64,000 nt of DNA. Origin: Trichormus variabilis 0441 (GTDB lineage Bacteria > Cyanobacteriota > Cyanobacteriia > Cyanobacteriales > Nostocaceae). Location of the stretch: positions 1,362,001-1,426,000 of the forward strand of contig NZ_CP047242.1 in the NCBI RefSeq assembly GCF_009856605.1, given 5' to 3'. The notes under the pieces were generated by a model that did not search any database, had not been told where the DNA came from, and saw only the letters and a program-made list of their open reading frames with translations. Each line of letters begins with the position of its first letter. Position 1 is the stretch's first letter. Position numbers and translations under genes: made by a program. This document shows, one piece after another, positions 1 through 64,000 of the stretch.

Positions 1-255
1 TGCTCGTCCTTCATATAAAGCTTGCCAAGTTTTATAGCCAACAATTCCATCTTCTGGGATAAAAACCCGATGCTGAAATAAAATTATGCCCCCAACTGTT
101 TCTGAATCTAAAACCCCATCAATAGGCCCAGAATAACAATAATAATTCCTTAACAGCCTTTGTAATTCTTTGACTACCTCTCCTGTATCACCTTGTTTGA
201 GTGTTGGTTGATTCTCAGGCGCTTTACTGTTAGTTATATCAGTCATAGTTGTCAT
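1..255 (-). CDS. Peptidoglycan-binding (PGRP-like) domain protein, C-terminus outside the window
   Basis: The 85 visible codons start at ATG 255 (a second ATG lies at 246) and run off the left edge without a stop. After a polar start, the protein reads QGDTGEVVKELQRLL, then YSGPIDGVLDSETVGGIILFQ and DGIVGYKTWQALY. This is the repeat pattern of the PG_binding_1 fold (LKxGdxGxxVxxLQxxL ... G.iDGxxgxxTxxAvxxFQ), a small three-helix domain that binds peptidoglycan and is usually joined to a hydrolase or used alone. No signal peptide is visible in this part. The missing C-terminus hides any catalytic domain, so only the domain call is firm. Two inverted repeats lie 65-105 bases upstream. Confidence 0.75.
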   Translation of the reverse strand, partial: MTTMTDITNSKAPENQPTLKQGDTGEVVKELQRLLRNYYCYSGPIDGVLDSETVGGIILFQHRVFIPEDGIVGYKTWQALYEGRA

Positions 256-320
256 GCTTAGTACTCCATATTGAGCGATTTGTATACTAAAAAGTTAAAT
301 TTATAAGCTCAATTAAAAGT

Positions 321-360
321 TCACTCAATCTGAGTGATTTTTAACTACCCCAGTAGTTAA
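321..360. repeat. Two adjacent small inverted repeats upstream of the peptidoglycan-binding gene
   Basis: TCACTCA-atc-TGAGTGA (321-337) is followed by TTAACTAC-ccca-GTAGTTAA (341-360). Both are perfect. They sit in the leader or promoter region of the minus-strand gene starting at 255. They could be operators or leader hairpins; nothing in the sequence decides this. Confidence 0.5.
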
Positions 361-966
361 CCCAGTAGTAGGATGGCAAAATATAGTAATCCGTTCTGGT
401 TTCTGAATTGACCCACTTGGGATAAGAATAGAGCAAAATGATTTTTGATGGGTAAGGAGCTTATTTAAAAATCAAACATTAGTCCTACATTTGACCAGGA
501 GAATCATAATTTAGCTGTAATTGTTTTAACAGGTAAAGGCTACAAAGAAAAGATGATAAATGAAAAAATTTTGCGTATAATTCGATGCAAGTATTGATCT
601 GGCAGAGAATATGGATATGTAGAGTAGTAACGCAAATAATTACATAAAAGCTGATTAAGATGAACCTGCAATTTATCATTGCTGGATGATGCGGTTCTAG
701 AAGCGATACCCCGCAAGATTTTTAGGCATTCTAGAAGTGTGACCCTCAGTAAATTTAACTCAACATACTTCACTACAAGGCTTACTAGTACAAGTCACTT
801 ACCGGGTCGTTAGAATGTCAATAAGAATGAAAACTTGATACAGTCGGCATTAAAGAAATTGAAATTAATTTGCAGTTTGCATGGTTATTAAATAATTGAG
901 CCGATATCTTATCAGATTGTTGCCAATAAATAATTGGGGAAATTGGCTGAACCAAGGCAACAGTAG

Positions 967-1018
967 TTGACTGTTGACTATGGACTAATGACTATGGACT
1001 AATAACTAATAACTAATA
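967..1018. repeat. Heptanucleotide repeat tract in the proA leader
   Basis: Heptamer units TGGACTA/ATGACTA (981-1001) run into ACTAATA repeated three times (998-1018), ending two bases before the proA start. This is the STRR type of short tandem repeat known from heterocystous cyanobacteria. It leaves no room for a Shine-Dalgarno site. Confidence 0.7.
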
Positions 1019-1020
1019 AT

Positions 1021-2337
1021 ATGACTAATAATATGACTACTCTCCAAGTTGCTTCTTCCCTGAATGACATCGCTCAACAAACTCGCCAAGCCGCAAGTTT
1101 ACTGGCGATGCTGTCTACCGAGGCAAAAAATCAAGCGATCGCTGCTGTCGCGCAAGCTTTAGAATCTGCAAAGGAGGAAATCTTACAGGCAAATATTGCG
1201 GATTGTGAAGCGGCTACGGCTGAAGGTATAGCCAAACCACTATACAAGCGGTTGCAGTTGGATGAACATAAATTAAGAGATGCGATCGCTGGGGTGCGAG
1301 ATGTTGGTAAACTAGCAGATCCTATCGGACAAGTACAAATTCAGCGTGAACTGGATACCGGTTTAGTTCTCAAGCGCATAACTTGTCCATTGGGAGTGTT
1401 GGGGATTATTTTTGAAGCCCGTCCAGAAGCAGCCATTCAAATTATCTCCTTAGCTATCAAGTCGGGTAATGGCGTAATTCTCAAATGTGGGAAGGAAGCT
1501 GTACGTTCTTGCGAAGCCATAGTCAAAGCTGTGAAACAAGGGTTATCAACAACAGATGTCAATCCTGATGTAGTACAGTTACTCACCACTAGAGAAGAAA
1601 CCTTAGAACTTTTACGCCTAGATAAATATGTAGATTTAATTATTCCCAGAGGTTCTAACTCTTTTGTGCGGTTTGTTCAAGAAAATACTCGCATTCCCGT
1701 ACTTGGTCACGCCGATGGCATTTGCCATGTATATATAGATAAGTCCGCAGATATAGAGAAAGCAATTGCTGTGAGCGTCGATGCAAAGGTGCAGTATCCG
1801 GCTGCTTGTAACGCCATTGAAACCTTACTCGTCCACCACTCAATTGCGGCGGAATTTTTACCAAAAGTAGCCCAAGCCTTAGCTGAACGTCAGGTGGAAT
1901 TGAAAGGAGATGAACGGACTTTGCAGATATTACCTGAGATTGCGGCGGCCACAGCCATAGATTGGGAAACAGAATACAGCGATTTTATCTTGTCCATTAA
2001 GATTGTAGACTCATTAACAGAGGCGATCGCTCATATCAATCAATACGGTTCTCGTCATACTGATGCCATTATTACCGAAGATGTGGCAGCCGTTGAAACC
2101 TTCTTTGGCTTAGTCAATTCAGCCGGAGTTTTTCACAACTGTTCTACTCGCTTCGCTGACGGTTTCCGCTACGGCTTTGGTGCGGAAGTAGGTATTAGTA
2201 CTCAACAAATGCCCCCCCGTGGCCCTGTGGGTTTAGAAGGACTGGTGACATATAAATATCAAATGACAGGTACAGGACATATTGTCGCCACTTACACAGG
2301 GGAAAATGCCAAACCTTTTACTCACCAAGATTTTTAG
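1021..2337 (+). CDS. proA: Gamma-glutamyl phosphate reductase (proline synthesis)
   Basis: ProA reduces L-glutamyl-5-phosphate with NADPH to glutamate-5-semialdehyde, the second step of proline synthesis in the cytoplasm. The 438-residue length is close to the family norm (about 415-440). The aldehyde-dehydrogenase-fold signatures are present: IFEARPEA near 130, the NADPH-region [13 protein letters not shown] near 148-160, and the catalytic cysteine C263 in [13 protein letters not shown]. The C-terminal [17 protein letters not shown] and GPVGLEGL blocks are typical. ATG 1021 and ATG 1033 are both possible starts; neither has a clear ribosome site because a heptamer repeat abuts the gene. proB is not adjacent, so the gene looks monocistronic. 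Confidence 0.96.
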
Positions 2338-2357
2338 ACACAATTATCTGTAGGATA

Positions 2358-2375
2358 GGTGGCGATAGCGCCACC
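2358..2375. terminator. Possible terminator hairpin after proA
   Basis: GGTGGCG-atag-CGCCACC forms a perfect 7-bp GC-rich stem 21 bases after the proA stop. No T-run follows, so it may be a weak terminator or an mRNA-end stabiliser. Confidence 0.4.
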
Positions 2376-2961
2376 CATCATCTTGTAAATCTGGGGTTCC
2401 GTTTTTATTACCTATTTCTCGGCTACTGTAGAGTTTTCGCTAACTTCATAAATATTCTGTCAAAAGTTGGGAACTATATAGACAATTACACTAGTAGCAG
2501 TTGAGGTAATTGTCATGGCTGAATTGTTGAAAGGTTGCGTAGCCATACTGAATCAAGCGGCAAAATGAGACTAGATTCGGTTAACATATTTTTTTTAAGT
2601 GAAAATACTGATAAGACTTTAGTTAAATTCTGTTAAATTAACAGTGCTAATTTAGCTTTTATGAATTAAAAGTTACTCAGAGGAATATCACTTTTTTGGT
2701 ATTTAACTTCTGTTGATGAAACCTTCCACAAGCCGTATTTCTCTCTGTAACAGAGTTAATAAATTTACTAAATTTTACACCTAATTGGGGATTAAATTAT
2801 CGTAAAACATATACTGTACGAGTAGTTTATGACAAATACTTTTCAATAAAGCTTGTATTTTATATCACCTATTTAGTTAACCAATTCATGATAGGACTTT
2901 TGGCGAAGCTTCCGCATCAACTAAGTTGACACCTATGGAATTTATCTAAAGTAAAAGCAAA
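2376..2961. other. Long leader region of the chemotaxis operon
   Basis: About 590 AT-rich bases with no plausible ORF lie between proA and the five-gene taxis operon. The TTGACA at 2926-2931 has no well-spaced -10 box before the start at 2962, so I do not assign a promoter. A long upstream region fits a regulated operon, but no binding site can be named. Confidence 0.4.
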
Positions 2962-4005
2962 ATGAGTACAACTCCTATAAATAACTACAGGTTAAATCAT
3001 AAACTACATCCCCTATCTCTCTTAGCTCAACTCACCAGTCGTCACGCTACAGGATGCTTACGTGTATTTACAGACACTACATCTTGGACAATTAATTTAG
3101 AAGCGGGTAAACTTACTTACGCTTCCTACTCAGATAAATTATTTGAGCGTCTTGATAATCAACTGCGGCGCTTAAGCCAAAAAATACCTACCCTGAACAG
3201 CGCTACCCGTGTACAAATGCGGTTGATGTTTGAACCCAAGAGTGAAGGTCAATCCATCTTATATGTAGATTATCAGGCGATTTGTTGGCTGGTAGATCAG
3301 AACCATATTAACCCCAAACAAGCCGCCATTTTGATAGAAGAACTAGCAAAGGAAGTAATAGAGACATTTTTAGTCATTAAAGAAGGAAGTTATGAATTTT
3401 TCCCTGATATTACTTGGGAAGAAATGCCAAAATTTTGTTATTTAGATTTGCGTGTATTAGTTGAATATTGCCAAAAACAATTGCGACAACGCCAACCTAA
3501 ACCACCATCTGTAAATACGGGTGGTGGTTCACAAGTTTTGCCATCAACCAGACCCGCCTCATCTCCATCATCACCACAAAATCATCCTGAAAATAGCGAA
3601 AACTCCCAGCCAATTAATCCTCCATCTCTAGTTAGAAAAACTTTATATACCATCGCTTGTATCGATGATAGTCAGACAGTCTTAAATTCCATCAGAAGTT
3701 TTCTCGATGAGAATGTCTTTACAGTGGTGACTATTAATGACCCTGTGAAAGCTTTAATGCAAGTTCTGCGGAGTAAACCAGACTTAATTTTACTCGATGT
3801 GACAATGCCCAATTTAGACGGATATGAATTATGTTCCCTATTACGGAGACATTCAGCTTTTAAAAATACGCCTATTATTATGGTGACTGGTAGAACAGGA
3901 TTTGTTGATAGAGCTAAAGCAAAAATGGTCAGATCCTCCGGCTATTTAACTAAGCCTTTTGACCAGTCAGAATTATTAAAAATGGTGTTTAAACATATTA
4001 CTTAA
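2962..4005 (+). CDS. PATAN-REC response regulator (PixG/HmpA type, PatA family)
   Basis: First gene of a five-gene taxis operon. Residues 1-175 match the PATAN/DUF4388 domain (LAQLTSRHATGCLRVF, then INLEAGKLTYA), the PatA-type module found at the N-terminus of cyanobacterial taxis response regulators. A Pro/Ser-rich linker spans about 178-225. Residues 228-347 are a receiver domain with acidic pocket D235/D236, phospho-acceptor D279 (LILLDVTMPNLDGYEL) and K331 (LTKPF). The output partner is likely type IV pilus machinery, as known for PixG in Synechocystis and the Hmp system of Nostoc; that is family knowledge, not seen here. The gene lies 16 bases from the next one. Confidence 0.85.
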   Translation: MSTTPINNYRLNHKLHPLSLLAQLTSRHATGCLRVFTDTTSWTINLEAGKLTYASYSDKLFERLDNQLRRLSQKIPTLNSATRVQMRLMFEPKSEGQSILYVDYQAICWLVDQNHINPKQAAILIEELAKEVIETFLVIKEGSYEFFPDITWEEMPKFCYLDLRVLVEYCQKQLRQRQPKPPSVNTGGGSQVLPSTRPASSPSSPQNHPENSENSQPINPPSLVRKTLYTIACIDDSQTVLNSIRSFLDENVFTVVTINDPVKALMQVLRSKPDLILLDVTMPNLDGYELCSLLRRHSAFKNTPIIMVTGRTGFVDRAKAKMVRSSGYLTKPFDQSELLKMVFKHIT

Positions 4006-4021
4006 ATTGGGAGATTGAAGA

Positions 4022-4399
4022 GTGAGTATTACCTTAGTTGGCAAAATTTTGATTGTTGAAGACTCACCCAGTGAATTAGAACTGATGAGTCGTTATTTAC
4101 AAGAGAGTGGTTATGACGTAATTAAAGCTGCTGGTGCAAAGGAAGCTATAGAGAAAGCTTTATTAGAAAAGCCTGATGTCATTGTCACTGATGTTGTCAT
4201 GCCTGGAATGAGTGGATTTGAGTTATGTCGTTCCTTAAAAAAACATCCACTTACAGAAAAACTCCCAATAGTAATTTGCAGCTCTAAGAATCAAGAGATA
4301 GACCGTTTGTGGGCAATGAAACAAGGTGCAGATGCCTATATTACAAAACCGTATACCCGTGAAAATCTGCTACGTACTATTAAATCTGTAGTGCTTTAA
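4022..4399 (+). CDS. CheY-like single-domain response regulator (PixH/HmpB type)
   Basis: A 125-residue stand-alone receiver domain: acidic pocket E13/D14, phospho-acceptor D57 (VIVTDVVMPGMSGFEL), switch residue S87 and K109 (YITKPYT). It begins with GTG, preceded by a good GGAG at about 4010, which supports this start. It is the second gene of the taxis operon and ends five bases before the CheW gene. It is the likely diffusible phosphate carrier or phosphate sink for the CheA encoded three genes downstream. Confidence 0.88.
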   Translation: MSITLVGKILIVEDSPSELELMSRYLQESGYDVIKAAGAKEAIEKALLEKPDVIVTDVVMPGMSGFELCRSLKKHPLTEKLPIVICSSKNQEIDRLWAMKQGADAYITKPYTRENLLRTIKSVVL

Positions 4400-4403
4400 A
4401 TCA

Positions 4404-4913
4404 ATGGATAACTCTCAAATTTTAATGGCTACTCTGTTACCTCAAAATAAATCAGGAGATGGTTATCTAAAATTTTACCTAAATCAGCAAAGTGCTGCTA
4501 TTTTAGCGATGAACCATACCCAAGAAGCAGTTCTTATTTCTGCTGAATCTATTACGCCTATGCCAAATATGCCACATTGTGTCTTAGGTTTAATGAATTG
4601 GCGTAGTCGGATAATTTGGGTAATTGATTTACCAAAAATGCTCAATTTAGAATCATTAGAAAACCGGGTACATCAATATAGTGTCATTGTGATTAAAGTA
4701 GAATCAACAATATTGGGTTTAGTAGTACAAGAGATTAAAGGCATAACTAAATTTATGTCTGATGAAATTCGTTCACCTATTGGACAGGTAGCATCTAGTT
4801 TGGTTCCTTATTTACGTGGTTGTGTGACACAACAGGAAGAAAACTTTCTCGTGTTAGATGCTCAAGCAATTGTCAATTCTTCTGTACTTATTGGTAATCA
4901 AAATTATCAATAA
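4404..4913 (+). CDS. CheW-like coupling protein (PixI/HmpC type)
   Basis: A 169-residue CheW-domain protein that should bridge the chemoreceptor and the CheA kinase in a membrane array. Visible CheW features are the start YLKFYLNQQSAAILAMNHTQEAV, the VLGLMNWRSRIIWVIDLPKML segment matching the usual G.x.iRG.ipVvDL.. core, and VVQEIKGITKF. It has no extra domain. The position between CheY and the receptor gene matches the pix and hmp operons. Confidence 0.88.
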   Translation: MDNSQILMATLLPQNKSGDGYLKFYLNQQSAAILAMNHTQEAVLISAESITPMPNMPHCVLGLMNWRSRIIWVIDLPKMLNLESLENRVHQYSVIVIKVESTILGLVVQEIKGITKFMSDEIRSPIGQVASSLVPYLRGCVTQQEENFLVLDAQAIVNSSVLIGNQNYQ

Positions 4914-4955
4914 AATATTTTCTGTTCTGATTAATTATTTCCCCTAACTGCAATT

Positions 4956-7214
4956 ATGATTAATAAAACCGACATGGCTAAGAGTGATGATGCTCAAAAT
5001 CAATCATCATTGATTTCTCCTACACAAGCTGGTAATGGTATCGGACGAATCTCCAATAAGCTGAGTCATCTTGTTAATCAGCAGAATTTAGGAGTTTATT
5101 ACCAACGCTTAAGCTTAAAAACCAAAGCCGTAGTTTTAGCAATCGCACTCGGTACACTCCCCATCTTAACCGTTGGGGCGATCGCCTATAACTTACTCAA
5201 TAAATCAATTATCCAACAAACGTCTCAAGCTCAACAAACAGCCGCCACTAAATTAACCGACACAGTTAACCGCTTCATGTTGGGACGTTATGCAGATATT
5301 CAATTTATTTCCCGTCTACCATTTTTAGCCAATCCCCAAGTTAGTAGTAAGACAAGCAAGGAGGAAAAACAACTAGTATTAGATAGCATTATCGAAATTT
5401 ATCAAAATTACGAAAGTATAGCTGTATTTGATATTCAAGGAGACGTAATCGCCCAGTCTACGGGAGAAATTTTATATAACCAAAAAGGTCAAAGTTATTT
5501 TCAAGAAACACTCCGCAAAGAAGCACCCCTCATTCAACAATCAGAACCATCAAGTATTGATATAACCGCACCAATCAAAGATATTACCACAGATCAAATT
5601 ATCGCTGTGGTCAGAGCGAAGATGCCCATCAAATCCCTAGAAGCGGTCATCAAAGACTATGCAGTTAATGGCAATACATATAATTTACTTGATACTTCAG
5701 GGATAATCTTCCTCAGCCCAGAAAAAGAACTATTAGGTAAAGAAGCCAAAGCCAATTATCCTGATTTAGCCGCACGTCTAGATGGTAAAAAAGTTGCTAG
5801 TTTCCTCACCACTCCCAAAGTTAATAAAAAACCCGTATTACTTAGTTACGTACCACCGCAAAACTTAGCAGGACTACCAGACCTGAACTGGCAAGTTCTT
5901 TTGACCACTGATGCAGATGCTTTATTACTACCACAACGACAACTATTGTGGACAATTCTTTTGGGTACAGCATTTGCAGCTTGTGCAGTAGGAGCGATCG
6001 CAGCTTGGTTAGCTAACCGTACCATACAACCCCTATCCCAGGCGACCACCACCTTAGCAAAACTCGGTCAAGGTGAGTTCCCCAGCCGTATAGAAGTAGA
6101 TAGGGAAGACGAGTTAGGCGTATTGGCTACCAATATTAACCAAGTCGCCGAACATCTGCAAATTGCGGTCAAACAAAAAGGATTTGTCGTGACCAACCCT
6201 GACCAGGAATGGCAACCACAAGATGTTTTACAATTACAACTCTTGGAACTACTCAGCAATGTGGAAGGTGTCGCCAAAGGTGACTTAACAGTCCGTGCAG
6301 ACGTGACGGCTGGCGAAATCGGTACAGTGGCGGACTTTTTCAACTCCATCGTCGAAAACCTCCGGGATATCGTCACCCAAGTTAAACAAGCAGCTGGTCA
6401 ATTAAACACAGCTATTGGTTCCAACGAAGGCGCAATTCGTCAACTAGCAGAAGAAGCCCTCACCCAAGCCACCGAAATCAACCGCACCTTAGACGCAGTT
6501 GATAAAATGACCCATTCCATGCAGGCCGTAGCCGACAGCGCCCAACAAGCCGCAACCGTGGCTAATCATGCAGCCTTTACCGCCGCCAAGAGTGGACAAG
6601 CAATGGACTTGACCGTACAAAACATCTTGTCCTTACGCACCACTGTTGGCGAAACGGCCAAAAAAGTCAAACGTCTGGGAGAATCTTCACAACAAATTTC
6701 CCGCGTCGTCTCCATCATTAACCAAATCGCCACCCAAACCAACCTCCTCGCCATCAACGCAGGTATCGAAGCCGCCCGTGCTGGAGAAGAAGGCGAAGGT
6801 TTTGGAGTCGTCGCCGAAGAAATTGGCGAACTAGCTGCGAGAAGTGCAATTGCTACCCAAGAAATTGAGCAAATTGTCGAGAACATTCAACGGGAAACCA
6901 GCGAAGTTGTCAAGGCGATGGAAGTAGGAACTACCCAAGTGGTAGAAGGGACAAGAATTGTGGAAGAAGCCAAACAAAGCCTTGGTCAAATATTAGATGT
7001 ATCCCGGCAAATCGATTCTTTAATACAATCAATTTCTACTGCTACAGTATCGCAAGTAGAAACATCACAAACTGTTAACAGACTTATGCAGGATATCGCC
7101 TCTGTCTCACAACGCAGCAGCGATTCCTCCCGCCTCGTAGCCCAATCCCTCAAACAAACTGTAGAAATTTCTCACCAGTTACAAAAAACTGTGGGTACTT
7201 TTAAAGTGAGTTAA
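4956..7214 (+). CDS. Methyl-accepting chemotaxis protein (PixJ/HmpD type, without GAF domains)
   Basis: A 752-residue receptor. After a polar 55-residue start there is a first membrane helix (about 57-82), a Cache-like periplasmic sensor domain (about 90-325), a second helix (about 330-353), a HAMP domain, a second HAMP-like segment (VEGVAKGDLTVRADVTAGEIG, about 435-475), and the signalling coiled coil. The hairpin tip is present (QIATQTNLLAINAGIEAARAGE followed by GFGVVAEEI). The known phototaxis receptor PixJ carries cyanobacteriochrome GAF domains; none is seen here, so the closer match is the Nostoc HmpD-type motility receptor with an unknown periplasmic stimulus. The upstream gene is cheW-like and the downstream one cheA-like. 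Confidence 0.88.
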   Translation: MINKTDMAKSDDAQNQSSLISPTQAGNGIGRISNKLSHLVNQQNLGVYYQRLSLKTKAVVLAIALGTLPILTVGAIAYNLLNKSIIQQTSQAQQTAATKLTDTVNRFMLGRYADIQFISRLPFLANPQVSSKTSKEEKQLVLDSIIEIYQNYESIAVFDIQGDVIAQSTGEILYNQKGQSYFQETLRKEAPLIQQSEPSSIDITAPIKDITTDQIIAVVRAKMPIKSLEAVIKDYAVNGNTYNLLDTSGIIFLSPEKELLGKEAKANYPDLAARLDGKKVASFLTTPKVNKKPVLLSYVPPQNLAGLPDLNWQVLLTTDADALLLPQRQLLWTILLGTAFAACAVGAIAAWLANRTIQPLSQATTTLAKLGQGEFPSRIEVDREDELGVLATNINQVAEHLQIAVKQKGFVVTNPDQEWQPQDVLQLQLLELLSNVEGVAKGDLTVRADVTAGEIGTVADFFNSIVENLRDIVTQVKQAAGQLNTAIGSNEGAIRQLAEEALTQATEINRTLDAVDKMTHSMQAVADSAQQAATVANHAAFTAAKSGQAMDLTVQNILSLRTTVGETAKKVKRLGESSQQISRVVSIINQIATQTNLLAINAGIEAARAGEEGEGFGVVAEEIGELAARSAIATQEIEQIVENIQRETSEVVKAMEVGTTQVVEGTRIVEEAKQSLGQILDVSRQIDSLIQSISTATVSQVETSQTVNRLMQDIASVSQRSSDSSRLVAQSLKQTVEISHQLQKTVGTFKVS

Positions 7215-7218
7215 TTCA

Positions 7219-7312
7219 TAGTCCAAAGTCCATAGTTCAAAGTCCATAGTAAAAACAAAGGTTGTTGACCATTGACTATCGACAACTGACCACTGACAAC
7301 TGACAACTGACT
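7219..7312. repeat. Degenerate heptamer repeats between the receptor and cheA
   Basis: Units of the type CATAGTC/CAAAGTC and then ACAACTG/ACCACTG fill the spacer between the receptor stop and the CheA start. This is the only large gap inside the taxis operon and is made almost wholly of this repeat family. Confidence 0.6.
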
Positions 7313-7319
7313 AAAAACC

Positions 7320-10244
7320 ATGTCAAAAGATAAAGAATTAGAAATCCAGATGCAGTTTCTGGAAGAAGCTACAGATTACATTAATACTCTAGAAGGGGTA
7401 TTACTAGAAATCGACACAAGTCACCGCATTGACTTAGAAAAAATTAACGGCGCATTACGCGCTGCTCACTCAATTAAGGGCGGGGCAGCGATGATGGGAT
7501 TTCGCGCTTTAAGTGATTTATCCCATCGCTTGGAAGATGCTTTCAAGGTTTTAAAAACCCGCAAAAATTCCCTAGAAATTGATACCAAATTACAAAGTTT
7601 ATTACTTTCTGCTGTTGATTGGTTACGGCAAATTGTCCAGTTATTAGGAGAAGGAAATGCCGTAGAAGAAGATTGGTTAGCGACATTTTGTCACCCAGTC
7701 TTTGATGAATTGCGCGATCGCCTCGGTGACCCTACTCCAGAAGATGCTGCAACCATGCTATCACCAGAAGAGGGGCAAGATATCATTCCTCTATTATTTG
7801 AATCAGAAATCGAAGGATGTCTCCAGCGTCTAGAGTCGGTATTGGCAGATCAAAACCAACCTTGTTTACAAGAAGAAGTCGCCATCATGGCGGCGGAATT
7901 GGGCGGTTTGGGGGAAATGTTGCAGTTACCAGCTTTTACCCAATTATGTGAATCTATTAAATATCATATAGAAAATGCTAACGGTAATGTCTCAGAAATT
8001 GCCCAATTAGCTTTACAAACATGGCGGCGATCGCAAGCTTTAGTTTTAACAAATCAACGTGATAAATTACCAACAGAACTTCAGTTTGGTGAATTAGTTC
8101 ACATTCCAGTATACACTCCATCTCTACCACAATTTCAGGCAGATAAATTATCGGAAACACCTATAGAATCTAATTTTATTCCTGAAGATTTGACAGTATC
8201 AAAAAATAATAATCATCATCCCCTCAATATTATTGATTTCCCCGAAATACTGACAGAATTTGCCAAAGAAAATATCACAACAGATTATACATTAATTGCC
8301 AACAAAGACCGTGAACATCAAGAAAATACAGTCCGAGTTCCTAGTAAACAATTAGAAGAAATAAATGATTTATTTGGTGAATTAATTATCCAACGTAATG
8401 GGCTGAACTCCCAAATTGAAAGATTACGCAAACTTGTACGCAACTTAAACCAGCGTGTCCATACCCTAGAACGAGAAAATCAAGAATTGCGGACAATTCA
8501 CGAGCGAAAAACCACCAAAGACTTGGTAAATGCTCATCATGGGGCAGAATATCCCCAGACCCAAGACCCAGAGAGCGAATTTGATGCCCTAGAGATGGAT
8601 CGCTATAATGAGTTAAACTTGCGATCGCAAACAGTAGTGGAAACTATTGTCCAAGTCCAAGAAGTCACCACAGATATTCAACTCAGCGTTGACGACACAG
8701 ACCACGTCGCCCGTAAACTCAATAAAACATCAAAACAATTACAAACCAAGCTCAACCATATCCGAATGCGCCCCATGTCGGACTTAGTTGAGCGTTTCCC
8801 CAGAGCCATCCGCGATTTAAACGTAGAATATGGTAAAAATGTTCAATTGAAAATTACAGGTGGTAACACCTTAATTGAACGCAGCATTTTAGAAGCCTTA
8901 AATGAGCCGTTAATGCACTTATTAAGGAATGCCTTTGATCATGGTATCGAAGAATCTGCCACCCGTCAGGCATTAGGCAAACCAGAACAAGGCTTAATTG
9001 AAATTACAGCCACACACCGCAGTAATCGTACTATCATCACCATGCGCGATGATGGCCGGGGCATTTCTTTAGATAAAATTCGCACCCGCGCCCAAGGAAT
9101 GGGGATAGATGCAGCTTTACTAGCCAACGCCACCGATGAAGAACTCCTATCACTAATTTTTGAACCAGGGTTTACCACCTCCGAACAAGTCACCGCCTTA
9201 TCTGGTCGTGGTGTGGGGATGGATGTAGTGCGTAATAACCTCAAACTAGTACGGGGCGATATTACAGTTGATACAGAATTAGGCGTTGGTACAACCTTTA
9301 CCTTATCAGTACCATTTACCCTTTCCATCGCCAGAGTTTTGCTCATAGAAACCAACAAAATGCTGTTAGCATTTCCTACCGATGTGGTTTCGGAAATCTT
9401 CTTATTGCAAAACGAGCAAGTATTCCCAATGGCAGGAAATGAAGTCCTTAATTGGCAAGGGACGATGCTCCCCCTAATTCGCCTCGGTCGCCACCTAGAA
9501 TTTAACTGTCCCCGCTACGATAGCCCAGAACTAGAAACACCCCCAGCAATTAACGCCCATAGCGTCTTAATAGTTAAAGGCAATAATCAACCAGTTGCTA
9601 TATTGGTAGACCGTTGCTGGGGTGAACAGGAAGTTGCTATCCGCCAAGTCGAGGGCAATATACCCTTACCCCAAGGCTTTAGTAATTGCACCATTTTAGG
9701 TGATGGTCGAGTTGTGGCATTAGTTAATACCAACGAACTCCTGTATAAAATTGCCACCAATCAACACCCCACCAAAAATCTTCAATCATCATCAGCTACA
9801 CTAAAAACGCCCTTCCTCTTCTTTGATAGTGCCAAACTACCAGCACCCCCCACTCAAAACAAAGGCACAATTTTAATCATTGATGACTCCATTAATGTGC
9901 GTCGCTTCCTAGCATTAACTTTAGAAAAAGGAGGATATCAAGTAGAACAAGCAAAAGATGGTGAAGATGCTTGGGAAAAATTGGAGAGTGGCTTAAAAGT
10001 GAAAGCTGTAATTTGTGATATTGAAATGCCACGCCTTGATGGCTACGGCTTTTTAGACCGGATTAACTCCAACGTGGACACAAAAAATATCCCAGTAGCC
10101 ATGCTCACCTCTCGTAGTAGCAATAAACATCGGCAACTAGCCATGCAGCTAGGCGCTAGAGCTTATTTTTCTAAACCTTACAATGAGCAAGAATTACTCG
10201 GTACCCTAGAAGAACTAATCTTTAATGTAGCGGTAAGTAGTTAG
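7320..10244 (+). CDS. CheA-type hybrid histidine kinase with C-terminal receiver (PixL/HmpE type)
   Basis: A 974-residue kinase closing the taxis operon. Residues 1-130 are an HPt domain with phospho-acceptor H50 (RAAHSIKGGAAMMGF). A second HPt-like helical segment (about 155-245) lacks the histidine. A long coiled coil and dimerisation region (about 340-470) is followed by the HATPase (N-box NEPLMHLLRNAFDHG, DDGRGIS, GRGVGMDVV), a CheW-like regulatory domain (RVLLIETNKMLLAFP onward), and a receiver (acidic DD, VICDIEMPRLDGYGF, FSKPYN). It should phosphorylate the CheY and PATAN-REC proteins encoded upstream and pair with the CheW and receptor. A built-in receiver is usual for cyanobacterial CheA homologues. 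Confidence 0.92.
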   Translation: MSKDKELEIQMQFLEEATDYINTLEGVLLEIDTSHRIDLEKINGALRAAHSIKGGAAMMGFRALSDLSHRLEDAFKVLKTRKNSLEIDTKLQSLLLSAVDWLRQIVQLLGEGNAVEEDWLATFCHPVFDELRDRLGDPTPEDAATMLSPEEGQDIIPLLFESEIEGCLQRLESVLADQNQPCLQEEVAIMAAELGGLGEMLQLPAFTQLCESIKYHIENANGNVSEIAQLALQTWRRSQALVLTNQRDKLPTELQFGELVHIPVYTPSLPQFQADKLSETPIESNFIPEDLTVSKNNNHHPLNIIDFPEILTEFAKENITTDYTLIANKDREHQENTVRVPSKQLEEINDLFGELIIQRNGLNSQIERLRKLVRNLNQRVHTLERENQELRTIHERKTTKDLVNAHHGAEYPQTQDPESEFDALEMDRYNELNLRSQTVVETIVQVQEVTTDIQLSVDDTDHVARKLNKTSKQLQTKLNHIRMRPMSDLVERFPRAIRDLNVEYGKNVQLKITGGNTLIERSILEALNEPLMHLLRNAFDHGIEESATRQALGKPEQGLIEITATHRSNRTIITMRDDGRGISLDKIRTRAQGMGIDAALLANATDEELLSLIFEPGFTTSEQVTALSGRGVGMDVVRNNLKLVRGDITVDTELGVGTTFTLSVPFTLSIARVLLIETNKMLLAFPTDVVSEIFLLQNEQVFPMAGNEVLNWQGTMLPLIRLGRHLEFNCPRYDSPELETPPAINAHSVLIVKGNNQPVAILVDRCWGEQEVAIRQVEGNIPLPQGFSNCTILGDGRVVALVNTNELLYKIATNQHPTKNLQSSSATLKTPFLFFDSAKLPAPPTQNKGTILIIDDSINVRRFLALTLEKGGYQVEQAKDGEDAWEKLESGLKVKAVICDIEMPRLDGYGFLDRINSNVDTKNIPVAMLTSRSSNKHRQLAMQLGARAYFSKPYNEQELLGTLEELIFNVAVSS

Positions 10245-10356
10245 GGCGTTTTTGCATCAGGGGATGAAATTTGATGTGCTGAAATCAACAAGCCCACACT
10301 AATTGTCTTTAATTTTTCATTGAAGCGTAAAGCCTGCGGCATAGTTTCTCTTAACG

Positions 10357-10382
10357 GGTAGCGTCTCGTAGAGAAGCGACTT
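10357..10382. repeat. REP-like dispersed repeat, copy 1
   Basis: GGTAGCGTCTCGTAGAGAAGCGACTT is a near-palindrome. Closely related copies occur at 54809-54830 and, inverted, at 63467-63483. All three lie in intergenic DNA, as expected of a short dispersed palindromic repeat. Confidence 0.55.
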
Positions 10383-10426
10383 GACTGACGTACTCAGGTT
10401 GTCTGTTGAGACTAAGTATAAGAGGG

Positions 10427-11131
10427 TCAATAACGTCTTAAATACTGGAAACAGTTTAATTTTGGGGCTAGTTGCCTACATAACTGTTTGCATAAAGTTC
10501 CTAAACGGTAACATTTGCGAATCCAATCTAAAGCAGAGTATGGCACAGGCAGTCGCAGTGGGCGTAATACGGGCAGGTATAACCAGTAATAAGCCTTTTT
10601 GAGATTATGCCATTTTGAACAAGGTTCTTGATGCAGAAAATCAGAAATGTCTACGACTAATCCTCTACCTTCGTGCATTATGACATTACGACCGTGGACA
10701 TCGTGAGGGTAAAGTCCACGACTTTGAGCATATTCAAGAGCTTCATCAATATCCCTGATCACCTGTTTGGGAATCGGTAAACCCAAGTGCATACAATCGT
10801 AGAGTGTTGTGCCGTAAAGACGTTTCAAGACTAAAAAGCCATCTTGGGCATACAAACACTCAGAAAATGCCGGATGAGAACCTAAACGATGATAAACTTC
10901 TACTTCCTCTTCATAGCCCGGCCGTCTTGGAGCATAAATTTTGACCACAAACTCAGGGTAATCAGGGTGATAAACTACGGCTGCGTAATTTCCTTTGCCT
11001 AGCAGTAGCCAAGGTTGTGGAACATAAGTGACCTGAATTAAGTTACGCGGATTGACACTTTCAATTTGTAAACTAGGTAGTAGTTCTTGATAAATGCTTT
11101 CTTGAAAATGCGTTGGCAGTGATTTGTTCAT
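10427..11131 (-). CDS. Minimal atypical protein-kinase-fold protein
   Basis: About 234 residues from ATG 11131 (a TTG at 11152 could extend it by seven). Kinase-like signatures appear in order: LLGKGNYAAVVY (glycine-loop-like, 43-54), VVKIYAP with K64 as the presumed ATP lysine, LVLKRLYGTTL (hinge-like), HDVHGRN (143-149) as a catalytic loop with Asp and Asn in the HxDxxxxN spacing, and VVDISDF (160-166) in place of DFG. It is shorter than a classical Ser/Thr kinase and lacks the usual C-lobe motifs, so it may be a small Rio/ABC1-like or pseudo-kinase. It converges with the taxis operon. The substrate is unknown. Confidence 0.7.
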   Translation of the reverse strand: MNKSLPTHFQESIYQELLPSLQIESVNPRNLIQVTYVPQPWLLLGKGNYAAVVYHPDYPEFVVKIYAPRRPGYEEEVEVYHRLGSHPAFSECLYAQDGFLVLKRLYGTTLYDCMHLGLPIPKQVIRDIDEALEYAQSRGLYPHDVHGRNVIMHEGRGLVVDISDFLHQEPCSKWHNLKKAYYWLYLPVLRPLRLPVPYSALDWIRKCYRLGTLCKQLCRQLAPKLNCFQYLRRY

Positions 11132-11423
11132 GTCGGCAGTACATAGCACCAAACAATAAGATACACTACCTGATTAATATGGACTATTACGGCAACATTA
11201 CAGGCTTATTTTGATATTTCTCATTGTTTGTTGATTGGAGAATTTCTTTTACCGCTACCCTATTTTGAGGAGCAGATTTGCAAAAGTAAATTAATTTGGT
11301 GTTCGACACCAGATCCAACGCCACTTAACCATCTTTTGAGGCGATCGCTCTACTACTTAAAGAAATGCTGTACGAAAAATCACGACTCATTTTGGCTTGA
11401 TCCGGTCTTTGGTGCTGTGGTAA

Positions 11424-14400
11424 TTATTGGGGGAAGCGAATGGAGAAAGCAGTACCGCGATCGCACTCTAAAAGAATCTTGCCTTTGAGTTGTCTGACTA
11501 GGTTTTTGACAATTCTTAAGCCTAAAGAGTTGGCATTTTCCCAATCTAATGTTTCGGGAATGCCAATACCGTTATCTTTAACTAAGAGAGTTAATTGATT
11601 TCCTGGGACTGCTTCCAGGGAAATAGTAATATTATTGTCTTCGTTTTGTTCTGGAAATGCGTACTTCAGACAATTAGAAACTAACTCATTAATGATTAAT
11701 CCGCAGGGAATAGCATTATCTAGATCCAATTTAATGCTATTTGTTTCTATATTGATCCTTATATTCTTTTGACTGACCCCGTAGCAACGAAATAAGCTAT
11801 CTGTCAGATTTTTGATGTAGTCGCTAAAGTTGATTTGATTAATGTCTGCCGACTGATAAAGTTGCTCGTGAATCAAAGCCATCGACTGTACACGATTTTG
11901 AGATTCTGTAAATAGCAACAAAGTTGTTTCATCAAAGGAACGTCTAGATTGCATCCTGAGCAAACTAGAGATTATTTGCAGGTTGTTTTTTACCCGATGA
12001 TGAATTTCTTTGAGTAAGGTTTCTTTTTCATCTAGCGATCGCTGTATTTGTTCTACCGCTTGTTTGCGTTCACGATGTGCGGCTTGCTGTTCGCTAATAT
12101 CAGACAATCGTACTAAATTAATACCCTTACCAGCTACAGTAATTTGTTTAGCAGCTAAATTTCCCCAGAAGAAATTACCTTTGCGGGTGGCATATTCAAT
12201 TTCTCGACTCCACCAAGATTTTTGATTCAGTTCCTGTGTAATTTCATCCAATTGTTCGGGAGTAAATTGGTAACGTTGTAGTGTATTACCTTGAATATTG
12301 AGTAATTCTTCTTTATTGGCAACTTCAAACAAATCAACCGCACGATCATTACAATCAAAAATCAATTGCGTATCTCTATCTACTAAAAAAAGAGCATCGG
12401 CTGATTCATTAAAAATCGCTTCTCGCAAATCACGATGGTGAATAACTTCTGACTCAATTGTTTTGCGGGTAGTGATATCTGTCAAGCTACCTATATAACC
12501 CAAGATTGTACCATTTAGGTCGGTTTCGGGTACTATCTGGATGTAGAACCAAGTGATGCTACCATCTGGACGTACATATCTGACTTCCCGCCGACAAGTT
12601 TCCGATAAACCACATTGTTTTCCGCAGAGGCCAGCACAATCTACCACCAGGTGATAGCGATCTTCTTCATGGATATTTTCTAACCATCCCTTCTTCAATG
12701 CTGCTTGTGTTGGTCTACCTGTCATTAAACTCCAACGTTCGTTGACGTAAATACAATTACTAGCAGTATCAAGCCGAAAAATAGCAACGGGAGCCGCTTC
12801 TGTCAAGGTAGCATAGCGCTTTTCACTTTCCCGTAAGGCAGCTTCTACTTGTTTGCGCTCAGTAATATCATAGTTAATCCCGACCATGCGTAGTGGTTCG
12901 CCCCACTCATTGCGTTGAACTAAAGCGGAGGCTTTGATAAAGCGGATATTGCCATTTTCAAGAACAATCCGAAATTCTGTATCAAATTCTCTGACTCCCT
13001 TTATGGCATCTTCAAAGGCCATCATTGCTTCATCTCGATCATCTGGATGGAGCCTATCTATCCAATCTTGGTACTTTGCCTTATTCTCAGACTGTTGTAA
13101 ATTATATAGTTCATACATTCGGTCATCCCATTCCGCTTCCTGTATCATATCCCAGTCCCAAATACCAAGATTGGCTGAACTGACTGCCAAGGTCAATCGG
13201 TCTGAAAGGTTACGTAGTCGTTCTTCTGTTTGTTTACGCTCGGTAATGTCTAGGATAGTGCTGATTAACTGGTATGGTTGCCCATGAGTGTCTAATATGA
13301 CTTCGCCTCGTGATAGTAAATAACCCAAACTGCCATCAGCACGATAAAAACGATACTCTAGTTCATAAGCTTGTCTTTGTGTAATAGCTTGATGTAAGAC
13401 AACATCGCGGTAGTTGCGATCATCCGGATGAATACAATCAAGCATTTCGTCGTAACTTGGTGTCCCGGATTCAGGATGGCGGCCAAATATGCGAAAAACC
13501 TCTTGTGACCAGATTAAGTTGTGCGTTGACAAATCCAGTTCCCAACTACCCAGATGAGCAATCCGTTGTGCCGCAGCAAGAGTAGAGGTATTTTTGCGAA
13601 GTTGAGCTTCTATCTGTTTTTGTTGAGTAATATTTTTGGCAATTCCCACACCACCAATAGGCTTTCCTTCTTGATTAAACATGGGTTTAACCGAGAGAGC
13701 CACAGGGAAACGCGAACCATCTTTACGAATAAAAGTCCATTCTAATTCATCACTATCTTGCTGGGTTTTGACCATGAAATCTTGAGGGGTAATTTCTCTA
13801 CCCATCTCTTGTTTCAGTTCATTCATCCGTTGTCTGAGTTCCTCTGGCTCATGAAAGCTGTTTGGTGTTAACTTACCAATCACCTCATCGGCTGTGTAAC
13901 CCAACATCCTTTGAGCAGCAAGGTTAAAAGTTTGAATTATGCCGTCGGAATCGGTAGAAATGACTGCATAATCGATGCTAGAAAGAATTGCGTGTTGCAA
14001 TCTGGAAATGTTTAATAACTGATTTTCTGTCTCCTTGCGTTTAGTAATATCTGTTGCCGAGCCGCTCATGCGAATGGCATTGCCTGATTCATCCCATAAA
14101 GCCTGACCTCGATCTAATATCCATATATAGGAGCCATCTTTGCGCTGTATCCGATATTCTTCTTGGAAAAAGGGTGTTTTGTGAGCTAAATGGTCGGCGA
14201 TCGCCCTCATAATGCGATCATGATCATCAGGATGAATCCGGCTTAACCATGATTCTCGATTTCGGCTCAGTTCCTGACTGCTACAGCCCAACATTTCTTC
14301 CCAACGAATCGAGAAGAAAACTTCATTAGTTGTGATGTTTCTGTCCCAAATCCCATCATTGCTGCCTCTTAGCGCTAAATGCCAGCGTTCTTCGCTTTCC

Positions 14401-16568
14401 CTTAAAGCGGCAGTACGTTCTGCCACTCTCGCTTCAAGTTCTTGATTAAGCTTTTGTAATGCCTGTTCTGCCCGAATTTTATCGCTAATATCAACTGCTA
14501 CACCACCAATCAATAATTCCCCCGTAGTCCCAGGTAAGGGGAATTTATAGACTAAAAAATCCCCCAATGTACCGTCCAATCTGGGAGCCTTCTCAATGGT
14601 TTCGAGGATTTGTTGCGTCTGTGCCACCTGGTGAATGTTATCCAAAAACTGCTGGGCTATTTCTGGGGCATAAAGCTCAAAAACTGTTTTGCCCATGACA
14701 TTCTCTACTTTGTCAAATGGCAATTGAAAGGTACGGACATAGGTCTGGCTCAGATAAAGTATTCGACCGTGGTCATCGGTAATCCAGGAAGCTGAGGGGC
14801 TGTTATTCATAAACGCCTGAAACCGCCCTTCACTCTCTTGGAGCTTTGATTCCGCCTGTTTACGTTCTGTGATATCAAAATCTATACCACTCATTCGCAG
14901 AGGGTTACCGTTTCGGTCGTAGAACACTTTACCTCTACTGAGCGCCCAACGTGGCGTACCATCAAGTTTAATAAACCGAAATTCGATGTTGAAATCTTCT
15001 CTGTTATAGACAGCACAATTAATGGATTGTAAAACCCTCTGCCGATCATCTGGGTGTATCAGCGACACAACCGTTTCAAAATGACCATTGAAGCTCCCTG
15101 GAACCATACCAAATAGTTTTTCCAAATTCTCCGACCAGTGAATTCCACCTGTTTGAATATTCCATTCCCAGTTACCCATACACGCAGCGTCTAGAGCCAT
15201 AGTTAATCGCTCTTCATTCTGCTGTAAGGCTGCTTCTACTTGCTTTCGTTCGCTAATATCTACACAGGAACCGATATAACCCAGAAACTCTCCTTCAGTG
15301 GTGAACCGAGGAGTGCCTGTATCCAAAATCCAACAATATTCGCCGTCAAAGCGTTTGAGCCGATATTCCATTTGAAAATTTTGGCGGGTATCAAAGGCAT
15401 TGACATAAATGTCTAAGCAATCTTTTAAGTCATCGGGATGTACTCCTTTCGCCCAACCATCACCGACTTCTTGTTCTAAGGTTTTGCCAGTAAAATCTAA
15501 CCAAGTTTTATTGAAGTAGTAGCAAAGTTTATCAAGTCCCGACATCCAAATCAGTACGGGAGCAGTATCAGCCATCTGGCGAAAACGTTGTTCGCTCTCG
15601 CGCAGAGTTGCTTCCACTCGTTTTCGTTCTTGTAGTTCTGTCTGTATTTGCGCATAGGCACTTGCTTGCTGAATAGCGATCGCTATCTGCACCGCCAACT
15701 GCTCCAATAAGTCCAGTTCAAATGACTGCCATTGATGGGGTGCAGCACATTGGTGAGCAATTAATAATCCCCATGATTGATTTGTCACCATAATGGGTAC
15801 TATCAAAGTGGCTTTAACTTGAAACTGCTCTAGTAGTTCTAAATAACAGTTCGTTAAGCCTGCCTGATAAACATCATTGATCGCTCGTTTTTTTACTTGA
15901 TGGTTATGTCCTGCACTATCTTGAAAGCACCTATCTTCAATTTGCGCTCCTTTCGTGGCTATCCAACCGGGAAGTATAGACTCTGCAACCACAATTCCAC
16001 TCATATCGGGTTGAAATTGATAGATTAGTACCCGGTCTGCTTGTAAAAACTGGCGCACTTCCGCGACTGTGACACTCAAAATATCTTCTAGCTTCAGGGA
16101 TTGCCTAATTCTTAAAGCGATCGCCACCATTAGTTGTTGCTGTTGCCGACTTTGTTCTAACTGTCTTGTCAGCAGCATCCGTTCTACAGCATAATGAATT
16201 GCACTTTGTAAGGTTTCCGGGGTAAGAGAATTTTTCACCAAATAATCTTGAGCGCCATTTTTCATCGCACAGACGGCGATACTTTCGTCCCCTTGTCCTG
16301 TGAGCATGATCACAGCAGATTGGCTATTATTTAGGTGTTCCCTAAGTTGTTGTAAAAACTCTAATCCATCGTAGTCGGGCAGTAAATAATCCAGCAAAAT
16401 TACATCTGGTGTCTGTTGCTCACACCATGTCATTGCCTCTTGTGCTGTCTCCAATTGAAAAATCTCATAGGTATGTAATCTATCCTGCTGCAAAAAAAAA
16501 CGATATATCTCCCTATCTTCGGCGCAATCATCAATCAGTAAAATGGTTAGAGGGAAACGTTGATTCAT
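11424..16568 (-). CDS. Giant REC-GAF-nine-PAS sensor histidine kinase (HisKA_2 family)
   Basis: A 1714-residue soluble sensor kinase with no membrane segment. Domains in order: receiver (about 8-125; phospho-acceptor D60 in VILLDYLLPDYDGLEF), GAF (about 150-300), then nine PAS/PAC units starting near FRQMADTAPVLIWM and ending near LREAIFNESADALFLV. Most end in a DITERKQ-type PAC signature. The kinase core is HisKA_2: EIHHRVKNNLQIISSLL with H1523/H1524, then the HATPase N-box (ELVSNCLKYAF) and DNGIGIP. The HisKA_2 class is used by plant phytochrome-like and general-stress kinases. A receiver at the N-terminus suggests input from another kinase. No cognate regulator is co-transcribed; two receiver proteins lie downstream of its start in the other direction. 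Confidence 0.93.
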   Translation of the reverse strand: MNQRFPLTILLIDDCAEDREIYRFFLQQDRLHTYEIFQLETAQEAMTWCEQQTPDVILLDYLLPDYDGLEFLQQLREHLNNSQSAVIMLTGQGDESIAVCAMKNGAQDYLVKNSLTPETLQSAIHYAVERMLLTRQLEQSRQQQQLMVAIALRIRQSLKLEDILSVTVAEVRQFLQADRVLIYQFQPDMSGIVVAESILPGWIATKGAQIEDRCFQDSAGHNHQVKKRAINDVYQAGLTNCYLELLEQFQVKATLIVPIMVTNQSWGLLIAHQCAAPHQWQSFELDLLEQLAVQIAIAIQQASAYAQIQTELQERKRVEATLRESEQRFRQMADTAPVLIWMSGLDKLCYYFNKTWLDFTGKTLEQEVGDGWAKGVHPDDLKDCLDIYVNAFDTRQNFQMEYRLKRFDGEYCWILDTGTPRFTTEGEFLGYIGSCVDISERKQVEAALQQNEERLTMALDAACMGNWEWNIQTGGIHWSENLEKLFGMVPGSFNGHFETVVSLIHPDDRQRVLQSINCAVYNREDFNIEFRFIKLDGTPRWALSRGKVFYDRNGNPLRMSGIDFDITERKQAESKLQESEGRFQAFMNNSPSASWITDDHGRILYLSQTYVRTFQLPFDKVENVMGKTVFELYAPEIAQQFLDNIHQVAQTQQILETIEKAPRLDGTLGDFLVYKFPLPGTTGELLIGGVAVDISDKIRAEQALQKLNQELEARVAERTAALRESEERWHLALRGSNDGIWDRNITTNEVFFSIRWEEMLGCSSQELSRNRESWLSRIHPDDHDRIMRAIADHLAHKTPFFQEEYRIQRKDGSYIWILDRGQALWDESGNAIRMSGSATDITKRKETENQLLNISRLQHAILSSIDYAVISTDSDGIIQTFNLAAQRMLGYTADEVIGKLTPNSFHEPEELRQRMNELKQEMGREITPQDFMVKTQQDSDELEWTFIRKDGSRFPVALSVKPMFNQEGKPIGGVGIAKNITQQKQIEAQLRKNTSTLAAAQRIAHLGSWELDLSTHNLIWSQEVFRIFGRHPESGTPSYDEMLDCIHPDDRNYRDVVLHQAITQRQAYELEYRFYRADGSLGYLLSRGEVILDTHGQPYQLISTILDITERKQTEERLRNLSDRLTLAVSSANLGIWDWDMIQEAEWDDRMYELYNLQQSENKAKYQDWIDRLHPDDRDEAMMAFEDAIKGVREFDTEFRIVLENGNIRFIKASALVQRNEWGEPLRMVGINYDITERKQVEAALRESEKRYATLTEAAPVAIFRLDTASNCIYVNERWSLMTGRPTQAALKKGWLENIHEEDRYHLVVDCAGLCGKQCGLSETCRREVRYVRPDGSITWFYIQIVPETDLNGTILGYIGSLTDITTRKTIESEVIHHRDLREAIFNESADALFLVDRDTQLIFDCNDRAVDLFEVANKEELLNIQGNTLQRYQFTPEQLDEITQELNQKSWWSREIEYATRKGNFFWGNLAAKQITVAGKGINLVRLSDISEQQAAHRERKQAVEQIQRSLDEKETLLKEIHHRVKNNLQIISSLLRMQSRRSFDETTLLLFTESQNRVQSMALIHEQLYQSADINQINFSDYIKNLTDSLFRCYGVSQKNIRINIETNSIKLDLDNAIPCGLIINELVSNCLKYAFPEQNEDNNITISLEAVPGNQLTLLVKDNGIGIPETLDWENANSLGLRIVKNLVRQLKGKILLECDRGTAFSIRFPQ

Positions 16569-17276
16569 AAGCTATATACAAAAAGGCGATCGTCTTTCGT
16601 TAAAAAATTGAAATTCTCTATTTGCTGAATAAAAAGTTCTTCTTAAATCGAGCTATATCTAAAATAGATTAGTAAAAACAGAGCTAGTGAAATCCCTAGC
16701 AATATTAATAGTTACAAAAGTCTTTCTCCAGTTGTAAACTAATTCTTCAATTCTGGGTCAAAATGTAAATATTATCAACAAAACTTTAACATACATTGAA
16801 AAATCAACTAGAATCTGATGCAGTAAGCCATCACGCTTTTAAATTACATAGTCACTTGTATGTTTTGTTGACTGGTGACAGTCAATTGTCAAGCATTAGC
16901 AGTCTACAGCTAGCACGAAAAAATATGCAAATGAAAGCAAGGGCAGCTTATCTGACTTTTTGCTTCAAGAAATAAGCACCAATCAACCAGGTTTTTTCTT
17001 GATTCCTAACTACACCAGTTAATTTCCTACATCCAAGCAGATGATTATAGGTAAAGTCAGGCGCAAAAATTCTTTAAAAATGCTTCTCATTTGAAGTTTT
17101 TAGTTTAAATATTTTTGTATATTGTTTTATGGACATAGGAGATAATTCACCTAAAATATAATCATCTTTTCCTGAATTAAAACGAATTGGATTTTTTTAA
17201 AAACCATATTTTTCAAATAAATAATTAAATCCGACATATTATTTAACATAATAGAATACTAAAGATATCTCCAGTA
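16569..17276. other. Divergent intergenic region between two signalling genes
   Basis: About 700 AT-rich bases separate the minus-strand PAS kinase from the plus-strand response regulator. There is no ORF of note and no clear repeat; a HIP1-like GGCGATCGTC lies at the left end. It must hold promoters for both sides, but no box can be placed with confidence. Confidence 0.4.
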
Positions 17277-17867
17277 ATGACAAAAATTTTAGTAATTGAA
17301 GACCAAGAAGAAATTCGTAGCATTATTGTAGAAATGCTAACTGCGGAAAATTTCTATGTTATGGACGCAGAAAACGGACAAGTCGGGATTACATTGCTAC
17401 AGACAGAAATTCCCGATTTGATTATCTGTGATATTGCTATGCCAAAAATAGATGGATACGAAGTTGTTACTTGGTCACGGGAAAATCCAGAGACTGAAGC
17501 CATTCCTTTTATATTTCTTACAGCTAAAGCTTCTCAAAATGATATTCGTCAAGGTATAGAATTAGGTGCAGATGATTATCTGGTAAAGCCATTTACAAGA
17601 GCCGAATTACTGGGAGCAATAACAGCTAGATTAGAGAAACAAGAAATAATTAATAGACAAACACAACAAAGACTCCATAAATCTTATATTTATCTGACAT
17701 CGACAATTAGAAATGAGGTAAATAATCCTCTTAATTACATTACATCGATATCAGAGAAGCTCATCAATGACTATGAATTTATGAATCGGGAGGAAATCTT
17801 AAAAAAGATCAAAGAAATTTATAATTTAAGCAAAAATTTTCAGGATGGAAACCTGAACAAGCTATAA
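17277..17867 (+). CDS. Response regulator with degenerate histidine-kinase H-box
   Basis: 196 residues. The N-terminal 120 form a complete receiver domain: acidic E8/D9, phospho-acceptor D52 (LIICDIAMPKIDGYEV), T82 and K104 (VKPFTRAE). Residues 128-175 look like a HisKA dimerisation helix pair in which the H-box reads TIRNEVNNPLNY: the phospho-histidine position is N146, while the following E-x-x-N-P-L residues are kept. There is no ATPase domain. The protein may therefore use the four-helix bundle only to dimerise, or to dock onto a kinase. It is followed after 25 bases by a REC-histidine kinase gene, probably in the same operon. Confidence 0.8.
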   Translation: MTKILVIEDQEEIRSIIVEMLTAENFYVMDAENGQVGITLLQTEIPDLIICDIAMPKIDGYEVVTWSRENPETEAIPFIFLTAKASQNDIRQGIELGADDYLVKPFTRAELLGAITARLEKQEIINRQTQQRLHKSYIYLTSTIRNEVNNPLNYITSISEKLINDYEFMNREEILKKIKEIYNLSKNFQDGNLNKL

Positions 17868-17892
17868 ATCTAATCAACGTAGAAAATTAAAT

Positions 17893-19026
17893 ATGAATCC
17901 TATCCAAATTTTGATAGTTGAAGATGAGCAATTAGTGGCTGATGACTTGAGAGAAACTTTAGAACATTTGGGGTATGGTGTACCTGCCTTAGTAGCATCG
18001 GGAGAAGAAGCTATTTTCATGGCAGGAAATTTGCGACCTGACTTAGTGCTGATGGACATCAGACTAGAGGGTAAAATTGATGGTATAGAAGCCTCTTTTG
18101 CCATCCAGTCTCGCTTCGATTTACCAGTAGTTTACCTAACTGCTAATGCCGATCGCGCAACACTAGAGCGAGCTAAGGCTTCCCATCCTTTTGGGTATAT
18201 TTTAAAACCCTTCGATGAAAGAATATTAGCTACCACAATAGAGATTGCTATTTCCCGGCACCAAACAGAAGTTGAAGTAAAAAAAGCACTAATTGCTGCT
18301 AAAAATAGTCAGCAAATCGCTGAATCCAAAAACCAGATGAAATCACAACACCTCTACATGGCAGCACATGAGTTTCGTAATCCTTTAACGACAATTAAGC
18401 TCAGTGCCGAAATGTTGAATACCTATGGCAAACAGATGTCAGAGGAAAAAAAACAAAAACATATCGATCGCATTGAATCTGCCACGGATAGCTTGACGAA
18501 TCTGCTAGAAAATATACTCACACTTGGTAGAGCCGAAGCTGACAATTTTGTATTGAACCCCACTTTGATCGAGGTAGTAAGTTTCTGTGAAGAAATAGTC
18601 GAGTCTTTACGATTGACATTGAAAGAACATTATGAAATTAGTTTTGTCACAAATACTCAAAGCTTTATTGCCTGCTTAGATGAACAGCTACTATGGCATT
18701 TACTCAATAACTTACTTTCTAACGCAGTCAAATACTCCCCTAGAGGTAGTACTATTTTGCTGGGGCTGACTTGTGACGAAAGTAGTGTGTATTTTCAAAT
18801 TAAAGATCAAGGCGTAGGTATTCCCCTAGAATTTCAAGCTAAACTATTTGAACCTTTTCAACGTGCTGCCAATGTTGCCACAATTCCCGGCACCGGACTA
18901 GGGCTAGCAATTGTTAAGCAATGTGTTGATTTGCATCAGGGTAAAATATCTATTGATAGTACCTTAGGTCAAGGAACAAGTTTCTTAGTTAGACTACCAT
19001 TGAAGGTAAATTCAATATCAGCTTAA
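17893..19026 (+). CDS. REC-HisKA-HATPase hybrid sensor kinase
   Basis: 377 residues. An N-terminal receiver (phospho-acceptor D55 in LVLMDIRLEGKIDGIEAS, K105 in ILKPFDER) is followed by a coiled linker, then HisKA with H159 (MAAHEFRNPLTTIKL) and a HATPase (N-box NNLLSNAVKYSP, DQGVGIP, GTGLGLAIVKQC). There is no membrane helix. Kinases with a receiver at the front are usually intermediates of phosphorelays. The short spacing behind the 196-residue receiver protein suggests that pair works together. Confidence 0.92.
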   Translation: MNPIQILIVEDEQLVADDLRETLEHLGYGVPALVASGEEAIFMAGNLRPDLVLMDIRLEGKIDGIEASFAIQSRFDLPVVYLTANADRATLERAKASHPFGYILKPFDERILATTIEIAISRHQTEVEVKKALIAAKNSQQIAESKNQMKSQHLYMAAHEFRNPLTTIKLSAEMLNTYGKQMSEEKKQKHIDRIESATDSLTNLLENILTLGRAEADNFVLNPTLIEVVSFCEEIVESLRLTLKEHYEISFVTNTQSFIACLDEQLLWHLLNNLLSNAVKYSPRGSTILLGLTCDESSVYFQIKDQGVGIPLEFQAKLFEPFQRAANVATIPGTGLGLAIVKQCVDLHQGKISIDSTLGQGTSFLVRLPLKVNSISA

Positions 19027-19497
19027 TTTTGCTAAAAATAGCACTTTTCTATGTGATGAAGTATATCGGCAAATTTGCCATCATTTATCCACAGCAATCT
19101 AATTCTAGCCCTGCAATTACTAAAGTAAACAGGTAATAGCAAGAATAAATAAAGCTATCTTCAGGGTACTAAGCATTGTACAAAAATTAAATTAGATTTC
19201 TAATCTTAATAAAAATTAACTAAAATCCGACTTCTGTTGAAATAATTAATATTACCGGAATTTATAAAAAAGTTAATTATATATTTTATTTAGAGATTTT
19301 CCTTCCCTAGCTAAGTTAGGATATTCTCTTTTAGAGGTATAGCTTATATTTAAATAATAATTCCGGCTAATTACTGACTAAGAGCTTTTATTTTTGACAA
19401 AGATTGATATTATAAAGGGTTAACTTGCCGCTAATTTAAAAACTAAATATAATTGATAGTAATTCATGATGTAATTGAATTAATTTCTGATATAAGC
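19027..19497. other. AT-rich intergenic region before the NACHT gene
   Basis: 470 bases of low GC content with runs of A and T, no ORF and no strong hairpin. It probably carries the promoter of the NACHT gene. Nothing else is visible. Confidence 0.4.
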
Positions 19498-21819
19498 ATG
19501 GCTAAACGATCGCTCCAAGCCTCGGATGAAGGTATTAGGAAGGCCAAAAAAGCTTTTAATCATAAAGGTTGGACACAAGAATATCTGGCCAGTCAAGTTG
19601 GACTAGATAGTCGCCAACCAATTTGGAAGTTTTTTTCTGGCAAACCTGTTGCCAGACATATATTCCATGAAATTTGCTTTAGCCTAGCCCTAAATCCAGA
19701 AGAGATTGTTCAAACACTAGAATTTGAACCAGATGAACACTTAGAAACCCAGCAGATACTAGAAGGTCAAGACTCTACTGTCATTGAATCTTTAGTGAAT
19801 AAAATACGTGCTGCCCACTCAGAGAAAATTCAAAATCAATGTGGTACTATCCGGTTGTTAGATGTTGCACGTACAGTAGAATTAGATGAATTATTTATTG
19901 AGGTCAATGTATTAGAAGAAATTACTAGTCAAAGATGGCTAGATATTGCAGAGTTACAAAAGTCCGATGATAAAGCTTTAAACGAATTTTTATTAGAGGA
20001 AGTTACTACTAGAAAAATCACAGGATTACTAGCAATTGAGAAATTTTCTAAGCTTTTTGTCTTTGGCAATCCAGGAGCAGGAAAAACTACGTTTCTACAA
20101 TCAATCGCTACACTTTGTAATCAAGGTAAATTTCAGCCTCAACGTGTTCCTATTTTTATTAGCCTGAAAGATTTTGCCGAAAATATCAACTATGATGAGA
20201 AAAACCCTTTGTTAAGCTATTTAATTGAAGAATTAAGTATTTGCAAAATCGCTCAACAGGAAGTAGAAGAGTTACTTCATGAAGGTAAAGGTTTAATTTT
20301 ACTAGATGGATTGGATGAAGTTGCAGATAAACATACGGAAAAAATCAATAAAACAATTAGTATTTTTTTAGAGATTTTTTATAAAAATTCAGTAATTATC
20401 AGTTGTCGAATTGCATTCAGGCATCAAAAGTTTAAAGGGTTTGCTGAAGTACAGATTTCTAAATTTACAAAATCACAAATATCAGATTTTGCTAATAAAT
20501 GGTTTACAGCTTTTGCTAAAACTAATACCCGATTCAGGAAAACATTAGCATCTAAATTTATTGATAAAATAACACTTCCCGAAAATCGATTAATCCAAAA
20601 TCTAGCATACACACCTATTTTATTAAATCTCACCTGTTTAGTATTCCAATATCTAGGCGATTTTCCTACTAAGCGTTCTGAAATTTATCGGCAAGGATTA
20701 GAGCTATTACTAGTACGTTGGGATGAAGCCAAAGGAATAAAAAGAGATGAAGTTTACGCTAATTTAACCTTATCTCAGAAAATTAAGTTACTTAGTTATA
20801 TCGCCGTCACTTTTTTTGAGAAGGGAGATTACTTTTTTGAAGAAAATATCATTTGTCAATTAATAGCTGACTTTTTATATCTGTTACCAAATGCACCAAC
20901 TGATTTAGAGGATTTACGAGTAGATAGTAAAGCTGTGCTTAAAGCAATAGAGTTACAGCATGGATTATTAGTTGAACAAGCAAGAGGAATTTATTCCTTC
21001 TCTCATTTAACATTTCATGAATATTTTACTGCCAGATTTATTGCTAACAGCGACAATAAAAAATTAGAACAAGTTGCTGATTATTTAGTTGACAATCGAT
21101 GGCGTGAAGTTATCTTACTCACAGCAGAAATTATCAAATCATTTGAGGATTTATTCCAGTTAATCAAGGAACAAATTGATAAGTTAGCAGTTGCAGATGA
21201 AACAGTAAAACTTTTTCTCACTTGGGTCATGGACAAGTCCTCAATAGTTATTTCCAATTATCATTCATCTGCTGTACGTGCTTTTTACTTTACCCTCGTC
21301 TTACCTCCCGATTATGCTTTATCACGTAACCAAACTCTAGCTACAGCTTTAGATAGTCATCTAACAGGAAAACTAGCTGATGATTTAGCTTTGGATTTAG
21401 CTTTAAGTTATATTTTTGCAGTTAGCATTTCTTTGACTCCAGAGCTTTTCTGTAAGCGTATATCTGCTCTCAAATTAGCTCTTGATATTGATTATTTATT
21501 ACAGTCATATTCATCTTTAGATGAATCTCTGCAAAACCTCAAACAAGAATTACCTAGTTCACAACAAGATAAAGAGATATTAAAAGCATGGTGGCAATCT
21601 AATGGGCAATCTTGGACGACACAGTTAAAGGAATTGATCAAAATACATCGCCAAATGGATTGCGCTTGGCAATTTAGTGAGAAACAATTACATTTAATTC
21701 AAAAATACTGGGAGGCAAACAACTTATTAGTATATTGTTTTAACACCGCTAGCAATGTTACTCCCAATTTGAAGGAAGTTATTAAAGAAGCTTTGATTCT
21801 GCCTCCAGCGCAAAAATGA
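19498..21819 (+). CDS. HTH-NACHT STAND NTPase, candidate defence protein
   Basis: 773 residues from ATG 19498; an in-frame TTG at 19453 would add 15 residues without any domain. Residues 5-65 look like a helix-turn-helix (WTQEYLASQVGLDSRQPIWKFF then HEICFSLALNPEEIV). The NACHT ATPase follows: Walker A GNPGAGKTT (K196), Walker B LILLDGLDEVAD (D270, D273/E274), and the sensor region ISCRIAFRHQKF. A helical winged region follows, including SHLTFHEYFTARFI, a motif typical of bacterial NACHT proteins. The C-terminal 130 residues form a helical domain ending NLKEVIKEALILPP, as in other cyanobacterial NACHT proteins. Bacterial NACHT proteins include anti-phage factors. A phage-defence role is inference: there is no effector such as a nuclease or TIR in this protein. 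Confidence 0.82.
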   Translation: MAKRSLQASDEGIRKAKKAFNHKGWTQEYLASQVGLDSRQPIWKFFSGKPVARHIFHEICFSLALNPEEIVQTLEFEPDEHLETQQILEGQDSTVIESLVNKIRAAHSEKIQNQCGTIRLLDVARTVELDELFIEVNVLEEITSQRWLDIAELQKSDDKALNEFLLEEVTTRKITGLLAIEKFSKLFVFGNPGAGKTTFLQSIATLCNQGKFQPQRVPIFISLKDFAENINYDEKNPLLSYLIEELSICKIAQQEVEELLHEGKGLILLDGLDEVADKHTEKINKTISIFLEIFYKNSVIISCRIAFRHQKFKGFAEVQISKFTKSQISDFANKWFTAFAKTNTRFRKTLASKFIDKITLPENRLIQNLAYTPILLNLTCLVFQYLGDFPTKRSEIYRQGLELLLVRWDEAKGIKRDEVYANLTLSQKIKLLSYIAVTFFEKGDYFFEENIICQLIADFLYLLPNAPTDLEDLRVDSKAVLKAIELQHGLLVEQARGIYSFSHLTFHEYFTARFIANSDNKKLEQVADYLVDNRWREVILLTAEIIKSFEDLFQLIKEQIDKLAVADETVKLFLTWVMDKSSIVISNYHSSAVRAFYFTLVLPPDYALSRNQTLATALDSHLTGKLADDLALDLALSYIFAVSISLTPELFCKRISALKLALDIDYLLQSYSSLDESLQNLKQELPSSQQDKEILKAWWQSNGQSWTTQLKELIKIHRQMDCAWQFSEKQLHLIQKYWEANNLLVYCFNTASNVTPNLKEVIKEALILPPAQK

Positions 21820-21842
21820 ATCAATTCAAGATTTAACAAAAT

Positions 21843-21869
21843 ATAGAAGTTGAAGTCCCCGGCTTCTAT
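21843..21869. repeat. Small inverted repeat between convergent genes
   Basis: ATAGAAG (21843-21849) pairs with CTTCTAT (21863-21869) around a GC-rich centre containing GTCCCCGG. It lies just after the NACHT stop codon. It may be a terminator or a remnant of a transposon end; no transposase remains nearby. Confidence 0.45.
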
Positions 21870-21904
21870 CAAACCGCCAGTGTTGTGGCTCTTTCTGTCT
21901 TACA

Positions 21905-21939
21905 AAGTTCAGAGCGCCTGCTTCCGGCGCTCTGAACTT
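21905..21939. terminator. Strong 14-bp hairpin between convergent NACHT and AAA genes
   Basis: AAGTTCAGAGCGCC (21905-21918) is perfectly complementary to GGCGCTCTGAACTT (21926-21939) with a seven-base loop TGCTTCC. It sits between two convergent genes and probably ends transcription on both strands, although neither side has a good T-run. Confidence 0.6.
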
Positions 21940-22017
21940 GGGGCTAAATCGTCGTTACAACACGGAAAAAGCGAATTGCCTTAGGGTTAGCCTTGCCATA
22001 GGCTATTGCGAATTGGT

Positions 22018-23859
22018 TTAATCTGGACGCTGTTCTGTGAGAACTTTATAAGCATAGTTGAAATCATCAGTAGTAATCTTGATTTCAGAAGGGTCTGTCA
22101 ATCCTTGGGAGCGAAAACGACGAATTGCTTCTACCGCCGCTTGATTGCACAGTAAAGTTAAATCTGCACCATTCCAATTTTTAGTCATCTCTGCCCAATA
22201 GTTGAAATCCACACCTTCCAAGGGTCGTCCTTGACTATGGACTTGGAGAATCGCCAGACGACTAGCTAAATCTGGTAAATCTACCTTCATTTGTAAATCT
22301 AAGCGTCCAGCCCGTAACAAAGCCGGGTCAAGGGCATCGGGTCGATTTGTTGCCCCAATTACTAAAATAGTACTCCCTACTTCTATGCCATCCAACTCTG
22401 TGAGCAATTGTCCAACTACGCGATCGCTCACTCCCGAATCACCACTGAAACTACCCCGCGCTGGAGCTAAGGTATCAATTTCATCAATAAATACGACACA
22501 AGGCTCTGCTTGACGCGCTTTGGCAAATAACTCCCGTACTGCTTGTTCACTTGCACCCACCCAACGGCTGAGTAATTCTGGGCCATTGACACCAATAAAA
22601 TTAGCTCTGGCTTGGGAAGCAACAGCTTTAGCTAATAAAGTTTTTCCTGTCCCTGGTGGCCCCCATAATAAGATGCCTTTTGGTGCTAGTGCTTTGGTTT
22701 GCAGATACAGTTCTGGATATAACAGCGCTCCTTCTACTGATTCCCGTAGGGTTTGCTTAATCGTATCCAAACCACCAATATCGTCCCAGGCGATATGGGG
22801 AACTTCGACTTCCACACTCCGCAGTACAGCTGGTTTGATTTCTTTGAGGGCTTGCAAAAAGTCAACTTGGCTAACCGTCATATTCTCTGGAACTGCACTT
22901 TCAACCGAAGGCATTTGACGGCGCAGAGCAGTATACGCCGCCTTTTGGCACAGGGCTTTTAAGTCAGATCCCACAAACCCCACCGAGCGTTCGGCGATCG
23001 CATCCAGGTCAACCGTGTCTTCCAAAGGCATGGCACGGGTGAGAATTTGCAGAATATCTCTGCGTCCTTTCACATCTGGGACACGAAACTGGACTTCCCG
23101 ATCAAATCGCCCCGGACGGCGCAAAGCTGGGTCAAGATGGTCAGGACGGTTAGTGGCAGCCAGTACAATCACACCTTGACTGTGGGAAAAACCATCCATC
23201 AGGCTTAAAAGTTGGGCTACAAGACGTTTTTCTACTTCCCCTTCTACTGCACTCCGGTCTGGAGCTAGACTATCGATTTCATCAATGAAAATAATACAAG
23301 GAGCATTCTTAGCAGCCTTCTCAAAAATACCCCGCAGTCTTTGCTCGGCTTCACCATAATATTTACTGATAACTTCCGGCCCCACCAGCGCAATATAGTT
23401 AACACCAAGTTCCTCAGCTAAACCACGAGCAGTCAGAGTTTTACCAGTACCAGGAGGCCCAACTAAAAGTACACCCCGCGTAGGTTCCAATCCTAACTTT
23501 GCCAGTAAATCAGGGCGTTTTAAGGGAATAGCGATTAATTCTTTAAGTTCTTTAACAACCTCACCCAGTCCGCCAACATCTTTCAAGGAATTACCGGAAG
23601 GCGCATCTGGTGGAACAACAACATCAGAAGTGTCTCCATTCCCTGAATCAGAATTAGGAGAGGGTTGGGTGCGAATACGGCTTGTACCAATATCATTAGC
23701 CATATTATTAGGACGCGGGATATTGCCAGTCCGAGGAATACTACTCATAGAACGAGAGTTAATCTGGAAATCGGTTTTAATTTCTCCTTTCTCGGCTTTT
23801 TCCTCTAAAGTTTTGACTAATTCAATTAACTGTTCAAATCCCTTGAATAAATCACTCAT
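22018..23859 (-). CDS. Cdc48/VAT-like double AAA+ ATPase of the gas-vesicle cluster
   Basis: 613 residues with two AAA+ modules. D1 has Walker A GPPGTGKT (134-141) and Walker B IIFIDEIDSLAP (about 189-200), with the NRPDHLDPALRRPGRFDRE arginine-finger block. D2 has GPPGTGKT (400-407), VVFIDEIDTLAP and NRPDALDPALLRAGR. Instead of a Cdc48 N-domain there is a 90-residue start: a short amphipathic helix (LFKGFEQLIELVKTLEEKAEK) and a low-complexity Ser/Pro/Asn linker. AAA+ tandem ATPases of this class unfold or extract proteins. It is the last gene of the minus-strand set gvpW, ArsA-like, AAA, 42 bases after the ArsA-like gene. A role in handling aggregated or misassembled GvpA-type protein is inference. 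Confidence 0.88.
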   Translation of the reverse strand: MSDLFKGFEQLIELVKTLEEKAEKGEIKTDFQINSRSMSSIPRTGNIPRPNNMANDIGTSRIRTQPSPNSDSGNGDTSDVVVPPDAPSGNSLKDVGGLGEVVKELKELIAIPLKRPDLLAKLGLEPTRGVLLVGPPGTGKTLTARGLAEELGVNYIALVGPEVISKYYGEAEQRLRGIFEKAAKNAPCIIFIDEIDSLAPDRSAVEGEVEKRLVAQLLSLMDGFSHSQGVIVLAATNRPDHLDPALRRPGRFDREVQFRVPDVKGRRDILQILTRAMPLEDTVDLDAIAERSVGFVGSDLKALCQKAAYTALRRQMPSVESAVPENMTVSQVDFLQALKEIKPAVLRSVEVEVPHIAWDDIGGLDTIKQTLRESVEGALLYPELYLQTKALAPKGILLWGPPGTGKTLLAKAVASQARANFIGVNGPELLSRWVGASEQAVRELFAKARQAEPCVVFIDEIDTLAPARGSFSGDSGVSDRVVGQLLTELDGIEVGSTILVIGATNRPDALDPALLRAGRLDLQMKVDLPDLASRLAILQVHSQGRPLEGVDFNYWAEMTKNWNGADLTLLCNQAAVEAIRRFRSQGLTDPSEIKITTDDFNYAYKVLTEQRPD

Positions 23860-23901
23860 AACATCACTCCAAAAATCTCAAAAATCTTACTTTTTTTATG
23901 T

Positions 23902-25809
23902 TTATCTTTTATTAGCAGTTAATTCTTCGACTTCAAATAAAAGACTAGCAGCACCTTTAACTCGGTCTATAGCCTCCACCGAACGGGGTAATCCAGGTAG
24001 GCGAATCATAGTTTGTTCTGGAAATAAACTATGATCAATTTCCACTTCTGGACTATAGCGATTCTGAACTATATAACGCTGATTAACCCCCATATTTTTT
24101 AAAGACTCTGTTAAGCGTATATGTTCAGATACGATAGCTACTTCTGACTGAATTACACCAATAAATTGAGTATGTTGAGAATTCTTTAACTTCTTTTGTG
24201 CTTGTACAACTTGTTGACGTAAATTTCGTAACCGTCCCATGAAGTCCACTCTACCCAAAACATCTTGATACTTCAGCCACAGTTTAAATATCCAAGATAA
24301 CCAATCACCTAAAGCCGATGGCATTTCTAAAAATCTCAGAAGATGACCTGTTGGCGCAGTATCTAAAATGATTAAATCTTGCTGGTTACTATCTAACAAA
24401 TCCATCACAGTAATTAGAGATAGCATCTCATCAATACCCGGTAAAGCTTGAGACATAATCTGTCGCCACGCCTCAGGCACATAAGCAACATTCACGGTTG
24501 TATCTGCTTGTGAACCTTCGCCACTAATCATATCTGCTAATTCCCAAAGATAATCTCTACGGAATTGTTCTAAAACTCTGTTAGCATCAATTTCTTGCCC
24601 ACACAAATTTGAGCTTAAAGATATAGGTTCATGGCCTAAATCCTTCCCAAAAGCATCTCCTAAAGAATGTGCTGGGTCTATAGAAATTACCTGAATCTTT
24701 TTATCTGGATGTTGTTGAGCAGAAGCCCAAGCTATGGCGGCGGCTACCGTTGTTTTCCCTACACCTCCTTTACCACCGATAATAATTAGTTTGCATTCTT
24801 CGTTGATAAAATCATGAAAGCCAGGTAAAACTTGAGCAGGCCATTGAATAAGTGGTGGTGGAACAAGTTCAACACTAGCAATTTTTTGAATCTGAGATGC
24901 CAGAGAATCTAATGCCACCCCACCTAAAGGTTCTACTCTTTGTTGTGGTACGATAAAAACAGGCTGATTAGTATGAAGATTTAAGTACTTATTCAGTAAA
25001 TTTTGTTGTTCAGCGTAACGGTCTAGTTCTAACTCCGAATTTAGTAAAATGTGATTAATAAATAATCCAGCGTAGGGAACATCTAAAGTTTCTAGGCTAT
25101 TTAAAAATCGCTCAGTTTCATAAAAACACATGGGTTCAGAAATACCTACCACCAAACAACCAGTAAATTTTTCATCTTGCAGTAAGCGTCTACCTTCTGC
25201 TAGTTGATGTTTCATTTCTACTAAAAAGCTATCGACTTCATCAGCCGTATAACTACCTTTAAAACTTTGAGTAATTACCCGATGTTTTTCCTGAAATAGT
25301 TCTAAGGAATTTAAAATAACATCTAAAAAATCTTTGAGGCGTAATAAATTTAAGGTATGACCAGAAGGAGCCATGTCTATAATTACACGATCCGCCTCAT
25401 TTTCAGCTAGTAGACGCTGAATTTCTAGCAAACCCATTAATTCATTCAAGCCGGGCCAGTTTAAATCCCAGACTGGTGCTAAATCACCTCCATCAGCTAA
25501 ACTGCCTCTCTCCACGAGTATTTCTAAAAAGTAACTATATTTTGCTTTAAATTCCAACAACAGTTTTTGAGCATCCAACGCCTGAACACTCAAGTTAGGT
25601 AAGTCTGTCACTGCTAATGCAATATCTTTAACTTCCGATTGCAATACATCACCTAAAGAATGTGCAGGATCTGTAGAAATTAACAGAATTTTTTCTTGAG
25701 GAAACTTTCTGGCCCAATAACGTGCAAAGCTGCAAGAGATGGTAGTTTTACCAACCCCACCTTTGCCACTAAACATAACTAGATGCAATGAATCATAGTA
25801 GTCCATCAT
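23902..25809 (-). CDS. Tandem ArsA/Get3-family ATPase of the gas-vesicle cluster
   Basis: 635 residues made of two fused ArsA/Get3-type halves. Each half starts with the deviant P-loop of this family: FSGKGGVGKTT (14-24) and IGGKGGVGKTT (about 341-350). Each also has a STDPAHSLGD or SIDPAHSLGD switch I and a DMAPSGHTLNLLRL or DTAPTGHLLRFLEM switch II. No arsenite-exporter or arsR gene is nearby, and the family's arsenic-binding cysteines are not evident. Get3/TRC40 relatives shield hydrophobic membrane segments, so a chaperone or targeting role for hydrophobic gas-vesicle proteins fits the location between gvpW and the Cdc48-like gene. That role is inference. Ends 42 bases before the AAA ATPase start. 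Confidence 0.85.
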   Translation of the reverse strand: MMDYYDSLHLVMFSGKGGVGKTTISCSFARYWARKFPQEKILLISTDPAHSLGDVLQSEVKDIALAVTDLPNLSVQALDAQKLLLEFKAKYSYFLEILVERGSLADGGDLAPVWDLNWPGLNELMGLLEIQRLLAENEADRVIIDMAPSGHTLNLLRLKDFLDVILNSLELFQEKHRVITQSFKGSYTADEVDSFLVEMKHQLAEGRRLLQDEKFTGCLVVGISEPMCFYETERFLNSLETLDVPYAGLFINHILLNSELELDRYAEQQNLLNKYLNLHTNQPVFIVPQQRVEPLGGVALDSLASQIQKIASVELVPPPLIQWPAQVLPGFHDFINEECKLIIIGGKGGVGKTTVAAAIAWASAQQHPDKKIQVISIDPAHSLGDAFGKDLGHEPISLSSNLCGQEIDANRVLEQFRRDYLWELADMISGEGSQADTTVNVAYVPEAWRQIMSQALPGIDEMLSLITVMDLLDSNQQDLIILDTAPTGHLLRFLEMPSALGDWLSWIFKLWLKYQDVLGRVDFMGRLRNLRQQVVQAQKKLKNSQHTQFIGVIQSEVAIVSEHIRLTESLKNMGVNQRYIVQNRYSPEVEIDHSLFPEQTMIRLPGLPRSVEAIDRVKGAASLLFEVEELTANKR

Positions 25810-25846
25810 GAAATTAAAAATTCCTTGATAAATTTATTAGTAGAAA

Positions 25847-26530
25847 TTAAACAAAATGATAGGGTGGTAGTGGTTCTCCCAAGATTAAATTCCAATGAGG
25901 ACATTTCTCTTGTAGCGTTAACACTTGTTTGAAGAGTAAAGCTTTATCATGGCGATCAACTAAAAGATGAAGACGTACTTCTTCTACATAATCTTGAATA
26001 ATTGCAGATGAGCGATAAATATCCATCATTAAATTGATCAGATGATGTTTCTCCCTATTTTGATCACCAATAAAGCTTTTTTGATGCTCATAATGCAATT
26101 TTTTCGCCAAAAAATAATCTCTTCCATGTCCCCCTGATATCTTGGCAAGTTCTTCAAATTTACGAGGAATGAGCTTTAAAGTATATTCTGTTTTCCCTTG
26201 AATATTATCGAGTTTCTTTTGATATTCTTGAGCATGAGACTCTATATGATTTAGCAATGTCTCTTCGGAATTGAAATAAGTGCCAAAACGCAAAGGTAAA
26301 ACTGTTGTCTGCTGAGATAGCTCACAAATGACGCGATCGTGAGCTAAAACCATTTTAATAACTTCTTCATCATTATTTTGACTAGATTCTAAGGATATTC
26401 CAGGTTCTACGACGGCTGAGATATTATTGCCATTAATCAGGAGTAATTGACCTAGATTGCCAGATGGTAGACGTAAAGGAACATCAGGAGTATTTAAAAA
26501 AGCATAAGTGTAAAAATTTGGCGATCGCAT
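25847..26530 (-). CDS. gvpW: Gas-vesicle GvpF/GvpL-family protein (GvpW)
   Basis: 227 residues of the GvpF/GvpL family: an N-terminal half with VIKMVLAHDRVICELSQQTTVLPLRFGTYF, matching the conserved VLPLRFGt core, and a C-terminal helical half ending LQEKCPHWNLILGEPLPPYHF. In Anabaena clusters the second family member next to gvpV is called GvpW, and the position here fits. GvpF/L proteins are accessory factors in gas-vesicle nucleation. It starts at ATG 26530 in a HIP1-like sequence and heads an apparent operon with the ArsA-like and Cdc48-like ATPases. It is divergent from gvpV. The exact letter (W versus L) rests on context. Confidence 0.82.
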   Translation of the reverse strand: MRSPNFYTYAFLNTPDVPLRLPSGNLGQLLLINGNNISAVVEPGISLESSQNNDEEVIKMVLAHDRVICELSQQTTVLPLRFGTYFNSEETLLNHIESHAQEYQKKLDNIQGKTEYTLKLIPRKFEELAKISGGHGRDYFLAKKLHYEHQKSFIGDQNREKHHLINLMMDIYRSSAIIQDYVEEVRLHLLVDRHDKALLFKQVLTLQEKCPHWNLILGEPLPPYHFV

Positions 26531-26682
26531 TATTCCACCCAGGTAAAAAACTTAAGTATTCTATTTTATTGCTATCAGAACAAATATCTTGTCATATAAA
26601 TAGAAAAAATGCTGAATTTGATTAAATCATTTACATCCTTAAAATCTTAGTTATAATGCTATCAATTATTCAGGTATTTCCT

Positions 26683-26997
26683 ATGACAAAAGTACGTAAT
26701 CGGGGCATAATCAGACCTAAAATCACCACAATGCCTAGAACTAAATCTGAGGCTTCCAGCCAATTAGAACTTTACAAGTTAGTAACAGAACAGCAGAGAA
26801 TCAAACAAGAGTTGGCTTTCATCGAACAAAGGACAGTACTACTTAAGCAACGATTATCTACGCTTAAAACTCAGATAGAAGGGACAGAAAGAAGTATTAA
26901 TAATTTACGTCATCCTGAAGCAAAACCTTCTCGGATAGCACTCCCAAAAATATTCCGTGAAACCAATAATTACCAAGCTTTTGATATCGAATATTAA
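26683..26997 (+). CDS. gvpV: Gas-vesicle accessory protein GvpV
   Basis: 104 residues from ATG 26683 (an upstream in-frame ATG at 26656 would add nine residues that do not match the family start). The basic N-terminus VRNRGIIRPKITTMP and the coiled-coil body (about 25-80, EQQRIKQELAFIEQRTVLLKQ) match the small cyanobacterial GvpV proteins. It is the only gas-vesicle gene on the plus strand inside the cluster, facing gvpG and divergent from gvpW. It ends just before an intrinsic terminator. The biochemical role of GvpV is not established beyond being part of cyanobacterial gas-vesicle clusters. Confidence 0.8.
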   Translation: MTKVRNRGIIRPKITTMPRTKSEASSQLELYKLVTEQQRIKQELAFIEQRTVLLKQRLSTLKTQIEGTERSINNLRHPEAKPSRIALPKIFRETNNYQAFDIEY

Positions 26998-27003
26998 ACT
27001 ATT

Positions 27004-27024
27004 AACCCGCGAAAGCGGGTTTTT
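27004..27024 (+). terminator. Intrinsic terminator of gvpV
   Basis: AACCCGC-gaaa-GCGGGTT followed by further Ts lies seven bases after the gvpV stop. Stem, GNRA-type tetraloop and T-run make a classical rho-independent terminator on the plus strand. Confidence 0.85.
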
Positions 27025-27121
27025 AATAGTTCAATTAAACTGATTAATAGCTAAGCGCACATAGACAAAGTTTGTAGTAAAAACTTGTCCCTAAGGGCTG
27101 CAAATCTCAACTAACACCTAA

Positions 27122-27499
27122 TCAAGGTGATAAAACTAGATCCTCATTATCTTCGTATTCTTCGCTAAATCTAGATTGCTCTTGATAAACTTGATTTTCT
27201 TCAGATGCTAATATAAAAAGAGGTTTTACCTCTAAATCATCATCTTCCTCAGACTCTGCATTAAGGCGCTCTTCTTCTGCTAAAGCTTGAATTTTTAAGA
27301 GAATCTCTTCTTCTTGAATATCAAATTCTTCTTCAGAAATTTCGCCCATATCAAATTTTAATTGCAGACTTAACAATTGTTTATGTAGATTTTCTTGAGC
27401 ATCAAATTCAGTATTGGTACGTTCTTGAATTTGTTCTCCAATCCACATAAGTCCATTAATTGGCCCCATAACAGGCAATAACAAGATTTTACCTAGCAT
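27122..27499 (-). CDS. gvpG: Gas-vesicle protein GvpG
   Basis: 125 residues from ATG 27499. This start, not the longer frame that overlaps gvpF, is supported by a GGAG nine bases upstream, directly behind the gvpF stop, and by the family start MLGKILLLPVMGPINGLMWIG. The central helix carries LLSLQLKFDMGEISEEEFDIQE, the conserved GvpG core. The C-terminal third is strongly acidic (EDDDLEVKP, then YEDNEDL). GvpG is a small accessory protein needed for gas-vesicle assembly in other systems. It is the last gene of the gvpA-to-gvpG run. Confidence 0.88.
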   Translation of the reverse strand: MLGKILLLPVMGPINGLMWIGEQIQERTNTEFDAQENLHKQLLSLQLKFDMGEISEEEFDIQEEEILLKIQALAEEERLNAESEEDDDLEVKPLFILASEENQVYQEQSRFSEEYEDNEDLVLSP

Positions 27500-27512
27500 T
27501 CTATGACTCCTA

Positions 27513-28247
27513 TCAAGAAATTTGAGCAAATGTATAAGGTGCTGTAAAGTTGTTGTAGCGAATGCGTAAACGTTCACCGAATTTATGATCAATAGCTTCG
27601 ACTTGTTGGCTAAATATAGATTCGTTTTCCCAAGGAATTAAAAATGCCGCATTATAAATCATGTCTTCTGTCATTGGGTCACTTTCAATAACCTCATCTG
27701 CTAAGGGTTTTAGCTCATCAAAAAAGGCTTGAATTATAGATTCCTTGCGACTGAGTAAATTACTTTCAATTAATTGTCCAATTTGTATTACCTCCTCCAT
27801 ACTTAATGCCTTTCCTTCCATTTGGTCTCGCTTCTGTTTTAAGTCTTGATGAGAATCCATCATGGCTTGTAATTCAGCTTTGCTATCCCAAAAAATCTTC
27901 ACACTAACCTCCCGTCGCCCAGCTAGTTTTTGGAATAGCTCTCGTAATTGTGCTTTATATGGTTGAAGTAGTTGTGTAACCACAGTTTCCCAATTTTTTA
28001 CAACTAGTCCAAAACGCAAGGGTAGCAAAGTTCTAAATCCAGCGTGCATCGCTTGTTCTAATACCTTTTCATGGCTGATTAAATTTCGCCGAGATGCTAG
28101 ATATTTTTCTTGTTGTGCTTCTGAATATAAAAACGTAAATCCATCAATAACTTGACTATAGACAAGTTGAGAATCCAATCCTTGAAGAGCAACTGTTTCT
28201 GGGATTGGATCGGGAAAAATGCCGTATAGATAAAGACCAGAACTCAT
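27513..28247 (-). CDS. gvpF: Gas-vesicle protein GvpF (GvpF/GvpL family)
   Basis: 244 residues. The family's N-terminal ferredoxin-like half starts GLYLYGIFPD and contains the conserved ISHEKVLEQAMHAGFRTLLPLRFGLV block. The C-terminal helical half follows, with FLIPWENESIFSQQVEAI near the end. GvpF binds GvpA and is thought to help nucleate the vesicle. It lies between gvpK and gvpG, the order known for Anabaena. The stop is 13 bases before the gvpG start, so the two are translated from one message. Confidence 0.9.
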   Translation of the reverse strand: MSSGLYLYGIFPDPIPETVALQGLDSQLVYSQVIDGFTFLYSEAQQEKYLASRRNLISHEKVLEQAMHAGFRTLLPLRFGLVVKNWETVVTQLLQPYKAQLRELFQKLAGRREVSVKIFWDSKAELQAMMDSHQDLKQKRDQMEGKALSMEEVIQIGQLIESNLLSRKESIIQAFFDELKPLADEVIESDPMTEDMIYNAAFLIPWENESIFSQQVEAIDHKFGERLRIRYNNFTAPYTFAQIS

Positions 28248-28352
28248 AAAATTTAAAATTCAATTAGGGTGACATTTGCCGATGATGCGTAGATTTAGGT
28301 GGGCATTACCCCTCTGACTTATTGACTTTCCTCTCTTGTCTTTCACTTATAA

Positions 28353-28826
28353 TTACAACGGTCTTGAGGTTAAAACTAAGCGCAATTTAGCATGAATGAG
28401 ATTGAGTTGAGCTATACCTAAATCTACTTCACCATCTACAACAATTCCTGTGTTTAATAGACGATCTAGCAGTTCCAGCACAGAAGGTTTATTTCCTATT
28501 TCACCCGGATAATAAGATCCTGGGGAAGGTAAAAGAGTACCGACATCACCTAAATTTATATTTAAGTCTGCGGGTTCAATCTCAAAAATATGGCACAGAT
28601 TTAGAACTTGTTCTTCTAGTTTTTGCAAACTTTCACTTGCTTGTTCTAACTCAGATTCACTAAGACATTCCTGTTCCATGCGCCGAATTACTTGTGCCTC
28701 CATCAGCTGGCGTATTAGTTCCACTACGGTCAAAAGTAAAGGAGCTAAACCTGCTTTGCTGTTAGCTTTAGAAGTGGTAGGTAGCAAATTAGGAGACTTT
28801 TCAACTGGAGTAAAAACCATTGTCAT
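28353..28826 (-). CDS. gvpK: Gas-vesicle protein GvpK
   Basis: 157 residues. The N-terminal 30 are polar; the GvpK core follows with LLTVVELIRQLMEAQVIRRM, then a Glu-rich helix, DLNINLGDVGTLLPSPGSYYPG, and a C-terminal segment (LLDRLLNTGIVVDGEVDLGIAQL) that resembles the GvpA fold. GvpK is one of the accessory proteins kept in all gas-vesicle clusters. A second ATG two codons in is equally possible. The gene sits about 140 bases after gvpJ and 105 before gvpF. Confidence 0.9.
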   Translation of the reverse strand: MTMVFTPVEKSPNLLPTTSKANSKAGLAPLLLTVVELIRQLMEAQVIRRMEQECLSESELEQASESLQKLEEQVLNLCHIFEIEPADLNINLGDVGTLLPSPGSYYPGEIGNKPSVLELLDRLLNTGIVVDGEVDLGIAQLNLIHAKLRLVLTSRPL

Positions 28827-28969
28827 AATGCTATCTACCTTTTCTAAATTTCTTTAATTCGATTCAATCCAGGCTAATACCAATTTAAAATTAAGAAAGT
28901 GAGTATCACTTGATGTTAAAAAATTGTTATAAATTTAGCCTGGGTTGCTTTGGGATTTCCAGAATCTGA

Positions 28970-29416
28970 CTAAGCCTCAAGTTGGGAGTCATCTCCCTCT
29001 TGACTATTTACTTCATACATTGGTTGCACATTTTCTGGATAGTTAACTGTTAATCTATTCTCTTCTTTCACGGCAGATGTGAGTAAACGTAGTTGTGTTT
29101 CTAGACTTTCTAGCCGTTGTTGTAGTTGTTGATTTTCTTCAACTAAACGTTGCGATTTGCTACTAAGATAGGGGTCATTTTCCCACCAATTGATACCCAT
29201 TTCACGGGCTTTATCAACTGAAGAAATTAACAGACGAATCCTAATATGTATGAGTTCAGTTGAGGCGATAGATACGGAAATATCACCAGCAATCACAATG
29301 CCTTTATCCAAAACTCTTTCGAGAATATCTGCTAAGGTGGAACCTTGTGTAGAAGTGGGAATTACTCGATTTGAGTTAGTCGGAGGACGTGTTGGGTGTA
29401 TTGGGGTAGTAGTCAC
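28970..29416 (-). CDS. gvpJ: Gas-vesicle minor structural protein GvpJ
   Basis: 148 residues with a GvpA-like core (about 26-75: [18 protein letters not shown], then [22 protein letters not shown]). A C-terminal extension with a coiled coil follows ([18 protein letters not shown]) and an acidic tail. GvpJ is a minor GvpA homologue thought to form part of the conical tip or the nucleation complex. It starts with GTG at 29416, overlapping the gvpN stop by four bases (GTGA), which implies translational coupling. About 140 bases follow before gvpK. Confidence 0.88.
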
Positions 29417-30669
29417 GGTTGATTCGGCTCTTCAATGGTATATACATGATTGTTCTTGCTGACTAAGCCTTTCTGCTCTAAAGAGTTGAGAGCGTTGGTA
29501 GCTACAGTCCGACTGAGTTCAAATTCTTGTTGAAGTAGAGCTAAAGCTGCACTCTTGTACTGTTGTAAGTAGAGATAAATTTCCCGCTCAAATGGAATAG
29601 AATCTTCCACACCTGGTTGTTCGAGAACTTCAGAATCAAGAGTACCAAACTGAGAATCGATGATGGTAGGAAACCCGCTTTCGTTGATCGCATTGTGATC
29701 TTCGTCTGCGATCGCATCCGTATCCTCTGATGTAATACTATTCTTGAATTCCTCTATTTCCTCTAAGTTCAGATGATTCAGTAATTCAAGGAAAATCGTT
29801 GTAGCTTCGCTAGCAGACCAATTCGTGCGGTTGAACAGCACATCTGCACAGATTTCTCGAAAATCAGAGCTTTCTGGTGCAACTAAAATATTGTGTTCGG
29901 CACATACCTTAGCAATCATCAAACAAGACCGCAAGCCAGAAGTCTTTTCCCCACCTGTACGTGAGCGAAATGCTTTCACCAATTGCACGACTAACAGCGC
30001 ATCTGCTCTATTGAGTGCGGTTTTCTGAGCTAATATCTCAGTTTGAGTTAGCTCATCCGGCTCTGGCATATTAATAGTTACCAACCGATCCATTAAAGCA
30101 TCCTGCGTCGAGTGGACTCCGCAGTACTCTTCTGGATTAGAGGTAAAAATAGCCCGAAATTGGGGATTAACGTGCAAGTATTCTGGCTGATTACTACTAG
30201 GAGGAAGAGTCAGAATTTTTTCTTCCAAAGCTGATAGTAAGACGTTATTCACTTCCGGTCTAGAACGGTTAAATTCGTCGTAGACCAAGGTGAAGCCTTC
30301 TCTACAAGCTAGAGTTAGTCTAGAATCGACCCAATTTTGTTTAAATTCGTCTTCGACTTTGAGAACACTGTGAATGTAATTGTCCAGTAACTTTTTATGG
30401 GTATAACCGGATTCACTACCAATCAAATCAGAACTTTTAAATTCATCATCTCCGAAAATCAACATGATTGGTCTATCCAAACAGTTAGCCAAGTGCATGG
30501 CTAAAGTTGTTTTTCCTGTACCGGCTGGACCCCGTAAGTGAATAGCAAATCCTGATGTCAGATAACGTAACGCCCGAATTGCTACCTGCTCAATGGCAGG
30601 TGTAACAACAAATTGACCGGGACGGACGCGGAGAACAGCTCTTTTCTTATTATTTGCAGTCAGAGTCAT
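29413..30669 (-). CDS. gvpN: Gas-vesicle AAA+ ATPase GvpN with C-terminal winged-helix-like tail
   Basis: 418 residues. The MoxR-type AAA+ domain has Walker A GPAGTGKT (47-54), [28 protein letters not shown] as the Walker B/sensor block, and [23 protein letters not shown]. GvpN binds and hydrolyses ATP and promotes vesicle growth. Beyond the usual core the protein carries an acidic linker (about 305-355) and a last 60-residue helical segment ([30 protein letters not shown]) that resembles a winged helix. The start is ATG 30669, preceded by a 426-base gap to gvpC that holds several inverted repeats. The stop overlaps gvpJ. Confidence 0.92.
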
Positions 30670-30740
30670 AGATTAGGATGATGAATAATTACTTTGCCAG
30701 ACAAAAAAATTAGATCCTCAATATTGCAATTCGTAGCTTT

Positions 30741-30763
30741 CATATGCTACGATTTAGCATATG
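30741..30763. repeat. 9-bp inverted repeat upstream of gvpN
   Basis: CATATGCTA-cgatt-TAGCATATG lies about 70 bases ahead of the gvpN start. Flanking AGCT/AGCT partly extends the symmetry. It could be an operator or a leader hairpin in the gvpC-gvpN message. Confidence 0.5.
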
Positions 30764-30863
30764 CAGCTATCAATAACAAAAGTTAATTCTATTAATTCCT
30801 AAAAGTAAACTGAAGAAACGACCTCAGGTCTCGATCACTTCCTTGCAATAAATTAATAGATAG

Positions 30864-30875
30864 CATAGGATATCT
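30864..30875. promoter_or_regulatory. 12-base motif CATAGGATATCT, copy upstream of gvpN
   Basis: The same 12 bases recur at 32654-32665, in the leader of the divergent 92-residue gene. Flanks are also alike (TAG/TAA before, then A/T). It may be a shared regulatory site, but with two copies this is only a suggestion. Confidence 0.35.
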
Positions 30876-30908
30876 AAAGTTTTATACTAAAACTCATTGT
30901 TGAATCTG

Positions 30909-30949
30909 CCCCCTTGTCTGACCAGTTGTCTAACTGTAAGATTAGGGGG
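30909..30949. terminator. Nested hairpin between gvpC and gvpN
   Basis: CCCCCT (30909-30914) pairs with AGGGGG (30944-30949), enclosing CAGTT-gtct-AACTG (30923-30936). On the plus strand TTTTAC follows; on the minus strand, the direction of the gvp operon, there is no T-run. It may be an attenuator or a processing point separating abundant gvpA/gvpC message from gvpN onward. Confidence 0.5.
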
Positions 30950-31095
30950 TTTTACTATTTAGTCTAGTTCGCCAACAGATTACCAATTCTCAAACATATA
31001 TCTACAAATAGGCAGCACGGAGCAGGAGAAACTGAACTGTAGACTTAATTTAGAGAAAGGGTATTAACTCCTTTAGTAAGAGTTTTGACTGATGA

Positions 31096-31485
31096 CTAAA
31101 ATGTGCCAAAAATACTAGCAAACAAATCCTTACGAAATTCTTGCAGATATTGACTTTGTGCCTTGGCTTGCTCAGTTCTGTTTTTTGCTGTTTCTGCTAG
31201 AAACTCCTGGGTGGTCTGCTCTAGATTTTGGCGAAACTTATGCAAAAACTTTGCCTGTGCTTCTGCTTGAGCAACCCTTTGTTTTGTAGTTTCTGTTAAA
31301 AACTCGTGGGTTGTCTGCTCCAGGTTGTGGTGGAACTGATGTAGCTCTTGCGCTTGCTTTTTGGCTTGCTCTTGTCTTTGTGCCGTTGTAGCGGACAAGA
31401 ATTCATGAGTCTCTCTAAATAGTTGAGTTACTTCCTCAGCTATTGACCGATGCTCTTGCCGGATTTTTACCATTAAAGCCATCAT
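31096..31485 (-). CDS. gvpC: Gas-vesicle outer protein GvpC, short form
   Basis: 129 residues. GvpC binds the outside of the GvpA shell and stiffens it. The start [18 protein letters not shown] and the end [14 protein letters not shown] match cyanobacterial GvpC. Between them lie two full 33-residue repeats (29-61 and 62-94, each starting FLxxTxxxR and ending LEQTTxE) and a partial third (95 onward). GvpC of Anabaena flos-aquae has five repeats, so this one is short. The first codons are ATG ATG, with GGAGA six bases upstream. It follows the second gvpA copy by about 210 bases, including a stem-loop. Confidence 0.92.
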
Positions 31486-31641
31486 GAGGTTCTCCGCAAT
31501 ATTATGACAATCGTCAATTAACTACATTTACTGGATAATGGCTATCCAATAAATGTAGCTAAAACAATACTTATACTTACGCTTTGTTCCTTGATAAATC
31601 TGATTGAAAAGTATCCAAATACTTGACAAAAACAGATTACA

Positions 31642-31672
31642 AATCAGAATTATTTAAGCAATAATCCTGATT
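31642..31672 (-). terminator. Stem-loop after the second gvpA copy
   Basis: AATCAG-a-ATTATT (31642-31654) pairs with AATAAT-c-CTGATT (31660-31672) with one internal mismatch and a five-base loop. On the minus strand a TCTGTTTTTG stretch follows. It probably ends or stabilises the short gvpA message, with read-through into gvpC. Confidence 0.55.
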
Positions 31673-31692
31673 TTATTACACCTACTTAATAA

Positions 31693-31908
31693 TTAAGCAG
31701 GCATAGCGGCGGATTGTGTTAGACCTACAGCTTCTGCATATTTCAGGTAGGTTTCCACGGAAGCAATTACGATACGAGCTTCGATTGCAAGTAGTTCAAT
31801 ACCAACTAGAGAAACACGTACCCAAGCATCTACAACGATACCTTTATCTAAGATACGGTCAATAACTTCTGCCAAGCTTGAAGAAGAATTAGTTTTTTCG
31901 ACTGCCAT
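31693..31908 (-). CDS. gvpA: Gas-vesicle major structural protein GvpA, second copy
   Basis: 71 residues, the main shell protein of gas vesicles: [21 protein letters not shown], then [20 protein letters not shown] and [10 protein letters not shown]. This is the highly conserved GvpA sequence with its beta-hairpin flanked by helices. It differs from the copy at 32013 by four bases and one residue (Ile instead of Val in EARIV-I-ASV). A purine-rich AAGG lies ahead of the ATG. The gene is followed by a stem-loop and then gvpC. The duplicated DNA includes about 10 bases after and 20 before the coding part. Confidence 0.98.
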
Positions 31909-31957
31909 GATTTTGTACCTTAAGCTATTGTTGTGTTTACATTTATCTGGTCGGGAG

Positions 31958-31997
31958 TAGAATATCTTAATTTACTATTAGGAATTAAGATATTCTA
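31958..31997 (-). terminator. 15-bp perfect hairpin between the two gvpA copies
   Basis: TAGAATATCTTAATT (31958-31972) and AATTAAGATATTCTA (31983-31997) are perfectly complementary around a ten-base loop. The stem lies 15 bases after the first gvpA stop. It is AT-rich with no T-run, so partial termination or 3'-end protection of a monocistronic gvpA message is more likely than full termination. Confidence 0.65.
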
Positions 31998-32012
31998 GAA
32001 TCTACTTAATAA

Positions 32013-32228
32013 TTAAGCAGGCATAGCGGCGGATTGTGTTAGACCTACAGCTTCTGCATATTTCAGGTAGGTTTCAACGGAAGCAACCACGATACGAGCT
32101 TCGATTGCAAGTAGTTCAATACCAACTAGAGAAACACGTACCCAAGCATCTACAACGATACCTTTATCTAAGATACGGTCAATAACTTCTGCCAAACTTG
32201 AAGAAGAATTAGTTTTTTCGACTGCCAT
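32013..32228 (-). CDS. gvpA: Gas-vesicle major structural protein GvpA, first copy
   Basis: 71 residues, first gene of the gas-vesicle operon. It is the same protein as the copy at 31693 except for Val in [13 protein letters not shown] lies about ten bases before the ATG, and a promoter with good -35 and -10 boxes is visible at 32301-32329. GvpA packs as ribs to form the gas-filled shell. Two near-identical copies in tandem raise output of the most abundant subunit. Nothing separates them but a hairpin. Confidence 0.98.
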
Positions 32229-32300
32229 GATTTTATACCTTAACTCATTGTTGATTCTTTAGTATTAAGCTCGGCGTTCGCTTTACTTGCTACTGAATTA

Positions 32301-32329
32301 ATATTAGACACACGTTTTTCGGATGTAAA
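32301..32329 (-). promoter_or_regulatory. Likely sigma-70-type promoter of gvpA
   Basis: On the minus strand TTTACA (32324-32329) is followed after exactly 17 bases by TAATAT (32301-32306). This would put the start of transcription near 32294 and leave a leader of about 65 bases before the gvpA ATG. The match is good, but AT-rich DNA gives such hits by chance, so this is a prediction. Confidence 0.5.
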
Positions 32330-32636
32330 TACTTTGCAAGTATAAAAAACTTTAAAAAATGTAAAGGCGAAAATATTTTAATAATAAATGCGAGCGTTTA
32401 GGTTGATTATATGTTTGTTTTGCCTGGCTTTTTATGGGAATGTAAGTTTTAAATTGCAACATTGTTGATTTTGTATACTTTAACGTAAATTTTAAAAATC
32501 ATTCAGGATTTAAAATAATTTTCCTGGAAGACAGAAATTTGTGGTGTCATCTTCCTTTAACAATTAATTTAACCGGTAAATACACGGTCATTTTTTATAA
32601 ATCTGTTTTTTAAATTAGGTAATATTGCTATTACTT

Positions 32637-32674
32637 AATTCTTGAAGAAATAACATAGGATATCTTCAAGAATT
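32637..32674 (+). promoter_or_regulatory. 12-bp inverted repeat in the leader of the 92-residue gene
   Basis: AATTCTTGAAGA (32637-32648) and TCTTCAAGAATT (32663-32674) are perfectly complementary. The loop AATAACATAGGATA contains AGGA, the only ribosome-site-like sequence, and the second arm ends five bases before the GTG start. The hairpin or operator could control translation or transcription of the gene. Confidence 0.55.
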
Positions 32675-32679
32675 ATTTT

Positions 32680-32958
32680 GTGACAAAAACAATGTCTATA
32701 GAAGCTACTTCTGATCCAGTACGCCAAGAAGCCTTCGCAGGCTTAATCGCTCATTTTGTCAATCAAGGTCATCCAGTCCAATATGCTCAATCAATGGCAA
32801 CTTCCGTTATTTTTCAAACAGACCTAGATTTAAGAAATGCCCAACTGTCCCGTCTTTTAAACTGGTTGAAACAAGAACACCAAGAGATATATGCTTCTTC
32901 TCTGGTTATAGTTGAAAAAACCCGTGAGGAATTTGAACACCGAGTTCAAGAAGGTTAG
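32680..32958 (+). CDS. Small protein of unknown function, divergent from gvpA
   Basis: 92 residues from GTG 32680, or 88 from ATG 32692. I do not recognise the family. The sequence is mostly helical and mixed in charge: DPVRQEAFAGLIAHFVNQGHP, then AQLSRLLNWLKQEHQEI and a Glu/Arg-rich end. There is no signal peptide, membrane segment or metal motif. It shares a 450-base intergenic region with the gvpA promoter, has a 12-bp inverted repeat in its leader, and ends before a clear hairpin. That strongly suggests a real, regulated gene. Involvement in gas-vesicle control is only guilt by position. Confidence 0.65.
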   Translation: MTKTMSIEATSDPVRQEAFAGLIAHFVNQGHPVQYAQSMATSVIFQTDLDLRNAQLSRLLNWLKQEHQEIYASSLVIVEKTREEFEHRVQEG

Positions 32959-32987
32959 TTCCAATAGTACGTGTCAGCTTAGATTCA

Positions 32988-33010
32988 CAGACTAAGTTTT
33001 ACTTAGTCTG
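32988..33010 (+). terminator. Hairpin after the 92-residue gene
   Basis: CAGACTAAGT-ttt-ACTTAGTCTG is a perfect 10-bp stem with a three-base loop about 30 bases after the stop. No long T-run follows, but the strength of the stem suggests a terminator. Confidence 0.65.
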
Positions 33011-33714
33011 CTATATCAATCTCAGGGCATATCCTACGGCTATGGGTTTGTAACATGATCTTAAGAACCAGAGGAATCAAATTCTTGTGGCGATTATTTT
33101 CTATATGTAAATTGCTCTGGGCGATCGCCTAAGTTTGGATACATATAAATATATATAAATATAAATATCTTAATGAATGGTTAACACCATTTACGGCATT
33201 TATGATCTGGCAGCAATAGATAACAATGATCTAAGGCTACAGCAGGACTGAATTTATTATTTATGAAAGAGGCGGGAAACTCCATCCCCTCGTGGGAGGA
33301 GAGGGATAGCCGCCCCGCCGTTTTGGTAATAGCTAATAGTCCAATTACCTATTACCCATTACCAAATTCTTCATCCCCTTGTGGGTAAGAAATTTTAAAT
33401 TTCTATACCAATCAACTACGGTATTCTCTGGCTTGACTCTCTGAGCCTCTAGTTATAGTTGATACAAAATTTAAGTGCTATCATGGTGCCAAATTTATGG
33501 ACAACATCATGATGAATAACGGTCTAACTTTCCTAGCTCTAAGCTTGGAATAGCTTTATTTACTAAAAATTTCTCTATTTTACACAGGACAAAATAAAAC
33601 TCCTTTGACACAATAGTACAGAAAACATGAAGTATCTAATGTTTTCGTATTTCTGCGTATATTCTGTTTAATTGCACTGTCACATAAGTAACCAAATCAA
33701 GTACACACAACTCT
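33011..33714. other. Intergenic region with a G/C-rich repeat
   Basis: About 700 bases without a plausible ORF. A GC-rich island at 33271-33322 (GGCGGG ... CCCGCC, with CATCCCCTCGTGGG inside) contrasts with the AT-rich flanks, and a related CATCCCCTTGTGGG recurs at 33372-33385. This looks like a dispersed intergenic repeat. No RNA gene could be recognised. Confidence 0.4.
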
Positions 33715-34962
33715 ATGAACCTGAATAATCCTTTGGAGATGATGCAAACAAGTTTCCATACAGCTTTAGGCGCTGTTAGTGAATTGACATCTCTCCTGCA
33801 AGAACCCCAAAAACTGCCAAATTACTTTACTCAAATCCAACAAAAACCAGAGCAATTATTTCAAGATTTAGCGGTAAAAGGCAAAAATATAGAACAAGAT
33901 GCAGCGAGTTTTTTCCAAAATTACTTTTGTGGCAAGGGAAACAAATCACCATACCCCAAATATATAGAACGAGCGGATGGACAGGCATTTAATCAACCCT
34001 ACGAAATCAAGGGAACAAAAATGTATGCCTTTGTCGTTGAAGGCTCGATGGCAAAGTTGCAAGAGGTGTGTGATAAATATCTCAATGATCCCAATAATGG
34101 AGAGATTGAATATCGCCCAGCGATGAACTATCTCATCCTGACATTCAACAAGATAGATTCTTTAAGTTCCATCAATCCACCAGACTATGATAAAGGAACC
34201 GTATTTGAAGAAGAAGCCATTTTCTGGATGTTAACGGTGGTGGGTAAAAGAGTCGGCCCTTTATTTATAGCCGAACGCCTGGCTTGGTTTATGCCTTACC
34301 TATATGTGAATAATTCTCCTATCCTGGTTTCTGGTAGGGAAGTCTACGGCTTCTTTAAACAACTTGGTACATTTCAGATTCCCGACTTAAATCAAGAACC
34401 AGATTTATTGACCGTAGACACCTTAGTATTTAAAGACTTTTCACCTACAAGCAAATCTATAGATGCTCGCCTGTTGGAAGTTAAACGCGTTAGTACAGGA
34501 GAGAAACATGAAGCTATCAAAACATGGGACACCTTTGAAGAAGCAGTGAGGGCGATCGCTAGTTTACTATTTGACAATGACGAAATTATCTTTCCTGGCT
34601 TACAGTTACCCTTCAATCTCCTCGAATATCTCCTCGCAAAAATCGTCCCCCTTGTCACTCTCAAACAAATCCGCGACGTAGAAAATAGTAAAAAAGCCTG
34701 CTATCAAGCACTCATCGAATCGCCAATGCAACTCCAAACTTTCCATGGCGGAAAACTCTTTGGCTTCAATAATTTTGGCGACCAGTTTCAATTAAAAATC
34801 AATAATTTCGCTAGCCAACCAATTGTCCAGGATTTGGGGCTATACAAAGGTTATTCTCCAGGTAGTGAATCCATAAATATTCCCGTCAAGCTTGGTTTTG
34901 TCCTGAATTTCGACTTCACCCTCAAAGATGGTAAAACCGTTTGGCAAGCACCACAGCAATAG
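33715..34962 (+). CDS. Acetoacetate-decarboxylase-fold protein
   Basis: 415 residues. The middle (about 95-300) resembles the acetoacetate decarboxylase superfamily, with the signature PILVSGREVYGFFKQLGTF. The lysine matching the Schiff-base Lys of true decarboxylases would be K215, but the second lysine of the usual KK pair is Q216, so the chemistry may differ. An 80-residue helical N-terminal region and a C-terminal domain (LQTFHGGKLFGF to the end) are extra. It is followed by a phytoene-desaturase-like flavoprotein on the same strand, so the two probably act in one pathway on a lipid or polyketide-like substrate; that is inference. Confidence 0.6.
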   Translation: MNLNNPLEMMQTSFHTALGAVSELTSLLQEPQKLPNYFTQIQQKPEQLFQDLAVKGKNIEQDAASFFQNYFCGKGNKSPYPKYIERADGQAFNQPYEIKGTKMYAFVVEGSMAKLQEVCDKYLNDPNNGEIEYRPAMNYLILTFNKIDSLSSINPPDYDKGTVFEEEAIFWMLTVVGKRVGPLFIAERLAWFMPYLYVNNSPILVSGREVYGFFKQLGTFQIPDLNQEPDLLTVDTLVFKDFSPTSKSIDARLLEVKRVSTGEKHEAIKTWDTFEEAVRAIASLLFDNDEIIFPGLQLPFNLLEYLLAKIVPLVTLKQIRDVENSKKACYQALIESPMQLQTFHGGKLFGFNNFGDQFQLKINNFASQPIVQDLGLYKGYSPGSESINIPVKLGFVLNFDFTLKDGKTVWQAPQQ

Positions 34963-35105
34963 TTATAAGTGCTGTTAGTTGGCGGTAGCGGAACATTCAG
35001 CCTGTTATGAGGAAGAAATCATTACTTCTTCTGCTACCTTCCTACGTCTATACCTGTCGGCTATCTCCCTCTCCCTTCACACTTAGCAAAGAAGGAAAAA
35101 CAACC

Positions 35106-37415
35106 ATGTCTAAAACTTTTCAACCCAAAAAAATCGCTATCTTAGGCGGTGGAATGGCATCTCTAACCACCGCCTACGAATTAACCAGTCAACCAGGCTG
35201 GGAAAGTCTTTACGATATTACTATTTATCAAACCGGGTGGCGTTTGGGCGGTAAATGTGCAACTGGACGCAATATCAAACCCCATACAGCTGATTGTGAA
35301 CCAGACTACCGGATCGAAGAACACGGACTACACATTTTTTTTGGATTCTATGAAAATGCCTTTCGTCTATTAAAGCAATGTTACGACGAACTTGGTGGTA
35401 ACGGGCCTTTTCACACCATAAAAGATGCCTTCAAACCCCACAGTCTAATTGTTTTAGAAGAGTACATTAATCAAAAATGGGTAAGCATACCTTTTGATTT
35501 TCCGACTAACTGTCTCGTTCCTTGGGAAGGTGACGGTATTTCCTCTCTCTGGGAACATATCTGCACCACTATCAAATTCATCATTCAGACTTATGCAGAA
35601 ATTGATAATTACAACCAGTCTGATTCATCTCCAAGTTCCTCAGCATCTCTTGCTAAACAAATAGCATTGGGCAAGGAGGTCATAGAATTTTTAACAGATA
35701 GTAGTCTTTTGCAGTTCCCTAGCCAATTGATTCCGTTATTTCTCCAAGCACCCAGCTTTTGGGGAGGGTGGCTGAAAAATATTAACCAATATATTATCGA
35801 TATCCTTCAAGGCCTAGATTTAACTTCCGAAACAGTTTTTTTAAACCTCGTCGATAATCTAGTGCAATCACTGCCTAAAAATACCAAAACTCACAGACGC
35901 GAACATCATACGTTAATTCTCCGGTTAGTAGAACGCTTTCAAAAACACTTGAGCCGTCAGATAGAATCTAAAATTAGTCAAAATCCTGACATATTCTGGC
36001 GGTTAACACTCATCGACTTAGCATTAGCCAACATCCGAGGCTTATTTGTAGATGAGGTCATAAATTTCCGCTCTCTAGAAAGTCTAGATGAGTATAACTA
36101 CAGAGATTGGCTACAAAAAAACGGAGCGAGGAAATCCAGTGTTAAATCAGCATTTATTCGCGTCCTATACGATTTAGTCTATGGCTTTCCCGAAGGCAAC
36201 ACTAATAAACCACAACTAGCAGCAGGAACAGCAATCCGTATCCTCACCACTATCTTGTTCAAATATAATGGTGCAATCATGTGGAAGATGCAATCAGGAA
36301 TGGCAGATGTAGTCATCACACCACTATATGAGCTACTAAAGCGTCGCGGCGTAAAATTCCAGTTCTTCCATATTGTCAAACAGTTGCATCTAGATGAAAA
36401 TCAGCAATCGATTGCTAGCATTACTTTAGCTCGTCAAGTTAATTTAAAAAAACCAGAGCAAGAATATCAACCACTTATCACAGTTAAAGATATTCGTTGC
36501 TGGCCTAGCGAACCTCTTTATGATCAAATTGTCGATGAAGAAGCACAAAAACTCCAACAACAAAAAATTAACCTTGAATCACATTGGACACCTTGGCAAA
36601 ATGTGGACAAAATTACTCTTACCAAAGGTGATGATTTCGATATTGTGTTGCTAGGAATTTCTATAGCCGCCTTACCTTTTATTTGTGGTGAATTGCTCCA
36701 AGCTGAAAAAAATCCAGTTCATCAAAAATGGCTCAATATGCTCAGTAACGTGAAGACAGTCACCACTCAAGGTGGACAAATATGGCTCAAGCCTACCTTG
36801 TCCCAATTGGGATGGCAAAAACCTAGTCCGGTGTTAGGAGCTTATGTTGAACCGCTTGATGTCTATGCAGATATGAGCGAGGTATTACCAAGAGAAAATT
36901 GGCCTTCTGACCATTACCCTTATAATGTAGCTTATTTTACAGGAGTAATCGCAGATCCTGGGATTCCTCCCCAGACAGAATATGATTTTCCAGCTAAAGC
37001 CCAGAAAACAGTAGAGCAACAAGCAATTAACTTTCTTAACAATCACATCGGACACCTTTGGCCTAATGCTACTCACCCCAAAAATCCCCAAGGTTTGAAT
37101 TGGGATTTACTAGTAGATTTTCAAAACCGTCAGGGCGCAGAACGTTTTCAAGCTCAATACTGGCGGATTAACATTGACCCGTCAGAACGCTATGTATTAT
37201 CTGTACCTGGAAGTACTAAGTATCGACTCAAAACCGATGAGTCTGGTTTTGATAACCTCTACCTCACTGGTGACTGGATTAACAACGGTTACAATTCCGG
37301 TTGTGTAGAAGCAACAGTCATGTCTGCAATGCAAGCTACGCGTGCTATTTTACAACAATGCTTCCACATAAATTACACCAAAAAAATTATTGGTGAATGG
37401 GATTCTTGGCTCTAA
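35106..37415 (+). CDS. FAD-dependent oxidoreductase, phytoene-desaturase / hydroxysqualene-dehydroxylase-like
   Basis: 769 residues from ATG 35106. An upstream in-frame start at 35007 would prefix 33 residues resembling nothing, whereas GAAGGA lies eight or so bases ahead of 35106. The N-terminus has the Rossmann FAD-binding motif ILGGGMASLTTAYEL followed by WRLGGKCATGRN and EEHGLHIFFGFYENAFRLL, as in carotenoid desaturases and HpnE. The C-terminus has the closing FAD motif (NLYLTGDWINNGYNSGCVEATVMSA). It is much longer than phytoene desaturases (about 500 residues) because of a middle insertion (about 150-330). It may desaturate or isomerise a long hydrophobic substrate together with the upstream protein. 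Confidence 0.75.
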   Translation: MSKTFQPKKIAILGGGMASLTTAYELTSQPGWESLYDITIYQTGWRLGGKCATGRNIKPHTADCEPDYRIEEHGLHIFFGFYENAFRLLKQCYDELGGNGPFHTIKDAFKPHSLIVLEEYINQKWVSIPFDFPTNCLVPWEGDGISSLWEHICTTIKFIIQTYAEIDNYNQSDSSPSSSASLAKQIALGKEVIEFLTDSSLLQFPSQLIPLFLQAPSFWGGWLKNINQYIIDILQGLDLTSETVFLNLVDNLVQSLPKNTKTHRREHHTLILRLVERFQKHLSRQIESKISQNPDIFWRLTLIDLALANIRGLFVDEVINFRSLESLDEYNYRDWLQKNGARKSSVKSAFIRVLYDLVYGFPEGNTNKPQLAAGTAIRILTTILFKYNGAIMWKMQSGMADVVITPLYELLKRRGVKFQFFHIVKQLHLDENQQSIASITLARQVNLKKPEQEYQPLITVKDIRCWPSEPLYDQIVDEEAQKLQQQKINLESHWTPWQNVDKITLTKGDDFDIVLLGISIAALPFICGELLQAEKNPVHQKWLNMLSNVKTVTTQGGQIWLKPTLSQLGWQKPSPVLGAYVEPLDVYADMSEVLPRENWPSDHYPYNVAYFTGVIADPGIPPQTEYDFPAKAQKTVEQQAINFLNNHIGHLWPNATHPKNPQGLNWDLLVDFQNRQGAERFQAQYWRINIDPSERYVLSVPGSTKYRLKTDESGFDNLYLTGDWINNGYNSGCVEATVMSAMQATRAILQQCFHINYTKKIIGEWDSWL

Positions 37416-37514
37416 GAGTGTGTGTAATTTAAATTAATAAGATATATTGTGACAAACTTGATGAAATTTAGCATTATTGAGCTTGTCAGAATCTATGCCC
37501 TGTAAGATGAACAC

Positions 37515-37554
37515 ACATTTTTCAGGTCAGTTAATTAACTGACCTGAAAAATGT
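37515..37554. terminator. Perfect 40-base palindrome
   Basis: The 20-base arm starting ACATTTTTCAGG is followed with no loop by its exact reverse complement. It lies 100 bases after the flavoprotein gene and 70 before the kinase gene. The RNA has a T-run on the left arm and A-run on the right, consistent with a bidirectional terminator, but a dimeric repressor site is also possible. Confidence 0.6.
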
Positions 37555-37623
37555 ATTTATTATTTCGTAAATAAATAATCGTCTCAATACTATACTCACT
37601 GATTTTCATTATTGAAATAACCA

Positions 37624-40600
37624 ATGATTACATTGCCTAATTACAAAATTCTAGAATTAATTGACGAAGGAGTGAAAACTAATGTTTATCATGCTATCAG
37701 TATTCCAGATGGTAAACTAGTAGTTATTAAAATTTTGAAAAAAGAATACCCTGAATTAAAAGATATAGCAGCATTAAAACATGAATATGAGCTAATCAAG
37801 AATTTAGATATCCCAGGAGTAGTGAAAGCTCATAGTTTTGAAAAATACAACAATTATTTTGCCATAGTTTTAGAAGATTTCGATGGTACTTGCCTTTACA
37901 AAGTTATTCAAGAGAAGAAAATTGGGTTACTCGATTTCTGTAAAATAGGTATTCAAATTACCCAAGCACTAGGGGAATTACACCAAAACTATATTATTCA
38001 TAAAGATATTAAACCACAAAATATTATTGTTAATTTGGAAACCAATCAAGTTAAAATAATCGATTTTTCTATTTCATCATTGTTATTTCAGGAAAAAGCT
38101 AAACTCAATAATCCTGATTTGCTAGAAGGAACTATAGCCTATATCTCTCCAGAGCAAACAGGTCGAATGAACAGGTCAATTGACTATCGTACAGACTTTT
38201 ATTCATTAGGTGTAACTTTTTATGAAATGCTCACAGGTCAGTTACCATTTGTCGTGACTGACCCAATGGAGTTAGTTCATTGTCATATTGCCAGACAACC
38301 TACAAAAATAAACGAATTAATTCCAGAAATACCTGAAGTAGTTTCTGACATAATCATGAAATTACTTAGCAAAACTGCTGAGGAAAGATATCAAAGTGCT
38401 TTTGGAATTAAAGCTGATTTAGAAAAATGTCTTAATCAGTTAATCGAAAGTAATTCTATCACCACGTTTATTATTGGTCAGCATGATTATTCTAGTCAAT
38501 TACAAATTCCTGAGAAATTATATGGACGAAAAACGGAAATAGATATTTTGATGACTGCTTTTGAAAATGTCAATCAAGGTAATAAAGAATTAATATTAGT
38601 TGCCGGTTACTCAGGTATTGGTAAATCAGCCTTAGTGAATGAAATTCATAAACCCGTTATCAAAAGTAGAGGCTATTTTATTGCAGGTAAATTTGAGCAA
38701 TTTCAGCGTAATATTCCTTATGCTTCAGTGATTCAAGCCTTTCAAGAGTTAATACAGCAATTGCTAACAGAAAGTGAACAACAATTAGCTAATTGGCGAG
38801 AAAAAATTTTAGAGGCTTTAATTCCTAATGCTCAAATTATTATTGATGTTATTCCTGAACTAGAACTGATTATTGGTAAACAACCAGAAGTACCACAACT
38901 AGGATCAGCCGAAGCACAGAACCGCTTTAACTTGGTTATGCAAAAATTCATTAATGTTTTTGCACAAAAAGAGCATCCATTAGTTGTATTTTTAGATGAT
39001 TTACAGTGGGCAGATTTAGCCTCATTAAAATTAATTCAATTATTAGCTATAAATAGTGATATTCAATACTTATTTCTCATAGGAGCTTATCGAGATAACG
39101 AAGTTGATGACAGTCATCATTTAATGCTGGTTTTACAGGAAATTGAACAAAAATGTATTCCCATCAATATTATTTACTGCCAAAACCTTAAAATAACTGA
39201 TGTTTGTCAATTAGTTAGTGACACTCTAAAATCTGGTTTAGAAGAGTCCAAAGAATTGGCTAAATTGATTTTCCATAAAACTGCTGGCAATCCATTTTTT
39301 GTCAACCAATTGCTCAAGTTTATTCATCAAGAAAATTTACTTGTATTTAATTTTATTACTGGTCAATGGCAATGGTATATTCAGTATATTCAGATGCTTG
39401 ACATTACTGATAACGTTGTCGATCTGATGATAGGTAAAATTCAAAAACTCAAAGATAATACACAAAATATTATAAAAATAGCCGCTTGTATAGGCAATCG
39501 ATTTAATTTAAATACTCTATCTTGTATTAACGAAAAATCACATAATGCTACAGCATTAGATATTTGGGAAGCCCTACAAGCTGGTTTAATTATCCCTTTG
39601 AGTGATAATTATAAACTGCCACAACTGTTAGATGATGTTGACGTTTTTGTCATTGATTATAAGTTTCTTCATGATCGTGTACAACAAGCAGCCTATGCGT
39701 TAATTCCCGATGAGCATAAAAAGGGAATTCACCTAAATATTGGCAGGCTGCTATTAAAAAATATAAATAAAAGTTTACTAGAAGAAAAAATCTTTGATAT
39801 TGCTAACCAGTTAAATATGGGTGCTGAACTCATTACTGTTCCAGAAGAAAGGTATAAGTTAGCTTCCTTAAATCTGATGGCTGGACGTAAAGCGAAGGAT
39901 TCCAATGCTTATGAATCTGCTGTAAGCTTCCTTAAGCAAGGTTTAACTCTACTTGATATTGACTGTTGGCAGAACTATTATGAATTAACTCTTGATCTTC
40001 ACGTAGAAACTGTAGAATCTGAGTATTTGAATACAAATTTTGAGGAAGCAGAACCATTACTTGCGACTGTTATCGCTAACAGTAAAAATATTCTTGATAC
40101 TGTTAAGGTCTATGAGAAGAAAATTCAATTCTACGTTGGTCAAAATCGAATGCGAGAAGCATTAGATTTAGATTTACAGGTATTAGAAATGCTAGGAGTT
40201 TCTCTGTCCCAAACTCCACCAACAGAGTTAAAAATTGAAGAATTAATCAATCTGCCGGAAATGATTGACCCTAGTAAGCTGGCTGCAATGAGGATACTAA
40301 TGACAGCTATGCCTCCTGCTTATTTAGCAGATCCTGCACTTTTACCATTGATTGCTTTTACAATGATTGAGCTATGCTTGCAGTATGGCAATTCATCTTT
40401 TGCAGCTTACGCCTATGGTTTTTATGGCCTGATTTTGTGTGGGCCTCTTAAGAATATCGAATCAGGTTATAGATTTGGTAAATTATCCTTACAAATTTTA
40501 AATCAATTCAATGCCAAGGAAATAAAGTCTAAAGTTTATGCCTTGTTTAATATTTTTGTGAGACATTGGAAAGAGCATATTCAAACAACTATAGAACCTT

Positions 40601-42966
40601 TACAAGAGGGTGTTAAAAGTGGTTTAGATACAGGAGATATTGAATATGTAGGATACAATGGTCTACTAGTTTGTTGGCATCCTTTCTGGAGCGGAGAAAA
40701 TCTAGAAACTGTTGAACAAAGATTAGATAAATATATTAATTTAGCACAAAAGATACAGCAAGAACACTTTACCTTTTGTTTGCTGATCTTGAAACAGCTA
40801 ATAACTGAACTTAAACAAGGTCTAAAAAATGAAGTTTACTTAGACGGTGATGACTTCAATGATTCAATAATGCAGAGAATGGCAGGTAACATTACAGCTA
40901 TATTTTATGCTTATCTTGCCAAAAGTATGTTGAGTTATTTTTTTAAAGATTATAGTCAGGCTGTAAAAAATGCTGAATTAGCACAGCAGTATGAAGTTGC
41001 TGTTGGTGGCACCTTTTATTTAATTGAATATAAGTTTTATTACTCTCTGGGACTGCTAGCTCTTTGTTTAAATACAACCTCTGATGCAGATATAAAATCT
41101 GCCTTAGAAAAAGTATCAGAAAATCAGCAGCAATTAAAAGAATGGGCAGATCATGCACCTGCAAATAATCAGCATAAATATGAACTAGTAGAGGCAGAAA
41201 AAGCACGAGTATTAGGACAAGTATTAATAGCGATGGAGTATTATGAGTGTGCCATTCAAGGCGCGCATAAGTTTGGATATATTCATGAAGAAGCACTAGC
41301 TTATGAATGTGCGGCAGAATTTTACTTTAGTTTGAAGAGAAATGAATTTGCTTGCCTCTACATAACAAAGGCACACTATGGTTATCGTCATTGGGGAGCA
41401 ATTGCTAAAGCTAGAAATTTGGAATCCAAATATCCAGAATTAACTGCTAAGATATCTAATCAATATCCGGCAGGTTTTATAAATACTAATATTACTACTT
41501 CTACTGCTAGTGAGAAATCAGGTGGATTAGATTTAATTACGGTTATTAAAGCCTCACAGACCCTGTCAGAAGTTATTTTACTAGATAATTTACTAGAAAA
41601 GTTAATGACAATTTTGATTGAGAATGCTGGCGCTCAAACTGGTATTCTGCTGTTGGAAAAAGCCGGGAATTTATTGATTGAAGCTAAGGCAAGTGTAGAT
41701 AAAGATGATATAACTGTTGGTCAATCAATACCATTTGAAGATAGTCAACAATTACCAATATCTGTGATTAATTTTGTTAGAAGAACAAGGAAAGATGTAG
41801 TTCTATCTGATGCCAGTAATGAAGGAAGCTTTACCCTAGATCCCTACATTGTTAAGCATAATATTAAGTCTATTATCTGTACTTCTATTTTGAATCAAGG
41901 TAAATTAATCGGTATACTTTATTTAGAAAACAACTTAATAGTAGGAGCATTTACCGCAGACAGAATACAGATATTAAAATTACTATCTTCACAAGCAGCT
42001 ATTTCCCTTGAAAATGCTCAACTTTACGCTAATTTAGAAGAAAAGATAGAAGAAAGGACTAGGGAATTAAATGAAAACAACTTGCGCTTAAGGCAAACAT
42101 TACACGAATTGAAATTGACACAAACTCAGCTTATTCAGACAGAAAAAATGTCTAGTTTGGGGCAAATGGTTGCTGGCATCGCTCACGAAATTAATAACCC
42201 TGTAAGTTTTATTCATGGTAACTTAAGTCACATTGATAATTATGCAAATGATTTACTTACTTTAATTGACATTTATCAAACTATTTATCCTGAAGCAACC
42301 CCAGAAATTGAAGAGTTTTTAGAAAATATTGACGTTGATTTTATTAAAGAAGATATGCCGAAAACTTTATCTTCTATGAAAATTGGTACACAGCGTATTC
42401 GGGAAATTGTGCTGACACTGCGTAATTTCTCCCGGTTAGATGAGGCTGAGATGAAGGCTGTGAACATTCATGAGGGGATTGAAAGTACTTTACTGATTTT
42501 ACAAAGTCGTCTCCAAGCCAAACCAGGTAAGCCTGCAATAGAGATTATTAAGAATTATGCTGAATTACCAAAAGTTGAGTGTTATACTGGTCAATTAAAT
42601 CAGGTATTCATGAATATCCTCAATAATGCCATTGATTCTTTAGAAAAGTTAAATCAGGAACATAATTTAGAGGAGATAAAGACTGATCCTAGTGCGATCG
42701 CTATTCGTACCGAAGTAGTCAATCCTGATTTAGTCGCTATTTCCATTAAGGATAATGGATTGGGGATGAGTGATAGCGTTAGAAAAAGAATATTTGACCC
42801 TTTCTTCACGACTAAACCTATAGGACAAGGTACTGGTTTAGGATTATCAATCAGTTATCAAATTGTAGTAGATAAACACCGGGGTACCATAGAGTGCATT
42901 TCTACACCTGGGCAAGGTGCAGAATTTATCATTCAAATTCCCTGTCGGCAAAAGCAGGTAATATAG
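37624..42966 (+). CDS. Ser/Thr kinase - AAA ATPase - GAF - histidine kinase fusion
   Basis: 1780 residues. Residues 1-265 are a Hanks-type kinase with VVIKILK (ATP lysine), catalytic loop HKDIKPQNIIV, a DFS in place of DFG, and the activation-segment EGTIAYISPEQTGRMNRSIDYRTDFYSLG. Then comes a STAND-like AAA ATPase (Walker A GYSGIGKSAL near 328-336; Walker B LVVFLDDLQWAD), a long helical TPR-like region (about 680-1330), a GAF domain (about 1345-1480), and a histidine kinase with H1521 (GIAHEINNPVSF), N-box NILNNAIDSL and GTGLGLSISYQIV. This multidomain type is well known in heterocystous cyanobacteria. It joins both phosphorylation chemistries in one soluble protein. No partner regulator is adjacent. 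Confidence 0.93.
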   Translation: MITLPNYKILELIDEGVKTNVYHAISIPDGKLVVIKILKKEYPELKDIAALKHEYELIKNLDIPGVVKAHSFEKYNNYFAIVLEDFDGTCLYKVIQEKKIGLLDFCKIGIQITQALGELHQNYIIHKDIKPQNIIVNLETNQVKIIDFSISSLLFQEKAKLNNPDLLEGTIAYISPEQTGRMNRSIDYRTDFYSLGVTFYEMLTGQLPFVVTDPMELVHCHIARQPTKINELIPEIPEVVSDIIMKLLSKTAEERYQSAFGIKADLEKCLNQLIESNSITTFIIGQHDYSSQLQIPEKLYGRKTEIDILMTAFENVNQGNKELILVAGYSGIGKSALVNEIHKPVIKSRGYFIAGKFEQFQRNIPYASVIQAFQELIQQLLTESEQQLANWREKILEALIPNAQIIIDVIPELELIIGKQPEVPQLGSAEAQNRFNLVMQKFINVFAQKEHPLVVFLDDLQWADLASLKLIQLLAINSDIQYLFLIGAYRDNEVDDSHHLMLVLQEIEQKCIPINIIYCQNLKITDVCQLVSDTLKSGLEESKELAKLIFHKTAGNPFFVNQLLKFIHQENLLVFNFITGQWQWYIQYIQMLDITDNVVDLMIGKIQKLKDNTQNIIKIAACIGNRFNLNTLSCINEKSHNATALDIWEALQAGLIIPLSDNYKLPQLLDDVDVFVIDYKFLHDRVQQAAYALIPDEHKKGIHLNIGRLLLKNINKSLLEEKIFDIANQLNMGAELITVPEERYKLASLNLMAGRKAKDSNAYESAVSFLKQGLTLLDIDCWQNYYELTLDLHVETVESEYLNTNFEEAEPLLATVIANSKNILDTVKVYEKKIQFYVGQNRMREALDLDLQVLEMLGVSLSQTPPTELKIEELINLPEMIDPSKLAAMRILMTAMPPAYLADPALLPLIAFTMIELCLQYGNSSFAAYAYGFYGLILCGPLKNIESGYRFGKLSLQILNQFNAKEIKSKVYALFNIFVRHWKEHIQTTIEPLQEGVKSGLDTGDIEYVGYNGLLVCWHPFWSGENLETVEQRLDKYINLAQKIQQEHFTFCLLILKQLITELKQGLKNEVYLDGDDFNDSIMQRMAGNITAIFYAYLAKSMLSYFFKDYSQAVKNAELAQQYEVAVGGTFYLIEYKFYYSLGLLALCLNTTSDADIKSALEKVSENQQQLKEWADHAPANNQHKYELVEAEKARVLGQVLIAMEYYECAIQGAHKFGYIHEEALAYECAAEFYFSLKRNEFACLYITKAHYGYRHWGAIAKARNLESKYPELTAKISNQYPAGFINTNITTSTASEKSGGLDLITVIKASQTLSEVILLDNLLEKLMTILIENAGAQTGILLLEKAGNLLIEAKASVDKDDITVGQSIPFEDSQQLPISVINFVRRTRKDVVLSDASNEGSFTLDPYIVKHNIKSIICTSILNQGKLIGILYLENNLIVGAFTADRIQILKLLSSQAAISLENAQLYANLEEKIEERTRELNENNLRLRQTLHELKLTQTQLIQTEKMSSLGQMVAGIAHEINNPVSFIHGNLSHIDNYANDLLTLIDIYQTIYPEATPEIEEFLENIDVDFIKEDMPKTLSSMKIGTQRIREIVLTLRNFSRLDEAEMKAVNIHEGIESTLLILQSRLQAKPGKPAIEIIKNYAELPKVECYTGQLNQVFMNILNNAIDSLEKLNQEHNLEEIKTDPSAIAIRTEVVNPDLVAISIKDNGLGMSDSVRKRIFDPFFTTKPIGQGTGLGLSISYQIVVDKHRGTIECISTPGQGAEFIIQIPCRQKQVI

Positions 42967-43434
42967 TTTAATTGTGTTTTGTTAGTTTATTAGGTTACCT
43001 CAAATTTTCCTTCGCATTCCTTAGTGGGCAAAGATTTCCCCTATGAATATGGTATCTCAGGTGTTAGCATTAACGTAGCTGGAATCGGGAATGTAGAGAA
43101 GACAGCACAGCATCTCATGTCAAAGACGCTACGCTAATACCTATGCAGTAGTTCCTCTAGATGTCATCCAAAAGTTCAAGAGTAGCCTCATCCCAAAATT
43201 CTCCCTCCTCATTAGTAGAAGTAAAAGAGTGGACACTTAGTTTACAGTTTGACTAACATTGATTTAGTAATCCTTAGATAGTAAGTGAAGTAAAAACTTA
43301 TCCATTCCTTTTTACTAGCTCTTACGTAACAAATATTTATGAGTTAAAATAGTTACATAATTTCTTCATTGGATTTTATTCGCTAATATTAATGATTATG
43401 TCAAGATGAATGTAAGACTTAAAAAAGTCATGCA
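42967..43434. other. Intergenic region before the Ser/Thr kinase
   Basis: 470 AT-rich bases with no convincing ORF or strong hairpin. A short GACTT-aaaa-AAGTC inverted repeat sits just ahead of the next start codon. Confidence 0.4.
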
Positions 43435-44820
43435 ATGTTAGGCACTTTACTAGTCGGTCGTTATCAAATCCGCCAAATGTTAGGCGGAGGTGGATTTGGT
43501 AAAACTTATATCGCACTTGACACTCAACGCCCTGGTCAACCTAAATGTGTCGTCAAGCACTTTCAACCTGTAACCCATAACCCAGAGTTTATGGAAACGG
43601 CCAGACGGCTGTTCACTAGCGAAGCAGAAACACTAGAAAGACTGGGGTATCATGATCAAATTCCTCGTCTTTTAGCATACTTTGAAGAGCATCAAGAATT
43701 TTTTTTGGTACAAGAATTTATTGACGGGCATTCACTAAAAGCAGAAATGCCACCTAATCAACCTTGGACGGAAAAAAAAGTCATAGCACTTCTACAGCAG
43801 GCCCTAGATATCTTGCAATTCATTCATCTTCATAAAGTAATTCATCGAGATATCAAGCCGGAAAATATGCTCAGAAGGCTACATGATGGTAAGTTAGTGC
43901 TGATAGATTTTGGAGCAGTTAAAGAAGTCCAAACACAGATCAGCGCAATTAGTGGGCAAACCGAAATGACTGTTGCTATAGGTACACCAGGATATATGTC
44001 TTTAGAACAGTTCCGAGGTAAACCCCGTCTCAACAGTGATATTTATTCTCTAGGTATAGTTTGTATTCAGGCATTAACAGGAGTACATCCCAGAGAACTA
44101 GCAGAAGATCCCGTATCAGGAGAAATTCTCTGGCAAAATAGTGCAGAAGTTAGTCCTATGTTAGCTTCTGTGTTATCTAAAATGGTACTAAATAACTTTA
44201 AACTCCGCTACCAATCGGCTACAGAAGTTTTAGAGGCGCTACAACAGAATTTTCATCTTCAAGCAGAAACTCAAATAACTGTTGCACCATCAACATTGAC
44301 ACAACAGCCTCAGCTTAGTCTATCCCAACAGCAAAGATTAGGGTTACATAGCAGCAATAGTTCTATTCTTTCCGTAGAACAGTATAACTATCTAGAAAAT
44401 GTACTCACAACTTTCGTTGGTCCCATAGCAGCAACGTTATTACGAAGAACAGCATCAGCTTCTAGTTATCAAGAATTGATTGATAGTTTGGCTTTACATT
44501 TAACAGCCAATCAACAAACTGAGTTTAAGAAGAAAGTAGAACCGCTCCTTGAGCAACCGACCATTAAGTACGAAAATACCTCTAAGAGTGTACCAGAAAA
44601 AACCCAACCAACTACAAACTCTGGTATTAATGATACTTTGATCCGTGAGTGTGAACGGGAGTTACTAGACTTAATTGGCCCAATTGCTGTTTTCCTCATT
44701 CAAAAAGCAAAAAAATCTACCAGTGCAACAACCTCCCGTGCCGAATTTATTAAAATTATATCGGATGAAATTCCTGATGCTCAAAAAGCTTGGCAATTCC
44801 AGCAGCGATTACTTCCTTAA
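43435..44820 (+). CDS. Serine/threonine protein kinase with duplicated C-terminal domain
   Basis: 461 residues. The Hanks-type kinase fills residues 1-265: LGGGGFGKTYIALD, ATP lysine in CVVKHFQ, HRDIKPENMLRR, VLIDFGAVKEV and the GTPGYMSLEQFRG activation segment. There is no membrane helix, so it is cytoplasmic. A Gln/Ser-rich linker leads to two copies of a 55- to 60-residue helical domain that share a (V/I)GPIA(A/V) core: YLENVLTTFVGPIAATLL near 320, and CERELLDLIGPIAVFLI near 405. Cyanobacterial and other bacterial kinases carry this type of C-terminal domain; its role is not known to me. Convergent with the haem-sensor gene. Confidence 0.92.
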   Translation: MLGTLLVGRYQIRQMLGGGGFGKTYIALDTQRPGQPKCVVKHFQPVTHNPEFMETARRLFTSEAETLERLGYHDQIPRLLAYFEEHQEFFLVQEFIDGHSLKAEMPPNQPWTEKKVIALLQQALDILQFIHLHKVIHRDIKPENMLRRLHDGKLVLIDFGAVKEVQTQISAISGQTEMTVAIGTPGYMSLEQFRGKPRLNSDIYSLGIVCIQALTGVHPRELAEDPVSGEILWQNSAEVSPMLASVLSKMVLNNFKLRYQSATEVLEALQQNFHLQAETQITVAPSTLTQQPQLSLSQQQRLGLHSSNSSILSVEQYNYLENVLTTFVGPIAATLLRRTASASSYQELIDSLALHLTANQQTEFKKKVEPLLEQPTIKYENTSKSVPEKTQPTTNSGINDTLIRECERELLDLIGPIAVFLIQKAKKSTSATTSRAEFIKIISDEIPDAQKAWQFQQRLLP

Positions 44821-44857
44821 AAGTTGATATAAATGCTGCATTTCTTGTTAAGATTGT

Positions 44858-45760
44858 TCATTCATTTTGTTTGTTTAGCATATCCATAGCTATTGTTAAG
44901 CTATATTTCATGCGATTAAAAGCTGCTGCTAAACCGCCAATTTCATCATTAGTTTTATCTTCAAATTCTGCACTCATGTCTCCAGTACTGACTCTTTGCG
45001 CGATGTTTTCAATTTTTCTAATACGCTGAATTACGGTTTTCTTAATGAGGAAGTTAATTATAATCACAACTATGGCAAAGATAACAACCAAAAATGCCAT
45101 AATTCCTAACCAAGTACTTTGGGCATTATTAAAGACTTCCTCCGAAGGAACAGAGATAATCTGAGCTGCGACAATCTCATTTAGTTGCCACCCGAAACCA
45201 TTTTCTGAACCATAAGTTACCAATTGGCTCTTGGGTGCTTTTTCTGGTGTGGAATGGCATTGTAAACAGCTTTGTTCTTTAATAGCCAATGGCCTGGCAA
45301 TATAAAATACTGTGCCTTCAGGCAAAGTACGAAAGCTAGCAATTTCTGGTAATGAAGGATTCTTGCGAAAGCGTTCCACGATCGCCGCTTCATAGGTATC
45401 GGCTTTGTCTCGTAAATTAGTTGGATTCAGTGTAGCTTCTTTATAAAAGAAATTTTGATACTGTTCATTTTTACGTAAATTTTCAAATACTTCTGTCGCG
45501 GAGAAAGCGGGAACTGTTTCTGGAATAAAGGCTGCTTCAGTCTCTAGTTGAGGCAACAGCAAATTTCTGACTCTATCTTGTGTATATTGTCTTACGGAAG
45601 TCATTGTGTTCAAAAGAACCAAAGCTTTAGAAATTACTTCTGTTTGCGCCCGATTCTGGAGTATGCTGGATAAAGCAGCCCCACTTACTACAATGCTAAT
45701 GATAAAAACGATAGTTAATAGTAAGTTGAATTTTGTACCGATCTTTATTTTTTTTAACAT
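44858..45760 (-). CDS. Haem-binding DUF3365 (Tll0287-like) - HAMP membrane sensor without a kinase
   Basis: 300 residues. A first membrane helix (about 11-34) leads to an extracytoplasmic DUF3365 domain with C165-x-x-C168-H169 (EQSCLQCHS), a c-type haem attachment site as in Tll0287-type sensors. A second helix (about 218-240) and a HAMP domain (ending near 295) follow, and then the protein stops. No kinase, cyclase or receptor domain is attached, so any output must go through a partner or by HAMP-HAMP contact. It is divergently transcribed from the PhnD-like gene about 100 bases away, which may form a functional pair with it. Confidence 0.85.
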   Translation of the reverse strand: MLKKIKIGTKFNLLLTIVFIISIVVSGAALSSILQNRAQTEVISKALVLLNTMTSVRQYTQDRVRNLLLPQLETEAAFIPETVPAFSATEVFENLRKNEQYQNFFYKEATLNPTNLRDKADTYEAAIVERFRKNPSLPEIASFRTLPEGTVFYIARPLAIKEQSCLQCHSTPEKAPKSQLVTYGSENGFGWQLNEIVAAQIISVPSEEVFNNAQSTWLGIMAFLVVIFAIVVIIINFLIKKTVIQRIRKIENIAQRVSTGDMSAEFEDKTNDEIGGLAAAFNRMKYSLTIAMDMLNKQNE

Positions 45761-45861
45761 TAGTGTAATTTTTTTAGATAAAGCTTTATCAAGGATTGTA
45801 GTAAAATACTTTAGCGAAGATAGCTTATAAAAGCAAGATAGTTTATTAATTATAATTAGTG

Positions 45862-46727
45862 ATGTCTAGGAAGTTTTCACGGCGTTTTTTTTTGGACAAT
45901 CAATTTTCTTAATAGTTAATGCCTGTACGTCTCAACAGCAATCTAATGGTTTATTAACTATTGGTGTAATTAACTATGATGGTGGAGCAAAAATAATCAA
46001 TCAGTATGCTGGCTTTAAGCGTTATTTAGGAGAAAGAACAAAAGCTAAGATTACTTTAGAACCTACTTTTAATGAAAATAAGGCGATTGAGCGCCTAGAA
46101 TCTCGTGCCTGGTCATTAGTATTTGCTCCACCAGGCATAGCAGCTATAGCGATTTCCCGCTATCAATATATTCCTCTATTTCCTTTAATTGGTGTAAATA
46201 ATTTGCGTTGCGTTTTCATTACCCGCGAGGACAGCAACATCCGTGATTTACAAGATTTACAGCGTAAAACAGTAGCTTTAGGACAATTAGGGTCAGCGAC
46301 AGGATATTATTTACCTCTTTATAATCTATATGGTCTAACGCTGGCGGAAATTTTGTCTGCACCTACACCAAGAACTATTATGGAATGGGTAGCTGAAGGA
46401 AAAGTAGCAGCTGGTGCTGTTTCTATGGCAGAATTTAATCTTTATAGATCAAAATTCCCAGGAACTAAATTTCGCGTCCTCTACACAGATCCACACTATG
46501 TTCCACCTGGTGTTGTGTTGATGGAATCAACGATAGAAAGCAAACGCCAAGAATTCATTCGCAAAGTTATGAGTGAGTTTCCTTCAACTTCGGCTCAAGA
46601 GATTGGCTATATACCCAATGCACAAATCCCAAATTACAAATACATGATTAGTGTGGTGGAACGAGTACAACCAATTGCTTCTCAATTGCAAAGTAAGCCA
46701 GTGCAGTTATTTAATAAAACAATTTAA
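45862..46727 (+). pseudogene. PhnD-like substrate-binding lipoprotein, frameshifted at a T9 run
   Basis: The main frame (visible from about 45894) encodes a periplasmic binding protein of the phosphate/phosphonate (PhnD) type: LTIGVINYDGGA, SLVFAPPGIAAIAIS, LRCVFITREDSN, LQRKTVALGQLGSATGYYLP, PHYVPPGVVLMES. Upstream in the same frame lies a stop (TAG 45867) and no start codon. The only start, ATG 45862, reads MSRKFSRRFF in the neighbouring frame, up to a run of nine Ts (45885-45893). One extra T would join the two as MSRKFSRRFFFGQSIFLIVNAC, a lipoprotein signal with a Cys at the lipobox position. The gene is therefore either broken, rescued by slippage, or mis-sequenced. No ABC permease is adjacent. 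Confidence 0.75.
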
Positions 46728-46774
46728 ATTTCTGTTAGCGAGAGTTTAGCACAGTATTGACAGCATCACTGCTA

Positions 46775-46820
46775 AAAACCCTACCTCGTTTTAGCTGATA
46801 GCAAAATAAGGTAGGGTTTT
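46775..46820. terminator. Bidirectional terminator
   Basis: AAAACCCTACCT (46775-46786) pairs with AGGTAGGGTTTT (46809-46820), 12 bp. An A-run on the left and a T-run on the right suit both directions. It separates the plus-strand PhnD-like gene from the minus-strand gene starting at 47266. Confidence 0.8.
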
Positions 46821-46837
46821 GTGGTAATTTAATATGT

Positions 46838-47266
46838 CTAACCTTGATGGCGAGGGGCATTGAAGGCTTCCCAGGCGGCTTTGGCGGCATTCTGTAGACG
46901 GACACTAAAATCTACAAAATCTTTCATCATTAAGTGCCAGTTTTTTTCGGTTTCGTCCTTCAAAACAGCCCAAAAGTATTCTAAGCGATCGCTGCGATCC
47001 ATAATTCTTTCCCTATCAAGATTTTCTCGTATCTTCCGAACAGCGTTTAAGTAAGTTTCGCGGGTGAAAGTTCCTGCTGATTCAGCTTCAGCTTGCGCGC
47101 GTCTTCTGAGTGCTTCAATCAGCGCTTTAGTTTCGCGCTTTACTTCGTCACTTTCGCCAGCCATTTCCGCTTCCACTATTTCATCAGTTTGAGGACTAAT
47201 TTCTACCACCACGGTAGATTCAACAATTTCGACAGATTCGATAATTTCGATGTTGTCAGCATTCAT
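46838..47266 (-). CDS. Conserved-looking helical protein of unknown function
   Basis: 142 residues that I do not recognise as a named family. The first 45 are strongly acidic and Val/Ile-rich (IEIIESVEIVESTVVVEIS). The rest is a charged helical region with a basic stretch (KALIEALRRRAQAEAESAG) and an amphipathic end (NWHLMMKDFVDFSVRLQNAAKAAW). There is no signal peptide or membrane segment. The gene lies 52 bases upstream in sequence from the htpX stop but on the same strand as htpX, that is, downstream of it in transcription, so the two could be co-transcribed. Confidence 0.7.
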   Translation of the reverse strand: MNADNIEIIESVEIVESTVVVEISPQTDEIVEAEMAGESDEVKRETKALIEALRRRAQAEAESAGTFTRETYLNAVRKIRENLDRERIMDRSDRLEYFWAVLKDETEKNWHLMMKDFVDFSVRLQNAAKAAWEAFNAPRHQG

Positions 47267-47317
47267 AGTTGAAATATCCTTGGAGTCATGAGTTAACAGT
47301 CGATAGTTATCTACTAC

Positions 47318-48187
47318 CTAAGCTATTGTCGGCAGTTGTTTTTCTAACTTCAGCAGTGCTTGAACTCTTGCTTCGGTGGATGGATGGCTGGAAAATAAGT
47401 TACCTAAAAACTGCCCAGAAATGGAGTTGATAATTAATAGCGGCTCAAAAGCTGGGTTAGCATTTAAAGGTATTTGTCGCGCTGCGGCTTCTAGTCTTTG
47501 TAATGCGCGGGCTAGGGCGCGGGGATTACCTGTTAATCTGGCAGAACCAGCATCAGCAGAAAATTCTCTAGTGCGGGATATAGCTAGCTGAATGATAGTA
47601 GCTGCTATAGGTGCAAGCACAACAGTTAACAAAACACCTAAAGGATTTCCGCCTCTTTCGTTATCTCGTCCACCTATTCCGCCGAACCATAAGCTATAAC
47701 TCACCATTTGCGCCAAGAAAGAGATAGCACCGGCAACAGTAGCGGCTACAGCTTGTGTTAACGTGTCGCGGTTAATAATATGTGTAAGTTCGTGGGCAAT
47801 GACCGCTTCTAATTCATCTTCTGGCAATATATTTAAAATACCTTCGGTGACAGCCACCGCCGCGTGTTCTGGATCTCTTCCTGTCGCAAAAGCATTAGCA
47901 GTTTGACCTGGAACAATATACACTCCTGGCATGGGAATATTAGCACGTTGTGATAATCTTTGCACCATACGATAAAGTCTTGGCGCTTGACTTTCACTCA
48001 CAGGTTGGGCGCGGTAAACTGCCAAGGCAATCTTATCTGATTGATACCATGACAGCAGGTTTGTCACTGCCGCCAAGCCAATGCCAATAATCAAGCCGCT
48101 ACTACCGCCAATTACCCAATAACTGATAGCAATTAGTAAGCCACTGAGGGCAGCAAGCAAAGCAAGCGTTTTAAATTGATTTCCCAT
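47318..48187 (-). CDS. htpX: Membrane zinc metalloprotease HtpX
   Basis: 289 residues, M48 family. The zinc motif is HELTH (H132, E133, H136), with the third ligand E208 in SRTREFSADAGSA. Membrane helices lie at about 8-25, 30-48, 145-168 and 185-203. HtpX degrades misfolded membrane proteins at the inner membrane. The length fits the family. The gene is expressed away from the antiporter gene, separated by a 945-base repeat-rich region; the 142-residue unknown protein gene follows it. Confidence 0.95.
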   Translation of the reverse strand: MGNQFKTLALLAALSGLLIAISYWVIGGSSGLIIGIGLAAVTNLLSWYQSDKIALAVYRAQPVSESQAPRLYRMVQRLSQRANIPMPGVYIVPGQTANAFATGRDPEHAAVAVTEGILNILPEDELEAVIAHELTHIINRDTLTQAVAATVAGAISFLAQMVSYSLWFGGIGGRDNERGGNPLGVLLTVVLAPIAATIIQLAISRTREFSADAGSARLTGNPRALARALQRLEAAARQIPLNANPAFEPLLIINSISGQFLGNLFSSHPSTEARVQALLKLEKQLPTIA

Positions 48188-49132
48188 ATTTGCGCTCTCC
48201 TGCTAATGCTGTATTGATTTTTTTAATCTTTATCTAGACAACAAGATTACTTTAGTTGCACTTTGATTGTATCTATCTAAACAGGGATTTATCAGGTAGA
48301 AATTGCGCTCCAACATGAGTACGGTTTTCCGTCTCAAGTGGCAATAATATCGTGTTAACTATTCAATATCATTTTGGGATTACTGTATTGCTGAATACTA
48401 TTTTAGAATTAATTAATAGTTATTTAAACGCATACCGCCAAGGTGGAAATTTCAGGTTAGAAGCGCAGAGATTTAGGGAATATTTTGTGTTTTAAAACGT
48501 GAAATTTTCTCTAAATGAGGGATAATTTTAGGGTATTGAGGAATTAGTTTGACTCGTTTGAGATTTAACGCCATCACCTACCCTGAGGCGTAGGTTGCAG
48601 GTGTTCATCTCCCCAACTTTTTTAAAAAAGTCGGGGAGCTATAGGACTCATACTTGATTTTTGAAATATACGTAGGGTGGGCATTGCCCACCAAAACCAT
48701 GAGCCGGTGGGCAATGCCCACCCTACTTGAATTTTGCGGAAAGTTCTGTAGGCGGTGAATCCAGTGCTGTAGGAGGGTTTCCCTCCGCAGGCAACTGGTG
48801 AACCCGGAGGGGTTTCCCGCCGTAGGAACGCCACTTGCTACAAGCCGGGGAACCCGTCCAACGCAGTGGCTCAACTTTTCAAGACGAATTTTGAATTTTG
48901 AATTGGAGCGAAGCGACTGGACCGTAACAAATAATCAAAAGGTGATATCGTAAGAGTTACTAATGGCGATGGAGTTCGCCCAAACCGCTATTCTAGTCAA
49001 AAAATAAATCTAGAAGGCTGATGACTCCTACTACTCTTGCTTGCTGCGGGAGGGTAGGAGTTTGTTGTATACATTACCTAGCTTCCTTGTAGTAAGTTTT
49101 GATCTACAAACCGCAACACTGGCAGTCAAGGT
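48188..49132. other. Repeat-rich intergenic region
   Basis: 945 bases holding a fold-back repeat (48672-48726), GC-rich palindromic pieces around 48770-48860, and the low-complexity TTTTGAATTTTGAATT tract at 48888-48904. Overlapping minus-strand frames at 48605-48874 are made of these repeats and are not taken as genes. Confidence 0.6.
48672..48726. repeat. Fold-back repeat with 21-bp perfect arms
   Basis: GTAGGGTGGGCATTGCCCACC (48672-48692) and its exact reverse complement (48706-48726) enclose 13 bases. Each arm is itself partly palindromic (GTGGGCATTGCCCAC). The structure is typical of cyanobacterial dispersed palindromic repeats or small MITE-like elements. Confidence 0.7.
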
Positions 49133-50764
49133 ATGTTATTCAGCATATTGTGGATTTTAATCATGGGCTTTTTTGCGGGACAACTTGCCCGCCGCTTAAC
49201 AGCACCCCCTTTAATTGGGATGATTTTAGTTGGGATTATTCTTGGCCCTCAAGTCCGTAACCTCATCAGTCAAGATGTGCTTGGTGCTGCGGATGAATTG
49301 AGAACGGTGGCGGTGACAATTATCCTGATGAAAGCTGGACTGGGATTGGACAGGGAAAAACTGGCTCAACAGGGAAGTGTGGCATTGCGCTTGGGATTTC
49401 TACCTGCAACAACCGAAGCGATCGCCATTGCTATTGCTTCTATAATTATTTTTAAATTCGATTTTCCTACTGGTTTACTTTTAGGCTGTGTCATCGGTGC
49501 TGAGTCGCCGGCTGTAATTGTGCCAGGGATGTTGAGGCTGAAAAGTCTAGGCTTGGGAGTCACAAAAGGAATTCCCGATGCCATCTTGACTGGTAGTGCC
49601 TTATCTGATGTCTTGCTATTACTTGTCTTTAGTTTATTGTTGAATTTCTTAAGTGATGGTGGTGTTGAGCAAATCACTCTTATAGGAGGATTTACATTAA
49701 ATGCAGTGTATTTACTCCCCATCCAAATACTCATGCAAATCGTCTTGGGGTTGTTCTTGGGGTATTTAGCTGCTCGGTTATTAGTTTTGCTATTAACAAA
49801 ACAAAACTGGACTCAAAATGCCGTTCAAGATACCGTAATTGCCGCTAGTTTAGCTTTATTTTTAGTAATTATTGCTAATACTCTACCTTACTTCTCCGGC
49901 TATTTAGCAACAATGGCGATGGGATTTTTCTTAATTGAATTAGATGCTCCCTTAGCGAGAAGATTACGCGGCGGATTTGATAGTTTATGGGTAGTAGCGG
50001 AGATTTTTTTGTTTGTCTTGTTGGGGGCAACAATTCAACTACAAGTTTTAGAAAACATCTTGCTACCAGGAATATTAATCCTGTCCATTGGTTTATTTAT
50101 TGGTCGAATGATTGGTTGGTATCTTTCAACTTTGGGGAGTAATTGGAACTGGCACGAAAGACTGTTTCTGCTACCAGGAAACTCAGCTAAAGCCACAGTG
50201 CAAGCCGCCATTGGGGCAATTCCCCTAGCCCAAGGTATTGCGGGAGGAGAGATAATTTTAGCGATCGCTGTCCTTTCAATTCTCATTACTGCACCCTTGG
50301 GCGCTTGGGCAACAACTGTCTTTGCACCCAAATTGTTAAGGAGAGGAGAAGTTGACCCTACAAAAGTGACAATAGCTACACGTACTTTATTGCTAGCAGC
50401 AGTAGATACATCAAGTTTAGCCATAGAGGTTTTAACCAAAGTTGCAGATTTAGCACGACGCAGTAACGGTGAGGCGATCGTGTTACACGTAGTCAATACC
50501 TCGAATCAGCAAGATGTTGAACAAATACAAGCACAAGCAAAACAGCTATTATCCGATATTAGATATAAATTCCTCACTATTACTGGTGCTGTTCCCGAAG
50601 AAATTCTTCGCATTGCCGAGACATATAATGCAACGGCAATTGTGATGGGAAAACGAGGGCATCAACCTTGGGAGAAAGTACTCATCGGCTCAGTCTCCCA
50701 AGCAGTCATCGAAAATAGTTCCATTCCCGTCATCTTGCTGGACACCCGGCCGAAAAAAAATTAA
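49133..50764 (+). CDS. Cation:proton antiporter with C-terminal universal-stress domain
   Basis: 543 residues. The first 400 form a CPA-type sodium or potassium/proton antiporter with about 11-12 membrane helices; SPAVIVPGMLRL and PGNSAKATVQAAIGAIPLAQG match conserved core segments. Residues 415-543 form a USP-like domain ending KRGHQPWEKVLIGSVSQAVIENSSIPVIL, with the G-x2-G-x9-G(S/T) nucleotide-site pattern only partly visible. Such fusions may let ATP or cyclic nucleotide levels tune transport. The transported ion is not certain. No neighbours are in the same operon. Confidence 0.88.
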   Translation: MLFSILWILIMGFFAGQLARRLTAPPLIGMILVGIILGPQVRNLISQDVLGAADELRTVAVTIILMKAGLGLDREKLAQQGSVALRLGFLPATTEAIAIAIASIIIFKFDFPTGLLLGCVIGAESPAVIVPGMLRLKSLGLGVTKGIPDAILTGSALSDVLLLLVFSLLLNFLSDGGVEQITLIGGFTLNAVYLLPIQILMQIVLGLFLGYLAARLLVLLLTKQNWTQNAVQDTVIAASLALFLVIIANTLPYFSGYLATMAMGFFLIELDAPLARRLRGGFDSLWVVAEIFLFVLLGATIQLQVLENILLPGILILSIGLFIGRMIGWYLSTLGSNWNWHERLFLLPGNSAKATVQAAIGAIPLAQGIAGGEIILAIAVLSILITAPLGAWATTVFAPKLLRRGEVDPTKVTIATRTLLLAAVDTSSLAIEVLTKVADLARRSNGEAIVLHVVNTSNQQDVEQIQAQAKQLLSDIRYKFLTITGAVPEEILRIAETYNATAIVMGKRGHQPWEKVLIGSVSQAVIENSSIPVILLDTRPKKN

Positions 50765-50870
50765 ATCTGGCTGCACAGAATTGATTAGACTACGGAAGAC
50801 AGTTTACTCTGTTGTAGATATCGAAATTCAACAGAAGTTGGGACTATCTCCCGTTACTGCATAGTTTTGT

Positions 50871-52007
50871 ATGAGAATTGCCTTATTCACCGAAACTTTT
50901 TTGCCTAAGGTTGACGGTATTGTGACACGCTTGCGCCACACCGTTGATCATCTACAACGTCTGGGAAATGAAGTTTTAGTGATTGCCCCTGATGGGGGAG
51001 TTACTGAACACAAAGGAGCGAAAGTTTACGGCGTTAGCGGCTTTCCCTTGCCTCTGTATCCAGAGTTAAAAATGGCACTTCCTCGCCCAGCTATTGGTTA
51101 CGCCTTAGAAGAGTTTCAACCAGATATTATTCATGTTGTGAATCCGGCGGTCTTAGGTTTGTCAGGAATTTTTTACAGTAAAGTCCAAAAAATTCCCTTA
51201 GTAGCTTCTTACCATACTCATCTACCCAAATATCTCCAACATTATGGTTTAGGAATGCTGGAAGGGTTGCTGTGGGAACTGCTAAAAGGAGCGCACAATC
51301 AAGCCACCTTAAATCTTTGTACTTCCACCGCGATGGTGGCAGAACTATCAGGACACGGTATCGAACGAGTGGATTTATGGCAAAGAGGAGTAGACACAGA
51401 ATTATTTCACCCTGATTTAGCCAGCTTAGAGATGCGATCGCACCTCTCACAAAACCACCCAGAAAACCCCCTATTATTATATGTAGGTCGTCTTTCTGCC
51501 GAAAAAGAAATTGAGCGCATCAAACCCATCCTAGAAGCAATTCCCCAAGCGAGATTAGCCCTGGTGGGAGATGGCCCCCACCGCCAAGCATTAGAAAAAC
51601 ATTTCTCCGGTACAAATACTCATTTCGTCGGCTATCTCACAGGACGTGAATTAGGTGCGGCTTTCGCCAGCGCCGATGCCTTTATCTTTCCCTCTCGCAC
51701 AGAAACCCTCGGTTTAGTATTACTAGAAGCAATGGCGGCTGGCTGTCCAGTAGTCGCAGCCCGTTCCGGCGGTATTCCTGATATAGTCACAGATGGGGTA
51801 AATGGTTATCTTTTCAACCCAAAAGCCGATATTCAAGATGCCATTAATGCAACCGTTCGCCTTTTAGAAAACGCTCAAGAACGTGATACCATCCGTCAAA
51901 ATGCTCGTCGAGAAGCTGAAAGGTGGGGATGGGCAGCTGCTACACGTCAGCTACAAGATTATTACCAAAAAGTGTTGATTACAGAAAACTTAGCAAAAGT
52001 AAGTTGA
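50871..52007 (+). CDS. sqdX: Sulfoquinovosyltransferase SqdX (sulfolipid synthesis)
   Basis: 378 residues, GT4-family glycosyltransferase. SqdX moves sulfoquinovose from UDP-sulfoquinovose to diacylglycerol, giving the thylakoid lipid SQDG. The N-terminus MRIALFTETFLPKVDGIV, the middle SYHTHLPKYLQHYGLG and the C-terminal FPSRTETLGLVLLEAMAAGCPVVAARSGGIPDIV with its E-x7-E pattern agree with SqdX and the GT4 nucleotide-sugar site. The length fits. sqdB is not adjacent. The gene lies 107 bases behind the antiporter gene and 73 before cyaB1, with a heptamer repeat in that last gap. Confidence 0.9.
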   Translation: MRIALFTETFLPKVDGIVTRLRHTVDHLQRLGNEVLVIAPDGGVTEHKGAKVYGVSGFPLPLYPELKMALPRPAIGYALEEFQPDIIHVVNPAVLGLSGIFYSKVQKIPLVASYHTHLPKYLQHYGLGMLEGLLWELLKGAHNQATLNLCTSTAMVAELSGHGIERVDLWQRGVDTELFHPDLASLEMRSHLSQNHPENPLLLYVGRLSAEKEIERIKPILEAIPQARLALVGDGPHRQALEKHFSGTNTHFVGYLTGRELGAAFASADAFIFPSRTETLGLVLLEAMAAGCPVVAARSGGIPDIVTDGVNGYLFNPKADIQDAINATVRLLENAQERDTIRQNARREAERWGWAAATRQLQDYYQKVLITENLAKVS

Positions 52008-52035
52008 AGAAAGCAGAGGAAAAGAAAACTATTAG

Positions 52036-52063
52036 CAACGGACAACGGACAACGGACAACGGA
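52036..52063. repeat. Heptamer tandem repeat CAACGGA x4 ahead of cyaB1
   Basis: Four perfect copies of CAACGGA lie 17 bases before the cyaB1 start. Belongs to the same class of short tandem repeat seen before proA, cheA, lpxC and lpxB. Confidence 0.85.
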
Positions 52064-52080
52064 CACCTGACCAATAACTA

Positions 52081-54660
52081 ATGACTCTTCCCAATCCCGG
52101 TAGCGTTTTGGCTTCGTTAACAGAACTGACTCAAGTTAATCGTACCCACGCTTTATTGCGTCGGGTCAAAGACCTTTCTGTTAACGAATTTGTTTGCCTG
52201 CTAGACTTTATCACTGCCGAATTTCAACAGTTTCTCAGAGCAATTGAACTCATTAACAATGAAGCTCTGGAGAATATGCTGGAAAAAGTGTTAGAAGCAA
52301 TTACACTGAAAATCGGTCAAATTCTGCAAGCAGAACACACAGCTATTTTTTTAGTTGATTATGATAAATGTCAACTGTGGTCAAAAGTTCCTCAAGATAA
52401 TGGGCAAAAATTTTTAGAAATTCGTACTCCCATTACCGTGGGAATTCCTGGTCATGTTGCTAGCACAGGTCAATATTTAAATATCTCTGAAACTTCTACC
52501 CATCCTTTGTTTAGCCCAGAATTAGAGAAACAAATGGGCTATAAAATTAATAATATTTTATGTATGCCTGTCCTTAGCAGTAAAGATCAAATTGTCGCAG
52601 TAGTACAATTAGCAAATAAGACAGGAAATATACCCTTCAATCGAGATGATGAAGAATCTTTCCGTGATTTTGCTGCTTCTATTGGGATTATTTTAGAAAC
52701 CTGTCAATCTTTTTATGTTGCAGCTCGCAATCAACGGGGAGTCACAGCACTTTTACGCGCTACTCAAACACTAGGGCAAAGTTTAGATTTAGAAGCTACT
52801 TTGCAAATAGTGATGGAACAAGCCAGAATTTTGATGCAGGCAGACCGCAGCACATTATTTCTGTATCGCAAAGAAATGGGTGAACTCTGGACTAAAGTAG
52901 CAGTAGCAGCAGATACCACACAGTTAATAGAAATTCGGATTCCCTCTAACCGTGGTATTGCTGGTTATGTAGCATCTACAGGGGATGCGCTGAATATTGC
53001 TGATGCTTATAAAGACCCCCGTTTTGATCCCACAACAGACAGAAAAACAGGTTATTTGACCAGAAATATTTTGTGTTTGCCAGTCTTTAATTCAGCCAAT
53101 GAGTTGATAGGAGTAACACAGTTAATTAATAAGCAACAAGGAAGTTTTACTGCTTCTGATGAAGAGTTTATGCGGGCTTTTAATATTCAAGCCGGAGTTG
53201 CTTTAGAAAATGCTCGTTTATTTGAAAATGTATTACTAGAAAAACAATATCAAAAAGACATTTTACAAAGCTTGTCAGATGCTGTAATTTCTACAGATAT
53301 GGCTGGGAGAATTGTCACAATTAATGATGCAGCCTTGGAATTACTGGGCTGTCCTTTAGCTGATGCTCATCATAAAAGTAATAAGCTGCTGTGGGAACAA
53401 AATTTAATTGGTCGCGTAGTTTGGGAAATTGTGCCAATTGAAAATTTGCAGATGCGCTTAGAAGATAGTTTAAAAAGTGGTGCTAAACATTATGTGCCAG
53501 AACAAAGTTTGACGGTGGGAATTTATCAATTACAAATGTCTGAAAGTCGGGTTTTGCATGAAACTCAAGACTACTCTATTTTGACAGTACGCGATCGCAC
53601 CAACCCAGATATTTTTCTTCCCTGGAATTTACCCCAAACCCCCCAGTCGCAGTTTATCACCCCGGAAAAGTTACAAATCCTCGAACGCAGCATTAATCTC
53701 ACCGTTAATCCCTTAACGAACCCAGAAGGCGGCGTTCGTGGCGGTTTGGTGGTTTTGGAAGATATTAGTCAAGAGAAGCGCCTCAAAACTACTATGTATC
53801 GCTACCTTACACCCCATGTCGCTGAACAAGTAATGGCTTTAGGGGAAGATGCTTTAATGGTCGGTGAACGCAAGGAGGTGACTGTTTTGTTTTCAGATAT
53901 CCGAGGCTACACCACACTTACCGAAAATCTAGGTGCGGCTGAGGTGGTATCACTCCTGAACCAATATTTTGAAACAATGGTTGAAGCAGTTTTCAACTAT
54001 GAAGGCACACTGGATAAATTTATTGGCGATGCTTTAATGGCTGTTTTTGGCGCGCCATTACCACTCACAGAGAATCATGCTTGGCAAGCCGTACAGTCAG
54101 CCTTAGATATGCGCCAACGCCTGAAGGAATTCAACCAACGACGCATCATTCAAGCACAACCACAAATCAAAATTGGTATTGGTATTAGTTCTGGAGAAGT
54201 AGTTTCAGGTAATATCGGTTCTCACAAACGCATGGATTACACTGTCATTGGTGATGGTGTAAATTTAAGTTCCCGCTTGGAAGCTGTTACCAAAGAGTAT
54301 GGTTGTGATATTATCCTCAGCGAGTTTACTTACCAATTATGCAGCGATCGCATTTGGGTACGTCAGTTAGATAAAATTCGAGTCAAAGGGAAACACCAAG
54401 CTGTAAATATCTACGAATTAATTAGCGATCGCAGTACTCCCTTAGATGACAACACCCAAGAGTTCCTCTTTCACTATCATAATGGTCGGACTGCCTACTT
54501 ATCCCGCGATTTTACACAGGCGATCGCTTGTTTTAACTTAGCTAAACATATTCGACCCACAGACCAAGCCGTCAATATTCACCTAGAACGCGCCTACAAT
54601 TATCAACACACTCCACCACCTCCTCAATGGGACGGTGTATGGACAATTTTCACAAAGTAG
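52081..54660 (+). CDS. cyaB1: Adenylate cyclase CyaB1 (GAF-GAF-PAS-cyclase)
   Basis: 859 residues. GAF-A (about 60-220) and GAF-B (about 240-390) both carry the NKFDE-type motif of cyclic-nucleotide-binding GAF domains (NK...FNRDDE and NK...FTASDEE). A PAS domain follows (ISTDMAGRIVTIN near 405), then the class III cyclase (about 590-770). Catalytic residues are metal ligands D606 and D650, purine-selecting K646 and T721 (in RMDYTVIGDG). These positions and the length agree with what I recall of CyaB1 of Anabaena PCC 7120, whose GAF tandem is activated by cAMP. The C-terminal region has TPR-like helices. Monocistronic by layout. Confidence 0.93.
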   Translation: MTLPNPGSVLASLTELTQVNRTHALLRRVKDLSVNEFVCLLDFITAEFQQFLRAIELINNEALENMLEKVLEAITLKIGQILQAEHTAIFLVDYDKCQLWSKVPQDNGQKFLEIRTPITVGIPGHVASTGQYLNISETSTHPLFSPELEKQMGYKINNILCMPVLSSKDQIVAVVQLANKTGNIPFNRDDEESFRDFAASIGIILETCQSFYVAARNQRGVTALLRATQTLGQSLDLEATLQIVMEQARILMQADRSTLFLYRKEMGELWTKVAVAADTTQLIEIRIPSNRGIAGYVASTGDALNIADAYKDPRFDPTTDRKTGYLTRNILCLPVFNSANELIGVTQLINKQQGSFTASDEEFMRAFNIQAGVALENARLFENVLLEKQYQKDILQSLSDAVISTDMAGRIVTINDAALELLGCPLADAHHKSNKLLWEQNLIGRVVWEIVPIENLQMRLEDSLKSGAKHYVPEQSLTVGIYQLQMSESRVLHETQDYSILTVRDRTNPDIFLPWNLPQTPQSQFITPEKLQILERSINLTVNPLTNPEGGVRGGLVVLEDISQEKRLKTTMYRYLTPHVAEQVMALGEDALMVGERKEVTVLFSDIRGYTTLTENLGAAEVVSLLNQYFETMVEAVFNYEGTLDKFIGDALMAVFGAPLPLTENHAWQAVQSALDMRQRLKEFNQRRIIQAQPQIKIGIGISSGEVVSGNIGSHKRMDYTVIGDGVNLSSRLEAVTKEYGCDIILSEFTYQLCSDRIWVRQLDKIRVKGKHQAVNIYELISDRSTPLDDNTQEFLFHYHNGRTAYLSRDFTQAIACFNLAKHIRPTDQAVNIHLERAYNYQHTPPPPQWDGVWTIFTK

Positions 54661-54691
54661 GATTTAGTAAGTGTTGAGTGATAAACAGGGA

Positions 54692-54850
54692 GTTAATTTT
54701 GAATTTTGTAGGCTTGCCTTTCCTGCGGAATGCTACCCTGTTCTCCATGAGTACCTGTAGGGAATTTTGAATTTTGTTGGCGTACCCCTCCGGGGAAGCA
54801 AGCTACGCGGTAGCGTCTCTTAGAGAAGCCTTCCTGTAGGGTATTTTGAA
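54692..54850. repeat. Intergenic repeat cluster after cyaB1
   Basis: Several copies of AATTTTGAATTTTG alternate with GC-rich palindromic pieces, including a REP-like copy GGTAGCGTCTCTTAGAGAAGCC (54809-54830) related to 10357-10382. No gene is visible. Confidence 0.6.
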
Positions 54851-54864
54851 TTGATTCCCCTCTC

Positions 54865-55149
54865 TCATTGTCCAGCACGTTCAGAGTCATCATCTCCATT
54901 CTGGAATGGATTTTCGCCGATTTGTAGTTGTTTTCTGGTGCGTTTTAAGTGTTTCCACAAAGCTTTTATTTGGTCGTAAGCTTCGTCTGGCGACAACTTC
55001 CCTCCTGTCTCCAAGTTGCAAATATAACTTACTTTCTGAGCAAATTCCTGTAAATTAGCGTTGAAAACTAAATTTTCTGGCTTTACTTGCCCGTAATAAC
55101 GGCCACGAGGATAGAGAAAATTGTCTTTGCTCATTATGCTTTTCCCCAT
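54865..55149 (-). CDS. Small conserved cyanobacterial protein of unknown function (DUF7219-like)
   Basis: 94 residues from ATG 55149. This start is chosen because AAAGGAG lies nine bases upstream; a further ATG at 55176 lies before that site, and one at 55134 after it. The core FLYPRGRYYGQVKPENLVF, NLQEFAQKVSYICNLETGGKL and DEAYDQIKALWKHLKRTRK is of a small protein type common in cyanobacteria, which I recall as DUF7219; the function is unknown. There is no membrane segment or metal motif. It is isolated, with 850 bases of empty DNA upstream. Confidence 0.78.
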   Translation of the reverse strand: MGKSIMSKDNFLYPRGRYYGQVKPENLVFNANLQEFAQKVSYICNLETGGKLSPDEAYDQIKALWKHLKRTRKQLQIGENPFQNGDDDSERAGQ

Positions 55150-56000
55150 TTTATTTAACTCCTTTATGTTTAACATCTAAAGATAAATCTCTAGTAGCCC
55201 TCTCCACTGTAATTCCGTAGAAATACAGTACGACGACCAATAGTTAGTTAATTTATTTCATCTTCTCCAATAAATAATATTTGCCTATTTAAAATACTTT
55301 TGAGATTTTTATGTGTTGCTGGTTACATTTTTACGAAATTCGAGCTAGTTAGCTATTTTTGCAACGAGTTTAAAACCTCGGATAATAGAAGGCTTTATTT
55401 CATTTATCTTATTTACATCTCAGTTAAGAGTATCAATGTATACTTGCAGCTAAATACAAAAATTTAATAGTTACAAAAATTATTCTTGGTGTCGGTCTAA
55501 TCTTAACATTGATGTAAAAAAGTACACACTAAGCTATGCTGCCTTTAATTTGCACAGTCCATTATGAGGTCTGTCAACAGTCAACAGCCCTGATTAGTAG
55601 TTATGCAATTTAGGTGTGCGTTAGCTTACTCTCGAAAGATATCGCCAATCAAGAAGTATTGCTTCTGCTTGAGGTAAGAATTCAGTTCATCATAGTGATG
55701 TGGCAATCCCTAACTTAAGTGAGAATCGCCATATCAGGGGATAGATAGAGCAAATAGGACATCACACCCATCTAACATGAAGATTTCTCTTCATTTTGCC
55801 ATATTTCTCAGGTTGAAGGTCTTAAGTTATCATCAGCTATTTTGCCCCGTTGTCAGGTGCAGCATAGATTTTCTGCCATATTCCCCACCCAAAATTGCCT
55901 CACTGACTACAGACGAATAGCTAATCGTGAATAACTAAAGATAAAATGGTGAAGCCCGAAAGGACAAAAGCTGCTCATCGCTCAAACTTTACCTCCCACC
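55150..56000. other. Long intergenic region before purC
   Basis: 850 bases with many stop codons on all frames, no plausible ORF and no strong inverted repeat. It must include promoters for the small unknown gene (minus) and purC (plus). No RNA gene was recognised. Confidence 0.45.
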
Positions 56001-56738
56001 ATGTCTGTTCATTCCAAGCTATACGAAGGCAAAGCTAAAATTCTCTATACTACCGACGAGCCAGAAGTCTTGCTGGCTGATTTTAAAGATGATGCCACTG
56101 CCTTCAACGCACAAAAGCGCGGCAGTATCCTTGGCAAAGGAAGAATAAACTGTAGTATTTCCAGCCAGCTTTTTCAGCAGTTGGAAGCATCTGGGATCAA
56201 GACGCATTTTATTGATAGCCCTAGCCCCAACCAAATGCGGGTAAAAGCCGTCAAAATTATACCGATAGAAGTAGTAATACGTAATATCGCTGCTGGTAGT
56301 TTATCTCAGCAAACAGGTATAGAGCTAGGTACAGTCTTAAAACAGCCCCTAGTAGAGTTTTATTATAAAAACGATCAGTTAGGAGATCCACTATTAACAC
56401 GCGATCGCCTGCTGTTAATGGAACTAGCCACGGCGGAACAAGTAGAGGAAATTACTCATCTAGCATTGCAGATTAACGATTTCCTCAAAAACTTCTGGCA
56501 GAATTGCGGTATCACCCTAGTAGACTTCAAACTAGAATTCGGTTTGGACTCACAACAGCAAATACTCTTAGCTGATGAAATTAGCCCTGATACTTGCCGT
56601 TTGTGGAATACAACAGAAGCCGACCCTAATCGCCGGGTTATGGATAAAGACCGTTTCCGGCGCGACTTGGGAAATGTAGAAGATGCTTATCAGGAGGTTT
56701 TACAAAGAGTACTAACAGCAGTAGAAATTAAAAATTAG
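56001..56738 (+). CDS. purC: SAICAR synthetase (purine synthesis)
   Basis: 245 residues, usual length for the enzyme. It joins CAIR and aspartate with ATP to make SAICAR, step 8 of purine synthesis. The N-terminal KLYEGKAKILYTTDEPEVLLADFKDD, the signature VVIRNIAAGSLSQQTGIELG and the C-terminal DFKLEFGLDSQQQILLADEISPDTCRLW are the conserved PurC blocks. It has its own start after a long leader, and a hairpin follows before the Omp85 gene. Confidence 0.97.
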   Translation: MSVHSKLYEGKAKILYTTDEPEVLLADFKDDATAFNAQKRGSILGKGRINCSISSQLFQQLEASGIKTHFIDSPSPNQMRVKAVKIIPIEVVIRNIAAGSLSQQTGIELGTVLKQPLVEFYYKNDQLGDPLLTRDRLLLMELATAEQVEEITHLALQINDFLKNFWQNCGITLVDFKLEFGLDSQQQILLADEISPDTCRLWNTTEADPNRRVMDKDRFRRDLGNVEDAYQEVLQRVLTAVEIKN

Positions 56739-56844
56739 ATGTATCAGAAATAATTTTTGATTATTGCAAAACAAACAAGTATATTTTGGGGCTTACGCAT
56801 GAAAACGAAAAATCGAGGGTTTGGACAAGGATGTAGGAGTATAG

Positions 56845-56873
56845 GCAAGGGTATAAATCTTCGGAACCCTTGC
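56845..56873. repeat. Hairpin in the purC-Omp85 spacer
   Basis: GCAAGGGT (56845-56852) pairs with ACCCTTGC (56866-56873). Further copies of ACCCTTA follow (56880-56899), so this is part of a small repeat cluster as well as a possible purC terminator. Confidence 0.45.
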
Positions 56874-57017
56874 ACCTCCATACCCTTAAACCCTTACACC
56901 CGTTTTCAACAGACAACCTGGGTGCGTAAGTCCTGATATTTGTTATTTTACCTTTGGCATAAGCAATTGCCTGGTATTGGTGTGTGGATGTGAAGAGGAA
57001 GAAAGGAATTAAAGACG

Positions 57018-59534
57018 ATGCGTTTATCTCCTGTATTGGTGGCGGCTGTAGCAATCACAGCACCTTTAAGTAGTTCTTTAACTGCAAATGCCCAAACTCC
57101 TACAAATTCAGAACAGACATTAGAGGCGATCGCCCCAGCGACAAATCAGCAGTCAGAACAAAATGTGAGTTTAGAATCCCCAGAGGATTTCACAACTGTC
57201 AAGGCGCTGGCAGATATGCAATCCCCATCAGGGGAATTATCGACAGATAAGTCAACTAAATCCGCAGCAACGACGAAAAAAGATGTGATTGTACCCACTG
57301 TAGAGACATTAGTGGCTACAAATCCACCCATGCAAGAGAGCAACTCCGCCAGTAAGATAGCGCCTGTAGAAATTGGCAAACCAACATCGAGCGCGGTTTT
57401 TAGGAGTCAGTATCAGACAATAAATTATGGTAATTATGGGCGATCGCTGACATCAGGTGTTAGCTCATCACCATCACCACAGAAAAAAGCCAATTTACCC
57501 TCCCCAGTTCCTAACCCCCTAGACACCGGAGCGACAACAGCCAAGCAACTTGTACAAGCCCCAGAACAACCTGCACCCCAACCAGAAGTAGCCCCCCCAA
57601 GCACCGAGGAACCAGCCCCAGCCCCAGAAACTACTCCAGGGACAGAAAATTTCAACACTCCTAACGCCACACCTGAAACCACAGAACCCCGTGTATTAGT
57701 TTCAGAAGTCCTCGTGAGACCGCAATCAGGACAACTAACTCCCGAATTAGAAGCCCAAGTTTACAACGTAATTCGCACTCAACCAGGACGGACAACCACC
57801 CGTTCCCAGTTACAAGAAGATATTAATGCCATCTTTGGCACAGGCTTTTTCTCCAACGTCCAAGCATCACCAGAAGACACACCATTAGGGGTGCGAGTCA
57901 GCTTTATCGTCCAGCCCAACCCCGTCTTAAGCAAAGTAGAAATTCAAGCCAATCCTGGTACTAACGTTCCCTCAGTACTGCCCCAGGCTACTGCTGATGA
58001 AATTTTCCGCCCCCAGTATGGCAAAATTCTCAACTTGCGGGATTTACAAGAAGGGATTAAAGAATTAACCAAACGTTATCAAGACCAAGGTTATGTTCTC
58101 GCCAATGTTGTAGGCGCGCCCCAAGTTTCCGAAAATGGAGTTGTCACCCTGCAAGTAGCTGAAGGAGTTGTTGAGAATATTAGCGTCCGCTTTCGCAACA
58201 AAGAAGGACAGGATGTCAACGAACAAGGACAACCAATTCGGGGACGGACACAGGACTATATCATCACGCGAGAAGTGGAATTGAAACCAGGACAGGTATT
58301 CAACCGCAACACCGTCCAGAAAGACCTACAACGGGTATTCGGGACAGGATTGTTTGAAGATGTCAACGTTTCCCTTGACCCCGGTACAGACCCCACCAAG
58401 GTGAATGTGGTGGTAAATGTGGTAGAACGTAGCAGTGGTTCAATTGCTGCTGGTGCTGGTATCAGTTCTTCTAGTGGGTTGTTTGGTACAGTCAGCTATC
58501 AACAGCAAAACCTTAACGGCAGAAACCAAAAACTAGGCGCAGAAGTACAACTTGGCGAACGAGAATTGTTGTTTGACCTCCGGTTCACAGACCCTTGGAT
58601 TGGTGGTGATCCTTACCGTACCTCTTACACAGCGAATATTTTCCGCCGTCGTTCCATCTCCTTGATTTTCGACGGGAAGGACGAAGATATTAGAACATTT
58701 GACCCTGGTAATCCTAATGATACAAACGAGCAAGACCGTCCTCGTGTCACTCGTCTAGGTGGTGGTGTTACCTTCACCCGCCCTCTATCAGCTAATCCCT
58801 TTGAAAGAGCAGAATGGACAGCCTCAGCAGGCTTGCAGTATCAGCGAGTTAGTACCCGTGATGCTGATGGCAACTTGAGAAAAGAAGGTGCTGTATTCGA
58901 CGATAATGGCAACCGTACCAGTGAACTCGTTCCCCTCAGCTTTTCTGGGACGGGAGAAGATGACTTATTATTAGTGCAACTAGGCGCACAGCGTGACCTC
59001 CGCAACAATCCCTTGCAGCCCACTAGCGGTTCTTTCTTACGTTTCGGCGTAGATCAATCAGTACCAGTAGGCTCAGGTAATATTTTCCTCACTCGGTTCC
59101 GGGGTAGCTATAGTCAATATCTCCCCGTTAAATTTACAGGTTTTAGTAAGGGGCCGGAAACTATAGCCTTTAACATCCAAGGCGGCACAGTCCTTGGTGA
59201 TTTGCCCCCCTATGAAGCTTTTACCCTTGGTGGTAGTAACTCAGTACGTGGTTATGAAGAAGGTGCTTTAGGTAGCGGACGCAGCTTTGTGCAAGCATCT
59301 GTTGAGTATCGTTTTCCTGTTTTCTCTGTAGTTAGTGGCGCTTTATTTTTTGACGTTGGTAGCGACTTGGGAACCAGTACCAGAACTGCTGAAGTGCTGA
59401 ATAAAAGCGGTAGCGGCTACGGTTATGGTCTTGGTGTGCGCGTGCAATCACCATTGGGGCCAATTCGTATTGACTATGGTATCAACGATGACGGTGATAG
59501 CCGCATCAATTTCGGTATTGGCGAAAGGTTTTAG
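57018..59534 (+). CDS. Outer-membrane assembly protein Omp85 / BamA homologue
   Basis: 838 residues. A signal peptide (about 1-25, VLVAAVAITAPLSSSLTANAQT) is followed by a long Pro/Thr/Glu-rich linker (to about 225), three POTRA domains (about 230-475; LVSEVLVRPQSGQLTPELE, LSKVEIQANPG, VENISVRFRNKEGQ), and a C-terminal 16-strand barrel ending in ISINFGIGERF-type aromatic Phe. The barrel has the VRGYEEG motif of the L6 loop. It inserts beta-barrel proteins into the outer membrane. The Anabaena PCC 7120 homologue (Alr2269) is well studied and lies next to lpxC as here. AAAGGA ahead of the ATG supports the start. Confidence 0.93.
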   Translation: MRLSPVLVAAVAITAPLSSSLTANAQTPTNSEQTLEAIAPATNQQSEQNVSLESPEDFTTVKALADMQSPSGELSTDKSTKSAATTKKDVIVPTVETLVATNPPMQESNSASKIAPVEIGKPTSSAVFRSQYQTINYGNYGRSLTSGVSSSPSPQKKANLPSPVPNPLDTGATTAKQLVQAPEQPAPQPEVAPPSTEEPAPAPETTPGTENFNTPNATPETTEPRVLVSEVLVRPQSGQLTPELEAQVYNVIRTQPGRTTTRSQLQEDINAIFGTGFFSNVQASPEDTPLGVRVSFIVQPNPVLSKVEIQANPGTNVPSVLPQATADEIFRPQYGKILNLRDLQEGIKELTKRYQDQGYVLANVVGAPQVSENGVVTLQVAEGVVENISVRFRNKEGQDVNEQGQPIRGRTQDYIITREVELKPGQVFNRNTVQKDLQRVFGTGLFEDVNVSLDPGTDPTKVNVVVNVVERSSGSIAAGAGISSSSGLFGTVSYQQQNLNGRNQKLGAEVQLGERELLFDLRFTDPWIGGDPYRTSYTANIFRRRSISLIFDGKDEDIRTFDPGNPNDTNEQDRPRVTRLGGGVTFTRPLSANPFERAEWTASAGLQYQRVSTRDADGNLRKEGAVFDDNGNRTSELVPLSFSGTGEDDLLLVQLGAQRDLRNNPLQPTSGSFLRFGVDQSVPVGSGNIFLTRFRGSYSQYLPVKFTGFSKGPETIAFNIQGGTVLGDLPPYEAFTLGGSNSVRGYEEGALGSGRSFVQASVEYRFPVFSVVSGALFFDVGSDLGTSTRTAEVLNKSGSGYGYGLGVRVQSPLGPIRIDYGINDDGDSRINFGIGERF

Positions 59535-59539
59535 GGTGG

Positions 59540-59567
59540 TCAATAGTCAATAGTCAATAGTCAATGG
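59540..59567. repeat. Heptamer tandem repeat TCAATAG ahead of lpxC
   Basis: Three perfect TCAATAG units and a fourth, TCAATGG, follow directly after the Omp85 gene. It belongs to the same repeat class as 998-1018 and 52036-52063. Confidence 0.85.
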
Positions 59568-59667
59568 TCAAGACTTAAAGACTAGGGATTATGGACTGTG
59601 GAATTTCAGGGTGTTTACCAAAGATGAATATGAATCACAAAAATCTCTATATACTGACTGTATTCCT

Positions 59668-60510
59668 ATGAAACAGCACACTCTAGCAGAGGCGATCGCT
59701 CACACTGGAGTAGGGCTGCATAGTGGTGTCAGTACCCATGTACGCATACTACCTGCTGATGCGGGTAGTGGTCGTTACTTCGTGCGGGTGGATTTGCCAG
59801 ACTCCCCAATCATTCCCGCCCAAGTGGCGGCGGTGAGTCAAACCGTCCTCTCCACTCAGTTGGGGAAAGGTGAAGCAGGTGTCCGTACAGTCGAGCATTT
59901 ATTAGCAGCCCTGGCGGGGATGGGTGTAGATAACGCCCGTATTGAAATTGATGGTTCAGAAGTCCCGCTTTTAGATGGTTCAGCCCAGGAATGGGTAAAA
60001 AGCATTGCTGAAGTTGGCTTAGTAACCCAAGCAGTTACAGATAACACAGTTTCCTGGGATATTCCAGAACCAATTTGGATTCATCAAGACGATGCTTTTG
60101 TAGCTGCTATCCCGGCATCCGAAACCCGCTTTAGCTATGGCATTGACTTTGACTTACCAGCCATTGGTAATCAATGGTACAGTTGGCCACTAACTACTGA
60201 GTCAGATACTAGCTTTGCCAAGGAAGTCGCCCCTGCTCGCACTTTTGGTTTACTGCATCAAATCGAATATTTACAAAAATCTGGGTTAATCAAAGGTGGT
60301 AGTTTGGATAATGCCCTTGTTTGCGGCCCCGATGGCTGGGTAAATCCACCATTAAGATTTGCAAATGAGCCAGTACGTCATAAAATCTTGGATCTAGTAG
60401 GAGATTTAAGTTTACTGGGATATTTTCCCCGCGCTCATTTCCTAGCGTATAAAGCCAGCCATAATTTACACATTCAACTGGCACAGCGAATTTTAGCCTT
60501 GAGTAACTAA
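59668..60510 (+). CDS. lpxC: UDP-3-O-acyl-N-acetylglucosamine deacetylase
   Basis: 280 residues from ATG 59668; an in-frame GTG at 59611 would add 19 residues that the family lacks. LpxC removes the acetyl group from UDP-3-acyl-GlcNAc, the committed step of lipid A synthesis. Zinc ligands and the catalytic His sit at H77 (VEHLLAAL), H238 and D242 ([15 protein letters not shown]), and H265 ([12 protein letters not shown]); three of these match the E. coli numbering exactly, supporting the chosen start. It is followed at 76 bases by fabZ. Confidence 0.93.
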
Positions 60511-60586
60511 ATTTCGGCTTAGAGCTAAAATTCCTTGTTAGACGTACCTACATTCATGCCAAGATTACAAATTAACCACCTTGCCC

Positions 60587-61102
60587 ATGTCAACCCTCTC
60601 TGAAGTGAAAGCACCCACATCTACAGAACAACCCGCCACTAATGAGGCGACGACACCACCCGAAATTAAAACGACTTTTACATCTGAAGAAATTCAGAAA
60701 TTATTACCCCACCGCTACCCATTCTTGCTGGTAGACAAAATTATTGACTACACACCAGGAAAACAGGCAGTAGGTATTAAAAATGTCACTATTAACGAGC
60801 CACATTTCACTGGCCATTTCCCAGATAGACCACTGATGCCAGGGGTGCTAATAGTTGAAGCAATGGCCCAAGTAGGTGGTATTGTGATGACGCAACTACC
60901 AAACTTGGAAGGTGGTTTATTTGTATTCGCGGGTATCGATAAAGTCCGCTTCCGCCGTCAAGTCGTACCAGGAGACCAACTGGTAATGACAGTGGAACTG
61001 TTATGGATTAAACAACGTCGTTTCGGTAAAATGCAAGCCCGTGCCGAAGTTGACGGTCAACTAGCAGCTGAAGGCGAATTAATGTTTTCGCTGATCAACT
61101 AA
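60587..61102 (+). CDS. fabZ: 3-hydroxyacyl-ACP dehydratase
   Basis: 171 residues from ATG 60587; the TTG at 60581 adds only two. FabZ dehydrates beta-hydroxyacyl-ACP in fatty acid synthesis and competes with LpxA for 3-hydroxyacyl-ACP. The hot-dog fold signatures are present: [15 protein letters not shown] and [22 protein letters not shown], with catalytic H77 and E91 at the correct 14-residue spacing. The first 30 residues are a polar Pro/Thr-rich extension. Location between lpxC and lpxA is the common arrangement. Confidence 0.96.
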
Positions 61103-61350
61103 CAACTAGCTTTCGTGGTGTAGGTACAACCGTGAAGTACCTTTGCTCAATCCTGAAACAGGATATCAGTAAAAAAAAATTGCCACAAGAGCATCTTATA
61201 ATTTCTTGATTTTCGCCGCTCACACACTCAACTTGCTTCGCCCGACACTTTTGGTCACTGACCATTTACATACTCAGCAACGCCAGAGGCTGAAACTTTG
61301 ATAACCAAAGCAAAGCACTGGCTCCTCAAGACAGTTCTGGAGATTCACCC

Positions 61351-62169
61351 TTGAAGACGCTTATTCATCCAACTGCTGTAATTCATCCAAATTCGGAACT
61401 GCACCCAACAGTGCAAGTCGGTGCTTATGCTGTGATTGGAGCGCACGTCAAAGTCGGCCCGGAAACAATTATTGGCGCTCATGCTGTGATAGAAGGGCCT
61501 TGTGAGATTGGCGCGCGAAATCAGATTTTTACAGGTGCAGCTATCGGCATGGAACCCCAGGATCTCAAGTTTGTGGGAGAACCAACCTGGGTCAAAATTG
61601 GCGATAATAACTTAATTCGGGAGTATGTCACCATTAACCGTGCGACTGGGGCAGGAGAAGCCACAATTATTGGCAATAATAATTTGCTAATGGCTTACAC
61701 CCATGTAGCTCATAACTGTGTGATTGAAGACTCCGTAGTTATAGCCAACTCCGTCGCTTTGGCTGGTCATGTCCACATCGAATCACGCGCTAGATTAAGC
61801 GGGGTTTTAGGTGTCCACCAATTCGTACATATTGGTAGACAAGCAATGGTAGGTGGAATGGCACGAATTGACCGTGATGTACCGCCATATATGTTGGTAG
61901 AAGGCAACCCAGGCAGAATTAGAACTCTGAATCTGGTGGGACTCAAGCGCTCTGGTATGGAAGCCAGCGACTTGCAACTGCTCAAAAAAGCCTTCCGTAT
62001 CCTTTACCGTTCTAATTTGCTGTTTAAAGAAGCATTAGAAGAATTAGAAACCTTAGGTGATACAGAATACTTACAACACCTGCGCCGCTTCCTATTACTG
62101 TCGCAAATGCCAGGCAGAAGGGGCTTAATTCCCGGCAGAGGAAAATCTGGTGGGAGTGATGAATCATAG
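61351..62169 (+). CDS. lpxA: UDP-N-acetylglucosamine acyltransferase
   Basis: 272 residues from a TTG codon at 61351. GGAG lies eight bases upstream, and the protein begins MKTLIHPTAVIHPNSELHP as in the family, so TTG is the likely start. LpxA adds the 3-hydroxyacyl chain to UDP-GlcNAc, the first lipid A step. The hexapeptide repeat left-handed helix covers residues 1-190, with catalytic H121 (AYTHVAHNCVIED) and the IREYVTINRAT block. The C-terminal 80 residues are helical, as expected. A 248-base gap from fabZ suggests its own promoter. Confidence 0.95.
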   Translation: MKTLIHPTAVIHPNSELHPTVQVGAYAVIGAHVKVGPETIIGAHAVIEGPCEIGARNQIFTGAAIGMEPQDLKFVGEPTWVKIGDNNLIREYVTINRATGAGEATIIGNNNLLMAYTHVAHNCVIEDSVVIANSVALAGHVHIESRARLSGVLGVHQFVHIGRQAMVGGMARIDRDVPPYMLVEGNPGRIRTLNLVGLKRSGMEASDLQLLKKAFRILYRSNLLFKEALEELETLGDTEYLQHLRRFLLLSQMPGRRGLIPGRGKSGGSDES

Positions 62170-62186
62170 GCAGGAGGTAGGAGGCA

Positions 62187-62213
62187 GGGGGAGCAGGGGG
62201 GCAGGGGGCAGGG
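62187..62213 (+). repeat. G-quadruplex-type tract after lpxA
   Basis: Four G-runs (G5, G6, G5, G3) are separated by AGCA, CA and CA. Further GG pairs lie just upstream. The tract lies 18 bases after the lpxA stop, in the lpxA-lpxB spacer. Confidence 0.7.
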
Positions 62214-62264
62214 AGCATGGGAGAGAAGTTACTCAGCCATTTTTCCCTTCCCCCAGTCCCTAAC

Positions 62265-62292
62265 CCCCAATCCCTAATCCCTAATCCCTAAT
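62265..62292. repeat. Heptamer tandem repeat CCCTAAT ahead of lpxB
   Basis: CCCCAAT and then three perfect CCCTAAT units end six bases before the lpxB ATG. They occupy the place where a ribosome-binding site would be. Confidence 0.85.
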
Positions 62293-62298
62293 ATTAAA

Positions 62299-63453
62299 AT
62301 GCGTATATTTATTAGCACTGGCGAAGTTTCTGGCGATTTGCAAGGGGCGCTGTTGATTGCTGCCTTGAAGCGTCAGGCTGTGGCTATGGGGATGGAGTTA
62401 GAGATTGTAGCCTTAGGTGGCGACAAAATGGCGGCGGCTGGGGCAACTATTTTGGGCAATACCAGTGGTATTGGTTCAATGGGGATTTTTGAGTCTCTGC
62501 CCTATGTTTTGCCTACTTTGATAGTACAGCGACGAGCGATCGCCTATTTAAAACAAAATCCCCCAGACTTAGTAGTCCTGATTGATTACATGGGGCCTAA
62601 TCTCGGTGTCGGCACTTATATGCAGAACCATTTACCTAATGTGCCTGTGGTGTATTATATAGCACCACAAGAGTGGGTTTGGTCGATGAGTTTGCGGAAT
62701 ACATCCCGAATTGTTGGTTTTACAGATAAGTTATTAGCTATTTTCCCGGAAGAAGCTCGTTATTTTAGTAACAACGGTGCAAATGTTACCTGGGTGGGAC
62801 ATCCTTTACTTGATAGGATGCAGGATGTTCCTAGCAGAGAAGAGGCTCGCGCTAATTTAGGCATTACACCAGAACAAAAAGCGATCGCTCTTTTGCCAGC
62901 TTCCCGTCGGCAAGAGTTAAAATATCTACTACCGATAATTTTCCAATCTGCCCAAACTATTCAAGCTAAATTACCAGAAGCTCATTTTTGGATTCCCCTG
63001 TCGTTGGAAGTATACAGACAACCAATTGAAGCAGCCATCAAGGCTTATGGTTTACAGGCTACAGTAGTATCAGGTCAACAAAAAGAAGTATTTGCGGCGG
63101 CTGATATCGCCATTACCAAATCTGGTACGGTTAATTTAGAACTGGCATTGTTAAACGTGCCGCAAGTTGTAGTTTACCGCTTGCATCCCGTCACTGTGTG
63201 GATTGCGCGGAAAATCCTCAAAGGTTCCATTCCCTTCGCTTCCCCACCTAATTTAGTGGTGATGAAACCAATTGTCCCGGAGTTGTTACAAGAACAAGCA
63301 ACCCCAGAGAATATCACTCAAGCAGCGATGGAATTATTGCTCAATTGCGAGCGTCGTCAGCAAACCTTGGCAGACTATCACGAAATGCGCCAATGTTTGG
63401 GAGAATTAGGAGTATGCGATCGCGCAGCTCAAGAAATTTTGCAGATGCTTTAG
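62299..63453 (+). CDS. lpxB: Lipid-A-disaccharide synthase
   Basis: 384 residues, usual length. LpxB joins UDP-2,3-diacylglucosamine and lipid X to the lipid A disaccharide at the inner membrane (GT19). The N-terminal FISTGEVSGDLQGALLIAAL, the PDLVVLIDYMGPN block, VVYYIAPQEWVW and C-terminal AITKSGTVNLELALLNVPQVVVYR are conserved family motifs. It is the last gene of the lipid A run. A heptamer repeat occupies its leader, so translation start must rely on ATG 62299 without a Shine-Dalgarno site. Confidence 0.96.
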   Translation: MRIFISTGEVSGDLQGALLIAALKRQAVAMGMELEIVALGGDKMAAAGATILGNTSGIGSMGIFESLPYVLPTLIVQRRAIAYLKQNPPDLVVLIDYMGPNLGVGTYMQNHLPNVPVVYYIAPQEWVWSMSLRNTSRIVGFTDKLLAIFPEEARYFSNNGANVTWVGHPLLDRMQDVPSREEARANLGITPEQKAIALLPASRRQELKYLLPIIFQSAQTIQAKLPEAHFWIPLSLEVYRQPIEAAIKAYGLQATVVSGQQKEVFAAADIAITKSGTVNLELALLNVPQVVVYRLHPVTVWIARKILKGSIPFASPPNLVVMKPIVPELLQEQATPENITQAAMELLLNCERRQQTLADYHEMRQCLGELGVCDRAAQEILQML

Positions 63454-63466
63454 AGCGTGCTGGGTC

Positions 63467-63483
63467 AAGTCGCTTCTCTACAA
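63467..63483. repeat. REP-like dispersed repeat, copy 3 (inverted)
   Basis: AAGTCGCTTCTCTACAA is the reverse complement of the core of 10357-10382. It lies between lpxB and the hicA remnant and is followed by AT-rich AAATTCAAAATTCAAA. Confidence 0.5.
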
Positions 63484-63529
63484 GATGTTGCGCGTTAATG
63501 GCGCAGGCGTAACGCTCCAAATTCAAAAT

Positions 63530-63727
63530 TCAAAAAAGGTCAATGGCTTGTATAACCTGTTTCACTATTTTTGGGTGCAATATTTTCCCTGAATGAAAAG
63601 GAATCACTACTCTCACTTCTTATCGAAAATAAATCCTGTGACTTCCTTTACCTCTAATTTGAATAAAACCTGCATCTAATAAAAGTTTTTCAGCTTCTGT
63701 TGCAGTCAAACGCGGCAGCTTAGGCAA
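63530..63727 (-). pseudogene. hicA: HicA toxin gene interrupted by an in-frame stop
   Basis: From TTG 63727, overlapping the hicB stop, the frame reads LPKLPRLTATEAEKLLLDAG, then FIQIRGKGSHRIYFR, a TAA at codon 36 (63620-63622), and continues in the same frame EVRVVIPFHSGKILHPKIV and KQVIQAIDLF to a final stop. Both halves are clear HicA (about 65 residues in total). HicA is an mRNA-cleaving toxin whose catalytic His is in the GSHR motif (H30), present in the first half. The product would be truncated and probably inactive. The stop is a single-base change from CAA, GAA or AAA, or a sequencing error. Confidence 0.82.
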
Positions 63728-63944
63728 CTTTTACCTCCAAGGTTATTGTGAAGATTTCCTTGTTCTGAAGCGCCTGTTTTTCTGAATTTGACAAGGTTTC
63801 TATATAAAGTTCAACTGCTTCTTGAATATTTACCTGTACTTCTTCTAGGGAATCACCTTGAGATTGACAACCGGGAAGTTCAGGACAATAAGCATAATAT
63901 CCATATTCATCTTTTTCAATAACAATGCTAACTTTATACGACAT
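63720..63944 (-). CDS. hicB: HicB-family antitoxin
   Basis: 74 residues. The partial RNase-H-fold of HicB is clear: VSIVIEKDEYGYYAYCPELPGC, QSQGDSLEEVQVNIQEAVELYIE. It lacks a long DNA-binding C-terminus (only about 25 residues follow), so it is a short HicB form. HicB neutralises HicA by direct binding. AAGGT precedes the ATG 63944 by about ten bases. Its stop overlaps the presumed hicA start, so antitoxin is made first, opposite to many hicAB loci. With the toxin interrupted, it may be an orphan. Confidence 0.88.
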   Translation of the reverse strand: MSYKVSIVIEKDEYGYYAYCPELPGCQSQGDSLEEVQVNIQEAVELYIETLSNSEKQALQNKEIFTITLEVKVA

Positions 63945-64000
63945 ATAAAAGTTACCTTTACTAGTTCAATAACTATTATCACCTCTCATTCCCCTCTTGT

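Follow-up and report, generated by a model that had tools for sequence, protein, structure and literature searches.

Get3-type and Cdc48-like ATPases that accompany gas-vesicle genes, a candidate proteostasis module

Two ATPases, a tandem Get3-type protein (here named GV-Get3) and a Cdc48-like protein (GV-Cdc48), accompany gas-vesicle genes in the sampled cyanobacteria and in the order of a Chlorobiaceae MAG, even where the genes are not linked. Both are encoded in the window analysed here, a stretch of 64,000 nucleotides of Trichormus variabilis 0441 (contig NZ_CP047242.1). Their association only with gvp-bearing genomes among those sampled suggests that they help to build or maintain gas vesicles. 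We give a probability of roughly 55% to the reading that they form a holdase/unfoldase proteostasis module dedicated to gas vesicles, its dedication drawn from genomics and its mechanism being one that we infer. The question bears on how cells keep the very aggregation-prone shell protein GvpA soluble and build ribs, and it offers two named ATPases that can be deleted, and a short tag, for testing.

Organization of the locus

Three genes lie head to tail on the minus strand: gvpW (25847..26530), a member of the GvpL/F family (PF06386, 114.5 bits); the gene for GV-Get3 (23902..25809; 635 aa, two P-loops), with ArsA_ATPase recognized in two stretches (342.8 bits); and that for GV-Cdc48 (22018..23859; 613 aa), with AAA recognized in two stretches (307.5 bits) and no Cdc48 N-domain. 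The gaps measure 37 bp between gvpW and the ArsA-type gene and 42 bp between the latter and the AAA gene, in agreement with the sequence-only reading, which had described spacings of about 40 bases. That reading also placed the trio inside the gas-vesicle region; it does adjoin the gvp genes, but as the downstream end of the cluster and not in its middle.

Pfam and NCBIfam profiles likewise recognized gvpN, J, K, F, G and C near the trio. All on the minus strand, these are gvpG (27122..27592; PF05120), whose true start is probably downstream of the listed TTG and which overlaps gvpF; gvpF (27513..28247; NF052351, 390.6 bits, over the cut-off); gvpK with a C-terminal Gas_vesicle domain (28353..28826); gvpJ, of the GvpA family (28970..29416); gvpN (29413..30669; TIGR02640, 408.6 bits, over the cut-off) and gvpC (31096..31485). 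Further along on the same strand are two gvpA copies (31762..32198), whose Gas_vesicle domains span 31762-31878 and 32082-32198. The plus strand carries gvpV (26656..26997) between gvpG and gvpW; it has no Pfam or NCBIfam match and was named by position and orientation after PCC 7120 (PMC7204071). Scanning 21700-27200 for consensus promoters gave five sites, all on the plus strand and fewer than in shuffled sequences, and was uninformative.

Occurrence of the two ATPases with gas-vesicle genes

Among 146 cyanobacterial genomes, the ArsA-type gene was present in 23/23 of those with gvpA and in 0/123 of those without it, and the Cdc48-like gene in 22/23 and 0/123, respectively, being missing from a single gvpA-positive cyanobacterium (G093). 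In 5 of the 22 cyanobacterial genomes with the Cdc48-like gene there was no linkage to gvpN. In the order of the Chlorobiaceae MAG, 19 of the 24 gvp-positive genomes encoded the ArsA-type protein (not found in five) and 20 the Cdc48-like protein (not found in four), and neither gene occurred in the 37 gvp-negative genomes. The tie to gas vesicles proposed from the sequence alone was thus sustained, since presence without gvp genes, which would contradict it, was checked and seen in neither gvp-negative set. An inseparable pair was not borne out: three of the four gammaproteobacterial gvp genomes carried a Cdc48-like gene with no ArsA-type match. We reject an obligate pair, as one gene was found without the other in the cyanobacterium G093, the Chlorobiaceae order and the gammaproteobacteria. 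Neither ATPase gene was seen in the gvp stretches of one Nocardia and one Haloquadratum, so that the two ATPases are not a general requirement for gas vesicles.

Both protein types work in general proteostasis elsewhere, which favours viewing them as general stress chaperones carried along with gvp islands and having no vesicle-specific role. We regard this as improbable, given that neither was found in any of the 160 gvp-negative genomes sampled across the two groups, and that they are retained even when unlinked from the gvp core.

In a quick tree, the gas-vesicle ArsA-type proteins formed one clade. The tree included eight hand-picked cyanobacterial tandem proteins and omitted two Scalindua tandem proteins for lack of a match to the second P-loop pattern. 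Loci used only for comparison came from a scan of genome contigs with an alignment of 18 of the 23 cyanobacterial ArsA-type proteins, mostly without near-copies, and a generic P-loop pattern; they numbered at least 80, mostly other ArsA-family genes, and among those listed L062-L069 carry genes of the gas-vesicle type and L135 has one weak gvpN match. Forcing all N halves together cost 25.4 log-likelihood units (AU p 0.076), and forcing the ArsA and gas-vesicle tandem halves together, with the Chlorobi single-domain proteins outside, cost 3.8 units (p 0.40). The tree favours, without proving, that the tandem arose independently in the gas-vesicle and ArsA lines.

GV-Get3 resembles Get3 more than arsenite pump ATPases

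GV-Get3 scored 343.4 bits with the Get3/TRC40/ArsA superfamily model TIGR00345, over its cut-off of 135. Both halves contain a deviant Walker A motif with the signature lysine, switch I DPAH and switch II APS/TGH; switch I is degenerate in the N half of one cyanobacterial protein (L024). The fold of the N half is closest to that of Get3, and the best PDB sequence match is 5zme, Chlamydomonas ArsA1. The segment after switch II spans 56–64 residues in the gas-vesicle domains, 61–81 in 13 other Get3-like single-domain proteins and 36–49 in ArsA; the C half can be aligned to yeast Get3, with a TRC40 insert six residues shorter. By sequence, a long hydrophobic stretch follows switch II in GV-Get3, at the position of client binding in Get3. 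In the C half, residues 502-515 (24265..24306, minus strand) form a near-invariant aromatic/hydrophobic helix, DWLSWIFKLWxKYQ, a putative counterpart by position of the Get3 client-binding helices, and in the N half residues 171-196 (25222..25299, minus strand) carry the signature K(H/Y)R...SF.G.YT.DEAD, also present in the Chlorobi single-domain proteins.

An ordinary arsenite pump ATPase that lies near gvp genes by chance would be in keeping with an overall fold that is the same as that of ArsA, and with Nodularia, where nsp15480, next after the gvp genes nsp15380-15470, is annotated as ArsA and listed as arsenate-related (PMC3610870). This origin is nevertheless highly implausible. All three metalloid cysteines of ArsA (C113, C172 and C422) are missing, being W, T and G in the window protein; in the alignment, cysteine occupies the metalloid positions in 13/13 ArsA rows and 0/6 gas-vesicle rows. 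The NCBIfam ArsA models TIGR04291 and NF041417 reached only 176.2 of 650 and 185.4 of 800 bits, and the strict co-occurrence with gvpA in cyanobacteria also argues against chance. We therefore reject a plain arsenic ArsA on the missing cysteines and the sub-threshold scores, and the earlier preference for a Get3-like over an arsenic-type ATPase is upheld by the segment length and the lack of arsenic-binding cysteines.

Membership of the same broad deviant-Walker-A class, together with matches to ParA and MinD profiles below their cut-offs, could also suggest that GV-Get3 is not a holdase but positions or partitions vesicles, as ParA-type ATPases do for other bacterial organelles. We consider this quite unlikely: the superfamily score given above exceeds its threshold, in contrast to 60 of 180 bits for ParA partition and 40 of 212.9 for MinD; the N half is closest in fold to Get3; and no ParB-like partner was recognized among the proteins scanned, which covered part of the window.

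GV-Cdc48 and its Hsp20-like tail

GV-Cdc48 has two AAA rings, each with a Walker A/B set. Its best PDB match is the VCP-like ATPase 5g4g (610 bits), and its score with the CDC48 model TIGR01243 is below the cut-off (660.4 of 802.65 bits). In an alignment of 19 of the 22 cyanobacterial AAA proteins, mostly without near-copies, K166-Y-Y-G (D1) and W433-V-G (D2) were invariant in all 19 rows; we take these to be aromatic pore loops for threading, and their retention agrees with a Cdc48-like unfoldase, as had been proposed. The Cdc48 N-domain is absent, and in its place are about 90 residues, mostly with pLDDT below 50, in a structure model built from six alignment rows only (pLDDT 72.0, pTM 0.45). 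The model predicts, at low confidence, a helix at residues 2-23, which fits the short helix suggested earlier in place of the N-domain.

The tail (residues 1-50; 23710..23859, minus strand) consists of an amphipathic LFKG-type helix followed by SSIPRxGNIPR, and over a short match of 21 columns its N-terminal helix resembles the tails of gas-vesicle Hsp20 proteins. The Hsp20 set (n=12) included all whole-protein phmmer matches in the gvp stretches read, and the three Hsp20 queries had first been noticed partly through the tail itself. The controls were 24 of the 25 Hsp20 matches outside gvp stretches, with L209 omitted; L219 may be in a wrong reading frame. The L183 Hsp20 was trimmed to an internal Met, and the L172 Hsp20 was aligned without its first 70 residues. 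Because gas-vesicle Hsp20 proteins carry the same tail, the helix looks like a gas-vesicle-specific tag, which lends weight to the earlier idea that it could dock on gas-vesicle proteins. The match between the helix that stands in for the Cdc48 N-domain and the Hsp20 tails is new here. An Hsp20 gene neighbours gvp genes in the gvp stretches of other genomes.

A putative holdase and unfoldase for gas-vesicle proteins

In the proteostasis module, GV-Get3 would take up very hydrophobic subunits of the GvpA/GvpJ type after synthesis, shield them and hand them to an assembly site based on GvpF/L/W. The tail would bring GV-Cdc48 to misassembled or aggregated Gvp proteins, which the ATPase would thread out for reuse, and GV-Cdc48 alone may do what in Chlorobi, gammaproteobacteria and Scalindua falls to two proteins, an Hsp20 and a Cdc48. 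The module would raise vesicle yield and quality, without being essential for making a vesicle. The holdase-plus-unfoldase interpretation of the sequence-only reading is supported in part, by the gvp association, the likeness to Get3, the pore loops and the tail. A more specific version, which we put forward tentatively and hold to be somewhat less probable than the module itself, is a GET-like delivery to a protein shell: GV-Get3 would escort tail-anchor-like hydrophobic GvpA to the growing rib, and a portable gas-vesicle tail would direct Hsp20 or a Cdc48-type unfoldase to that client too. In cyanobacteria, the start of an hsp20 would then have become fused to the neighbouring cdc48, with loss of the alpha-crystallin and Cdc48 N-domains. 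If true, Get3-type chaperoning would reach beyond membranes to an organelle with a protein wall.

Human cells possess TRC40 and p97; to our knowledge, laboratory E. coli has neither. Evidence against the module comes from HEK293T cells, where gvpA plus gvpNJKFGWV of A. flos-aquae, with neither ATPase gene, gave a gas-vesicle signal (PMC10344784), from the gvp-bearing genomes noted above in which one or both ATPase genes were not found, and from GvpF, which has already been proposed as a GvpA chaperone (PMC11445434). In E. coli, the A. flos-aquae cluster was weak but gave detectable vesicles, which likewise counts against the module, though the available part of PMC10344784 does not give the gene content of the construct; most of the 15 clusters tested there failed, and its authors consider it possible that genes outside the annotated operons are required. 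The two ATPase genes are a possible reason for such weak or failed clusters, and adding both could improve acoustic reporter genes.

Cdc48 relatives pull subunits out of assemblies, and the main alternative is disassembly or recycling, with GV-Cdc48 extracting GvpA from the ribs of collapsed or unwanted vesicles and GV-Get3 catching the released subunits, for instance at a buoyancy reset. Binding of the tail to the shell, and not only to free subunits, is conceivable, and the HEK293T signal would fit a role after assembly. The data here fit disassembly and assembly alike. We judge disassembly possible but rather unlikely, as the neighbouring Hsp20 and the haloarchaeal GvpH, for which an anti-aggregation role has been reported, point to the prevention of aggregation during assembly.

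Comparison with known systems

The link between ArsA and gvp has been in print since 2010, when Castillo and Saier (PMC2963123) described gvp-associated ArsA homologues in their clusters 4 and 6, suggested that these take part in vesicle biogenesis and remarked on Hsp20. GV-Get3 belongs to the same family as their cluster 4, which lists Nostoc PCC 7120 (635 aa), Microcystis and others, A. variabilis being named in the text. The available part of their article contains no Cdc48-like partner, test of gvp-negative genomes, client-shielding mechanism for this branch or common tail. In the literature searched, which left preprints and most subscription papers outside its scope, no Cdc48-like partner of gvp genes was met, and no match listed named Get3 alongside gas vesicles or gvp. 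Among the matches listed for Cdc48 and gas vesicles, the one paper that names both profiles Halobacterium transcripts; in the available part of PMC6107691, Cdc48 is mentioned only as non-specifically retained on a nickel matrix.

Compared with archaeal and eukaryotic Get3/TRC40 (PDB 3zq6, 4xwo, 2woj), GV-Get3, except in Chlorobi, joins both halves into a single chain, and it lacks a known membrane receptor, and its clients would be shell proteins rather than tail-anchored membrane proteins. Chlamydomonas ArsA1 (PDB 5zme) is likewise a tandem protein, a monomeric pseudodimer with no CXXC that carries tail-anchored proteins (PMC11170914), but it serves those of the chloroplast and has no gas-vesicle link. 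From the arsenite pump ATPase ArsA (PDB 1f48, 9nbw), GV-Get3 differs in its lack of metalloid cysteines, its sub-cut-off ArsA scores and its longer segment after switch II in both halves. GV-Cdc48 shares the double AAA core and the aromatic pore loops in both rings with the VCP-like ATPase 5g4g, archaeal VAT, and is set apart by its score under the CDC48 cut-off and by the Hsp20-like tail in place of the Cdc48 N-domain. With the gas-vesicle Hsp20 proteins, beside which we list haloarchaeal GvpH with no common family implied, it has the N-terminal tail in common; unlike them, it lacks an alpha-crystallin domain and carries the tail fused to an unfoldase.

Gas vesicle locus and its two ATPase genes

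In the window, taken from a cyanobacterial genome of 7.1 Mb, the gvp cluster lies on the minus strand in the order gvpA (two copies), gvpC, gvpN, gvpJ, gvpK, gvpF, gvpG and gvpW, followed by the genes of a tandem Get3/ArsA-type ATPase (GV-Get3, 23902–25809) and a Cdc48-like double-AAA ATPase (GV-Cdc48, 22018–23859); gvpV, unlike the rest, is on the plus strand. The arrangement of gvpW and both ATPase genes beside gvp genes, with gaps of about 40 bases, was borne out, the intergenic gaps being 37 and 42 bp. GvpK (28353–28826) carries a PF00741 Gas_vesicle domain at its C terminus (residues 115–153, 49.7 bits), after the GvpK domain, and thus a GvpA-like segment is part of an accessory protein. 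Immediately beyond GV-Cdc48, 19453–21819 on the other strand encodes a 788-aa protein in which a helix-turn-helix-like N-terminal region and a NACHT-type NTPase were recognized by eye; its sole NCBIfam match was the antiphage EruA (28.9 of 1000 bits), far below the cut-off.

Co-occurrence with gas vesicle genes

In the groups sampled, both ATPases are dedicated to gas vesicles. GvpA (PF00741) was detected in 23 of 146 cyanobacterial genomes (requested completeness ≥90%), the same set being used for the GvpN, ArsA-type and Cdc48-like searches, and GvpN exceeded its cut-off in the same 23. The ArsA-type protein was found in exactly this gvpA-positive set (23 of 146, at least 783 bits; next best, 91 bits), and the Cdc48-like protein in 22 genomes, all gvpA-positive, with at least 855 bits; its next best match, at 209 bits, covered one stretch of a 644-aa frame, FtsH judging from its size. 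The sequence-only reading had asked whether the pair is as frequent where gvp genes are missing; it is not, neither ATPase gene occurring in any gvpA-negative genome among the 146. For both ATPases, eight first-look candidates were scored per genome in most large genomes, so a copy could have been missed, though a close relative probably would not be.

The association with gvpA was strong for the ArsA-type (Fisher p = 2.7e-27) and Cdc48-like (3.3e-25) proteins, relatedness being ignored in these values. Four genera (g1, g4, g16 and g17) contain gvp-positive and gvp-negative members, and within them the ArsA-type gene tracks gvpA in 4/4 and the Cdc48-like gene in 3/4. Where both genes are present (22 genomes), they are head to tail in 14, divergent neighbours in 3, in the same cluster in 1 and apart in 4. 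Since the ArsA-type gene is more than 20 kb from gvpN or on a different contig in 5 of these 22, linkage does not explain the co-occurrence. The sole gvp-positive cyanobacterium in the sample without a Cdc48-like gene, G093, has a full-length ArsA-type gene about 3.5 kb from gvpN. Lyngbya sp. HA4199-MV5 (locus L062) encodes both ATPases as a divergent pair on a 22 kb stretch where no gvp gene was recognized, with gvpA elsewhere in the genome.

Of 61 genomes from the order to which a Chlorobiaceae MAG (L069/G153) belongs, 24 encode GvpA; Chlorobi queries found the ArsA-type protein in 19 (at least 286 bits; next, 132) and the Cdc48-like protein in 20 (best piece at least 495 bits; next, 206), all gvpA-positive (Fisher p = 1.4e-11 and 1.7e-12, respectively). 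As in cyanobacteria, the pair was looked for without gvp genes, and 0/37 gvp-negative genomes of the order carry either gene. A second ArsA-type query also detected no protein of the gas vesicle type in the five gvp-positive genomes lacking it (best 71 to 92 bits); some are perhaps partial assemblies, which makes absence unsure. In the class of the gammaproteobacterium Thiohalocapsa (L065/G149), only 4 of 229 genomes encode GvpA: genes for Hsp20, the Cdc48-like protein and a tandem ArsA-type protein are all present in Thiohalocapsa, whereas each of the remaining three carries those for Hsp20 and the Cdc48-like protein, within the gvp cluster or next to it, and gave no ArsA-type match whatever. 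Candidatus Scalindua (G163), an anammox planctomycete, contains all three genes; several tandem-size ArsA-type genes lie on its contigs C9, C26 and C199 (L172, L173), and C9 and C199 also encode gas vesicle domains. In two MAGs titled Deltaproteobacteria and Labilithrix, a tandem ArsA-type gene adjoins gvpG, with no Cdc48-like gene within the stretch read, and the gvp stretches read in one Nocardia and one Haloquadratum contained neither ATPase gene. Of 20 genomes behind loci listed in a wider ArsA-type search, 13 have gvpA; all eight genomes behind loci of the gas vesicle branch (L062–L069) were gvpA-positive. Hence the module, though widespread, does not occur in every case, and the two ATPases are separable.

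Features of the two ATPases

Among solved structures, GV-Cdc48 comes closest to 5g4g, a VCP-like ATPase (archaeal VAT), at 610 bits; human p97 scored 529 bits. Among the cyanobacterial matches listed, there was no second protein of this kind, the others matching one ring only. Across 19 aligned rows, the KYYG (D1) and WVG (D2) loops are invariant and both Walker motifs are kept, which makes a threading ATPase likely. HbYX is a proteasome-docking motif, and the C terminus of GV-Cdc48, reading QRPD, lacks it. For GV-Get3, switch I of the N-half in one locus (L024, genome G125) has STSLVSS in place of STDPAHS, which may leave this protein with one dead ATP site and one intact one. The sequences imply that both ATPases would be nucleotide-driven machines.

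A tail shared with gas vesicle Hsp20 proteins

Unlike two Chlorobi relatives and one archaeal relative aligned with it, GV-Cdc48 has no Cdc48 N-domain. The sequence-only reading placed a short amphipathic helix there; the predicted helix of the N-terminal tail (residues 1–50) is amphipathic, with only 0.5% of shuffles of the window sequence equally high. Across the 19 cyanobacterial rows aligned, the tail is conserved but varies somewhat (LFKGFEQLLELAKTLEEK...GE.KTD...SSIPRxGNIPR). A search with residues 1–90, which are 99–100% identical to database proteins, returned 295 proteins, and nearly all of the 120 listed were of ~610 aa with AAA domains, the method being blind to Hsp20-sized proteins.

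A tail profile was run on 2292 ORFs, taken from the gvp regions found in other phyla and in one Microcystis. The Microcystis copy ranked first, followed by seven gas vesicle Hsp20 proteins, three of them above the inclusion threshold (E 0.0036 to 0.0091). Ten of 12 gas vesicle Hsp20s outscored all 24 other Hsp20s, drawn from an overlapping genome set (AUC 0.96, reached by 0/200 column shuffles, maximum 0.89), and five Hsp20s from two gvp-positive cyanobacteria scored at most 1.2 bits. With the reverse profile, built from the 12 Hsp20 tails, all 26 GV-Cdc48 ORFs (the window copy and L032 being one gene) ranked above all the rest of 1293 cyanobacterial ORFs, at 7.9 to 16.6 bits versus 4.3 for the next ORF. 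Profile–profile comparison of the two tails gave a probability of 78% (21 columns, 43% identity), versus 0.7% for control Hsp20s. The match is short, and the Hsp20 set small and related. In 8 of 12 gvp stretches with such an Hsp20 gene, the next gene downstream of it is the Cdc48-like gene or the first of the ATPase pair (L068, L069, L172, L177, L183, L185, L188 and L191); the genes are further apart in L187 and L182, and L186 and L189 have no Cdc48-like gene within the stretch. Most simply, an hsp20 start would have been fused to a cdc48 core in the cyanobacterial gene; convergent evolution of a common docking helix would give an indistinguishable picture.

Comparison with known systems

Castillo and Saier 2010 (PMC2963123) reported that ArsA is associated with gvp genes in four phyla, with Anabaena variabilis and Nostoc PCC 7120 among the organisms named, proposed a role of ArsA homologues in vesicle biogenesis and likewise remarked on Hsp20; in their cluster 4, gvp neighbours were checked for 4/8 proteins. 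Within the literature searched, what appears to be new is that the Cdc48-like gene is a constant partner, that presence was tested against absence with unlinked copies included, that the ArsA-type proteins form one clade and read as Get3-type, and that GV-Cdc48 and gas vesicle Hsp20 have a tail in common.

According to PMC10344784, A. flos-aquae gvpA plus gvpNJKFGWV is enough for a vesicle signal in HEK293T cells, and in E. coli a construct of the A. flos-aquae cluster makes vesicles, too few for phase contrast. A term search of a Gvp protein review (PMC9501494), which describes GvpV and GvpW as non-essential, found no mention of ArsA, Cdc48 or Hsp20, and PMC11445434 records GvpF as a proposed GvpA chaperone. 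GV-Get3 and GV-Cdc48 are therefore at most helpers in those systems. Their clients, order of action and role in assembly versus turnover are a matter of inference. Haloarchaeal GvpH prevents aggregation of GvpM, a GvpA relative, which it pulls down in monomeric form, and loss of GvpH weakens the vesicles (PMC9501494, PMC7688916). Should the tail bind that client too, it would bring GV-Cdc48 to misfolded Gvp proteins, which the ATPase would unfold; free subunits would be shielded by GV-Get3.
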